39,075 nucleotides of DNA from NCBI GenBank assembly GCA_017457865.1, contig JAFTGN010000051.1:1-39075 (forward strand), given 5' to 3'. This stretch comes from Lachnospiraceae bacterium (lineage in GTDB: Bacteria > Bacillota > Clostridia > Lachnospirales > Lachnospiraceae). Both the position numbers and the translations under genes were made by a program. How positions within the stretch are numbered: the stretch's first letter is position 1; each line of letters starts with the position of its first letter. Below the pieces are notes generated by a model. It was not told where the DNA came from and did no database searches. It saw nothing but the letters and a program-made list of their open reading frames with translations. This document shows, in pieces, positions 1 through 39,075 of this stretch.

Positions 1-258
1 CCTGTTCCAGTATCTTCTGTTTCTTCTCTGCCGTCAGACTTGCCAAAAACAGCACGCCCAGAAGTCTGAGAACAGGATGGGAGCCTCTCTGTTCTTCTGT
101 CTCTTTGTCAAGACATAACAGCACTACCGTCAAATCCATGCCAGAATATATTTCTCTGCCAAGATACGCTTACACGCCGCATCATAAGCAGCCTTGGCGC
201 CTGCTGTCTGCAACTTCTGTGATATGGTTGTCTGCGTACGTCCTCCTCTATTCCCCTA
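1..258 (-). pseudogene. Decayed Rpn-type nuclease/transposase remnant (partial at window edge)
   Basis: On the minus strand two pieces of one protein type can be read in different frames. The upstream piece (about 258 down to 133) reads AAYDAACKRILAEKYILAWI and then hits a stop. The downstream piece (about 169 down to 1) contains SGMDLTVVLLCLDKE and later LLGVLFLASLTAEKKQKILE. From memory these resemble the N-terminal and C-terminal parts of Rpn/PDDEXK recombination-promoting nuclease-like proteins of Lachnospiraceae. The middle, where the nuclease core should be, is missing, and there is no credible start codon. I read this as an internally deleted, frameshifted remnant. It runs off the left edge, so the extreme C-terminus is unseen. 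Family assignment rests on recall only. Confidence 0.5.
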
Positions 259-259
259 T

Positions 260-484
260 TTTATCCCCAGGTAACACAACAATTGTGATACCATCATTAT
301 ACATCTGTTTAGATATTATGTCTATTTATTTTTATGTTGACTTTTTATAAAGTATCTCACAACTGGTGTATTTTTTGGCCCTTGCCATACAATATGTTTC
401 ACAATCGGCATGATTTGTAATTTACAATTGATAAAAGTGATTGGTACAACAGATTGGTTGTTGAGAAAATGAAGGATTGGCAGA
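260..484. other. AT-rich intergenic stretch, no gene seen
   Basis: Between the Rpn remnant and the terminator after the 89-aa gene I see no reading frame with a ribosome binding site. The stretch marks the left edge of the AT-rich island. Confidence 0.5.
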
Positions 485-530
485 AAAAGGTCTAAATAAT
501 CAAATGTTCTCTTGATTATTCAGACCTTTT
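485..530 (-). terminator. Rho-independent terminator after the 89-aa gene
   Basis: Long stem: AAAAGGTCTAAATAATCAA (485-503) pairs with 512-530 with one wobble, loop about 8 bases, A-rich on the left and T-rich on the right, so it could work in both directions. It lies about 25 bases downstream of the minus-strand 89-aa gene. Confidence 0.8.
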
Positions 531-555
531 CTTTCTACTTGTATTTAACTTTTAT

Positions 556-825
556 TTATGCAGATTTTGCCAAATATACCCAATGATCTAACGATTTTGT
601 TAAGTCCAAACATCCACTTTCATTCATCAATGCTACATACTTCTTTGCTGTTTCAAATTTCATTTTCTCTACTACATATACCCTTCCAGACATAGTATAG
701 ATATACAAAGTTGCTTTTTTAAATGGACTGGGATACCATCCTGTATCCAAACATACTTCTGTTACATTCTCTAATACACAATATTGCACATGCCTTTGTG
801 AAACCACCAAAAATAATGCTCTCAT
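556..825 (-). CDS. Hypothetical 89-aa protein
   Basis: I do not recognise this protein. It begins MRALFLVVSQRHVQYCVLEN and has no signal peptide or clear transmembrane segment; it reads as a small soluble alpha/beta protein with a central YIYTMSGRVYVVEKM strand-rich section. The start is supported by AAAGGTGG about 8 bases upstream of the ATG, and a strong terminator follows the stop, so it is probably a real monocistronic gene. It sits in the AT-rich island, oriented away from the XRE/RSH pair. No function can be inferred. Confidence 0.65.
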   Translation of the reverse strand: MRALFLVVSQRHVQYCVLENVTEVCLDTGWYPSPFKKATLYIYTMSGRVYVVEKMKFETAKKYVALMNESGCLDLTKSLDHWVYLAKSA

Positions 826-1008
826 AATAAGCCACCTTTCCCTTTAAATTCAAGTCTCGTGAGTCATTCTTCAAAATACTTCACATAGATTTTTCCGAAT
901 ATTTCATTTCTAAATATTCATTTACATAAAGCATTCTTACTATTATTTCACCCACATAAGTGGAAACAAGAGAACATTATATACAAGGTGCAAAAGAAAA
1001 AAGTTTTT
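826..1008. other. AT-rich intergenic region between divergent units
   Basis: No gene seen. It contains CAAGAGAACATT (967-978), the exact reverse complement of AATGTTCTCTTG in the terminator loop at 503-514; its AGAGAACATT core is also the complement of AATGTTCTCT in the candidate ncRNA (1069-1078). Confidence 0.4.
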
Positions 1009-1037
1009 TTGACAATCACTATATTTTTTGATATAAT
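1009..1037 (+). promoter_or_regulatory. Consensus sigma-A promoter of candidate ncRNA
   Basis: TTGACA (1009-1014), a 17-base spacer and TATAAT (1032-1037): both hexamers are perfect matches to the sigma-A consensus. Expected start is about 1044. No open reading frame follows before the terminator at 1082-1115. Confidence 0.8.
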
Positions 1038-1043
1038 AATTCT

Positions 1044-1116
1044 TGTACAGTTCGTTAGACCTTGGTCTAATGTTCTCTAAAGGGTCAGGTATTGCCAGTA
1101 CCTGATCCTTTTTTCT
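1044..1116 (+). ncRNA. Candidate small RNA (~70 nt), two hairpins
   Basis: A consensus promoter ends at 1037 and a rho-independent terminator ends at about 1115, defining a transcript of about 70 bases with no usable reading frame. The 5' half holds a perfect palindrome TTAGACC-TT-GGTCTAA (1055-1070); the 3' half is the terminator hairpin. It matches no RNA family I know. It lies about 490 bases upstream of the XRE gene and reads in the same direction, so it is either an independent sRNA or a prematurely terminated long leader. The independent promoter at 1405-1433 favours the first. Confidence 0.6.
1082..1115 (+). terminator. Rho-independent terminator of the candidate ncRNA
   Basis: GGGTCAGGTA (1082-1091) pairs with TACCTGATCC (1099-1108) with one G-U pair, 7-base loop, followed by TTTTTTC. 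Confidence 0.85.
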
Positions 1117-1404
1117 AAGAATAAATTCTTTAGATTTATTATATCAAGAGATTCACCACACGTCAAGTCTCTCTAAACTAAATCGTATTACAATATTTCA
1201 AATTCTATTTTGTTTTTTTCAAATTTTGTTTTCTTATTTTTGATTTTTTTCTATTCAATAACCATATTTTTTTCTATTTCTAAATTTCAAAACAAAATTT
1301 GTTATTTTTGAATCAATATTTGCACAAAGAGAATTTACAACATTATTATTTTTCTAACCATTTCTCTATATCTCATTTTCTTTTGATATTATTTCAAAAA
1401 ATAT
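1117..1404. other. Very AT-rich spacer
   Basis: Almost only A and T, with many T and A runs. No gene, tRNA or clear hairpin is seen. It separates the candidate ncRNA from the XRE promoter. Confidence 0.4.
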
Positions 1405-1433
1405 TTGTAAAAATATTCCAATTATGTTATAAT
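1405..1433 (+). promoter_or_regulatory. Promoter of the XRE / RSH-like operon
   Basis: TTGTAA (1405-1410), 17-base spacer, TATAAT (1428-1433). Start expected near 1440, giving a leader of about 90 bases before the ATG at 1532. Confidence 0.65.
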
Positions 1434-1464
1434 TAAATTAGAATTCTAAATAATTTTTATCCAT

Positions 1465-1494
1465 TTTTACAATCTATTGTAAAATACAATTGTA
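1465..1494 (+). promoter_or_regulatory. Operator-like palindromes upstream of XRE gene
   Basis: TTTTACAAT-CT-ATTGTAAAA (1465-1484) is a perfect inverted repeat and is directly followed by the palindrome TACAATTGTA (1485-1494). Both lie just downstream of the expected transcription start, where a repressor would block transcription. The obvious candidate ligand is the XRE-type protein encoded next (autoregulation, inferred). Confidence 0.55.
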
Positions 1495-1531
1495 CAATAC
1501 ACTATGTTTAATCACGAGGAAAGGAGTTTTT

Positions 1532-2656
1532 ATGGCAGACCAATCTATTGATCAATTTGAATCAGAAACACATCAAATTTTTATTCATAATTTCAAAAAC
1601 TTTATTAAAAAAGAACATTTAACCCAAAAACAACTTGCTATGAAAATAGGAGTTTTGGATTCCACAATATCTAACTGCAATCACAAATTACCTAGTTTGG
1701 ATTTTTTATTAAAATTAAAACGCTGTTTTCCAGATATTTCTTTAGACACATTCTTATTTGGTGAAATTTCCCCTGAAAGTTCATTTGAGATTTACCCTGA
1801 AACTTCCTTTTCAATTGAAAGTTTAGAAAAATTTTTCGGCATCTACTACTTATACTACGTCGATACAAGTAAAAAAATCTCGTCCAAAGAACAAGATTCT
1901 ACAGATTTCATGCTCAAAACAGGGCTTTTGTATGTATATCATGATCCACTTATAGGAAATGTGGAAAAAGCCACTTGTCTTGCTGTTTTCGGTCTGAAAA
2001 GAAGAGATGAAGCCGAAGAAATTCGAGAAAAAATTGCACAATTTCAATCTCTCAGCGGTGTTCTTGACTTTGTTAGGTTTTCTTATCCATATAACTTATA
2101 CACAGGAACATTCAGCTTGTCACAAACTCATATTTTTATTTCTTTAAAGCAAGACCACGACAACAAAGATAATTCACTTATCGTTCTGCACCGTCCAGAA
2201 TTGAAAAAACCCCAATATATTGGTGGTCTAGGTACCATAAACTCTGCCTCTAGTGGTCGACCCTCCGACCCGGTAGTGCAACTCATTGGGTTATCCAGAG
2301 AAAAATTATATCTTACAGACGAAGAGGTTAAAAAACTTTTACAATTTTCACCCCCAAACATCAACTTCAACGATGAAGCTGCTGAAATCCTTACACTAGT
2401 CCAAAAATTATATGAAAAAAAATCTACTTTACCGGACAAGCATACATCTGAAAATGATACCGTCGTTTTGCAGAAATATCTTCCTGATATTATTGAATCA
2501 AGATTAGGATTGCTTTTAACAAAAAATATTGAATCCAACGTACTCTGTTATGGAAAAGTCCATAACACTATGGATAATGCATGGTATCATGCATTAAACA
2601 ATTCAGCTGAAAAAAGAAAAAAGGAGGACACAGAATATGAAGAAAACATTTGGTAA
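1532..2656 (+). CDS. XRE-type HTH protein with unrecognised C-terminal domain
   Basis: A 374-aa protein. Residues about 12-65 form a helix-turn-helix of the Cro/C1 (XRE) type: EHLTQKQLAMKIGVLDSTIS is the two-helix core, followed by SLDFLLKLKRCFPDISLDTF, where such repressors usually end. The remaining ~300 residues are unfamiliar to me, with beta-rich stretches (GLLYVYHDPLIGN, LYTGTFSLSQTHIFISL, SLIVLHRPELKKPQYIGGLG) that suggest a ligand-sensing or effector domain. I chose ATG 1532 because GAAAGGAG lies 6-7 bases upstream; an ATG 42 bases earlier has no ribosome binding site. It overlaps the next gene by 20 bases, so translation is probably coupled. The operator-like palindromes upstream suggest autoregulation. 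Base composition is far more AT-rich than murC next door. Confidence 0.75.
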   Translation: MADQSIDQFESETHQIFIHNFKNFIKKEHLTQKQLAMKIGVLDSTISNCNHKLPSLDFLLKLKRCFPDISLDTFLFGEISPESSFEIYPETSFSIESLEKFFGIYYLYYVDTSKKISSKEQDSTDFMLKTGLLYVYHDPLIGNVEKATCLAVFGLKRRDEAEEIREKIAQFQSLSGVLDFVRFSYPYNLYTGTFSLSQTHIFISLKQDHDNKDNSLIVLHRPELKKPQYIGGLGTINSASSGRPSDPVVQLIGLSREKLYLTDEEVKKLLQFSPPNINFNDEAAEILTLVQKLYEKKSTLPDKHTSENDTVVLQKYLPDIIESRLGLLLTKNIESNVLCYGKVHNTMDNAWYHALNNSAEKRKKEDTEYEENIW

Positions 2657-3350
2657 CCTAATCGAACTTGTAAAAAAGCATCATATTTTAAAGCCAGATG
2701 ACATGAATCAATTCAATAATGCATTTAATTTCTTAGAAGAATGTAAAAAAAGAACCAATTACAACACAGAACATGCTCTTTCCGTGGCTTTTTATATTGC
2801 AGAATGCCGCTTTAATTATGACACCGTAATTGCTGCACTTTTACACGAAATTCCTCTAAATGAAATCAAACCACGCTTTCACAAAACTATACTAAAAACT
2901 TTAGAATCTTATCACGACATTCGAGGGAAATTTAAAAAAATCCAAAAAAAATATGAGCTCACTGGAAATTACGAATCCTTTCTTCCTCTAGATTTAGATT
3001 TATACAGTTTTTATATCATAATAGCAGATGAGTTGAAAGCACTGCAAGATTCTCAAAAATATACCAAAGACGTTTTGTTACAGGCAAAATATGCCCGTGA
3101 AATTCTAGTTCCACAAGTCCAAAAAATCCAAGCCTACAAGATTGCAGATGAACTATTAGATGCTTGCCTCAATATAGAAAATCATGCTATTTATACCGCA
3201 ATTACAAAAAAAATTGCCCAAAAAAAATTATATGGAAAATATTATCAACACGAGCTTTTAAAAAAAATGGAATTTTTTTCAATCCACATAATCAGGCAAT
3301 CTCCCCTTCACTCCAAAGGGATCAAAGTTATATTAAATATTTTAATATAA
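2637..3350 (+). CDS. N-terminal part of degenerate RelA/SpoT-like protein (HD-like region)
   Basis: 237 codons before a stop. Residues about 45-75 (EHALSVAFYIAECRFNYDTV then IAALLHEI) follow the RSH hydrolase pattern HPxxVAxILAxL..D..T..AALLHD, but the catalytic Asp of the HD pair is Glu. LYSFYIIIADELKALQDS corresponds to the KLADRLHNMRTL helix with the key Arg and Asn lost, and KIADELLDACLNIENHAIY fits the following helical region. So this looks like a hydrolase-dead HD domain. The start is supported by AAAGGAGG upstream of ATG 2637, inside the end of the XRE gene. The last ~28 residues (after HELLKKMEFF) appear out of frame: the natural continuation is in the -1 frame (see 3260-4336). Confidence 0.65.
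   Translation: MKKTFGNLIELVKKHHILKPDDMNQFNNAFNFLEECKKRTNYNTEHALSVAFYIAECRFNYDTVIAALLHEIPLNEIKPRFHKTILKTLESYHDIRGKFKKIQKKYELTGNYESFLPLDLDLYSFYIIIADELKALQDSQKYTKDVLLQAKYAREILVPQVQKIQAYKIADELLDACLNIENHAIYTAITKKIAQKKLYGKYYQHELLKKMEFFSIHIIRQSPLHSKGIKVILNILI
3260..3279 (+). other. Candidate -1 slippage/frameshift site
   Basis: A8 (3260-3267) in the register A_AAA_AAA of the upstream frame is a classical -1 slippery heptamer and also a transcriptional slippage run. Twelve bases on lies a T7 run (3273-3279), where one extra T would also restore the frame. No strong stimulatory hairpin is seen at the usual distance. Confidence 0.45.
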
Positions 3351-4336
3351 ACGACCGTGCGCTTTTCAGCATTTATCGATACATCCATAAAAAACGGCCT
3401 CAAACAAAATCCGATTTTATAAGACTATTACAAAATAGTAACCTTGCCATGTACGATATTACACTAATCATCAACGATGATATACATAAAGAATCTACAC
3501 TTTCTCCTATTGATATTTTTTTTCACTATTTCCATATTTATTCAAAAGAGCTTGGACTTTTTATACTAGATTATTGCAATACCACGCATAAAGATTCTTC
3601 TTATTTTATGTTATGTGATACAATGAACAACTTATACCGTTTTTTCGTAAAAACCGAAACTGACTATTCTTATTACTTATTCGGTGATATTATAGACAAC
3701 GATAAAAATGTATTTATTTTCCACAATCCCGAAAACAAAATTAATGTTTTTAAGGATGATGGTGCTTGCACAACAATGCCAGTAGGATCAACCGTACTGG
3801 ATTTTGCATTCAAACTCCACGAGGATATTGGTTTATCTTTCGATTATGCACTTTTAAACAACAACACGGAACACATACCTGCGCACACACAATTAAATCA
3901 AGGAGACGCAGTCAAAATTGTCCAAAAAGATGACTATTCTGCCGAAATACAATGGTTTCGATATGTCAAAAATCCAACTTCAGTTAACTCTCTTATTAAA
4001 TATTTTGCTAAAGAGTTATCCAGACTAAAACAAGATAAAGAAATCACCATTACCACAGAAGATGGATTACCTACCCGAATTGCCAATGGCGCAACTGCAC
4101 TAGATGTCGCCTTTCAAATTCATGAAGATTTAGGATTGCATTTTTCCTATGCTTTAATTAACGGAAAAAAGAAACATATGCCCGCACACACATTATTAAG
4201 AGATGGCGATTATGTCATTATCAAAAAAGCCAACAATGTATCGCCCGATTTGCAATGGTTTGGTTATGTAAAAACAAGATATGCTGTCAAACGTCTCATT
4301 CAGTATTTCAAAAAAAAATATAACTATTTCAATTGA
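3260..4336 (+). pseudogene. C-terminal part of the RSH-like protein: dead synthetase-like region plus two TGS domains
   Basis: This frame (358 codons counted from the A8 run) continues the preceding protein. Residues about 30-140 include ALFSIYRYIHKKRP, like the YSIYRKM segment of RelA synthetases, but no Lys/Arg-rich or EIQIRT-type catalytic motifs. Two TGS domains follow: about 151-225 (MPVGSTVLDFAFKLHEDIG) and about 262-326 (IANGATALDVAFQIHEDLG), each followed by an LQWFGYVK-type tail like the one after the RelA TGS. There is no ribosome binding site for an independent start, so I treat it as the second half of one protein of about 566 aa. It may be joined by -1 slippage on A AAA AAA (3260-3266), or be a true frameshift mutation at the T7 run 3273-3279. 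Function unknown; a ppGpp-related sensor or regulator is only a guess. Confidence 0.6.
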
Positions 4337-4491
4337 CCCTATTCAATTCATAATCCCTCTTTCATGCAGACGTGCTGGCACGCATCTGCTATGTATTAGA
4401 CTGCACCCCCGGTGATATCATAGAATATACACCGGGTCAGCAAACCGAGGTGTGACCACTTGCAAACCGATATTAGATAAGATATACTATT
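4337..4491. other. Intergenic stretch with two stable hairpins
   Basis: No gene. A hairpin GCAGACGTGC / GCACGCATCTGC (about 4367-4391) and a second with CCCGGTG / CACCGGG arms (about 4407-4437) follow the RSH-like gene. Neither has a T tract, so they are only possible terminators or remnants of a mobile element. Confidence 0.35.
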
Positions 4492-4583
4492 AGGGAATTG
4501 CGAAGCTTTTTTCAAGACAAAGGATGACCCACATCTTAAACTTACAGGAAAGGGCATTCTGCATCACAGTTTCGCAATGACCT
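4492..4583. repeat. Family A intergenic element, short copy (A3)
   Basis: A 92-base version of the element at 4633-4844. It begins with AATTGCGAAG and ends with AGTTTCGCAATGACC as imperfect terminal inverted repeats. Its right end (AAAGGGCATTCTGCATCACA) matches A1 (AAAGGCGTTCGGTATCGTA), and its left end (ACCCACATCTTAAA) matches CCTGTACATCAGAAA. The central stem is deleted. Confidence 0.6.
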
Positions 4584-4632
4584 ATCAACCTTTTTGAATC
4601 CACGGGGCATATCCTGCCCCCTACAGTGTATA

Positions 4633-4844
4633 TAGACAATTGCGAAACTCTTTGATATAGAGTAAAAACAGCCTGTACATCAGAAATTTTTCACTAAAAA
4701 ACTCTGTGGAATGCCGGTACTTTATTTTTTGAGCAATAAGCGATAAAAAATATTAGTACCGTTGCATGGAACCGAAGCGAGAGCGTGTTTTTTAGTAAAA
4801 ATTTTGATGAAAGGCGTTCGGTATCGTAGTTTCGCAATTGTCTA
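4633..4844. repeat. Family A intergenic element, full copy (A1)
   Basis: 212 bases with perfect 17-base terminal inverted repeats (TAGACAATTGCGAAACT and its complement). Nested inside are the stems ACTAAAAAAC/GTTTTTTAGT (4693-4702/4788-4797) and GGTACT/AGTACC (4716-4721/4755-4760). The element is bounded by near-identical 12-base direct repeats, CTACAGTGTATA (4621-4632) and CTACAGTGCATA (4845-4856), as expected for a small mobile element. It lies directly upstream of the murC ribosome binding site. A second full copy is at 7749-8083. Confidence 0.75.
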
Positions 4845-4873
4845 CTACAGTGCATACGAATGGAGGATTTCCC

Positions 4874-6268
4874 ATGTATCATATTAATTTTTCCGACCCC
4901 ATTGCCATCCACTTTATCGGCATCGGGGGCATCAGCATGAGTGGTCTGGCTTCCATTCTGCTGACAGAAGGCTTTACGGTATCCGGTTCCGATGCCCAGG
5001 CTTCTGCCCTGACAGAGGAACTGACCAGACAGGGCGCAGTGATTTATTACGGCCATCAGGCATCCAATCTGTCCGATCAGGTGCAGGCGGTAGTCTATAC
5101 CGCCGCAGTGAAAGAGGATAATGTAGAGATGCAGGCTGCCAGAGAACGGGGCATCCCGGTGCTGTCTCGAGCAGAGTTACTGGGACAGCTGATGTGCAAC
5201 TATCAAAATGCCATCGGCGTATCCGGTACCCACGGTAAAACCACCACCACTGGTATGCTGACAGAGGTACTGCTGGCGGCGGATACCAACCCGACCATCT
5301 CCATCGGCGGCATCCTGCCTACCATCGGCGGCAACATCCGGGTAGGCGGTTCCGATGTATTCGTCACAGAGGCATGTGAATACACCAACAGCTTCTTAAG
5401 CTTCCAGCCCAATATGGAGATTATTTTGAACATTAAGGCAGATCATCTGGACTTCTTCAAGGACATTGACGACATCCGCCATTCCTTCCACTTGTTTGCG
5501 GAAAAGTTAGGGAAGGACGGACTGCTGGTGATCAACGGTGACATTGATGATCTGCCAGCATTTTTAGAAGGGTTAGACTGCCGCATCCAGACTTTTGGCA
5601 CTGTACCGGAGGCCAATGACTACAGCGCCGCAGACATTACCTATGATGACTTCGGCTGTGCGTCCTTTACGGTGCTGCACCGGACAGAAGAAGGCATCGC
5701 CTCCATGGGTCAGGTCACCCTGCATGTGCCGGGCATCCATAACGTATACAATGCCCTGTCTGTGGTGGCACTGTGCCGTGCCATGGGATTGTCTATGGAA
5801 CAGATTGCCGCAGGCCTGTCTGCTTTTACCGGAACCAACCGCCGTTTCCAGAAAAAGGGCGAGATTGGCGGGGTAACCATCATTGACGATTACGCCCACC
5901 ATCCGGATGAGATTGCCGCCACCCTGGCAGCGGCAAAGAATTATCCGCACAGAAAGATCTGGTGTGTGTTCCAGTCTCATACCTATACCCGGACCAAGGC
6001 ACTGATGGATGAATTTGCCCAGACCCTGTCTGCCGCAGATGCAGTGGTACTGGCCGACATTTATCCGGCCAGAGAAACCGACAATCTGGGCATCTCCGCA
6101 CAGGATTTACAGGAAAAGATCGCTGCACTGGGTACAGAAGTGTACTACTTCCCGTCCTTTGATGAAATTGAAAATTTTTTACTGGAAAATTGTATCAACG
6201 GTGACTTGTTGATAACTATGGGTGCGGGAGACATTGTGAAAGTTGGAGAATCGCTGCTTGGCAAGTAG
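4874..6268 (+). CDS. murC: UDP-N-acetylmuramate--L-alanine ligase
   Basis: 464 aa, the normal MurC length. It ligates L-alanine to UDP-MurNAc with ATP, the first step of peptide stem assembly, in the cytoplasm. Visible motifs: N-terminal nucleotide-binding loop FIGIGGISMSGLA (residues about 12-24), the Mur-ligase ATP loop GVSGTHGKTTTTGM (about 115-128), TEACEY, and the C-terminal signature DDYAHHPDEI (about 336-345). The start ATG 4874 has GGAGG 7 bases upstream; the preceding in-frame ATG lacks one. It is the first gene of the housekeeping side, at clearly higher GC than the island before it. A family A repeat sits right upstream, and DnaA-like boxes begin immediately after its TAG stop. Confidence 0.97.
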   Translation: MYHINFSDPIAIHFIGIGGISMSGLASILLTEGFTVSGSDAQASALTEELTRQGAVIYYGHQASNLSDQVQAVVYTAAVKEDNVEMQAARERGIPVLSRAELLGQLMCNYQNAIGVSGTHGKTTTTGMLTEVLLAADTNPTISIGGILPTIGGNIRVGGSDVFVTEACEYTNSFLSFQPNMEIILNIKADHLDFFKDIDDIRHSFHLFAEKLGKDGLLVINGDIDDLPAFLEGLDCRIQTFGTVPEANDYSAADITYDDFGCASFTVLHRTEEGIASMGQVTLHVPGIHNVYNALSVVALCRAMGLSMEQIAAGLSAFTGTNRRFQKKGEIGGVTIIDDYAHHPDEIAATLAAAKNYPHRKIWCVFQSHTYTRTKALMDEFAQTLSAADAVVLADIYPARETDNLGISAQDLQEKIAALGTEVYYFPSFDEIENFLLENCINGDLLITMGAGDIVKVGESLLGK

Positions 6269-6469
6269 TTATCCACAATATCCACAGATTTATCAACAGT
6301 TTTGGCTGTTGGAATCTGTGGATTTTTTTGTGCATAACAGACCTGCTCCCCCTGTGTCAAAACCCCTTGTCATACAATGGAAATTTACACATTCTGTCGC
6401 AAAAACTGCCACTTTTTCCACATCATCCACAATATCCACAGGCTTTTCCACAACGCCTCCTGTGGATTC
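6269..6469. promoter_or_regulatory. Two tandem arrays of DnaA-box-like 9-mers
   Basis: A perfect DnaA box TTATCCACA (6269-6277) abuts the murC stop codon. It is followed by ATATCCACA (6278) and TTATCAACA (6290), and the reverse-type TGTGGATTT (6317). A second array reads TTTTCCACA (6414), TCATCCACA (6423), ATATCCACA (6432), TTTTCCACA (6444), with TGTGGATTC (6461) on the other strand. Most differ from the consensus at one position. Repeat spacings are 9 and 12 in the first array and 9, 9 and 12 in the second. DnaA control of the DnaD/DnaI-like genes downstream, or an origin-type or DnaA-titration site, are the options. Confidence 0.7.
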
Positions 6470-6477
6470 CCCCGCAC

Positions 6478-6506
6478 TTTCCAAAAAAATCAAAGTGTGT
6501 TATACT
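6478..6506 (+). promoter_or_regulatory. Promoter of the DnaD-like gene
   Basis: TTTCCA (6478-6483), 17-base spacer, TATACT (6501-6506). It lies just after the second DnaA-box array. A short hairpin GCCGGA/TCCGGC (6516-6521/6533-6538) follows in the leader. Confidence 0.5.
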
Positions 6507-6588
6507 GATTTTACTGCCGGAGAGGGGTAAAGTCCGGCCTGATTTGTAACTATTGAAAGCAAAGCAAATTTGAAAAATGGGGATGACT

Positions 6589-7746
6589 ATGAGCAAAATA
6601 CATGTGACAAATGCAATGTTACCAGACGCAATTCTGCTGCCTGGTACTTTTATCAACCAATATATGACCAGTGCCAGCGGAGAATTCGTGAAGATTTATA
6701 TTTATCTGTTTTACTCTGCCGGACAGGGACGTTTTCTGGACTTGTCTGCCATTGCAGACCATCTGCTGTGTACAGAAAGCGATATTCTCCGTGCGCTGAA
6801 ATACTGGGAGGCCCAGGGGATCCTGTCTCTCAACTGTGACGAAAAAGGACAGCTGGAGGAACTGGTCTTTGCAGATGTGACCGCTACTCCTCAGTCTGCC
6901 TCCTTAAATGTACGCAATCTTTCCAAAGAGGCTTCTGACCGCACCCATGCCTATACGGAAAAGATAACAGCCAGACAGGAAGCTTTCGTAGAACCCACAT
7001 CTGTCGACAAGTCTCCTTCTACAGAAACCCGTGTGACCAGACAGAAGGAAGTTCCCACAGCAGTTTCTGCCATTTCTCTGGAACACAATGCAGAGTTTCA
7101 GGAACTGTGCTTCCTGGCACAGACTTACATGAAGAAGACATTAACCTCCAGAGATACCCAGCGCCTTGGCTACTGGTATCAGCTGTACAATGGTTCTTAC
7201 AGTATCATCGAATATCTGTTAGAGTACTGTGTGGAAATCGGACATGCCAACTTCAACTACATGGAAAAGGTGTTGCTCAACTGGCATGAAAACGGCTATT
7301 CCACTGTGGCAGAAATCAAGGAGCATGGACAGGCACACAACATCATCACCTACAAGGTCATGGGAGCCTTTGGACTCCAAAACCGCAATCCCGGTGTGAA
7401 AGAAGCCGACTTCATCAAAAAGTGGTATCAAACCTACAGATTCCCCATCGACATGATCGAACTGGCATGCGAGAAAACACTGTCTGCCATCCAGAAGCCC
7501 AGTTTTGAGTACACCGACACCATTCTCACTGCCTGGCACAAAAAAGGACTGAAAACCCGCAAGGCAGTAGAAGAATCCGAGGCCGAACACAAGAAGAAAG
7601 AGGCCGAAACCAAACAGACCCAGTCTGCCCAGACAAAACAGACCCGGAAAAACACCACCGCCAACAACAAATTCCACAACTTCGACCAGCACGACACCGA
7701 CTACAATCAGCTGCTGTCCGACTACTATGGTGTGAAATTACAGTAA
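6589..7746 (+). CDS. DnaD-domain primosome protein
   Basis: About 385 aa. DnaD/DnaB-type proteins act with DnaA and the helicase loader to open origins and restart forks. N-terminal ~95 residues are winged-helix-like (GEFVKIYIYLFYSAGQG, LCTESDILRALKYWEAQGIL). After a low-complexity linker, two DnaD C-terminal-type helical modules follow: about 170-240 (TSRDTQRLGYWYQLYNGSYS, MEKVLLNWHENGYSTVAEIK) and about 270-335 (FIKKWYQTYRFPIDMIELAC, YTDTILTAWHKKGLKT). A Lys/Glu/Gln-rich tail follows. The start is uncertain among ATGs at 6577, 6583 and 6589; I prefer 6589, preceded by GGGGA. The helicase-loader-like gene follows after a family A repeat that starts three bases past the stop. Confidence 0.9.
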   Translation: MSKIHVTNAMLPDAILLPGTFINQYMTSASGEFVKIYIYLFYSAGQGRFLDLSAIADHLLCTESDILRALKYWEAQGILSLNCDEKGQLEELVFADVTATPQSASLNVRNLSKEASDRTHAYTEKITARQEAFVEPTSVDKSPSTETRVTRQKEVPTAVSAISLEHNAEFQELCFLAQTYMKKTLTSRDTQRLGYWYQLYNGSYSIIEYLLEYCVEIGHANFNYMEKVLLNWHENGYSTVAEIKEHGQAHNIITYKVMGAFGLQNRNPGVKEADFIKKWYQTYRFPIDMIELACEKTLSAIQKPSFEYTDTILTAWHKKGLKTRKAVEESEAEHKKKEAETKQTQSAQTKQTRKNTTANNKFHNFDQHDTDYNQLLSDYYGVKLQ

Positions 7747-7748
7747 TT

Positions 7749-8083
7749 GGCAGTTATTTGCAAAACTATTTTATAGAGACAAAGAACAGCCTGTACATCA
7801 GAAATTTATATTTATAGGGCTGGAATTAACGTCTGTTTACGTACTGGCAAGGAAGGCAAATATGTCTTAAGAAGGCTCTTGTAGAAGCCGGCACTTTGTT
7901 TTTTGAGTAATATATCATATTACGATAAAAAACATTAGTGCCGCTGCATTCTACACGAAGCGAGAGCGTGCCTTCGAAAGACATATTGCGTACGAAGACA
8001 GTACGTATAGATACCTACCTGCCCTACAAATATAAATTTCGATGAAAGGCGTTCGGTGTCATAAAGTTTTGCAAATATCTGCC
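7749..8083. repeat. Family A intergenic element, long copy (A2)
   Basis: 335 bases between the DnaD-like stop and the next ribosome binding site. Terminal inverted repeats GGCAGTTATTTGCAAAACT and AGTTTTGCAAATATCTGCC differ in sequence from A1 but pair with each other. Outer stem 7801-7820 pairs with 8021-8040; the inner stem GGCACT/AGTGCC (7890-7895/7937-7942) corresponds to GGTACT/AGTACC in A1, a compensatory change. Extra internal stems (for example CGTACTG/CAGTACG) explain the greater length. TTACAG occurs on both sides (7738-7743, 8085-8090). Confidence 0.75.
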
Positions 8084-8107
8084 TTTACAGCAGAAAGGAG
8101 CCCATCT

Positions 8108-9091
8108 ATGCCTTTGACCAATGCACAATATGACACGCTGATGCGAACATACCATGAACGGCAGCAGTTTCATATGCAGGAGCTTGCCCGCAGGCAGGAG
8201 GAGATCGCCGCACGGATTCCCCGGATTGACGAACTGGACAGGCAGGTGCATGAAATTGCCGCTGCCCATGCCCGCAGGCGCATCGAAGGGGATCTGACTG
8301 CTTCTGCCAGTCTCCACAAACAGCTGGCAAAGCTGAAAGTAGAGCGGGAAACCCTTCTGGCATCTGCCGGTTATCCGGTGGATTATCTGGAACGGCAATA
8401 CGACTGCCCCGACTGTAAAGACACAGGCTACATCGGCAATGAGAAGTGCCACTGCTTTCACCAGGCAGCGGTGAATCTGCTGTACAGCCAGTCCAATCTC
8501 CAAAGCCGCCTGCTGACAGAAAACTTTGATGCACTGGATGTTTCTCTGTATTCTCAGGAAATCCACCCTTCCTTAAACAGGAGCATCCGGGATTACATGG
8601 AAGAAGTGGTTGCCTACTGCCGCAAGTATGCGGAAACGTTTGGCACGCACCATGAAAACATCCTGTTTACCGGCATGACCGGTGTAGGCAAGACGTTTCT
8701 TTCCAACTGCATTGCCAAAGCAGTCTTAGACCAGTGTCATTCTGTGGTCTATCTGACTTCCATTCAGTTGTTTGAGATTTTCTCCCGCAGTACCTTTGCA
8801 CAGGATGGTGTAGACACCGACATAGACCGCTATATTTTAGAAAGCGAACTGCTGATCATTGATGACCTGGGAACAGAACTGTACAACAGTTTTACCACCA
8901 GCAAATTATTTTACTGCATCAATGAACGGCTTTCTGCCGGTAAAAATACGATTATTTCCACCAATGTGAACCCAGCTGAACTGCGGGACATCTATTCGGA
9001 GCGCATTGCCTCCAGACTGCTTGGATACTATCATCTGATTCCACTATTTGGAGAAGACATCCGGATTCAGAAAAAGTTCCATCGACCTTGA
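8108..9091 (+). CDS. DnaC/DnaI-like ATP-binding helicase loader
   Basis: 327 aa, AAA+ ATPase of the DnaC/DnaI family, expected to load the replicative helicase in the cytoplasm. A Cys cluster CPDCKDTGYIGNEKCHC lies at residues about 101-117, as in DnaI zinc-binding N-terminal domains. Walker A GMTGVGKTF is at about 192-200 and Walker B LLIIDDLG at about 252-259, followed by sensor-1 IISTNVN. The N-terminal ~90 residues are charged and probably coiled (ARRQEEIAARIPRIDELDRQ). Start ATG 8108 has AAAGGAG 7 bases upstream. It follows the DnaD-like gene, the usual functional partner. Confidence 0.93.
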   Translation: MPLTNAQYDTLMRTYHERQQFHMQELARRQEEIAARIPRIDELDRQVHEIAAAHARRRIEGDLTASASLHKQLAKLKVERETLLASAGYPVDYLERQYDCPDCKDTGYIGNEKCHCFHQAAVNLLYSQSNLQSRLLTENFDALDVSLYSQEIHPSLNRSIRDYMEEVVAYCRKYAETFGTHHENILFTGMTGVGKTFLSNCIAKAVLDQCHSVVYLTSIQLFEIFSRSTFAQDGVDTDIDRYILESELLIIDDLGTELYNSFTTSKLFYCINERLSAGKNTIISTNVNPAELRDIYSERIASRLLGYYHLIPLFGEDIRIQKKFHRP

Positions 9092-9203
9092 CTTGCGAGG
9101 GAAATTGCATTACACTTTTACTGATTGATACAGAAAACCGGAGCATATGATGGCATGCCCCTTTGTGGGATACGATATAGTATGTTCCGAGATGAGGTTT
9201 TTT

Positions 9204-10376
9204 ATGAGATACGATGAAACAATATTACAAACCATTCCTGTTGGCCCTCTCGGACTGGTTCCACTGCGCAGCAGTTCCGAGTTTGGAAGATTAGTAGATG
9301 CCCAGCTAAAAGCATGGAGAAATGACCGTCTGGCAGAAACCCCTGAGGTAGAAAAACTTCCGGGTTATATGCTGGATTCTTATATTGTGGATGCAGGCAC
9401 CCCCCGATTTGGTTCCGGTGAGGCAAAGGGCGTGATCAACGAATCTATCCGTGGCAAGGATTTGTATTTTCTTGTGGATATCTGCAATTACAGCATCACC
9501 TACTCTCTCAGTGGTCATGTGAATCACATGAGCCCTGACGACCATTTTCAGGATCTAAAGCGTCTCATTGCCGCTAGCAGCGGGCATGCCAGACGAATCA
9601 ATGTAATCATGCCATTTTTATATGAAAGCCGTCAGCACAAGCGTACCTGTAGGGAATCCTTAGACTGTGCCATGGCATTACAGGAACTGGTGCGCATGGG
9701 CGTTTCCAATATCATCACCTTTGATGCCCACGACCCACGTGTCCAGAATTCCATCCCAAGAACCGACTTTGAAACAGTTCCCTGTACTTACCAGTTCATC
9801 AAAGCACTGCTCCATGCAGTACCGGATTTGGTCATCGACAAGTCTCAAATCATGGTCATCAGCCCGGATGAAGGGGGAATGGGACGTGCAGTGAAGCTTG
9901 CCAATTATCTGGGGGTGGATATGGGTATGTTTTATAAACGCCGGGATTATACCCGCATTGTCAACGGCAAAAACCCCATCATTGAGCATCAGTTTTTGGG
10001 AACGGATGTGGCAGGAAAAGATGTGTTGATCATTGATGACATGATTTCTTCCGGTGACAGTATGATTGACGTGGCAAAAGAATTAAAGAGCCGCAAAGCA
10101 AGAAGGGTATTTGCCTTCTCCACCTTTGGTCTGTTTACCAATGGTCTTGCCAAGTTTGACTCTGCTTATCATCAGGGTATCATCGACAAAGTATTCACCA
10201 CCAATCTGGTCTACCAGACACCGGAACTGCTGTCCAGACCATACTATGTGAATGTGGATTTGAGCAAATATGTGGCTTTAATCATTGATTCTCTGAATCA
10301 TAACATTTCACTCCACCAGTTGTTGTCCCCTACAGACCGGATCAACCGGCTGTTGACAGCACACGAACAGACCTAA
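9204..10376 (+). CDS. prs: Ribose-phosphate pyrophosphokinase (PRPP synthetase), long form
   Basis: 390 aa, longer than the classical ~315-aa enzyme, as in many Clostridia. It makes PRPP from ribose-5-phosphate and ATP for purine, pyrimidine, NAD, His and Trp synthesis. Seen: FLYESRQHKRTCRESLDC in the position of the catalytic FPYARQDRK-type loop, the metal/ATP segment NIITFDAHDPRVQNS, and the PRPP-binding loop VLIIDDMISSGDSMIDVAKE. The start is ATG 9204, with GATGAGG 8 bases upstream; a longer in-frame start at 9147 has no comparable site. It is the last gene of the plus-strand run and is closed by a strong bidirectional terminator. Confidence 0.93.
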   Translation: MRYDETILQTIPVGPLGLVPLRSSSEFGRLVDAQLKAWRNDRLAETPEVEKLPGYMLDSYIVDAGTPRFGSGEAKGVINESIRGKDLYFLVDICNYSITYSLSGHVNHMSPDDHFQDLKRLIAASSGHARRINVIMPFLYESRQHKRTCRESLDCAMALQELVRMGVSNIITFDAHDPRVQNSIPRTDFETVPCTYQFIKALLHAVPDLVIDKSQIMVISPDEGGMGRAVKLANYLGVDMGMFYKRRDYTRIVNGKNPIIEHQFLGTDVAGKDVLIIDDMISSGDSMIDVAKELKSRKARRVFAFSTFGLFTNGLAKFDSAYHQGIIDKVFTTNLVYQTPELLSRPYYVNVDLSKYVALIIDSLNHNISLHQLLSPTDRINRLLTAHEQT

Positions 10377-10377
10377 C

Positions 10378-10415
10378 AAAAAAGACGATTCTTCATGAAA
10401 AGAATCGTCTTTTTT
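10378..10415. terminator. Bidirectional rho-independent terminator
   Basis: AAAAAAGACGATTCTT pairs with AAGAATCGTCTTTTTT across a short CATGAA loop. It serves prs on the plus strand and the converging 922-aa gene on the minus strand. Confidence 0.92.
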
Positions 10416-10421
10416 ACTTTA

Positions 10422-13190
10422 TTATGACTGGCTGTCAGAAAGATAGGTCATAAATCTGCTGCCATGCTCTGCAAAGAATGCCTCTGCATCTTCCATTGTC
10501 ATCATATATTTATCCTGCATTCCATCATATAATACCACATGGCTGGTATCATATCCTATGAGCAGCACTGCCGTATGTTCTCCTGTCACTGCCAATACCG
10601 GTGAACCAGTATTAAGGTAGTAAAGCAGCCAGGATACCTGACTTCCCTGCAGGTCACAGAATTTGCTGTTCAATTGGTTTTCCAGAACCGCCTCCGGTGT
10701 CTTACCAGCCTGCAGCTGTGCTTCTACTTTGTATCGACGCACCTGATCCTGCTCCAGCAGGATTTTCATGCAAGTGGCAAGGGTATCTTCTTCTGTTTCC
10801 GCTTTCAGTTCCTCAATGGGCAATGTCACATACAAATCACGCAACTCCTTGTTCCAGCATTGTCTCATGTCTGCGTCTCGGACCACACCTGCCATATCCA
10901 CGACTGCTCCAATGGCTTCCGATGCGGTATCACAGACTGCCAACAGCCTGCCTTCTCCAAATGCATAATACAATCCGGTTTCCGTCTGCTTCCATGTAAT
11001 ATTGGGAGTTTTCAGATTTTCCAGTACCAAAAGGGGTAATGCATCTGATACACTGTACCGACTCAATCCCAGTGAGGTAGTCCCTTCGATGACCGCCTCT
11101 GTCAGTTTCTGTCCAGTCACCCGTTTGGCAATGTTTGCATAGACTCCAGTGGTGACTTTTTGACTGGATAGCAGCTTTTCCCTGCCAGTCTCCCGATACA
11201 CTCCATCTACCTCTTGTCCCATGGTCATGGCAATATAATTGTCATAGGTATCAATCTGGAGAATTTTCCGCTCGTCATCGGTGTACTCCCGTACCAACTC
11301 TCCTTCTGGACTGATGATGCAAACCCGATCACATGGATCCACCACGCTGCCATCTGCCGTCTTGCCTGTCTCTCCTGATTCATTGACCCCATAAACCAAA
11401 TCTGACTCAATAAATCCAGCCAGCACCACAGTTCCTTCTTTTGGGAAGATATCTCTGATTTCTCCAGTGTCCATGTTCAGCTCACAGATCACTTCCGACT
11501 GTTCCTGACCGTTACCGGTTTCCCATGCCATCCGGTTCCCGGCAGGATTCACACAATAATGCCCCTTTCTCAGTTCATCCTGCACCACCTCTGACTTCCC
11601 GTCTGTCAGGGAAATCCGATATAGCACAGAACCAAGCAGCAAATAACATTGGTCTGCTTCATTGATATATGCCACATCACCAAAATGAGCTTCCAGAGTT
11701 TTTCCAAACTCCTCTACCGGCAAATAAAACAACAATTCCAATACCATTTTGTTGTTTGCTATAGTATGGGTTCCTTCTGTCTCTGTTTCTTCTGTATTAT
11801 TTGTCTCTTCTGCATCTTCTGTTTCTCCCAGACTTTCTGTCTCTTCTGCGTCTTCTGTCTCTCCCAGACTTTCTGTCTCTTCTATGTCTTCCAGGCTTTC
11901 TGTCTCTTTTATTTCTTCCCCAGTCTCCTCTGTATGATACCGATAACACTGAATCTGGCAATCCCCTTCATATACACCGGCTGCCACATAGCCATACACC
12001 AGAAAATCCAGCGTTCCATCCTCTGTTGCCCGTATGATCTGCACTGCATAAGAGTCCTGCAGTCCATCCTGCCAGCCAAATACCTTTTGCAGATGCTTTT
12101 CCTTTGTATCCAGCAGCCACACCTGACCACCCTTTACAAATGCCAGATAGGTACCATTTTCACTTGCGGTCACATCGCTGTAATCTGCCCCCACACCCAA
12201 ATAAATTCCATTTTCATGGAGATCGGCAGGTGCTGCCGTAAACTGTTCCGTCATATCTCTTTCATAGTCCAGAATGTAAATGTGTCCGTCTCTCACTCTG
12301 AGACAGAAGAATTCATGGACGTCAAACAAAGAACCTGTGTCGTCATCTGATTCTGACCGAATCTGATACTGGAAGGACAGGGAAATCTGGGTACTGCTCA
12401 GTTCCTGTATTCTGGTCTGCACCTCTCCCTGTATCTCAGGTGCCAGCGTCCCCCAGGTCAGCGCAGAAAATTTATTGTACAAATCTACATGAGACAAATC
12501 CTGATTGTCTCTGGACTGCCCTGTGAGAATATACGGCACCAGCACGGCCTCTGCCTGCTTTTTGTCAAATGTGGCATCGGAAAATATCCGGGCAAAGTCC
12601 ATCAGCTGCACGATGTTTTCCTGCGGGCCACAATACAGTCTTGTATGGTAATACAATTCACCATATTCCTTTGTTTTCAAACCAATTTCCAACTGATACT
12701 CCTGTTTTTCTTCCAGTAGATTGGAAAAGGTCATCTCTACATGCAGTTCGCCTGTCTCTTCATCCGTCTCCCATTTTTTTACCTTACCTTCTTCCATCAA
12801 TTTGCCATTGCCTGTGGCACGTACCCGGTAAGAAATACCGTTCACCTCTGCCTCATTCGGTGCAATTTGGAAAGAAAAGGTTCGTTCCACTGAAACCGGT
12901 GCGATGCTGTCCCAAAGAGATACAGTGCCCAGACGTTCTCTTGTTCCATACAAAGTATTGATGGGTTGTTTCTCCCACACAATCTGTACGATCGGCAATG
13001 TACCTGCTTCTGTCATTTCGGCATACACCGTCTCTGTCTCTGTATTCTCTCTGGGTCTTAAAAAATGCATTGCCGCCAGAGCAGCCAGAATGGTAGCCAC
13101 AAATACCACTGCCACAATTCCGGTCTGCACAGGCGACCACTTTTTCTTCTTATTTGAATTGGTTGTAAATTTATACACTCTTTCTGCCAA
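10422..13190 (-). CDS. Membrane-anchored beta-propeller-like protein with C39-like C-terminal domain
   Basis: 922 aa starting at TTG 13190, chosen because AGAGGAGAG lies just upstream; the in-frame ATG further up has no ribosome binding site. One transmembrane segment near residue 25-43 (GIVAVVFVATILAALAAMHF), so most of the protein is probably outside. The middle has repeated strand patterns (YLAFVKGGQVWLLDTKEKHL, MAWETGNGQEQSEVICELN) typical of propeller blades. An acidic low-complexity stretch around residues 450-510 contains 12-residue tandem units of type TESLGETEDAEE. The last ~120 residues resemble a C39_2 peptidase-like fold: a candidate Cys (TLATCMKILLEQDQ), then GSPVLAVTGEHTAVLLIGYD and VVLYDGM carrying the His and Asp. 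It pairs with the Gly-rich gene upstream. Function unknown; a surface or spore-related scaffold or peptidase is possible. Confidence 0.75.
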   Translation of the reverse strand: MAERVYKFTTNSNKKKKWSPVQTGIVAVVFVATILAALAAMHFLRPRENTETETVYAEMTEAGTLPIVQIVWEKQPINTLYGTRERLGTVSLWDSIAPVSVERTFSFQIAPNEAEVNGISYRVRATGNGKLMEEGKVKKWETDEETGELHVEMTFSNLLEEKQEYQLEIGLKTKEYGELYYHTRLYCGPQENIVQLMDFARIFSDATFDKKQAEAVLVPYILTGQSRDNQDLSHVDLYNKFSALTWGTLAPEIQGEVQTRIQELSSTQISLSFQYQIRSESDDDTGSLFDVHEFFCLRVRDGHIYILDYERDMTEQFTAAPADLHENGIYLGVGADYSDVTASENGTYLAFVKGGQVWLLDTKEKHLQKVFGWQDGLQDSYAVQIIRATEDGTLDFLVYGYVAAGVYEGDCQIQCYRYHTEETGEEIKETESLEDIEETESLGETEDAEETESLGETEDAEETNNTEETETEGTHTIANNKMVLELLFYLPVEEFGKTLEAHFGDVAYINEADQCYLLLGSVLYRISLTDGKSEVVQDELRKGHYCVNPAGNRMAWETGNGQEQSEVICELNMDTGEIRDIFPKEGTVVLAGFIESDLVYGVNESGETGKTADGSVVDPCDRVCIISPEGELVREYTDDERKILQIDTYDNYIAMTMGQEVDGVYRETGREKLLSSQKVTTGVYANIAKRVTGQKLTEAVIEGTTSLGLSRYSVSDALPLLVLENLKTPNITWKQTETGLYYAFGEGRLLAVCDTASEAIGAVVDMAGVVRDADMRQCWNKELRDLYVTLPIEELKAETEEDTLATCMKILLEQDQVRRYKVEAQLQAGKTPEAVLENQLNSKFCDLQGSQVSWLLYYLNTGSPVLAVTGEHTAVLLIGYDTSHVVLYDGMQDKYMMTMEDAEAFFAEHGSRFMTYLSDSQS
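11800..11935 (-). repeat. Acidic coding tandem repeats
   Basis: Short in-frame repeats inside the 922-aa gene encode Glu/Thr/Ser-rich units (TESLGETEDAEE twice, TESLEDIEE once). Such runs can change length by slippage without breaking the frame. Confidence 0.6.
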
Positions 13191-13307
13191 AGTTCTCTCC
13201 TCTTTTTCAAATCCTGTTTTCTCTATTGTAGCCCGAATCCCCATAAACCACAACCGGAATTTTGCCGGGAACATGATTTTTCTGACGGCATCTGCTCAAA
13301 TACCGGA

Positions 13308-14075
13308 TCAAACATAACGGTTGCGACAGTTCCTTCTGTTGCACCTGCGTCTGTAAATCTCCTGAAACAGCAAAACCGGAATGATATCCTGAATCCAGCT
13401 GTGATCCGGCCTTGGCTGTGGGAATGGACGGGGTGGATGGGGTCTTGGCGGCGGGAATGGACGAGGTGGACGGGAACCGCCACCCGGTCTTCCTCCACCT
13501 CCCGGCCAGCTTCCGCCTCCCGGCCAGCCTCCACCGCCCGGTCTTCCTCCGCCTCCCGGCCAGCCTCCGCCTCCTGGTCTTCCTCCTCCGCATCCTGGGC
13601 AGCTTACAGTACGAAGGGATGTCTCATTCTGCCCCATTGATAAATTACTGATTTCCTCTTCTTCCAAAGTGTATAAATCCGTTGTCAACAAAGAATCTCC
13701 TTCCGGAGAAGAAAGGTCCTGCATAATCCGGCTGCCGATGGCACGGCACAGCTGTTCCATTGCCCAGGCATCCGGCTGCTCATCATAAATCATACTGCCA
13801 TCATAATCCAATGCTTCACAGGCATCTTCTATATATCTCTCCAATATCTGTATCTTCTCTGGATAACGCTTCTTCCATTCTTCCAGTTCTCTTGCATACG
13901 GCTCTTCCTCATTTTCCCAGATACGGTCATTCTGCCCAGAAGACAATTCACTGACCCAGGCACCTCTTGTACTGCCCGGATAGAGTGCAGACATCATCCG
14001 ATCCATGGGAAGAGGATTGCCGTCTGCATCCAGATACCAGGGACTGAACTCAGACTGATCCTTACTCTGTTCCAT
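13308..14075 (-). CDS. Gly/Pro-rich protein of unknown function
   Basis: 255 aa from ATG 14075, which has GGAGG 6 bases upstream. Residues 1-160 are acidic and helical (YLDADGNPLPMDRMMSALYP; IQILERYIEDACEALDYDGS), then CPGCGGG opens a repetitive tract alternating GGGRPGGGGWP units and a PPRPFPPPRPHPP segment, and the C-terminus WIQDIIPVLLFQEIYRRRCN is hydrophobic then basic. I do not recognise the family; composition suggests a coat or envelope protein that self-assembles. The next gene on the same strand, 117 bases on, is the membrane propeller/C39-like protein, so the two probably act together. Repeats make length variation likely. Confidence 0.65.
   Translation of the reverse strand: MEQSKDQSEFSPWYLDADGNPLPMDRMMSALYPGSTRGAWVSELSSGQNDRIWENEEEPYARELEEWKKRYPEKIQILERYIEDACEALDYDGSMIYDEQPDAWAMEQLCRAIGSRIMQDLSSPEGDSLLTTDLYTLEEEEISNLSMGQNETSLRTVSCPGCGGGRPGGGGWPGGGGRPGGGGWPGGGSWPGGGGRPGGGSRPPRPFPPPRPHPPRPFPQPRPDHSWIQDIIPVLLFQEIYRRRCNRRNCRNRYV
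13435..13600 (-). repeat. Gly/Pro/Trp-rich coding repeat
   Basis: Imperfect units of about 15-30 bases encoding GGGRP / GGGWP within the preceding gene, followed by PRP-rich units. The opposite strand is also open here, which produces spurious long frames. Confidence 0.65.
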
Positions 14076-14323
14076 ACAAATCCTCCATTCCTGTGCATAT
14101 GCATCCCCGACCGATCCCTGTCCATCTGCTGCAAATGCCCGGACAATCGGACGGTTCCTACAATTTATCATATGAAAATAGTGCTGAACTGTTCTTGTAT
14201 CATTGCATTTTGGAGGATGATATGTTATAGTTTTGGTAAATCTACAACGATTCCGTACCCTGCCAGAGAGAAATACGGAATCTTACAGTCAAACATTTGC
14301 CTTTTTCTGAAAGGAGGTCTTGT
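14076..14323. other. Divergent intergenic region
   Basis: Holds the 5' regions of the Gly-rich gene (minus) and the DUF402 gene (plus). I see no confident promoter hexamers. A GGAGG...ATG at about 14213 opens only a two-codon frame. Confidence 0.35.
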
Positions 14324-14833
14324 ATGAATCAACCTACCCTGTACCGCAACCGTCTGATTCCCATGGAATCCATTCGTCTTGATGATGATGTCATCCTTTC
14401 CTGTACAGAAGAAGAAATCATCACTAGCTGGACTACCCTGCATCCCCGTTCAAACCTTGCTTACGGATACTCTCTGTATCTTCCAAAGCTTGGATTCAAG
14501 ATCAGTCGTTTCTACAATCATAAAAATCAATTTAAATACTGGTATTGCGACATTATCGAAAGCACATTTGAGGAAAAACAAAATGCATGGTACTTTACCG
14601 ACCTGCTGGTAGATGTGATCGTGAAACCCGATGGATTTGTAAAGGTATTGGATTTAGATGAATTAAACACAGCACTGGACGAGCAGCTCATTACACTGCC
14701 TCAGTTGCAAAAAGCCATTGCCCAGTTACATAATCTGCTACAAGTCATTTACAAAGGAGAATTCTCTGCCCTGACTGCAAACTTTATGGAAATGGTAGAC
14801 AAACTGGAAAAAGAGAGACGGGTCAACCTGTAA
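14324..14833 (+). CDS. DUF402-family protein
   Basis: 169 aa from ATG 14324, preceded by AAAGGAGG at good spacing. The pattern is that of DUF402: RLIPMESIRLDD, IITSWTTLHPRSNLAYGYSL, KISRFYN...KYWYCDI (residues about 62-86), then DLLVDVIVKPDGFVKVLDLD (about 99-118) ending in a helical tail. In Bacillus subtilis and Staphylococcus, DUF402 members are nucleoside tri/diphosphatases; the same reaction here is inferred from family only. It is the only plus-strand gene in this section and is closed by a terminator overlapping its stop codon. Confidence 0.85.
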   Translation: MNQPTLYRNRLIPMESIRLDDDVILSCTEEEIITSWTTLHPRSNLAYGYSLYLPKLGFKISRFYNHKNQFKYWYCDIIESTFEEKQNAWYFTDLLVDVIVKPDGFVKVLDLDELNTALDEQLITLPQLQKAIAQLHNLLQVIYKGEFSALTANFMEMVDKLEKERRVNL

Positions 14834-14846
14834 CCGCTCTCTTTTT
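14808..14846 (+). terminator. Terminator embedded in the 3' end of the DUF402 gene
   Basis: AAAAAGAGAGACGG (14808-14821) pairs with CCGCTCTCTTTTT (14834-14846) with one bulged base. The stop codon TAA 14831-14833 lies in the loop side, so coding sequence and terminator overlap. Confidence 0.8.
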
Positions 14847-14932
14847 CAGTCTGTTTTCTGATACTAAATATCTATTCCAAAAATGAGTCTGGTTTTCTCT
14901 GTCACGATAGACAAGCACGCAATGAACACCAC

Positions 14933-15469
14933 TTACACACGAATGCTGATCTCTCTGCCGGAACTCTGATACCGTTCTAATATCACTCCGGCGGTGGTCA
15001 GCATCCGTTTGGATGCCCGGACACCCGATGTCTGGGCATATTTATCATCTGCGTAAATAATGGTACGAATGCCTGCCTGAATGATCGCCTTGGCACATTC
15101 ATTACATGGAAACAAGGTCACATACAATTTGCACCCTTCCAGACTGCCGCCTCGGTAATTTAAGATCGCATTCAGCTCACTGTGAGTGGTGTAAAAATAC
15201 TTGTTATCATAAGGATCTTCGCTCTCCCTGTTCCATGGAAATTCATCATCGGAACAGCCCACAGGCAGACCATTGTACCCAATGGAGAGAATCTTATTCT
15301 GAGGGCTGACAATACAGGCTCCTACCTGTGTATTAGGATCTTTGGAACGCATGGCAGCCAGTTTTGCCACTCCCATAAAATACTCATCCCATGAAATATA
15401 ATCCTGTCTCTTACAAGACTGTACTTGTGACGGTGCCACTGCTTTTTTTACTTCTGCCTGTTCTGCCAT
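14933..15469 (-). CDS. dCMP/deoxycytidylate deaminase (ComEB-like)
   Basis: 178 aa. Zinc-dependent deaminase of dCMP to dUMP, feeding dTTP synthesis; ComEB is the Bacillus relative. Seen: MGVAKLAAMRSKDPNTQVGA, the zinc/catalytic THSELNAIL (His and Glu, residues about 94-102), and PCNECAKAIIQAGI (two zinc Cys, about 120-133). The start is ATG 15469 with AAGGAGG 4 bases upstream; that site overlaps the rpiB stop codon, so the two genes are translationally linked. The first ~25 residues are a variable extension. Confidence 0.92.
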   Translation of the reverse strand: MAEQAEVKKAVAPSQVQSCKRQDYISWDEYFMGVAKLAAMRSKDPNTQVGACIVSPQNKILSIGYNGLPVGCSDDEFPWNRESEDPYDNKYFYTTHSELNAILNYRGGSLEGCKLYVTLFPCNECAKAIIQAGIRTIIYADDKYAQTSGVRASKRMLTTAGVILERYQSSGREISIRV

Positions 15470-15477
15470 ATGCCTCC

Positions 15478-15909
15478 TTATTCTGCCTCAATCTGGGCAA
15501 TTCTCTTGATATGACGCTCCTCGTTGGAAAATGGGGTATTTAAAAATGTATCCACGATCTTCACTGCCAGACCTGGACCTACCACTCTGCCTCCCAAACA
15601 CAATACATTGGCATCGTTATGCTGCCTGGTGGCCTCTGCACAGAAGCAGTCCGTACACAATGCCGCACGAATACCTTTTACCTTATTGGCAGTGATAGAA
15701 ATGCCAATTCCGGTTCCGCAGATCAGGATCCCCTTGTCACACACCCCATCTGCCACTGCATGGGCAACCTTTTTGCCATACTCCGGATAATCTACAGATG
15801 CGGTGCTGTAGCAGCCGAAATCCTCATAAGCATAGCCCTTTTCCTCCAGATACTTGATAATCTCCAGTTTCAATTCATATCCGCCGTGGTCACAACCAAT
15901 TGCTATCAT
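15478..15909 (-). CDS. rpiB: Ribose-5-phosphate isomerase B
   Basis: 143 aa, standard RpiB length. Interconverts ribulose-5-phosphate and ribose-5-phosphate. Seen: IGCDHGGYELKLEI at the N-terminus (phosphate and substrate binding), DYPEYGKKVA, the catalytic segment GILICGTGIGISITANK (Cys as base) and RAALCTDCFCAEATRQHNDA. Start has AGAGGTAAAGAAG upstream. It lies between sua5 and the dCMP deaminase on the same strand; substrate for prs makes the neighbourhood sensible. Confidence 0.95.
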   Translation of the reverse strand: MIAIGCDHGGYELKLEIIKYLEEKGYAYEDFGCYSTASVDYPEYGKKVAHAVADGVCDKGILICGTGIGISITANKVKGIRAALCTDCFCAEATRQHNDANVLCLGGRVVGPGLAVKIVDTFLNTPFSNEERHIKRIAQIEAE

Positions 15910-15943
15910 CTTCTTTACCTCTCTTTTTTGTTTACGAATTTAC

Positions 15944-16078
15944 GTAAACGCTCAGTACCTTCACAGTTACGAGCAAAAATCCATTCCAAATCGACTTTGT
16001 CAATGGGATTTTTTCTTGCATCACTCGGGATTTTGCTTTGCAAAACCCTCGCAGAATCATGGTTCCTGAACAGTTACG
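15944..16078 (-). repeat. Family B intergenic element (B1)
   Basis: On the minus strand it starts GTAACTGTTCAGGAACCATG, has the core hairpin TTTTGCAAAGCAAAAT, and carries a second module GACAAAGTCGATTTGGAATG. It is bracketed by 12-base direct repeats TTACGAATTTAC at 15932-15943 and 16074-16085; the second copy contains the sua5 stop codon. Confidence 0.7.
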
Positions 16079-17123
16079 AATTTACATAGATTTCCTTGTG
16101 TCCTGCCGCCTTGCGCAGCCGGTTCATGATGGCACTTCCCAAGTGATCATCCTGAAACCCTTCCGAATATATCACATCTACCCCCTCTGCGTCAAATGCT
16201 CGAAGGACTGCATACAAATTGTGGGCAATGCTTTCTTCACTGCTTCTGCTGCCTACAGATAATACACTGCCCTGCTTGTACAGTGCCTGTGTCTCATCTG
16301 TGGCAATGACGCCGCACCGTTTGCCTTTGGCAATAGCCTGATCCGTCAGTGCATTGATCCGTGCCACCACTGCCCGCTGTTCTCCTTCTACGATGGTCAG
16401 GGGTGCCTTCGGCGCATAGTGGCGATATTTCATGCCTGGTGCCTTCGGGCGAACGGTTTCATCTACCTGACGGGTCACTGCCGCATCTGTCGTCACTGGT
16501 CCGATGACCGCCTCTGCCATCTCCTTGGTCACATAACCGGGACGCAGGATCATGGGCACTTCTCCGGTTACATCGATGATGGTAGACTCTACCCCGATAC
16601 CCACCGAACCGCCATCTAATATCCAATCGATCTTCCCTTCCATATCTTCCCACACATGCTCTGCTGTGGTAGGACTGGGTCTGCCGGACGTATTGGCACT
16701 GGGCGCCGCCACCGGTACACCAGCGGCTTCGATCAGTGCCTGTGCCACCGGATGATCCGGCAAGCGGATTCCCACCGTCTCTAACCCACCTGTGGTCTCA
16801 TATGGAATATGGGCAGCTTTCCGAAAAATAATCGTCAGCGGTCCCGGCCAGAAGGCATCCATTAACTTTTTGGCTGTCTCCGGCACTTCTGCCGCCAGCT
16901 CATATACACTCTCCATCCGAGCAATGTGCACGATCAGGGGATTGTCTGAAGGACGCCCCTTGGCTGCATAAATCTTTTCTGCCGCTCCTGCATCCAATGC
17001 ATTGCCCCCCAGGCCATAAACCGTCTCTGTGGGAAATGCCACCAGACCGCCTTCCCGCAGGACACGACCGGCTTCTGCCACTGCCGTTCCCTGTTTATCT
17101 GCTTTTTGCATTTTCGTTTTCAT
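16074..17123 (-). CDS. ywlC: L-threonylcarbamoyladenylate synthase (Sua5/YwlC type)
   Basis: 349 aa, the two-domain Sua5 length (YrdC domain plus C-terminal Sua5 domain). It makes threonylcarbamoyl-AMP from Thr, bicarbonate and ATP for the t6A modification of tRNA. Seen: GGLVAFPTETVYGLGGNA, KGRPSDNPLIVHI, PGPLTIIFRK, APSANTSGRPSPT and STIIDVTG in the YrdC part; linker RPKAPGMKYRHYAPKAPL; and a Sua5 domain ending SAIMNRLRKAAGHKEIYVNS. Start ATG 17123 has GAGGA 6 bases upstream. The stop codon is formed at the junction with repeat B1. Confidence 0.95.
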   Translation of the reverse strand: MKTKMQKADKQGTAVAEAGRVLREGGLVAFPTETVYGLGGNALDAGAAEKIYAAKGRPSDNPLIVHIARMESVYELAAEVPETAKKLMDAFWPGPLTIIFRKAAHIPYETTGGLETVGIRLPDHPVAQALIEAAGVPVAAPSANTSGRPSPTTAEHVWEDMEGKIDWILDGGSVGIGVESTIIDVTGEVPMILRPGYVTKEMAEAVIGPVTTDAAVTRQVDETVRPKAPGMKYRHYAPKAPLTIVEGEQRAVVARINALTDQAIAKGKRCGVIATDETQALYKQGSVLSVGSRSSEESIAHNLYAVLRAFDAEGVDVIYSEGFQDDHLGSAIMNRLRKAAGHKEIYVNS

Positions 17124-17196
17124 ATTGATCCTCGTTTTGCATTCGTGGTTGCCATCCCTCTCTATCTTCTGATACAGAGAAACTGGTTTCAGTCTT

Positions 17197-17225
17197 ATTT
17201 TAGCATAAAAAATATTCTATGAAAA
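17197..17225 (-). promoter_or_regulatory. Probable promoter of sua5-rpiB-deaminase
   Basis: Minus strand TTTTCA, 17-base spacer, TAAAAT with an extended TG two bases upstream (TGCTAAAAT). Confidence 0.5.
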
Positions 17226-17230
17226 CCATA

Positions 17231-17317
17231 GCACAACAAAAAAGATGGCACATTGATTACGGTAACCTGGCACAAACAAAAGTCAGAACCAGTCATGCAA
17301 CCAACATACCATCTTTT
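17231..17317 (-). terminator. Long-loop terminator/structured RNA after the ligase gene
   Basis: On the minus strand AAAAGATGG (17317-17309) pairs with CCATCTTTT (17248-17240) followed by TTTTTTGTTG, enclosing about 60 bases that contain a further CTGG/CCAG pairing. It is located 24 bases downstream of the ligase stop. Confidence 0.5.
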
Positions 17318-17340
17318 ATCATGGATAACTTGTATTTATT

Positions 17341-18717
17341 TTATAAATTAGAATATTTCAGAATATACTCTTCCAACGATCTACCGGAGCGAATTCCCTC
17401 CTCCATCTCTCTGGCAGGACTATTTAAACTTTCTGCACGCCGATACAAAGGAGCAAGGAATTCCTCTTCCTTATAGCCGCGCTTTGCCAGACCGTCACTT
17501 GCCAGATGCAGTACCCGCTGTAACAACCCTGCAACCTGTGCCGGGTCTACAAACTCCGGCAGTTTTTTCTGGTTGAACAGCGCACGCAGTTCTCCGGCAT
17601 GGTACCCATGTCCATAAATCACACGGTCCTCCTCCAGCAGCTTTTTCAACTCCGGCAGTTCCTCCATCAGTCCGGCATGGAATGCCGCTACCGTCAATGC
17701 TTCACTAACCGGCTGGCAACAGACACTGCGGAACTCCACCGTTCCTCTAAAGGTCAGGTCTTCAAATTTAAAAGAACGCAGATATGCCAGATCCTCCAGC
17801 TGTGGTACAAACACTGCTTTCCTGTACTCCTTGCCGTCAAAATACTCTCCCTCAATATGACTGCTTGTAAAATATTCTTCCAGTCTGATTGGAGGGAAAT
17901 TGATATACTTTCCATCCCGCTCCACGCAATACATGCTCATGGATGCAATATATGCGCACATCTCCTCTGCATTGTGAATTTCCACCTCATACATGTCCAC
18001 ATTGTGAGGATTGATTCCATGCATACTGTTTTTCCAGAACCAGTCTCTGCTGCACAGCAACTCATGATTGACTTCGTTCCAGGGAGAATTGGCAAACAAC
18101 AATGCCTTCAATGGCTCTAACCTGGAAAAAGTATTGATGACCTCCGGCAGCATTTCTTCCTCTACATCCATCTGCACCTGAGATGCACAGGAAAACATAC
18201 CAAAATCCGGATGGGTATGAAACAGGATGACATTCTCATACGCCGGATACGCAGACAAATGGTGAAATAACATACGATACCGTTCCGATGCCACTGGCTC
18301 TTTCTTATTATACTCTCTGTAAGGGTTGACCCCCATACCGGTCAGGGTATGATGATGGGGACGAAAATAATCCTGTACAAATGAATAGTATGCCGTAAAA
18401 CGCGCCCAGATAATGTGCAGATTTTCCTCCACTCCAAAAGAAAACTCTAAGGTATTGTAACTGCAATCATAGGACAACCCATCTCCTGTCTCCGGAGATT
18501 CCGCAGAATAAATATCGCCATTGTCATCCCTGTGGGTCTTTGTAAATTCAAATCGGTCAATAAATGCACCTGTCATTTCATGTACCAATGCAAAGTCCAC
18601 CGGCTTTTTTTCCAGATTTACAATGGGCAGTTCTATCTCAATCCCCACTGCTTTCGTGCGCTTTCGCTTAGTTGGAACGATATACTTTTGGTAAATTGCC
18701 TGTTCCAGTTCTTTCAT
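17341..18717 (-). CDS. Glutamate--cysteine ligase-like protein (GCS2-type)
   Basis: 458 aa from ATG 18717, chosen for GAGGAGG 6 bases upstream. The fold is that of carboxylate-amine ligases: GIEIELPIVNLEKKPVDF near the N-terminus (residues about 26-43), YDCSYNTLEFSFGVEENLH, MGVNPYREYN, and FRGTVEFRSVCCQPVSEA near residue 350. By family it would join glutamate to cysteine or another amine using ATP. The gene shares an operon with a class II glutamine amidotransferase upstream, and cysK lies next door, which fits a thiol or gamma-glutamyl pathway. The same pair order is known from ergothioneine gene sets (EgtA/EgtC), but no EgtB or EgtD is present. The exact product is unknown. Confidence 0.82.
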   Translation of the reverse strand: MKELEQAIYQKYIVPTKRKRTKAVGIEIELPIVNLEKKPVDFALVHEMTGAFIDRFEFTKTHRDDNGDIYSAESPETGDGLSYDCSYNTLEFSFGVEENLHIIWARFTAYYSFVQDYFRPHHHTLTGMGVNPYREYNKKEPVASERYRMLFHHLSAYPAYENVILFHTHPDFGMFSCASQVQMDVEEEMLPEVINTFSRLEPLKALLFANSPWNEVNHELLCSRDWFWKNSMHGINPHNVDMYEVEIHNAEEMCAYIASMSMYCVERDGKYINFPPIRLEEYFTSSHIEGEYFDGKEYRKAVFVPQLEDLAYLRSFKFEDLTFRGTVEFRSVCCQPVSEALTVAAFHAGLMEELPELKKLLEEDRVIYGHGYHAGELRALFNQKKLPEFVDPAQVAGLLQRVLHLASDGLAKRGYKEEEFLAPLYRRAESLNSPAREMEEGIRSGRSLEEYILKYSNL

Positions 18718-18754
18718 TCTGTACCTCCTCATTTTCAGACTTCTCCAGACAATT

Positions 18755-18813
18755 GTAAAATGCAGGATTTTGTCTTGCAAAATCCTGACAAATAGCGGTA
18801 ACTAAACCGTTAC
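18755..18813 (-). repeat. Family B-like element (B2, divergent)
   Basis: Minus strand GTAACGGTTTAGTTACCGC leads into the hairpin AGGATTTTGC-AAGA-CAAAATCCT and ends TTTTAC. It sits between the amidotransferase and ligase genes; the hairpin is also terminator-like but lacks a clear U run. Confidence 0.5.
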
Positions 18814-18849
18814 TGAAATTCACTGTTTGGGGCAATCTTTTTGTATTGA

Positions 18850-19629
18850 TTATATATTGTATTCATAGCTCATATCTGTAAAGTGAATGGTGTCGATGTA
18901 CTCATTGTGATGGTTCTTTCCCCGATACTTTAACTGTCCATTCTGGAATACCTGCAGTGTAGTCAGGGGCAGTGGTTCCCATTGATCTTCTGTCAGTGGC
19001 ACCGTTGCAATGCAGGTTCCTTCTTCTGTCTCCCTGCTGTACAGCGTATCTTTCATATTCACATGCACATACATCTGAGAACCATCGTAAATGATCAGGT
19101 TCAGCTTATTGCGGTAGGATAATGCAGAAATCATCTGCTCTACCACCCGGAATCGCTCAAAAGAATTCAATGCTGCTCCCTTTTTGGCAATGGTTGCATT
19201 CATCTGGTCAATCAAATACAGTAAAATTCGTTCACTGTCCGTATCTCCTTCCTGCTTCTTCCGATAAGGCATCAGCAACACGCCACTGAAAATGGTACCA
19301 TTGTGAATCAGATGCCACTGTCTGCCGGAAGCATCTACCCGCACAAAAGGGTGGCAGTTTTTTGGGCTGATTCCACCTACGGTTGCTCTCCGAATATGTG
19401 CCATCACATTCTGACAACACACTGGCTGCTGTAAAAGGGAACTGACAAATGTACTTTCTCTTGCGGAAACCGGTTCTGTATAAAAACGAATTCTGCGGGG
19501 TCCATCTGCAGGAGAAAAATCAGCAATTCCCCAACCACTGGAATGGATGATGCTATGACGAAAAAACTCTGCCAGCTCTACACGGACATCTCTCTGCCTG
19601 ACTCCAGTAAACCCAAATAATTCACACAT
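18850..19629 (-). CDS. Class II glutamine amidotransferase-like hydrolase
   Basis: 259 aa. The start is set at ATG 19629 because this leaves Cys as residue 2 (MCELFGFTG), the N-terminal nucleophile exposed after Met removal, and because GGGAGGG lies just upstream. Other family marks: HSSGWGIADF (residues about 27-36), MAHIRRATVGG (about 73-83), HLIHNGTIF (about 102-110) and DSERILLYLI. These match YafJ/EgtC-type amidohydrolases that cleave gamma-glutamyl or glutamine amide bonds. It is the first gene of the unit that also holds the GCS2-type ligase, so the two probably make and trim the same gamma-glutamyl compound. Confidence 0.85.
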   Translation of the reverse strand: MCELFGFTGVRQRDVRVELAEFFRHSIIHSSGWGIADFSPADGPRRIRFYTEPVSARESTFVSSLLQQPVCCQNVMAHIRRATVGGISPKNCHPFVRVDASGRQWHLIHNGTIFSGVLLMPYRKKQEGDTDSERILLYLIDQMNATIAKKGAALNSFERFRVVEQMISALSYRNKLNLIIYDGSQMYVHVNMKDTLYSRETEEGTCIATVPLTEDQWEPLPLTTLQVFQNGQLKYRGKNHHNEYIDTIHFTDMSYEYNI

Positions 19630-19663
19630 AAACCCTCCCCCTTCATATCCTTCCAATTTTTTC

Positions 19664-19736
19664 GTAACTCAGGATTTTACCATGCAAAAATTTGTTATAC
19701 AAAACCTTCGCAGAAGAATGGCTCCTGAACCGTTAC
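19664..19736 (-). repeat. Family B intergenic element (B3, compact copy)
   Basis: 73 bases. Minus strand begins GTAACGGTTCAGGAGCC and ends ATCCTGAGTTAC, so the ends are inverted repeats (GTAAC..TCAGGA / TCCTGAGTTAC). It contains TTCTGCGAAGGTTTTG as in B1 and B4. Located in the leader of the amidotransferase gene. Confidence 0.7.
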
Positions 19737-19791
19737 TTGTTTTCTTCTATTTTCCACTGACTTCCCTCTACAGCTTCTTTATATAGAATAC

Positions 19792-19810
19792 TTATCGGTT
19801 TTATAGGTAA
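19792..19810 (-). promoter_or_regulatory. Operator-like motif, amidotransferase/ligase operon
   Basis: Plus-strand CTTAT-CGGTTTT-ATAGG (with flanking GTAA) overlaps the expected transcription start. The same motif, CCTAT-TTGTTTT-ATAGG, occupies the same place at the cysK promoter (21019-21035). Confidence 0.55.
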
Positions 19811-19811
19811 T

Positions 19812-19840
19812 ATAATAACACCCTATTTTTACTTTGTCAA
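19812..19840 (-). promoter_or_regulatory. Promoter of the amidotransferase/ligase operon
   Basis: Minus strand TTGACA, 17-base spacer, TATTAT. It gives a leader of about 175 bases that includes repeat B3. Confidence 0.75.
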
Positions 19841-19909
19841 TAGAAACTTGTTTGAATTTTCTTCTCGATTATACCAGATACTGTTCGAATAGAAAACCGT
19901 TTATACGAA

Positions 19910-19944
19910 AAAGATGCCCTGGAATTCCTTATGAATTCCAGAGC
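19910..19944 (-). terminator. Terminator after cysK
   Basis: Stem of GCTCTGGAATTC with GAATTCCAGGGC (one wobble), 5-base loop, followed on the minus strand by ATCTTTTTCG. Confidence 0.88.
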
Positions 19945-19973
19945 AATCCCTTTACTTTACTCCTACATTTCCA

Positions 19974-20906
19974 TTAGTCTGCAAACATTGGTGTAGACAG
20001 ATAACGTTCACCGGTATCTGGCAGAAGTGCCACGATGACCTTCCCTTTATTTTCCGGACGCTTTGCCAGCTCTGTTGCTGCAAATACAGCTGCACCGGAA
20101 GAAATACCTACCAGAAGACCCTCTATCTGTGCCAGTTTTCTGCCTGTGGCAAATGCATCTTCATTTTCTACTGCAATGATCTCATCATAAATCTCTGTAT
20201 TCAGTGTATCCGGCACAAAACCTGCACCAATGCCCTGAATTTTGTGAGGACCAGGAGTTCCCTTGGACAGTACGGCAGAACTTGCCGGTTCTACTGCCAC
20301 AATCTTTACATTGGGGTTCTGAGACTTCAGATACTCTCCCACACCAGTTACAGTACCGCCGGTTCCTACACCTGCTACAAAAATATCTACCTTTCCATCG
20401 GTATCGGACCAGATTTCCGGACCGGTGGTCTCACGATGGGTGGCTGGATTTGCCACATTGGTAAACTGGCTTGGAATAAAACTGTTTGGAGTGGCATCTG
20501 CCAACTCCTGTGCCTTGGCAATGGCACCCTTCATACCCTTTGCGCCCTCTGTCAGAACCAGCTTGGCACCATATGCCTTCAACAGATTTCTGCGCTCAAT
20601 GCTCATGGTCTCCGGCATTGTCAAAATCACCTGATAGCCTCTGGCTGCTGCTACAGCGGCCAGACCGATTCCGGTGTTGCCACTGGTGGGCTCAATGATC
20701 ACGGCACCTGGCTTTAACAGACCCTTCTTCTCCGCATCCTCAATCATTGCCTTTGCAATTCTGTCCTTTACACTGCCTGCGGGATTGAAGTATTCCAGTT
20801 TGCCCAGAATGATTGCTTCCAGTTCATTGTCTTCCTCATAATGCTTCAGTTCCATCAGAGGAGTTCCACCAATCAAATCTGTTAATGTGTCTACTATCTT
20901 GCTCAT
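19974..20906 (-). CDS. cysK: Cysteine synthase (O-acetylserine sulfhydrylase)
   Basis: 310 aa, the usual CysK length. PLP enzyme joining sulfide to O-acetylserine to give cysteine. Seen: [11 protein letters not shown], the PLP lysine in [14 protein letters not shown] (residues about 36-49), the substrate loop [16 protein letters not shown] (about 67-82), the glycine-rich phosphate-cradle [17 protein letters not shown], and GISSGAA near the C-terminus. AAGGAGG lies 6 bases before the ATG. It is monocistronic, with its own promoter and terminator, between the sulfate operon and the gamma-glutamyl operon. Confidence 0.97.
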
Positions 20907-20980
20907 ATTAAACCTCCTTTTGATTCCCAGTCCAATATTTTAAACCAGGTATTTTAAATCATTTATAGCCATTCAGTGTA

Positions 20981-21010
20981 TCCACAGAATCGTGACTCCC
21001 GAATAGTTAC
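20981..21010 (-). repeat. Family B fragment in the cysK leader (B5)
   Basis: Minus strand GTAACTATTCGGGAGTCACG, then ATTCTGTGGATAC, matches the first ~30 bases of B1 (GTAACTGTTCAGGAACCATGATTCTGCG). The rest of the element is missing. Confidence 0.5.
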
Positions 21011-21018
21011 AATCATTC

Positions 21019-21035
21019 CTATTTGTTTTATAGGT
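21019..21035 (-). promoter_or_regulatory. Operator-like inverted repeat at the cysK promoter
   Basis: CCTAT-N7-ATAGG, directly downstream of the -10 box. It shares the core GTTTTATAGGTA with the site at 19792-19810, suggesting one repressor for both units. A cysteine-responsive Rrf2/CymR-type repressor is an inference only. Confidence 0.55.
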
Positions 21036-21064
21036 ATTATACCATTTCGTGATTCATTTGTCTA
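21036..21064 (-). promoter_or_regulatory. cysK promoter
   Basis: Minus strand TAGACA, 17-base spacer, TATAAT. Confidence 0.78.
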
Positions 21065-21131
21065 TCTATATTTGAAAGTTTTTTGTCGCATACAAAGTCA
21101 ACGCAAATAGAGATATCCTGCATCGTCATTC

Positions 21132-22211
21132 TTATATAGAATAATCACTCCAGCTGCTATCCATCAACGGTTTGCAGCTGCCTCTTTTGATCAGACAGCC
21201 TTCCAGTTCCATCTTGACTGTATTTTTATGATTGCCTTTGATCCGGTCTACTAACAAATACACCGCAAACTTTCCCATCTCTTCTTTTGGCAAAGCTACC
21301 GTGGTGAGCATAGGTGTCGTATATTGTGCCTGCTCAATGTCATCACTGGACACCACAGAAATGGAAAAGTAACGATTCTTCGCCCTTCCAAGACATTTCA
21401 GTACCCCTATGGCAGTAATGTCATTGGCACAATAGATGCCGGTGGGAATGGCATCTGACTGAAGCATTTTTTTCATTGCCTCATATCCATCCTCTTCTGT
21501 TTGTCTGGTTTCCACCACATATGCCGGTTCGAATTCAACCTGGTGCCTGGTCAATGTGTTCATATATCCTCTGTAACGAGCTTCATTGTGACACTCTCCA
21601 ATATATCCGATATCTGTGTGCCCCAGAGAGATCAAATGCTCCACAGCCAACTCTGCTACCTTGCTTCCGTCACAGGTCACTTCATCCACATCATGATTGG
21701 TTGGATTCCGGTTGATGGATACCACATTTTTAAACTTCTTTTTCAGCTTCACCAATGCTTCTCTGGCACATTTGCCGATGACTACCAATCCATCTATCCT
21801 GACATCACTTTCTGTTACCATATTGTCAATCAACTGATCCAGATTGACAGCTCTGCACTTTCGCTCGTTGGACAACACCGGCATATACCAGACATTAGAA
21901 AGAATGCAGAACTGACTGTGTATTTCTGTTTCTACGATGCGAAGCAGTTCTGAGAAAAAGGGATCTGTCTGGGGTGCTTCCGTTCTTGTCATCAAAACAC
22001 TGATGGAGCAGGTCCTCTCATTGCTACTGCGCACGCCCATTTTCAGATTTCGTGCTGCCTCATTTGGCACATAATTCATATCTATGGCAGTTTTCCAGAT
22101 TAAATTCCTCTTTTCCGGAGAGGAACAGCGGTAGTTGGGATTGTTCAACACCCGTGAAACCGTAGATTCGGAAACACCTGCCTTTTCCGCAATTTTTTTC
22201 AGTGTGGACAT
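21132..22211 (-). CDS. LacI-family transcriptional regulator
   Basis: 359 aa from ATG 22211 (AGAGAGG upstream); a longer in-frame start lacks support. The LacI headpiece is at residues 1-60: STLKKIAEKAGVSESTVSRV and NYVPNEAARNLK (hinge helix). A periplasmic-binding-like effector domain follows: FFSELLRIVETEIHSQFCIL, RIDGLVVIG, VEHLISLGHTDIGYIGE, ATCHNEARYRGY-like region, IPTGIYCANDITAIGVLK, and the C-terminal TPMLTTVALPKEEMGKFAVY. It is the last gene of the sulfate operon, 50 bases after cysN. The best target in the window is TGCAAACGTTTGCA at 27050-27063 upstream of aprA. LacI-family control of sulfur assimilation is unusual; the effector is unknown. Confidence 0.93.
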   Translation of the reverse strand: MSTLKKIAEKAGVSESTVSRVLNNPNYRCSSPEKRNLIWKTAIDMNYVPNEAARNLKMGVRSSNERTCSISVLMTRTEAPQTDPFFSELLRIVETEIHSQFCILSNVWYMPVLSNERKCRAVNLDQLIDNMVTESDVRIDGLVVIGKCAREALVKLKKKFKNVVSINRNPTNHDVDEVTCDGSKVAELAVEHLISLGHTDIGYIGECHNEARYRGYMNTLTRHQVEFEPAYVVETRQTEEDGYEAMKKMLQSDAIPTGIYCANDITAIGVLKCLGRAKNRYFSISVVSSDDIEQAQYTTPMLTTVALPKEEMGKFAVYLLVDRIKGNHKNTVKMELEGCLIKRGSCKPLMDSSWSDYSI

Positions 22212-22261
22212 GGATTCCTCTCTTTCCTGCACTATGCCGGTCCAGCCAGCTACGGACTTCC

Positions 22262-23905
22262 TTAAATAAAATCTCCAAAGGTACTGCTGTTTCCGTTTGG
22301 TCCGGACACCTGTGCCACATATGCAACTGCTTTTTCCACAGACAATTCGGCATCTGTCATCCAGTCACTGTAGTAGGTACGATTTTCTGTGAAAACACTG
22401 GTATCAATATCTGCACTAACTGCAAACAATACCACAATACCTGCCTCATTCAAGTGGTAAATCACCTCTGCCGGATGATCCTGTGGTGACGGCACATACA
22501 GATACGTATGTCTGCCCATATTGTACAGCTGCTTTTCTACCTTTGCCACAAACGCTTCTGTAATGCCTGCCTTGCCCAGAGGGAACTCTACGGTAACGGC
22601 ACGCTGTCCTTTCCAGCTGCTTCTGCTTTCCCGGTCAACCTGTTCTCTGGTACCGTTTCCCTTGTACTCTGACAACTCTGTGACCACACCACAGGCGGCG
22701 GTCATATTGGTGATACGGTCAATGAGAATCAGTTCTCCCATGGTCTTATGTCTGGCAAACAAATCCGCTGCCACACCATCCGCAAAAGTCAGTCGGCACA
22801 CTGCAATTTCATTCTTTTCCAATCGGCTGGTCTGCTTTTCCTCACCGCTGTTTACATCGATGGCATATCGAATTTCTGTCACGGTACCCGGAATCTGCTT
22901 GGTGCCCAGCTTCACATAAAAATTCTTTCCGGCTTCCAGTGCCACATCATCCATCCACAACAGTGTGGCTTCTACCGAAGATACCACAGAAATACCTGCA
23001 TCAATGGTCAGTACACAACCTCTGGATACATCCACCTCCCTGTCTAACTGAATGGTCGCCGGTTGTCCGGCAAATACTTCCTCCACACTGCGGTCTAACA
23101 CGTGAATACTCTTTACATGGGCCTTTTCATTGCTTGGCAGTGTGGTCACTTCCGCGCCTACCCGTACAGAACCTGCTTCCACCTGTCCCTGAAATCCTCT
23201 AAAGGTATGGTTCGGCCGACACACTCTCTGTACCGGCATGTAAAATCCCTGTTCCTTGCTGTTTGTCTGAATGTCCACCTGCTCTAAGTAGGGCATCAAT
23301 GCCGGACCGTCATACCAAGGAAGACGGTCTGACTTAGCAGTCACATTATCTCCCTCTGTAGCAGAAACCGGAATCACCACAATGTTCTCTAATTGCAGTT
23401 CCTCTGCCAGTTCCTGAATCTGCTCCGTAATCTCCTGAAAACGGCTTTTCTCATAATTCACCAGATCCATCTTGTTTACCGCAAATACAAAATACCGGAT
23501 TCCCATGAGGGCACAGATTCTGGCATGTCGTCTGGTCTGCACCAGTACCCCCTGTCTGGCATCCACCAGAATCACCGCCAGATCCGCAAAAGACGCGCCT
23601 ACTGCCATGTTTCTTGTATATTCTTCATGTCCTGGGGTATCTGCCACAATAAAGCTGCGGTTGTCTGTGGTAAAATACCGGTATGCCACATCAATGGTAA
23701 TGCCCTGTTCCCGCTCTGCCATCAATCCGTCTAACAGCAGGGAATAGTCGATTCGTCCTTCTCTGCTTCCCACCTTAGAATCCAACTCCAGTGCCTTTTC
23801 CTGATCGGTGTACAACAGCTTGGAATCATATAAAATATGTCCGATCAGAGTGGACTTTCCATCATCTACGCTTCCACATGTAATAAATTTTAATAGGCTC
23901 TGCAT
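22262..23905 (-). CDS. cysN: Sulfate adenylyltransferase subunit 1 (CysN) with degenerate APS-kinase-like tail
   Basis: 547 aa from ATG 23905 (GGGAGGG upstream, one base after the cysD stop). GTPase subunit that drives ATP sulfurylase. Seen: P-loop CGSVDDGKSTLIGHI (residues about 9-23), G3 DTPGHEEYT, G4 NKMDL, and EF-Tu-like domains through about residue 425. Bacterial CysN is about 475 aa; here ~120 residues follow, starting at SSWKGQRAVTVEFPLGKAG. These resemble an APS kinase scaffold (VAKVEKQLYNMGRHTYLY, HLNEAGIVVLFAVSAD) but lack the GxSGSGKST loop and DGD motif, so kinase activity is not expected. That fits an organism that reduces APS directly with AprAB. Confidence 0.92.
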   Translation of the reverse strand: MQSLLKFITCGSVDDGKSTLIGHILYDSKLLYTDQEKALELDSKVGSREGRIDYSLLLDGLMAEREQGITIDVAYRYFTTDNRSFIVADTPGHEEYTRNMAVGASFADLAVILVDARQGVLVQTRRHARICALMGIRYFVFAVNKMDLVNYEKSRFQEITEQIQELAEELQLENIVVIPVSATEGDNVTAKSDRLPWYDGPALMPYLEQVDIQTNSKEQGFYMPVQRVCRPNHTFRGFQGQVEAGSVRVGAEVTTLPSNEKAHVKSIHVLDRSVEEVFAGQPATIQLDREVDVSRGCVLTIDAGISVVSSVEATLLWMDDVALEAGKNFYVKLGTKQIPGTVTEIRYAIDVNSGEEKQTSRLEKNEIAVCRLTFADGVAADLFARHKTMGELILIDRITNMTAACGVVTELSEYKGNGTREQVDRESRSSWKGQRAVTVEFPLGKAGITEAFVAKVEKQLYNMGRHTYLYVPSPQDHPAEVIYHLNEAGIVVLFAVSADIDTSVFTENRTYYSDWMTDAELSVEKAVAYVAQVSGPNGNSSTFGDFI

Positions 23906-23906
23906 T

Positions 23907-24806
23907 TTAGAAATAGCCCTCCCTTTTTCTTCTCTCCATACTGCCGGCTGCTTCATTGTCAATGACACGGCTGGTACGCTCACTGGACACGGCACTGAGC
24001 GTTTCCTCAATAATGGCATCCAGTGTATCTGCATCGGATTCCACACCACCGGTCAGTGGATAACAGCCCAGTGTACGGAACCGCACCTTTTTCATCTGCA
24101 CTTCTTCACCCGGCAGTAAACGCATCCGGTCATCATCTACCATGATGATGTTGCCGTCTCTGTATACCACAGGACGTTCCTTTGCAAAATACAAAGAAGG
24201 AATCTCAATATTCTCCTGACGGATATACTGCCAGATGTCCTTCTCTGTCCAGTTGGACAATGGGAAGACACGTACTTCTTCTCCTTTGAACAATCTGGTG
24301 TTAAACAGCTTCCACATCTCCGGTCTCTGATTTTTCGGATCCCATGCATGGGCAGAATTTCGGAAAGAGAAGATACGCTCCTTGGCACGGGATTTCTCCT
24401 CATCTCTTCTGCCGCCTCCAAAAGCCGCGGTGAATCCATAGTGATCCAGGGCCTGCTTCAATGCCTGTGTCTTCATGATATCTGTATAAGCAGAACCATG
24501 GTCAAATGGATTGATGCCCTGTGCACGACCTTCCTCATTGGTGTAAACCAGCATTTCCAGACCATACTTTTCTGCCACATGATCTCTGAATGCGATCATC
24601 TCCTTAAACTTCCATGTGGTGTCCACATGCAAGAACGGAAAGGGCGGTTTCTCCGGGTAAAAGGCCTTCAAAGCCAGATGCAGCATCACCGAACTGTCCT
24701 TTCCAATGGAATACAGCATCACCGGCTTTTCACATTCTGCCGCCACCTCTCTCATAATATAAATTGCTTCTGCTTCCAATTCATCCAAATGTGTTAACTT
24801 TCCCAC
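23907..24806 (-). CDS. cysD: Sulfate adenylyltransferase subunit 2 (CysD)
   Basis: 299 aa. PP-loop ATP pyrophosphatase that forms APS from sulfate and ATP with CysN. Seen: pyrophosphate loop [19 protein letters not shown] (residues about 31-49), [58 protein letters not shown], and [15 protein letters not shown]. Starts with GTG at 24806 after an AGAGGT site; no ATG alternative fits the family length. Sits between aprB and cysN in one operon. Confidence 0.96.
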
Positions 24807-24824
24807 AATCGTTACCTCTCTGCT

Positions 24825-25139
24825 TTAATATTGATTTGACTCCTTTGCATTAACCTCTATAGTCTGAGTCTGCCCTGACGGGGCTGTGACCTTCCATGTG
24901 CGGATCGCCCCTTTCTTGCTGACGGAAAGGGTACTGCCTCTGCCCCCCATATCTGCCCCTAAGAAGAACTGGATGGCACCGGTGTGGCACTCTTTCAGGC
25001 AGGAGGTACACCCCCAGCAGTCCTTTTCTCTCCGAATGACTGCCCGGTTGTCTGCATCCCGCTTGATCAGATTGCCCGGACAGACCTCGATGCATCTGCC
25101 ACAGCCCACACAGTTTTTCTGATTGATTCGTATACTCAT
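24825..25139 (-). CDS. aprB: Adenylylsulfate reductase beta subunit / 4Fe-4S ferredoxin
   Basis: 104 aa. Two [4Fe-4S] clusters: CVGCGRCIEVCPG (residues about 10-22) and CWGCTSCLKECHTGA (about 41-55), followed by a short strand-rich tail that would pack on AprA. This is the AprB pattern, shorter than the ~150-aa dissimilatory proteins and in keeping with assimilatory forms in Clostridia. It passes electrons to the FAD of AprA to reduce APS to sulfite and AMP. GGAGA precedes its ATG. Immediately downstream of aprA and 18 bases before cysD. Confidence 0.9.
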   Translation of the reverse strand: MSIRINQKNCVGCGRCIEVCPGNLIKRDADNRAVIRREKDCWGCTSCLKECHTGAIQFFLGADMGGRGSTLSVSKKGAIRTWKVTAPSGQTQTIEVNAKESNQY

Positions 25140-25205
25140 AAGTTCTCTCCATTTCCTGTGGATTCTGTCTCAGACCGTATCCACACACCATCTGCTTCTG
25201 ATAGA

Positions 25206-26885
25206 CTATTGCAGTTCCCGATACAGAATTTTCAGTTCTCCGTCTTCCATACGGGAATTCACATATTTCAGCCAGTCATTGCTTTTTTCCGGATAATCCA
25301 TATTTTCCGCAAAACTGTGCCAGCGTGTCTCCTGTCTGGCGCCTAAATGGGCAATCACTGCCAGACAGACGGTCAGCCGCTCTCTGATCTCATAAATCTG
25401 CATCAGATCATCCATATCTGCTGCGGACAGCTGTTCCAAATCCTTCTGCAATGCCGTGATCCGCTGCTTTGCAATGTCTAATCCGCTCTGGTTGAACTGG
25501 TATCCGGTGCTGATGCCTCCTGCATACTGATCCATAATCTTCTGCATGGTCTCCTCTAACTGCTCAATGGTCAGCAGGGAAGGCTTGCGGTTTAAGTAAG
25601 ATTCATATTCTGCCAGCTTCTCTGCCTCTTCCGGAGACAATGCATCCTGCTCTGTATTCTGTGCAGATCCCGTTTCTGATTCTTCCTTCTGCTCTGCCAG
25701 AAAACGGATGATGGCTTCTGCCGCAATCTCTCCCTCTGCCAGTGCACCTGTCACATATTTCTGAGGGGCACCACCTGCCACATCTCCCGCAGCATACAAC
25801 CCCTGAATGGTGGTGGCTCTGTCATCTTCCACCCAGTACCCACTGGCGGTATGACCGCCTACGATGTATGGCTCCGTTCCTTCGATCTCTACATTTTCCT
25901 CAGAAGGACCTTTTCCGGCTTCCAGCCATTTCAGTGTCTGACTGGGTGCCATATTCAGGTATGCCTTATATAAATCCTGCTCCTGCTCTTTGGAGATGCC
26001 CTGTGTCCGCAGGTAACAGGGACCCCGTCCCTGTCTGTTTTCCATGACAGTGCCATATACACGCTCCGAGGTGGCAATGCCGTACTGGGTCTCGTATACC
26101 GTTCCTTCCCCATTCACCTGCTTTGCGCCTACCCCCTGTGCAATGGTTCCCGTAGGGGCGATGGTGTCCTTACAGCGCAGGGCAATAAACCGCATCTCAA
26201 AAGTGGTCATCTCCGCACCTGCCCGAATGCCCATGGCATAGCCTGCGCCGGTGTTAAAAGGCGGATACCACATCTTATGTCTGGAAAAGCCCGGATTGTT
26301 GGGCCGGTACAGTCCGGCTGCTCCACCTGTAGCAATCAGCACTGCCTTAGCCTCCAGTATGTAACACACTTCTTCATTGACATCAAATCCATAGGCACCA
26401 TAGATTCGATTGTCCTTTACGATATAATCGGTAATGTTCACATGATTCAATATCTGCACATTCTCCTGGGAAGCTGCCGCCTCTGCCAGAATCAGCTTGA
26501 TGTTCTCTCCATTGATCTTGATGTTCCGGTTTCCTCTTGCCACATACCGCCCCTGCTCATCTTTCAGAATGACCAGCCCCAACTGCTCCATCACTTCTGT
26601 CACATGATTCAGACGCTGTGACATAGACAACAGCAGATCCTCTCTCACAATGTGGTCTGCATCCTTCTTGGCATATGCCACGTAATCCTCCGGCTTTCGC
26701 CCTTCTGTGATATAAGCATTGATGGCATTCACCCCTGCCGCCAGACAACCGCTGCGTTTGATATTTGCCTTTTCTGCAACCAGCACAGATAAATGAGAGG
26801 CCTTTCCCAGGGTATATGCCGCAAAACACCCTGCGGTTCCCCCTCCTATGATCAGTACATCTGTTTGTTTCCGTCTTACTTCCAT
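25206..26885 (-). CDS. aprA: Adenylylsulfate reductase alpha subunit (FAD flavoprotein)
   Basis: 559 aa. Fumarate-reductase/succinate-dehydrogenase-like flavoprotein. FAD Rossmann loop VLIIGGGTAGCFAAYTLG is at residues 10-27; KRSGCLAAGVNAINAYI follows where AprA binds APS and FAD; VLIATGGAAGLYRP and GLYAAGDVAGG are further FAD contacts. The C-terminal helical region (residues about 410-559) includes an acidic insert (EQKEESETGSAQNTEQ). Location with aprB, cysD and cysN supports APS reductase over other flavoproteins of the family. AAAGGTGAG precedes its ATG. First gene of the operon; long leader of about 110 bases. Confidence 0.9.
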   Translation of the reverse strand: MEVRRKQTDVLIIGGGTAGCFAAYTLGKASHLSVLVAEKANIKRSGCLAAGVNAINAYITEGRKPEDYVAYAKKDADHIVREDLLLSMSQRLNHVTEVMEQLGLVILKDEQGRYVARGNRNIKINGENIKLILAEAAASQENVQILNHVNITDYIVKDNRIYGAYGFDVNEEVCYILEAKAVLIATGGAAGLYRPNNPGFSRHKMWYPPFNTGAGYAMGIRAGAEMTTFEMRFIALRCKDTIAPTGTIAQGVGAKQVNGEGTVYETQYGIATSERVYGTVMENRQGRGPCYLRTQGISKEQEQDLYKAYLNMAPSQTLKWLEAGKGPSEENVEIEGTEPYIVGGHTASGYWVEDDRATTIQGLYAAGDVAGGAPQKYVTGALAEGEIAAEAIIRFLAEQKEESETGSAQNTEQDALSPEEAEKLAEYESYLNRKPSLLTIEQLEETMQKIMDQYAGGISTGYQFNQSGLDIAKQRITALQKDLEQLSAADMDDLMQIYEIRERLTVCLAVIAHLGARQETRWHSFAENMDYPEKSNDWLKYVNSRMEDGELKILYRELQ

Positions 26886-26998
26886 CTTTGTATCTCACCT
26901 TTCTGTAGCTGTTGCGTCACTCCTGTGATATCACAAATGACAGCGTATGCAGATTCTGTGTGGATTCTGTAATAGACAAAACCCATCTGTTTGATATG

Positions 26999-27028
26999 AT
27001 ATTAATCGATTTTCCTATGATTTGTCAA
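26999..27028 (-). promoter_or_regulatory. Promoter of the aprAB-cysDN-lacI operon
   Basis: Minus strand TTGACA (27028-27023), 18-base spacer, TAATAT (27004-26999). Confidence 0.72.
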
Positions 27029-27049
27029 TCACATAAGAGGGGTTGTTTT

Positions 27050-27063
27050 TGCAAACGTTTGCA
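27050..27063. promoter_or_regulatory. LacI-family operator palindrome upstream of aprA
   Basis: TGCAAACGTTTGCA is a perfect 14-base palindrome with the central CG typical of LacI/GalR/CcpA sites. It lies about 20 bases upstream of the -35 box, a position more like activation or looping than simple blocking. The lacI-family gene closing the operon is the natural partner; CcpA is the alternative. Confidence 0.7.
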
Positions 27064-27072
27064 TGATAACGC

Positions 27073-27104
27073 AAAAAAACTGCAAAACCACTGCCATTTT
27101 GCAG
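27073..27104 (-). terminator. Terminator after the ABC ATPase (copy 1 of duplicated module)
   Basis: Minus strand CTGCAAAA-N9-TTTTGCAG followed by TTTTTTT. An almost identical module is at 33297-33353. Confidence 0.88.
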
Positions 27105-27152
27105 ACAATGATTTTGCAGATGTTTCTATTGTCTAAATATCTATGTATATTT

Positions 27153-27815
27153 TTACTGTTCCGACAGGTTTTTCTGTCCCTGTACCACATGGGCAATGAT
27201 CTTTCCTTTGTCAAAGCGGAATACCTCATCACAAAGGATGGCGATATCCTCATTGCTGTGGCTGGCAAGCACCACTGTCTTTCCCTTCTCCCGCTGTGCC
27301 AGAAATACCTTCCGGATCTCATCCACACCGTCATTGTCCAGACCGGACAATGGTTCGTCTAACAGCAGGATATCCGGGTCTTCCATCAGTGCCTGGGCAA
27401 TACCCAGACGCTGGCGCATCCCCAGTGAATAGGAACCTACCTTCTTCTTGCTGTCCGGATCCAGACCTACTGTGGAGATGGCACCCCGAATCTGGGCATC
27501 TGTGATCTTCCCCCGGATCATGGCCAGCAGCTGGAGATTGCAGAAACCGGAATACTCTGACAGAAATCCGGGACTCTCAATGATAGCACCCACCTGTTGT
27601 GGCATCTCCATGTCCTTCCACAACAGCTTCCCGTCATAGGAGATGGTACCCTCTGTGGGACGGACAAATCCCAGCATATGTTTGAGCAGCATGGTCTTGC
27701 CGGAACCATTTCTGCCTACCAGTCCGTAAATCTTTCCCGGCTCCAGTGTCAGGTTGATGTCGTCTAACACTGTGGCAGTTCCAAACTTTTTTGTAAGATT
27801 TGTAATCTGAATCAT
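27153..27815 (-). CDS. ABC transporter ATP-binding protein
   Basis: 220 aa from ATG 27815, chosen because MIQITNLTKKFG is the usual ATPase opening; an upstream ATG at 27860 is possible. Walker A GLVGRNGSGKTMLLKH (residues about 32-47), signature YSLGMRQRLGIAQAL, Walker B ILLLDEPLSGLD and the H-loop LASHSNED are all intact, so it should hydrolyse ATP. The BcrA/CcmA-like type pairs with ABC-2 permeases. It is the last gene of the operon with two lipoproteins and two permeases and is closed by a terminator. Confidence 0.93.
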   Translation of the reverse strand: MIQITNLTKKFGTATVLDDINLTLEPGKIYGLVGRNGSGKTMLLKHMLGFVRPTEGTISYDGKLLWKDMEMPQQVGAIIESPGFLSEYSGFCNLQLLAMIRGKITDAQIRGAISTVGLDPDSKKKVGSYSLGMRQRLGIAQALMEDPDILLLDEPLSGLDNDGVDEIRKVFLAQREKGKTVVLASHSNEDIAILCDEVFRFDKGKIIAHVVQGQKNLSEQ

Positions 27816-27887
27816 CTTGCTTTTCTTCCAATCATTCTTCTCGTTTTTTGATGGTATCATTTCTTTCCAAATTTCTTACTTTTATTC

Positions 27888-29003
27888 TCATGCGGGACTT
27901 GGATAAAAGGTTTTGATACTGCCGCCTACCCGGGCATCTAAGATCAAGTACCCCTCAGAAGTAGAAGCTCCTCTGGCAATGAAGCCTTCCGACTGCCACA
28001 ATGTCTCATCGGACTCTTTCGGCCGGAAAGAAATCTTCCAACAAGGTACCACACTGGATGTGGTCATCTCGTCATCTCTGGCGTAAGGATTTTCACAATA
28101 GACCAGTTCATATCCGGTCACTTCCACCAAACTATATGGCATACCATACATCTGAAACAGATTCACGGTCTGCGCTTCTGCCTCTTCTTCTGTGATCACC
28201 TCTACTTCCTGCCTGCTGACTTCATGGAATACCGGCTCCATAAACACATCACACAAACCATACTTTGGACTGTAGACCATATAGCAGACACTGTTCACAT
28301 CTACAAACGCCATGTCAGCATCTACATCTACCAGTTCTCCATTTCGGTAAATCACCAGATACGCCCCTTCCTCTTCCTGCCATGTATCCTGTCCTTCCTC
28401 TGGTGAAGAAATCCCCATCAGATTTCCAAATTCAGGGTCTAAGGCATAGATACGCTTCTCTGTATAATCATATCCCACCGCTTCCATGACACGATCACAT
28501 GCCTGCTCCGCTTCTTCCTTCCCTCCATTGGGCAATTCTTCTTCCGGAAACAAGCTTTCCAAACGCATATCCTGTAACATCACTGCACCCCATCCAGATG
28601 CGGTCAATGCCTGATAGCGAATGTGATAAGGTGGTTTTGTATATCGAAACTCTTTCTCTGTATAAAAGATCAGTCCTGCCCCATCATCCGTAGCATACAC
28701 CCACGCATTTCCCTGCTGCTCTTTTTCGTATGGATCAGTTCCAAATATGGCTTCTGCCACTGCCTCTTGATCCAGTGTCTCTGCTTCTAACTGTATCTCA
28801 TAATAGGCCTGCTCAGCATCCTCTTTTCCAGAACTGGTTTCTGTTTCCTCCTGATGATCTGACTGTGTGACACTTTCTGCCACAGACGTATGCTCCGTCA
28901 CCTGTATCGATCCACCCGTACTCTGCTGTACAGTGCTGGCTGTATGACACGCCGCACACAACAGACTGATGGTCAACGCCATTCCGATTGTTCGTTTTTT
29001 CAT
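27888..29003 (-). CDS. Putative lipoprotein, paralog of the 30830-31963 protein
   Basis: 371 aa. Signal peptide MKKRTIGMALTISLLCAACH with a lipobox-like LCAAC; the mature part is acidic at first, then shares long stretches with the second lipoprotein of the operon: AVMLQDMRLESLFPEEEL, CYMVYSPKYGLC, EPVFHEVSRQEVEVI, VPCWKISFRPKESDETLW, and the end VGGSIKTFYPSPA. I do not know the family. Two copies beside an ABC-2 exporter suggest a surface sensor or accessory factor for the transporter. AGGAGAGAAG precedes the ATG. Confidence 0.8.
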   Translation of the reverse strand: MKKRTIGMALTISLLCAACHTASTVQQSTGGSIQVTEHTSVAESVTQSDHQEETETSSGKEDAEQAYYEIQLEAETLDQEAVAEAIFGTDPYEKEQQGNAWVYATDDGAGLIFYTEKEFRYTKPPYHIRYQALTASGWGAVMLQDMRLESLFPEEELPNGGKEEAEQACDRVMEAVGYDYTEKRIYALDPEFGNLMGISSPEEGQDTWQEEEGAYLVIYRNGELVDVDADMAFVDVNSVCYMVYSPKYGLCDVFMEPVFHEVSRQEVEVITEEEAEAQTVNLFQMYGMPYSLVEVTGYELVYCENPYARDDEMTTSSVVPCWKISFRPKESDETLWQSEGFIARGASTSEGYLILDARVGGSIKTFYPSPA

Positions 29004-29042
29004 ACCGTTCTCTTCTCTCCTTTTTGATACACAATTTCTTTA

Positions 29043-29104
29043 GGCAATTGCGAAACTCTTTCATCAGACCGGAAAACATCCTGTATATCAGAAAGCTTTC
29101 CCTT
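29043..29104. repeat. Family A half element (A4)
   Basis: GGCAATTGCGAAACTCTTT and ACATCCTGTATATCAGAAA match the left end of A1. The right half is absent; the match stops at the permease stop codon (29105). Confidence 0.6.
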
Positions 29105-29989
29105 TTACAACTGGGTCAGCAAAATATCCATCTTCCTAGACTTTCTGGCAATCAGGAAAATCAGCAAGGCTGACAGTCCCAATCCGGCTGCAACAATATA
29201 CGGTATGGTCAGCATCCCCACTCCACTGTATTTCTGCACATTTTCTATGCTGCTCCAACTGACCGGAGACAAAAGCAAATCAAACATATTATAAGATGTC
29301 TGAGTATACCGCAATACCGGATCTAACAACACCAAAAATACTGCCACTGCTACTCCCGGCCAGGATTTACCGGAATACAGATTGATGCAGTAGATGAGTA
29401 GCCCCAACAATACCATCACCAGCCAGGATACCAAAAAGGTATACCAAATCGCTGTTTCCGGCGTGGTATTGAGAAGCAGAACTGGCGGCAACGAGATACC
29501 AGTAACGATCTGTAAATAGACGTCCGGTGGGCTGTCAAACGCTGTCATGATGCTCTCTCCCCATCCCTGCCCGATACTGGCACAGGGAAGGGCAATCAGT
29601 GTGGAGATCACAAACAGTTCCAACATATAGCAGAAACTACCTGCAATCACATACAGTACTTCTCCTAACCACCATCCGCTGCGATGACTGCGTAGGATAA
29701 GAAAATACTTATGTTCATCCAAAAAAGGTGCATTACAAAACAGAAAGATCGTACCAAAAAACAACAACACCTTCAATAATCCATTGGCATTCATGGCATC
29801 TGCAAACAATAACGGTAACAAAAACAGGGTGTTTTTTTGATGATGTACCACTGCATAAACAGGCAGTTTGCCAATATACACACAAATCAACAAAGCCGAC
29901 AACACCAGCAGTACCAAAATCCGGTCATTTTTCCGCCATTCTGCCAGATTCTCTCTGGCAATCACCCATGCCGCTTTAAATGTTCCCAT
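29105..29989 (-). CDS. ABC-2 type permease subunit
   Basis: 294 aa, about six transmembrane helices: around residues 26-46 (ILVLLVLSALLICVYIG), 72-90 (LLKVLLFFGTIFLFCNA), 115-135, 180-205 (WYTFLVSWLVMVLLGLLIYC), 215-235 (VAVAVFLVLLDPVLR) and 262-285 (IPYIVAAGLGLSALLIFLIA). No sequence family beyond ABC-2-like membrane proteins is evident. It overlaps the previous permease gene by 14 bases, so the two are made together and probably form a heterodimer with the ATPase at the operon end. The gene ends where the half family A repeat begins. Confidence 0.8.
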   Translation of the reverse strand: MGTFKAAWVIARENLAEWRKNDRILVLLVLSALLICVYIGKLPVYAVVHHQKNTLFLLPLLFADAMNANGLLKVLLFFGTIFLFCNAPFLDEHKYFLILRSHRSGWWLGEVLYVIAGSFCYMLELFVISTLIALPCASIGQGWGESIMTAFDSPPDVYLQIVTGISLPPVLLLNTTPETAIWYTFLVSWLVMVLLGLLIYCINLYSGKSWPGVAVAVFLVLLDPVLRYTQTSYNMFDLLLSPVSWSSIENVQKYSGVGMLTIPYIVAAGLGLSALLIFLIARKSRKMDILLTQL

Positions 29990-30800
29990 TACATCCCCTC
30001 CTGATCATGGCACGATATAGTCCCCATCCACACAGAGCAGTCAAGGTACCGAAAACCAAGATCCCATATCCATATTCCACCAGAAAACTGTTTGTTCCCA
30101 ACACCCCCACACCAGAACTAATGTACCACAGATTGATTACCGCAATCTGTGGTACAGTTGTCAATGCATACAACACATAAAACGCAATAAAAGGAATGGC
30201 AACCGCCACATAACGGCTTGGCCGATATACTGACAGCCACATACTGAGCGTGGTCAAAAAGACAACAAACATGGCAAACAGCACCGCCCACAAGATCACC
30301 ACCAACCACGGAACAGATGATGCTGCCAGAATGTGCATATATCCAAATGCACCATCATGTAATCCCCACTCATTCACCAAAGGCATAATGGGAAGCATAA
30401 CAATGACAAACAATAAGAACCCCAAAACAGTGGCTGCAACCACCGCCACTGCATTCATCAATACCTTTGACAGACAATACTGCCGCAAATCCATCCGACA
30501 AAGGATCATGCGGCTATAATGGGAACTCAAATCATCACTGACCGTAAAACAGGAAATGGCTGACAACATGACCACCATCACTGTCTTAAACCGGTCAAAA
30601 ATCAAGATTTCTTCCATTCCGCTCAAACTACAAATGGTTCCATACTCCAGATCATATGTAAAACAGGCTTTGATGTCATCCAGATCACAAATCACCATTA
30701 GAACCGGAATCAGCAGTACCACGATCCAAAACCGCCAAGTACAAAAGTTCCGTTGAAAATCCGTTTTGAAATATTGTTTCGTACTGAAAAGCAACTCCAT
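29976..30800 (-). CDS. ABC-2 type permease subunit
   Basis: 274 aa from ATG 30800 (a TTG four codons earlier is possible; neither site is strong). About six transmembrane helices, for example WRFWIVVLLIPVLMVICDL, VMLSAISCFTV, AVVAATVLGFLLFVIVMLPI, VPWLVVILWAVLFAMFVVFL, YVAVAIPFIAFYVLYALTT and YGILVFGTLTALCGWGLYRA. Its pattern is that of BcrB/LanG-like permeases. It follows lipoprotein 2 by 29 bases and overlaps the next permease. Export of a peptide or removal of a peptide antibiotic is inferred from context. Confidence 0.8.
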   Translation of the reverse strand: MELLFSTKQYFKTDFQRNFCTWRFWIVVLLIPVLMVICDLDDIKACFTYDLEYGTICSLSGMEEILIFDRFKTVMVVMLSAISCFTVSDDLSSHYSRMILCRMDLRQYCLSKVLMNAVAVVAATVLGFLLFVIVMLPIMPLVNEWGLHDGAFGYMHILAASSVPWLVVILWAVLFAMFVVFLTTLSMWLSVYRPSRYVAVAIPFIAFYVLYALTTVPQIAVINLWYISSGVGVLGTNSFLVEYGYGILVFGTLTALCGWGLYRAMIRRGCNGNI

Positions 30801-30829
30801 TCTCCATTCCAATCATCTTATTTTCGGTT

Positions 30830-31963
30830 TCAAAAATCAGGGCTGGGATAAAACGTATTAATACTTCCTCCCACCCTGGCATCTAAAACCACATATGCTT
30901 CCAAGGCAGAATCCCCTCTGGCAATAGAGTTCTCTGCTTGCCACAATACCTCTTGTGATTCCTTTGGTCGAAAAGAAATCTTCCAGCATGGGATCACACT
31001 TGAAGCTGTCATCTCACTGTTTACAGAATAGAAATTCTCACAATAGACCAAATCATATCCTGTCACTTCCACCAAGTGATATGGAATACCATACAGTTGA
31101 AATAATGCCACCGTCTGTTTTCTTGCTTCTTCCTCTGCAATCACGTCAACAGTCTTTCGACTAACCTCATGAAACACTGGCTCCATATTGATATAGCACA
31201 ATCCATATTTAGGACTGTAAATCATGTAACACATCGTCTGCATATCTGCAAAAGCCATCTCTTCTTGTACATCTACTAACTTTTTATTTCGATACACCAG
31301 AAGATATGCCCCTTCATCTGATTCCCATGGCACCAAATTATCATAGCTATTGTAAAAATCTGTTTGTGATGGTGCTGGCACAGCCATTAAGTTCCCAAGA
31401 TCAGAATCAATTGTGTATATACGCTTTTCATCATATTGATATCCTATTGCATCCATAATCTGATCACAAACCTGCTCTGCTTCTTGTTTTCCTCCATTGT
31501 CTAATTCTTCTTTCGGGAACAAGCTTTCCAATCTCATATCCTGCAACATAACAGCCCCCCAAGGAGATGACACCAGAGCATTATACCGTACATGATAGAG
31601 AGATTTTGCATACGTAAAATATGTATCCGTATAGAAAATAATACCTGTGGATTCATCTGCCAAATACACCCATGAACCATCTGAATCCTCTTTTTCATAT
31701 ACCTTGGTTCCAAATACTGCCTCTGCCACCGTCTCCTTATCCAAAGGCTCAGCCTCTAGCTGTATCTCATAGTATTCCTGCTCAACAGAAGGTACTTCTA
31801 ACATTGTTTCCTCTATCTGGTTGTCCGTCCCAATGGTTCTTTCCGTAGATACCCCTGTTTCTTTCACTTCTTGATCCACAGCCATTTTTTTATTATATCC
31901 AGTGTTACATGATGTACATAACATTCCCAACACCAGCATGATTTCAACTGCCTTTTTTCTCAT
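30830..31963 (-). CDS. Putative lipoprotein, first gene of the ABC operon
   Basis: 377 aa. Signal peptide MRKKAVEIMLVLGMLCTSCN with a lipobox-like LCTSC. Shares most of its length with the lipoprotein at 27888-29003 (for example EYYEIQLEAEPLDKE, AVMLQDMRLESLFPKEEL, CYMIYSPKYGLC, IPCWKISFRPKESQE, VGGSINTFYPSP), so the two arose by duplication. It differs in having a longer, more polar segment around residues 185-205. A promoter with LytTR-like direct repeats lies about 260 bases upstream. Function unknown; likely an extracytoplasmic partner of the transporter. Confidence 0.8.
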   Translation of the reverse strand: MRKKAVEIMLVLGMLCTSCNTGYNKKMAVDQEVKETGVSTERTIGTDNQIEETMLEVPSVEQEYYEIQLEAEPLDKETVAEAVFGTKVYEKEDSDGSWVYLADESTGIIFYTDTYFTYAKSLYHVRYNALVSSPWGAVMLQDMRLESLFPKEELDNGGKQEAEQVCDQIMDAIGYQYDEKRIYTIDSDLGNLMAVPAPSQTDFYNSYDNLVPWESDEGAYLLVYRNKKLVDVQEEMAFADMQTMCYMIYSPKYGLCYINMEPVFHEVSRKTVDVIAEEEARKQTVALFQLYGIPYHLVEVTGYDLVYCENFYSVNSEMTASSVIPCWKISFRPKESQEVLWQAENSIARGDSALEAYVVLDARVGGSINTFYPSPDF

Positions 31964-32222
31964 AATAATTTCACATTTCCCTTAATTCAACATATATTTA
32001 CTAACTCCACACATATGCAGTTCAATCTATAAATTTTATGATTGCCACATACGTTGGTGTACAACAGTTTCAATCACTCTTATTTGTACAGATAGCAAAA
32101 CTTATTTCAGTTCACTAGATAAATTGAGTGACAGGGTAAATTGTTGGGAATACTATATCCCAACTCGCCCATGCCGCAACGAAAACTCTATTGGGTTACA
32201 TTCCCAGTGCAAATCTTTCCCC

Positions 32223-32251
32223 ATTATACAGAAAACGTATTCGTACTGCAA
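32223..32251 (-). promoter_or_regulatory. Promoter of the lipoprotein/permease/ATPase operon
   Basis: Minus strand TTGCAG (32251-32246), 17-base spacer, TATAAT (32228-32223). A long leader (~250 bases) without a seen structure follows. Confidence 0.72.
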
Positions 32252-32259
32252 CTTATTTT

Positions 32260-32292
32260 CAATGAACGACCACTTTTTTTCACAAACGACAA
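32260..32292 (-). promoter_or_regulatory. LytTR-like direct repeats upstream of the operon promoter
   Basis: GTCGTT occurs twice on the minus strand, at 32290-32285 and 32270-32265, exactly 20 bases (about two helical turns) apart, and the nearer copy is 13 bases upstream of the -35 box. This is the arrangement used by AgrA/LytTR response regulators. The sites begin just after the stop of the adjacent LytTR regulator gene. Confidence 0.6.
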
Positions 32293-32307
32293 CTGAGCTC
32301 TATCTAG

Positions 32308-33059
32308 TTACACGCTTCTTCTCTCCATCATGTCCAATAGGAACTTTTGGTACTGTATTCTCACCCTGTTCTTATATCTTCTTCCCAAAGGAAGTGGCAT
32401 TTTCAGTTCATCCAATATGACTTCTGTAACCCGAATCTCTTTTACATGCAGTAAATTCACAAAATAAGACTTATGATTCGGACAATAGAGGTATGTGCCA
32501 CCCCCTGTTCCCACGCTTTCATACTCTGTGTCACCAACTGTCCTTTTTTCAAGTCTTTCGTATATAATATCGTATACTCCCCGTTTCCCTGGATATACTG
32601 CACATCCTCTGCGTATATGATTTCTTCACGCCTTCCATTTTTATAATGTATCCGTGTTTCTTTTTCCAGTCCATCAGACACCTTCTGTAGCCACATTTTC
32701 AGTTCTGCTTGTTTCACTGGCTTGTTCAGAAATCCAACTACATTGAAACCAAACGCTTCCTGCATCACTTCTGCATGATTGGTCACAAACAAAATCCTCT
32801 TCACATTCCGTTTCTCTTCCAACACGTTTTTTACTGTAATCCCATCTATGTCTCCCATTTCGATATCCAAAATCAACAAATCCACTTCTCCCAGCTTTCC
32901 ATTTAAGCAATCCTGAAGCAAGTCCTCTCCTGATACATAAGACATACATTCGTAAACCTTCTCATTTTCCTGAAAATACATCTCTGCAATCTGTCTGATC
33001 TGTTGTATATATAGTTCATCATCGTCACAAACCACAAGACGAATACATCGTTTGTCCAT
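32308..33059 (-). pseudogene. LytTR-type response regulator, frameshifted in the DNA-binding domain
   Basis: From ATG 33059 the protein has a normal receiver: VVCDDDELYIQQI (acidic pocket), phospho-Asp in LLILDIEMGDIDGI, Thr and Lys in FVTNHAE and LNKPVKQAEL. A LytTR domain begins at RIHYKNGRREEIIYAEDVQY, but after SMKAWEQG the frame runs to a stop. The rest, TYLYCPNHKSYFVNLLHVKE to the end, is in another frame. The break falls at a G5 run (32501-32505); six Gs would give one intact protein of about 250 aa. Either a recent mutation, phase variation, or a sequencing error. It lies just upstream of the ABC operon it probably controls. Confidence 0.75.
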
Positions 33060-33296
33060 TTCCCATTCCCCCATTTTTCCAAATGATTCCAATCCTTCTT
33101 TTTATAAAGCACGATTCTTATATGTCGCATATTTCATTGAAAATTCATACAGAACATTATTTTGTAGTATTTCTTACTTCCATAACAATCCAATCAATTC
33201 TGCAATTTTCAAACTGTTATTTTTCCCTACATACAATATGACGATAAAAATTTGGATTGGTTACACTTTTTCCTGTTTTTCCATATATCAGCGATA
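33060..33296. other. AT-rich intergenic region upstream of the frameshifted regulator
   Basis: No gene is seen. It must carry the promoter for the regulator at 33059; candidates are weak. An AACAGTTTG motif on the minus strand near 33215 resembles a LytTR half-site but is single. Confidence 0.35.
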
Positions 33297-33353
33297 TAAA
33301 AAATCTGCAAAACCACTGCCATTTTGCAGGCATATGATTTTGCAGATGTTTCT
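33297..33353 (-). terminator. Terminator after the second LytTR regulator (copy 2 of duplicated module)
   Basis: CTGCAAAA-N9-TTTTGCAG (33305-33329) followed on the minus strand by ATTTTTTATA. The stem, loop and the adjoining ATTTTGCAGATGTTTCTAT are nearly identical to 27080-27128. Confidence 0.85.
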
Positions 33354-33379
33354 ATCATTCAACTATTCATGTATGTTTT

Positions 33380-34123
33380 TTACTGTCCCCACCTTTCCCG
33401 CAATGCTTTTCCAAGCCTGACAGACAAAGGAATGGTGGTTTCGTCTTGCAAGACAATCTCATGGGCATTCCAGTGGATCTCTTTGATATAATCCAGATTC
33501 ACAAGATACATCCGGTGGCATCTGTAAAACCGTTCGTCCAACATTTTCTTCACTTCTTTCAGATTACCACAAAAATCTATGATCTGATTTTTTCCATATA
33601 ATGTCACTTTCTTGGATACATGGGGAGAAACCTCAAAATAAAAAATATCTTCATAGGGAATCTGCCAAAGTTTGCAACCAGACTTTACCCTGAAATGGTG
33701 CGCCAAATGTTCCACCTCCACACTCTGATTCAACTGGCCCACATGTGCCAGACATTGTCCCACTCTTTGTTTCAAATCTGTACACTCCTCTTTCACAATA
33801 AAATCCATGGCTTCTACCTTATAATAAAATGTCATATGGCTCATCTCAGAGTGGGTTGTGACAAAGATAATAAACGCTCTGGGCTGGTGTGCCCGAATTT
33901 CCACTGCCAGATCCAATCCATTGATTTCTGCCCCTAAATCAATATCCAGAAAATAAATTCCCGGCTCATTGCTCTGTTCCATCTGATCCAGAATCTGCTT
34001 TGGATGGTCTGCAACCATCTCCACTTTCATGTCCAACTGTTCTTCCTGAATCACTGCCTCAATTGCAGCTACCATCCTGTCCAATTGTTTCTGGTTGTCT
34101 TCACATACATATATTTTCAGCAT
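33380..34123 (-). CDS. AgrA-like LytTR response regulator
   Basis: 247 aa. Receiver domain (1-125): MLKIYVCEDNQKQLDRM, phospho-Asp in YFLDIDLGAEINGLDLA, FVTTHSEM, and YKVEAMDFIVKE. LytTR domain (about 145-245): QIPYEDIFYFEVSPHVSKKV, GNLKEVKKMLDERFYRCHRM, YLVNLDYIKEI, ETTIPLSVRLGKAL. GTGGAGGG precedes the ATG. It is a clear paralog of the regulator at 37712 and binds DNA direct repeats by family rule. No kinase gene is adjacent; it lies between VanZ and the lipoprotein/ABC operon. Confidence 0.93.
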   Translation of the reverse strand: MLKIYVCEDNQKQLDRMVAAIEAVIQEEQLDMKVEMVADHPKQILDQMEQSNEPGIYFLDIDLGAEINGLDLAVEIRAHQPRAFIIFVTTHSEMSHMTFYYKVEAMDFIVKEECTDLKQRVGQCLAHVGQLNQSVEVEHLAHHFRVKSGCKLWQIPYEDIFYFEVSPHVSKKVTLYGKNQIIDFCGNLKEVKKMLDERFYRCHRMYLVNLDYIKEIHWNAHEIVLQDETTIPLSVRLGKALRERWGQ

Positions 34124-34187
34124 ATTCCCTCCACTTCCTGCTGCGATCCATCTGCCTGTTCCATTTCATGTCTCGTATCTGATATTC

Positions 34188-34283
34188 CATTCCAAATCGA
34201 CTTTGTCGTTTGTGTTTTTGCCTACAAAACTCAGGATTTTGCTTCGCAAAACCTTCGCGGAATAGTGGCTCCTGAATAGTTAC
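34188..34283 (-). repeat. Family B intergenic element (B4)
   Basis: Minus strand GTAACTATTCAGGAGCCACT, then the hairpin core GGTTTTGCGAAGCAAAATCC, TGAGTTTTG, and the second module GACAAAGTCGATTTGGAATG shared with B1. Lies just upstream of the AgrA-like gene. Confidence 0.7.
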
Positions 34284-34299
34284 ATAACTTCATATATTT

Positions 34300-34422
34300 G
34301 AGAAACACAAGAAACAGGACTGCTTTTTCACATCCTGTTCCTTGTATTTCTTCTCCATATCATCCTGTATTTTCTTCCGTAAAATCAAGACTTTTGATCC
34401 CTCGTAATGGATGAAGGGATTT
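34300..34422 (-). terminator. Region after vanZ with a possible weak terminator
   Basis: Minus strand AACAGGA-N13-TCCTGTT followed by TCTTGTGTTTC (about 34310-34345). The T tract is broken, so the call is weak. Nothing else is seen here. Confidence 0.35.
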
Positions 34423-34977
34423 TTACTGTGTTGAACCGAAATCCCTTGCCTTCCACCACAGACAAATCCTTGTATACACAAAATATCCAATCCATGCGCC
34501 ACTGCAATTGAACACCAAATCATCAATATCCATATATCTGCCGGAACAATATTCCAATCCTTCTATGATGCCTGCCATGACCAGAGAAATCAGAAGCACT
34601 TTCCACCAGTTCCAGCGGTACTTAGAAAAAGAAACCGGCAGAAAGAAACCAACTGGTGCAAACAATATCACATTATACCCCATCTGTGCAATGGAAACCA
34701 CCGGATTTTCTATCAACGACTGCACACTGTAAAAGACAGGAACCAAATTAGGTTCCATAAAAAATTTAGGAAAACCATCCACAAACACTTTGTAGGCATC
34801 CGTCAAAAACACAATCCCAGCCAGACTTGTCAGAAGCAGGAATCTGCCTCCCCACTCCAAGTAGCTTCCTTTTTTCCGGAGAAACAAACAAAGAATAAAC
34901 CAGATGCCCCATATGAGTAACGCAATCTCCATAGAGGGCAATAAATAATGATTTAATGCACCAATGATATCCATCAT
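34423..34977 (-). CDS. VanZ-family membrane protein
   Basis: 184 aa. Five predicted membrane helices, with the VanZ pattern: EPNLVPVFYSV, MGYNVILFAPVGFFLPVSF, a charged turn SKYRWNWWKVLLISLVMAGI, EGLEYCSGRYMDIDDLVFNC and a terminal helix IGYFVYTRICLWW. VanZ-like proteins are linked to low-level glycopeptide resistance and envelope homeostasis, but most have no known role. It follows the two permeases by 61 bases on the same strand, so it probably belongs to that ABC operon. AAAGGGGG precedes the tandem ATGATG start. Confidence 0.9.
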   Translation of the reverse strand: MMDIIGALNHYLLPSMEIALLIWGIWFILCLFLRKKGSYLEWGGRFLLLTSLAGIVFLTDAYKVFVDGFPKFFMEPNLVPVFYSVQSLIENPVVSIAQMGYNVILFAPVGFFLPVSFSKYRWNWWKVLLISLVMAGIIEGLEYCSGRYMDIDDLVFNCSGAWIGYFVYTRICLWWKARDFGSTQ

Positions 34978-35038
34978 TTCAACCCCCTTTCAATACCTTT
35001 TTTCTTTAGAATCATGTACCTACCATCTGATCTGCTTA

Positions 35039-35761
35039 TCACTTCGCGTCCAAGTGCTTCAACGCAAAGCATCCAGCGATTCCATAAATCAATATTCCAC
35101 CAAGGCTCATACAAATATTTTGAATCCATTCACCTGCATTGAAATTTAATGTCTGCAGATAGAGCAGCTGTTCGGAAATCAGCATTCCACTTATCAGCCG
35201 ACTGCCTATCGGAATAAAATCCACTAGAAGGCTCAAAACATTGGTCAGTATCACATATGATACAATCAATACAATTTCATTTCTGCAAATAATCATCAGC
35301 AGATCCACCAGCACTGTATTGTGTACAAGAATCAACAGTGCCAGAATACACGAGCCAAGATAGATTTGCCAGTCATACACACCGATTCCACGATCTGTTA
35401 CGAGCATACTCACTATAAAATATATAGCTATGGAAACCACAAATATGGTCACATTCACAGCCAGCTGAACCACCAGCTTTCCCAGATAAATGTCTGTCTT
35501 TTTATGAATCACACAGATATTCTTAATGGTGTGATATCTATATTCCTCATACAGATTAAATTGAAACACGATCGTGACCGGCAGAATATACCGAAGCATT
35601 CCGATCAAACATCTGAAATTTGCACCAAATGAGTCTACATGATAATAAAATCTGAAAAACAGCCCGATTGTGACCAGAATTCCAGGAATGAGTACCGCTG
35701 CAATCCGATAACTTTTATTAAATCTTAATCTATAAAATTCACCCTGAATCATTTCTTTCAT
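35039..35761 (-). CDS. ABC-2 permease (lantibiotic/bacitracin type)
   Basis: 240 aa, about six membrane helices: YRIAAVLIPGILVTIGLFF, LRYILPVTIVFQFNL, VVQLAVNVTIFVVSIAIYFI, LGSCILALLILVHNTVLVDL, IVLIVSYVILTNVLSLLVDF and LGGILIYGIAGCFALKHL. The EYRYHTIKNICVIHKKTDIY loop after helix 2 is typical of BcrB/LanE-G-like permeases. Its ATG overlaps the stop of the preceding permease by four bases (ATGA), so the pair is co-translated and should form a heterodimer driven by the ATPase at 36503. Confidence 0.85.
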   Translation of the reverse strand: MKEMIQGEFYRLRFNKSYRIAAVLIPGILVTIGLFFRFYYHVDSFGANFRCLIGMLRYILPVTIVFQFNLYEEYRYHTIKNICVIHKKTDIYLGKLVVQLAVNVTIFVVSIAIYFIVSMLVTDRGIGVYDWQIYLGSCILALLILVHNTVLVDLLMIICRNEIVLIVSYVILTNVLSLLVDFIPIGSRLISGMLISEQLLYLQTLNFNAGEWIQNICMSLGGILIYGIAGCFALKHLDAK

Positions 35762-36501
35762 CTGCTACCACGCACCAATCCATATGCATATTCCCTCGTT
35801 GTCAGAACGTATATCCCCCAACCCATGACCACGTATAGGAGTTCTGAAATAAGTGTACAAAGTATGGCATTTGCAGTCAGTTCATGGCTGTACAGATATC
35901 CAAGTTGTACCGGCATCAGAAGGATCCCTGCCAACTGATTTTCATTTCCATGGCCCGCAATGAGAAAGATCAGTATAAGCTGTATCACAACATAATAATA
36001 CAGAATGACTGTTACCATTGCAGATTTGATCTTCAGGAAAACGATATCCATGATAAACACAGCCGCCACGTAGGCAGGAATGGAAATCACTATTTTTATG
36101 ACTGCATGTTTTAACAGTTCCATATCAATCCCTGTGCCATACTGCATGATAACCGCCGCACCAATCAGAACAAGTAAGAAATAGGCAAACAGCACCATCG
36201 CCTTGACCAGCTGCACCACTGCTTTCCATTGCAGTACCTTGTCTATTTTATAATTCAGAGCCTGCTGGTTTTTCAGTGTACCTGCTGAAATTTCCTCAGA
36301 AACGATGGAAAGAACCAAAATAACTGCTACAAAAGCACCCAGCGTTACAAAATCCAGATTATGACAGACAAACTCCAGACTTACTGCATCTCTTGCCATG
36401 TAAGCCACTCCCAGTATCATGATTCCCATGAGCAGGGATATGATCACTGCGATTCGATTTCTGCAGATCTTATACAGTTCTGCTTTCATAAATCTTTTCA
36501 T
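35758..36501 (-). CDS. ABC-2 permease (lantibiotic/bacitracin type)
   Basis: 247 aa, about six helices: IAVIISLLMGIMILGVAYMA, LGAFVAVILVLSIVSEEISA, MVLFAYFLLVLIGAAVIMQY, VIKIVISIPAYVAAVFIMDI, VTVILYYYVVIQLILIFLIA and LCTLISELLYVVMGWGIYVL. The EEISAGTLKNQQALNYKI loop matches the ISAGTIKN motif of peptide-antibiotic immunity permeases. Its ribosome binding site AAAGGAGG lies within the last codons of the ATPase gene. Substrate is unknown; a bacteriocin, lantibiotic or signalling peptide is likely. Confidence 0.87.
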   Translation of the reverse strand: MKRFMKAELYKICRNRIAVIISLLMGIMILGVAYMARDAVSLEFVCHNLDFVTLGAFVAVILVLSIVSEEISAGTLKNQQALNYKIDKVLQWKAVVQLVKAMVLFAYFLLVLIGAAVIMQYGTGIDMELLKHAVIKIVISIPAYVAAVFIMDIVFLKIKSAMVTVILYYYVVIQLILIFLIAGHGNENQLAGILLMPVQLGYLYSHELTANAILCTLISELLYVVMGWGIYVLTTREYAYGLVRGSR

Positions 36502-36502
36502 T

Positions 36503-37399
36503 TCACGCCTCCTTTCTGATCAGATCAATGAAATACTCTTCCAGTGATACTGTGTTTCTTCTTATCTCATCTACCCTCACTTCATGCCTGATCAACAGCT
36601 GGCTGATATTTCCTACCGTGCAATCCTGACCTTCAATCATCAGCTTATTGGCATCGATTCTTCTGACTGCAATTTCACGGTTCAATTCCTTTATCACCCT
36701 TACAGCCCTTTCCCCATCATCCACCTCAACATAGATTTCATTTGGTGTTTCTCTCTCCATATCTTCTGCTGTGATTTCCTTGATCATTCGTCCCTGATCA
36801 AGGATTCCAAATCTGTTGGCCATCTGTGACAGCTCCGTCAGAATATGGCTTGAAATGAGAATGGTTGTGTGTGAGGTTCTGTGCTTCTTTAAGATCAGCT
36901 CCCGTATCTCCCTGATCCCCTCTGGATCCAATCCATTGATTGGTTCGTCTAAAATCAGAAGCTCTGGATCTCCCAGAAGTGCAAGTCCTATTCCAAGTCT
37001 CTGCTTCATACCAAGCGACAAATGTTTAAATTTTTTATGACAGGCGTCTTTTAACCCGATTTCTTCTATTGTTTGGTCTACACAGGTCTGATCGGATATT
37101 CCCTTGAGTATTCTGTAATATTCCAAATTTTCCTTCACGGTCATATATGGATAAAAAGCAGGATTCTCTATCAGTGCACCGATCCTCTTTTTCCGGATCA
37201 AATTTTCCGGTATGTGGATGCTCCCCTGGTCTGGCGCAAGCATCGAAAGAATCATTCTCATCAGAGTGGTCTTTCCTGCGCCGTTCTTTCCTACCAGACC
37301 GTATATATCCCCTTTATTGACTGTCATACTGATATGATCAATGATCTGCTTATTTCCAATCTTCTTATTTACATTGTCAATCTGTATTATCTGTTCCAT
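36503..37399 (-). CDS. ABC transporter ATP-binding protein (BcrA/LanF type)
   Basis: 298 aa. Walker A GLVGKNGAGKTTLMRM (residues about 35-50), IGALIENPAFYPYMTVKENL (Q-loop region, typical of peptide immunity ATPases), signature LSLGMKQRLGIGLALL, Walker B LLILDEPINGLDPEG, H-loop LISSHILTELSQ, and a ~75-residue C-terminal domain like that of BcrA. The E of Walker B is present, so it should be active. First gene of the operon ATPase-permease-permease-VanZ; GAGGAG lies about 10 bases before the ATG. Two 17-base direct repeats lie upstream. Confidence 0.94.
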   Translation of the reverse strand: MEQIIQIDNVNKKIGNKQIIDHISMTVNKGDIYGLVGKNGAGKTTLMRMILSMLAPDQGSIHIPENLIRKKRIGALIENPAFYPYMTVKENLEYYRILKGISDQTCVDQTIEEIGLKDACHKKFKHLSLGMKQRLGIGLALLGDPELLILDEPINGLDPEGIREIRELILKKHRTSHTTILISSHILTELSQMANRFGILDQGRMIKEITAEDMERETPNEIYVEVDDGERAVRVIKELNREIAVRRIDANKLMIEGQDCTVGNISQLLIRHEVRVDEIRRNTVSLEEYFIDLIRKEA

Positions 37400-37475
37400 C
37401 TATCTATCTCTACTCCTCAAAATTATAATCTGCTTTACAGTCCTCATTTTACTACAAAAATTTTACTTGTTTCAC

Positions 37476-37543
37476 TTTTGTAATAAACAGGCGTTTTTGC
37501 GCCTTAAGCGTTTCTTTTCCCTTCCTTTTTGTAAAAAACAGGC
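37476..37543 (-). promoter_or_regulatory. Pair of 17-base direct repeats upstream of the ABC operon
   Basis: TTTTGTAATAAACAGGC (37476-37492) and TTTTGTAAAAAACAGGC (37527-37543) differ at one base and are offset by 51 bases, about five helical turns. Candidate binding sites for a neighbouring LytTR regulator, or remnants of a duplication. No confident promoter for the minus-strand operon was found. Confidence 0.5.
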
Positions 37544-37586
37544 ATTTTCTCTATCACCTCTACCCATAGGATAATACAATTTCCCA

Positions 37587-37615
37587 TTGACAAGTTTCAT
37601 TATATATCTTACAAT
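37587..37615 (+). promoter_or_regulatory. Promoter of the third LytTR regulator
   Basis: TTGACA (37587-37592), 17-base spacer, TACAAT (37610-37615). Confidence 0.72.
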
Positions 37616-37711
37616 AATCATGATGAAAAACATGGTAAATATGCAGAGTCCCCTTTTTCTATTACAGGATGCACTCTGTATTGATCAAACTGATCTTGAA
37701 AAGGAGTTTTT

Positions 37712-38458
37712 GTGTTACATTTATATATTTGTGAAGATAATGAATTCCAGAGACAACAACTGGTATCCACGATAGAAAAGATCATATTAATGGAGAACTT
37801 TGATTTGACTTTGAAATGTGCCACAGCCGATCCTGATGAATTATGTTCCGTTGCCTCCTCTGCCGATGACACTGGACTATATTTTCTGGATATCGATTTG
37901 CATGCAGAGATAAACGGTCTGGAGCTGGCACAGAAAATCCGCCAATTTGACATGCGTGGTTTTATTGTGTTTGTCACCACCCATTCCGAAATGTGCAGCA
38001 TGACTTTTTCTTATAAAGTAGAAGCCATGGATTTTATTGTAAAAGATGACATAGAAAATTTACACGAAAGAATCTTACAATGCATCCAGAAAGCGTATGA
38101 ACGATACAGTTCCCCAAACAATCAGACCCAACCGGTTTTCCGTATCATCACCAGGGACAGGGAGCAGTGCATTCCTTATGACCATATTTTGTTTTTTGAA
38201 ACAACTGCCAATGCGCATAAGGTATTGTTACATACATATGACGGATTCATGGAAATCCCCGGTCAGCTGAAACAACTAGAGCACCAACTATCCAGTGACC
38301 CTCGCTTTTGCAGATGTCATCGATGTTTTCTTATCAACTGCGATCATATTCTGCATATTAACACGAAAACACACATGGTCACACTGGATAACCAGGAAGC
38401 ATGTCTGGCATCCTCAAAAGGAATCAAATTATTACTGCACCACCCAGACAGCCCATAA
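37712..38458 (+). CDS. AgrA-like LytTR response regulator
   Basis: 248 aa, starting at GTG 37712 with AAAAGGAG 7 bases upstream. Receiver: LHLYICEDNEFQRQQLVSTI, phospho-Asp in YFLDIDLHAEINGLELAQKI, FVTTHSEMCSMTFSYKVEAM and DFIVKDD. LytTR domain (about 145-245): CIPYDHILFFETTANAHKVL, RFCRCHRCFLINCDHILHIN. Close paralog of the regulator at 33380. It is followed by a kinase-like membrane gene 57 bases on, the AgrA-AgrC order. Transcribed divergently from the ABC/VanZ operon, its likely target. Confidence 0.93.
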   Translation: MLHLYICEDNEFQRQQLVSTIEKIILMENFDLTLKCATADPDELCSVASSADDTGLYFLDIDLHAEINGLELAQKIRQFDMRGFIVFVTTHSEMCSMTFSYKVEAMDFIVKDDIENLHERILQCIQKAYERYSSPNNQTQPVFRIITRDREQCIPYDHILFFETTANAHKVLLHTYDGFMEIPGQLKQLEHQLSSDPRFCRCHRCFLINCDHILHINTKTHMVTLDNQEACLASSKGIKLLLHHPDSP

Positions 38459-38515
38459 TTTTTTGATTGATCAGAACAAATACGACATTTTATTAGATAG
38501 GTATAGGTATTCCAT

Positions 38516-38938
38516 ATGACTCTTTTTACGAATTTTTTTACCAGTGCATGGATTCCCCTTGCACTTGGCATTTTTCTATATCACCCGAAACGTGGCAAGA
38601 AGTTTTATGTAGGACTCGGTTTGATTTTTGCTGCTTTGTTCCTTATCGCCAATATTGCCGCCAATGAACTGACCCTACTGGTCAATGTTCCATTTATGGC
38701 ACTTGTCTTTTATTTTGTCATGGGATGCCGCCTGATCGAACTGATTTATATTCCCATTTCCTATATATTGATTGTTTTGTGTGATTATGGAATAGAATCA
38801 TTGTGTCTGACCATTTTTCCAATTTCAACTGAAACAATGCTATACGAATATCCGTATAGCTTTTACTCTGTTTTATTGATCACTGTTTTAGTCACAATAT
38901 TGGCTGTTGGAGGGCGATTTGTCATTGAATTTTTGTAA
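38516..38938 (+). pseudogene. Truncated sensor-kinase membrane domain (AgrC/GHKL type)
   Basis: 140 aa made of five hydrophobic helices: SAWIPLALGIFLY, VGLGLIFAALFLIANIAA, LLVNVPFMALVFYFVM, LIYIPISYILIVLCDYGI and YSVLLITVLVTILAVGG. This is the usual N-terminal sensor of Agr-type histidine kinases. It lies just after an AgrA-like regulator, but there is no dimerisation or ATPase (GHKL) domain: the frame ends FVIEFL and the stop TAA is within GTAACTGTTCAGGA, the conserved end of a family B repeat. I infer that repeat insertion or a repeat-mediated rearrangement cut the gene. A kinase remnant may lie beyond the window. AGGTATAGG precedes its ATG. Confidence 0.65.
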
Positions 38939-38975
38939 CTGTTCAGGACCATTGTTTCGACCGACTCCTGATATA
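38935..38975 (+). repeat. Family B end at the break of the kinase gene (B6)
   Basis: GTAACTGTTCAGGACCATTG matches the first bases of B1 (GTAACTGTTCAGGAACCATG) and then diverges. Confidence 0.55.
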
Positions 38976-38977
38976 TG

Positions 38978-39020
38978 TGCAAAACAGAGAAAATAAAATT
39001 TCTCATTTTGCTGTTTTGCA
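38978..39020 (+). terminator. Long hairpin after the truncated kinase
   Basis: TGCAAAACAG (38978-38987) pairs perfectly with CTGTTTTGCA (39011-39020), with an inner GAGAAA/TTTCTC stem. There is no T tract after it, so it may be a repeat palindrome rather than a terminator. Confidence 0.45.
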
Positions 39021-39075
39021 TTGTGATTACAGAAGTTATCCACTATCAGTAACACAGATGTGAATCCATTCTGTA

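Follow-up and report, generated by a model that had tools for sequence, protein, structure and literature searches.

A divergent copy of a mainly clostridial gene pair for an XRE-type regulator and an RSH-like HD-TGS protein

A conserved gene pair in an AT-rich segment

The 39,075-nucleotide stretch of Lachnospiraceae DNA analyzed here (the window) contains a gene for an XRE-type regulator followed by an RSH-like gene, a pair that recurs mainly in other Clostridia and of which the window holds a divergent, degenerate and probably inactivated copy. The reading that we favor, with a confidence a little short of even, is that the pair represents an accessory operon, present mainly in Clostridia, in which an intact TGS-bearing alarmone hydrolase would answer to tRNA charging, with regulation by the XRE protein. 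No description of such a pair was found in a literature search of open-license PMC papers.

A search with a profile of the XRE protein recovered 39 loci, nearly all of them labelled Clostridia and often sampled from the gut or the rumen. At 37 of these loci the RSH-like gene is located 3' of the XRE gene on the same strand, and the remaining two stop at a contig edge. A preliminary description of this DNA had proposed that the two genes may be a module and suggested looking for them in other Clostridia; they are indeed conserved there as a pair, outside the source strain. The trees of the XRE proteins and the RSH-like proteins resolve the same main clades, and some members (L075, L077, L079 and L104) come from records that carry no metagenome-bin mark. 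When the whole XRE profile was run across the order, other HTH proteins crowded out the signal, and the sensor domain alone was therefore used for the wider searches. The unit is rare, since this search returned only the window's own match among the 391 genomes sampled from the class and the 398 sampled from the phylum, and no close relatives were found with a peptide pattern of the TGS half alone. A canonical Rel is also encoded in the source genome (L037, 6080-8401, 773 aa), and second matches in G004, G175 and G124 with open frames of more than 770 aa were counted as canonical Rel.

The pair is carried by an accessory segment at positions 398..4434 (no strand assigned) with a GC content of 31.1%, as compared to 42.1% in positions 1-397 and 44.8% in positions 4435-39075. 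The segment is missing from the sister genome G299 (MurC identity 97%), which holds 73 different bases in its place: in the alignment to L112 from G299, window positions 121-397 correspond to 3408-3131 and positions 4435-7490 to 3057-1, with the 73 bases in between. The AT-rich insert noticed earlier is thus borne out by both the GC contrast and the replacement in the sister genome.

The XRE gene is located at 1532..2656 on the forward strand and encodes 374 aa, with an ATG at 1532 preceded by AAAGGAG. The following open reading frame starts at ATG 2637, preceded by AAGGAGG, so that the two overlap on the forward strand by exactly 20 bases (2637..2656), as had been described.

The XRE-type regulator

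The predicted regulator combines an XRE-type DNA-binding region, identified from HTH matches, with a sensor-like C-terminal domain, and it is 24-34% identical to its 36 homologs. Its Pfam match to the HTH is weak (HTH_3, E 0.002); across the family, HTH_3 was recovered in 35 of the 37 XRE members (E up to 1), consistent with a Cro/C1-type HTH. XRE-type proteins were also matched in a profile search of the PDB with a best E-value of 6.1e-10, and among the 60 of 67 matches listed, a single one fell outside the HTH region (E 0.14). The C-terminal domain (1829..2653, forward strand) is delimited by the 37-member alignment and a domain alignment, contains the motif YIGGxGTxNSxSxGR and has no Pfam family that we could see. 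An XRE protein with a long unfamiliar part, as first proposed, is therefore what we find, namely a weakly matching HTH and about 290 residues without a Pfam family. An XRE-sensor-like open reading frame was also seen in genome G502, with no RSH-like match within the 12 kb examined.

The RSH-like gene of the window

The RSH-like gene of the window is spread over two forward-strand frames. The first half (2637..3350, 237 aa) contains an HD domain at residues 43-155 (HD_4, E 2.1e-5, with a score slightly below the Pfam cut-off), while the second half (3164..4336, 390 aa), defined by its open reading frame and Pfam matches and with a natural start that is not fixed, contains the middle segment and two TGS domains. 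The profile of the relatives matches the first frame up to about position 3218 and the second frame, which is -1 relative to the first, from about 3275; the homology thus changes reading frame within 3220..3275 (forward strand). At this base composition, chance would produce open frames as long as these (237 and 390 codons) with probabilities of about 1e-8 and 1e-13, and the GC pattern by codon position is the same in both halves as in the XRE gene. The preliminary description had treated the second gene as a single one, but it had been translated across the break. In the window copy, HD and TGS have probably become disconnected by this change of frame.

The catalytic set of the HD domain was taken to be the R, H, HD, ED, D and N positions of the Rel literature. 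In the window, agreement with Rel is limited to 3 of the 10 positions checked, and the other 7 are lost. The replacement of Asp by Glu that had been pointed out is present, HE being found where Rel has HD, and it is accompanied by the loss of most other catalytic positions; catalysis is expected to have been lost in this copy.

Pfam TGS matches the 390-aa frame in two stretches (E 2.4e-23), in agreement with the two domains initially recognized. TGS domain 1 (3734..3919, forward strand; residues 191-252, E 3e-33) and TGS domain 2 (4037..4222, forward strand; residues 292-353, E 1.2e-31) both keep the position of the CCA-contacting histidine, in the motifs KLHEDIG and QIHEDLG, respectively. The histidine that contacts the CCA end of tRNA is given as H432 in E. 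coli RelA and H420 in B. subtilis Rel in PMC7058999. The two domains are 45% identical to each other over 95 aa and 33-36% identical to either TGS of L094, the one relative with a doubled TGS; since the window pair is more alike internally, the two duplications look separate.

HD, middle segment and TGS in the relatives

The RSH-like gene of the 37 relatives has no frame break (35 are complete and two are cut by contig ends), and the proteins are 470-514 aa long, except for L094 (608 aa) and two truncated rows. In 31 of the 37 relatives the HD domain retains its full set of eight catalytic residues; losses occur in the other six and in the window, spread over several lineages of the RSH-like tree (L104; L106; L068, L070 and L072; and the window). 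HD_4 was identified in three relatives with E-values of 4.8e-25, 1.5e-24 and 3.5e-17, and Pfam TGS in the same number of scanned relatives as well as in the window. One TGS domain is present in 34 of the 35 relatives that reach the C-terminus, two in L094, and in all 35 TGS lies in the same frame as HD. The CCA-contacting histidine is kept in 30 of these and replaced in five, including the first TGS of L094.

A dead RSH as a rule for the family was accordingly rejected, and so was a tandem TGS, which occurs in 1 of 35 relatives. The claim that a dead RSH scaffold and tandem TGS domains define the system cannot be upheld; typical members have an intact HD and one TGS. The preliminary description had itself listed homologs with intact residues and a single TGS as counter-evidence, and these were found (31 of 37 and 34 of 35, respectively), but a pair confined to the one strain, its other listed objection, was not, the pair being conserved elsewhere.

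The middle segment had been called synthetase-like. Its position and short motifs (SIY, YD..IV, VRT) fit a synthetase by eye, not above chance: neither the window nor any of three relatives has a Pfam synthetase match, the hhalign probability is at most 1.1%, and profile alignments give z-scores of 1.0-1.7 against column shuffles. Synthetase homology is thus unsupported in these tests, all of which are sequence tests. Downstream of TGS, no HEL, ZFD/CC or ACT/RRM domain was found by Pfam in the three scanned relatives.

Comparison with known RSH proteins

RSH enzymes are usually seen as long bifunctional proteins or as single-domain synthetases or hydrolases. Matches of the RSH-like family in the PDB profile search are mainly to Rel, RelA, SpoT and small alarmone hydrolases, and the family profile aligns to canonical Rel over the length from HD to TGS with an hhalign probability of 100% (E 1.3e-57). 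The likeness to bifunctional Rel, both the Rel of the same genome and solved structures, consists of HD and a TGS with its following helix, in the same order. Unlike Rel, the RSH-like protein has no detectable synthetase, HEL, ZFD or ACT/RRM domain and is preceded directly by the XRE-sensor gene, and the window copy further differs by its two TGS domains and degenerate HD.

The PDB entry 7QPR, listed among the matches as "ACT domain protein" (E 3.5e-59), is one that we take to be the hydrolase-only SpoT[Hs] of Acinetobacter baumannii, which shares with the family a retained hydrolase, the absence of synthetase function and the presence of TGS. As described in PMC9974481, the A. baumannii SpoT has a recognizable pseudo-synthetase, a whole C-terminal half and a TGS that has lost the histidine and serves as a scaffold rather than a tRNA sensor. 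In contrast, the RSH-like family keeps the histidine (30 of 35) and lacks the C-terminal half. Small alarmone hydrolases (Mesh1, RelH and others) resemble the family in having an RSH-kind HD without synthetase activity, and 4YF1, 3NR1 and 5VXA were among the matches, the first two of which are named as such hydrolases in PMC10434055. However, these are single-domain proteins, to which the RSH-like family adds a middle segment, TGS and a steady XRE partner. A precedent for an inactive HD retained in an RSH is E. coli RelA, according to Atkinson 2011 (PMC3153485), but that protein has an active synthetase, and none is detectable here.

Proposed function of the operon

In the operon that we favor, the first gene would encode an XRE protein that represses or activates transcription and carries a C-terminal sensor domain, and the second an RSH-derived protein with an HD domain of the (p)ppGpp hydrolase type, a middle segment (about 150 residues) at the position of Rel's synthetase, and TGS. 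In an intact member, TGS would read uncharged tRNA and thereby tune the hydrolysis of an alarmone-type nucleotide, and the XRE protein would sense the nucleotide or its partner and control the operon or nearby genes. This reading is drawn from the conserved pairing of the genes, the single continuous frame of the relatives, the hydrolase residues and CCA-contacting histidine that most of them retain, and the aminoacyl-tRNA synthetase genes near a minority of the loci. The hydrolase activity, its substrate, the sensing of tRNA and the XRE ligand are all predictions from sequence. Against the sensing of tRNA stand the replacement of the TGS histidine in five of 35 relatives and the scaffold role of TGS in the hydrolase-only SpoT (PMC9974481). 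A sensor-type XRE protein next to an RSH-derived TGS protein fits the sensing of nucleotides or of the state of tRNA or ribosomes. The sensing idea raised at the outset agrees in this respect with a conserved XRE/RSH-TGS module, but not in its basis in a dead scaffold, with HD intact in most relatives. Hydrolysis may nevertheless not be the conserved function, since the HD residues have been lost in separate lineages.

We consider unlikely an extended version of this reading, in which an RSH without synthetase would use a TGS that recognizes the CCA end of tRNA to couple uncharged tRNA to alarmone breakdown and report to a dedicated XRE factor with a new kind of sensor, with aminoacyl-tRNA synthetase genes next to the pair in some lineages, and in which the enzyme of the window lineage, its HD dead, would now act purely as a tRNA sensor with two TGS domains. 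More generally, an XRE sensor steadily paired with an HD-TGS protein in which no synthetase is detectable would connect the charging of tRNA and the breakdown of alarmones directly with the transcription of one operon, and would reveal a role of TGS apart from the remaining, ribosome-binding half of Rel. The family supplies intact members together with natural dead-HD or doubled-TGS variants that amount to built-in mutants.

Alternative explanations

The state of the window copy can be explained in several ways. A serious possibility, to which we give somewhat less credence than to a probable event, is that an operon was acquired and has simply decayed to a pseudogene here, HD degeneration and TGS duplication being by-products of relaxed selection. 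The frame break, set against one open frame in the relatives, the loss of seven HD positions and the absence of the segment from the sister genome all agree with decay. Yet there is a single lesion in about 1.7 kb, codon periodicity is intact in both halves, the XRE frame is intact, and both TGS copies retain the histidine. This last feature would also suit a pseudo-enzyme HD that has been kept in a few lineages (the window, L072, L104 and L106) in a protein that only senses tRNA or nucleotides for the XRE regulator, as would the full-length frames (470-500 aa) of HD-loss relatives across several lineages and the substitutions that L072 and the window have in common (positions 44 and 78). We consider such a sensor unlikely, given that none of the eight residues is missing in 31 of 37 relatives, that the window gene is split, and that L072, whose TGS histidine is gone, forms no exclusive group with the window. 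The split could itself be an assembly or sequencing indel in a gene that is truly one open frame, because it falls among four runs of 7-8 A or T (within 3206-3279) in a draft genome of 114 contigs; no positive sign of an error was seen, and we rate this as similarly improbable. Programmed -1 frameshifting, yielding a full-length and an HD-only protein, would match the -1 register and the slippery-type heptamers in the switch interval. Such heptamers are, however, common in this AT-rich DNA (seven in the HD frame and six in the XRE frame) and the relatives need no shift, so that we give frameshifting the slimmest chance.

The placement of an enzyme gene closely 3' of an XRE gene, and the sporadic distribution in an accessory segment, would also suit a module that acts as a toxin-antitoxin pair or against phages, the XRE protein being the antitoxin. 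PADLOC models matched one of 33 RSH-like members weakly (PtuB, E 0.003). Among 92 neighbors from 25 loci, 14 models matched one protein each and none recurred; six of these are PDC-S01 candidate defense models, which at least one neighbor matches strongly (best E 7.9e-137), while the polymerase and kinase models look to us like cross-hits. No toxSAS-type synthetase domain was found by Pfam in three RSH-like relatives, nor a synthetase family among the 25 of 60 listed Pfam families matched by the 37 XRE proteins, and searches of viral contigs, plasmids and phages returned no relatives. A toxin-antitoxin or anti-phage role is thus very unlikely, and the defense module suggested earlier has no consistent defense context in PADLOC, in the neighborhoods or in the phage, plasmid and viral searches.

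Upstream regions and neighboring genes

A weak candidate promoter precedes the XRE gene at 1405..1433 on the forward strand (10 of 12 consensus positions, a TG and a 17-nt spacer); the region holds 26 promoter-like sites as compared to 22.6 in shuffles (sd 3.7), which is no clear excess. A short DNA match to this upstream promoter in genome G301 looks like mere promoter similarity. No shared operator was obvious in the aligned upstream regions of the XRE genes from five clades, and no T-box was found directly 5' of the pair in the 39 loci at Rfam gathering scores.

Among the neighbors with an assignable name, housekeeping and metabolic genes predominate, and many neighbors have no match. Aminoacyl-tRNA synthetase genes are located nearby at 11 of the 39 loci, in three or four lineages, and the other 28 have none of the six kinds sought. 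This signal was noticed post hoc, eight of the 11 loci belong to a single clade, L087 and L090 are possibly sisters, and the significance at the level of lineages is marginal. Genes for the His and Asp enzymes are found in group I, for Ser and Val in L087 (one on each side), for Ile in L090, and for Asp and Asn in L100, where the AspRS gene is preceded by the only T-box found.

Gene Organization at the Window Locus

Contig C36, which was taken whole as the window, belongs to a draft genome of 2.61 Mb in 114 contigs. The GC content is 31.1% in segment 398-4434 as compared to 44.8% in 4435-39075, in agreement with the AT-rich insert between higher-GC DNA noted in a preliminary description of the locus. 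The segment contains on the plus strand a gene for an XRE-type protein of 374 amino acids (ATG at 1532, stop at 2656), which overlaps by 20 bases, as also noted previously, with an ORF starting with ATG at 2637; the ribosome-binding sites at both starts were judged good by eye. The second gene had been described as a single gene, but it is divided over two frames, with the HD domain in 2637-3350 (+) and the remainder, a middle segment with the two TGS domains, in a different frame, 3164-4336 (+). With a profile of ten relatives, the match to the first frame ends near 3218 and that to the second begins near 3275, and four runs of A or T of 7-8 bases are located within 3206-3279. The codon-position GC is similar across the XRE gene, the HD half and the TGS half, and it is very unlikely that open frames this long arose by chance, which argues for a break that is recent, due to misassembly, or somehow bridged.

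Conservation and Distribution of the Gene Pair

The TGS half was searched against 299 genomes from the family, including its own. Excluding the latter, four genomes (G004, G175, G124, and G019) contained matches that clearly outscored those to canonical Rel, and both genes were adjacent in three of them, while the match in G124 begins at a contig edge. The genome collection was then searched with A3, a profile built from four XRE proteins, and 39 loci were recovered. This set does not include the record of the window itself, and L077, L094, and L106 correspond, judging from contig and protein lengths, to the records already met as G004, G175, and G019. By label, 37 loci belong to the Clostridia or groups within (those named are Lachnospiraceae, Saccharofermentans, Christensenella, and Clostridium), one to Enterococcus and one to a Prevotellaceae bin. 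The pair is conserved outside this strain, in that the RSH-like profile matched the gene that follows on the same strand in 37 of the 39 loci; in the other two, L086 and L099, the contig stops at or just past the XRE gene. The spacing between the two genes ranges from -86 to +41 bases, using first-possible start codons, and all 37 encode the RSH-like protein in an uninterrupted frame, although it is truncated by the contig end in L091 and L097. A search with the sensor domain (E up to 1e-6) of 391 genomes sampled from the class and 398 from the phylum recovered only the window's own match, and searches of viral contigs, plasmids and phages detected no relatives. Thus, the two-gene unit is real but rare.

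The main clades agree in the XRE and RSH gene trees, in which several rows, including the window, are on long branches. With its two pieces joined in one row, the window RSH-like protein was placed beside L068-L074 (support 95/86). Its XRE protein is of unsure placement, as a neighbor of the long-branched L106. The HD motifs on the contig of L097, the Prevotellaceae-labeled bin, resemble those of Saccharofermentans and Lachnospiraceae members, and its label is possibly a binning error. In genome G502 (L111, 8137-8958, minus strand), the motif YIGGAGAILSVSRG was observed in an XRE-sensor ORF of shorter length. Since no RSH-like match was identified in the 12 kb read, the sensor may occur without an RSH-like partner.

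Domain Structure of the Two Proteins

The HD-to-TGS region of the RSH-like profile aligned to canonical Rel with 100% probability. The segment in the position of the synthetase matched the canonical Rel synthetase with a probability of at most 1.1% and a z-score of 1.0-1.7 relative to column shuffles, which in some cases gave higher scores, so that the synthetase-like region of the preliminary description is not borne out. Short motifs in the middle segment are similar by eye to those of synthetases, and a pseudo-synthetase is possible. Pfam searches with three relatives identified HD_4/HD and TGS, and otherwise nothing of note.

The inactive HD domain proposed earlier would fit the window, where 3 of 10 checked positions are kept, but not the family, since 31 of 37 relatives retain the full set of eight HD residues (R, H, H, D, E, D, D, N), which is incomplete in L068, L070, L072, L097, L104, and L106. 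The full-length relative L072 has the same changes as the window at positions 44 and 78, which hints that an intact gene can tolerate a dead HD domain. Likewise, the two TGS domains are present in the window but are not a family trait: 34 of the 35 relatives that reach this domain contain a single copy, and L094 contains two. The window copies are 45% identical to each other and 33-36% identical to those of L094, and the two duplications therefore look independent. A TGS histidine touches the CCA end of the tRNA in RelA and Rel, according to PMC7058999. This position is kept in both window TGS domains and in 30 of 35 relatives (absent in L094, L073, L070, L072, and L089).

In the XRE proteins, HTH_3 was matched in 35 of 37 (E up to 1). 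No Pfam family was found for the C-terminal domain among the matches listed, and the best PDB relative beyond the HTH among the matches listed had an E-value of 0.14. The strongest motif of this domain is YIGGxGTxNSxSxGR.

Judging from its anatomy, an intact member would be an alarmone hydrolase without a synthetase, whose TGS domain could read uncharged tRNA. This suggests an operon for a TGS-bearing hydrolase and an XRE regulator that would respond to a signal through a sensor domain of its own. A counterexample is the hydrolase-only SpoT of Acinetobacter, in which the TGS domain has lost the histidine and itself acts as a scaffold (PMC9974481), whereas the histidine is mostly kept in the XRE-paired RSH-like proteins. 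A survey of the RSH superfamily from 2011 distinguished long RSHs from synthetase-only and hydrolase-only groups, and its accessible text includes no HD-TGS group that has an XRE partner (PMC3153485). Nor was a description of such a pair found in a literature search that lay mostly outside subscription journals.

The window copy, which has lost most HD residues, has a doubled TGS domain and is split between frames in this assembly, is more likely to be a failing than a working copy, and it may be a dead sensor.

Genomic Neighborhood of the Pair

No third gene accompanies the pair across loci, and shared neighbors were mostly confined to one clade. For 25 chosen loci, we collected the nearest two genes of at least 150 amino acids on each side and used 92 of these 93 neighbors, leaving one out. 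Among the Pfam matches listed were tRNA-synt_2 (at least three), tRNA-synt_His (at least two), tRNA-synt_1 and tRNA-synt_2b (at least one each). As identified with NCBIfam, AspRS and AsnRS directly precede the pair in L100, HisRS is located beside it in L077 and L081, AspRS is among the neighbors in L076, and IleRS is located three genes before it in L090. In L087 (4440-9530), SerRS, the pair and a ValRS fragment truncated at the contig end follow one another on a single strand. BLAST searches for these six kinds of synthetases (Asp, Asn, Ser, Val, His, Ile) identified them near 11 of the 39 loci, directly adjacent in 8, with one clade supplying eight of the 11; a sister relationship of L087 and L090 is possible (82/45). 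If such synthetases are assumed to make up about 0.9% of genes, and with about 20 lineages of 9 neighbors each, a synthetase neighbor in four lineages is only mildly unusual (about 0.07 by hand estimate) and a directly adjacent one in three lineages more so (about 0.005 by hand estimate), for a pattern that was observed post hoc. A T-box was identified ahead of AspRS in L100, and none before the pair itself in the 39 loci. A TwoAYGGAY RNA motif (90 bits) is located just downstream of the hisS gene adjoining the pair in L077 (4299-4464, minus strand).

Of the 33 RSH-like members scanned with PADLOC, one had a match, a weak one. For the 92 neighbors, 14 models matched one protein each, and none recurred among the 25 loci. 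Six were PDC-S01 models, with a best E-value of 7.9e-137, which makes a defence gene near one locus possible.

The Accessory Segment

The MurC protein of the sister genome G299, which is 74% complete, is 97% identical. Window positions 121-397 and 4435-7490 align to one G299 contig, where 73 bases of other sequence separate them, so the 4-kb segment represents a presence/absence difference. Its low GC content makes acquisition by transfer the simpler explanation, although it may instead have been lost in G299. The XRE gene is present in one of three genomes of the genus, the window's own. The left flank (1-397) matches coding DNA in the sister genome, the product of which we take to resemble a remnant of a PD-(D/E)XK-type transposase. 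Nested inverted repeats, one of them with perfectly matching 17-base arms (4633-4649 and 4828-4844), are located at 4491-4844 just ahead of murC, in a region that aligns with the sister genome.

The segment also contains a mini-module at 480-1185, with fold z-scores of -6.6 and -7.4. An ORF of 89 codons (556-825) on the minus strand is accompanied by a promoter-like sequence at 1166-1138 and a strong hairpin with a T-rich tail at about 525-485. Facing it is a perfect consensus promoter on the plus strand (1009-1037), followed by a predicted two-hairpin RNA (1044-1118, ends assumed). This arrangement looks like a gene under antisense-RNA control. The RNA is antisense to the beginning of the minus-strand transcript, and the loop of the facing hairpin is complementary over its full 8 bases to AUGUUCUC in the RNA. 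A terminator scan of the region listed neither hairpin, and there was no Rfam match. For the 89-amino-acid protein, a search of 249 other sampled genomes of the family (E up to 1e-5) yielded no relatives, and its Pfam matches are below threshold (e.g., bPH_2, E 0.011).

On the sister contig L112, roughly 2 kb away from the empty site, an ORF at 5225-5953 resembles a small alarmone synthetase of the RelQ/RelP type, as judged by eye solely on the basis of its NGYRSLH motif.
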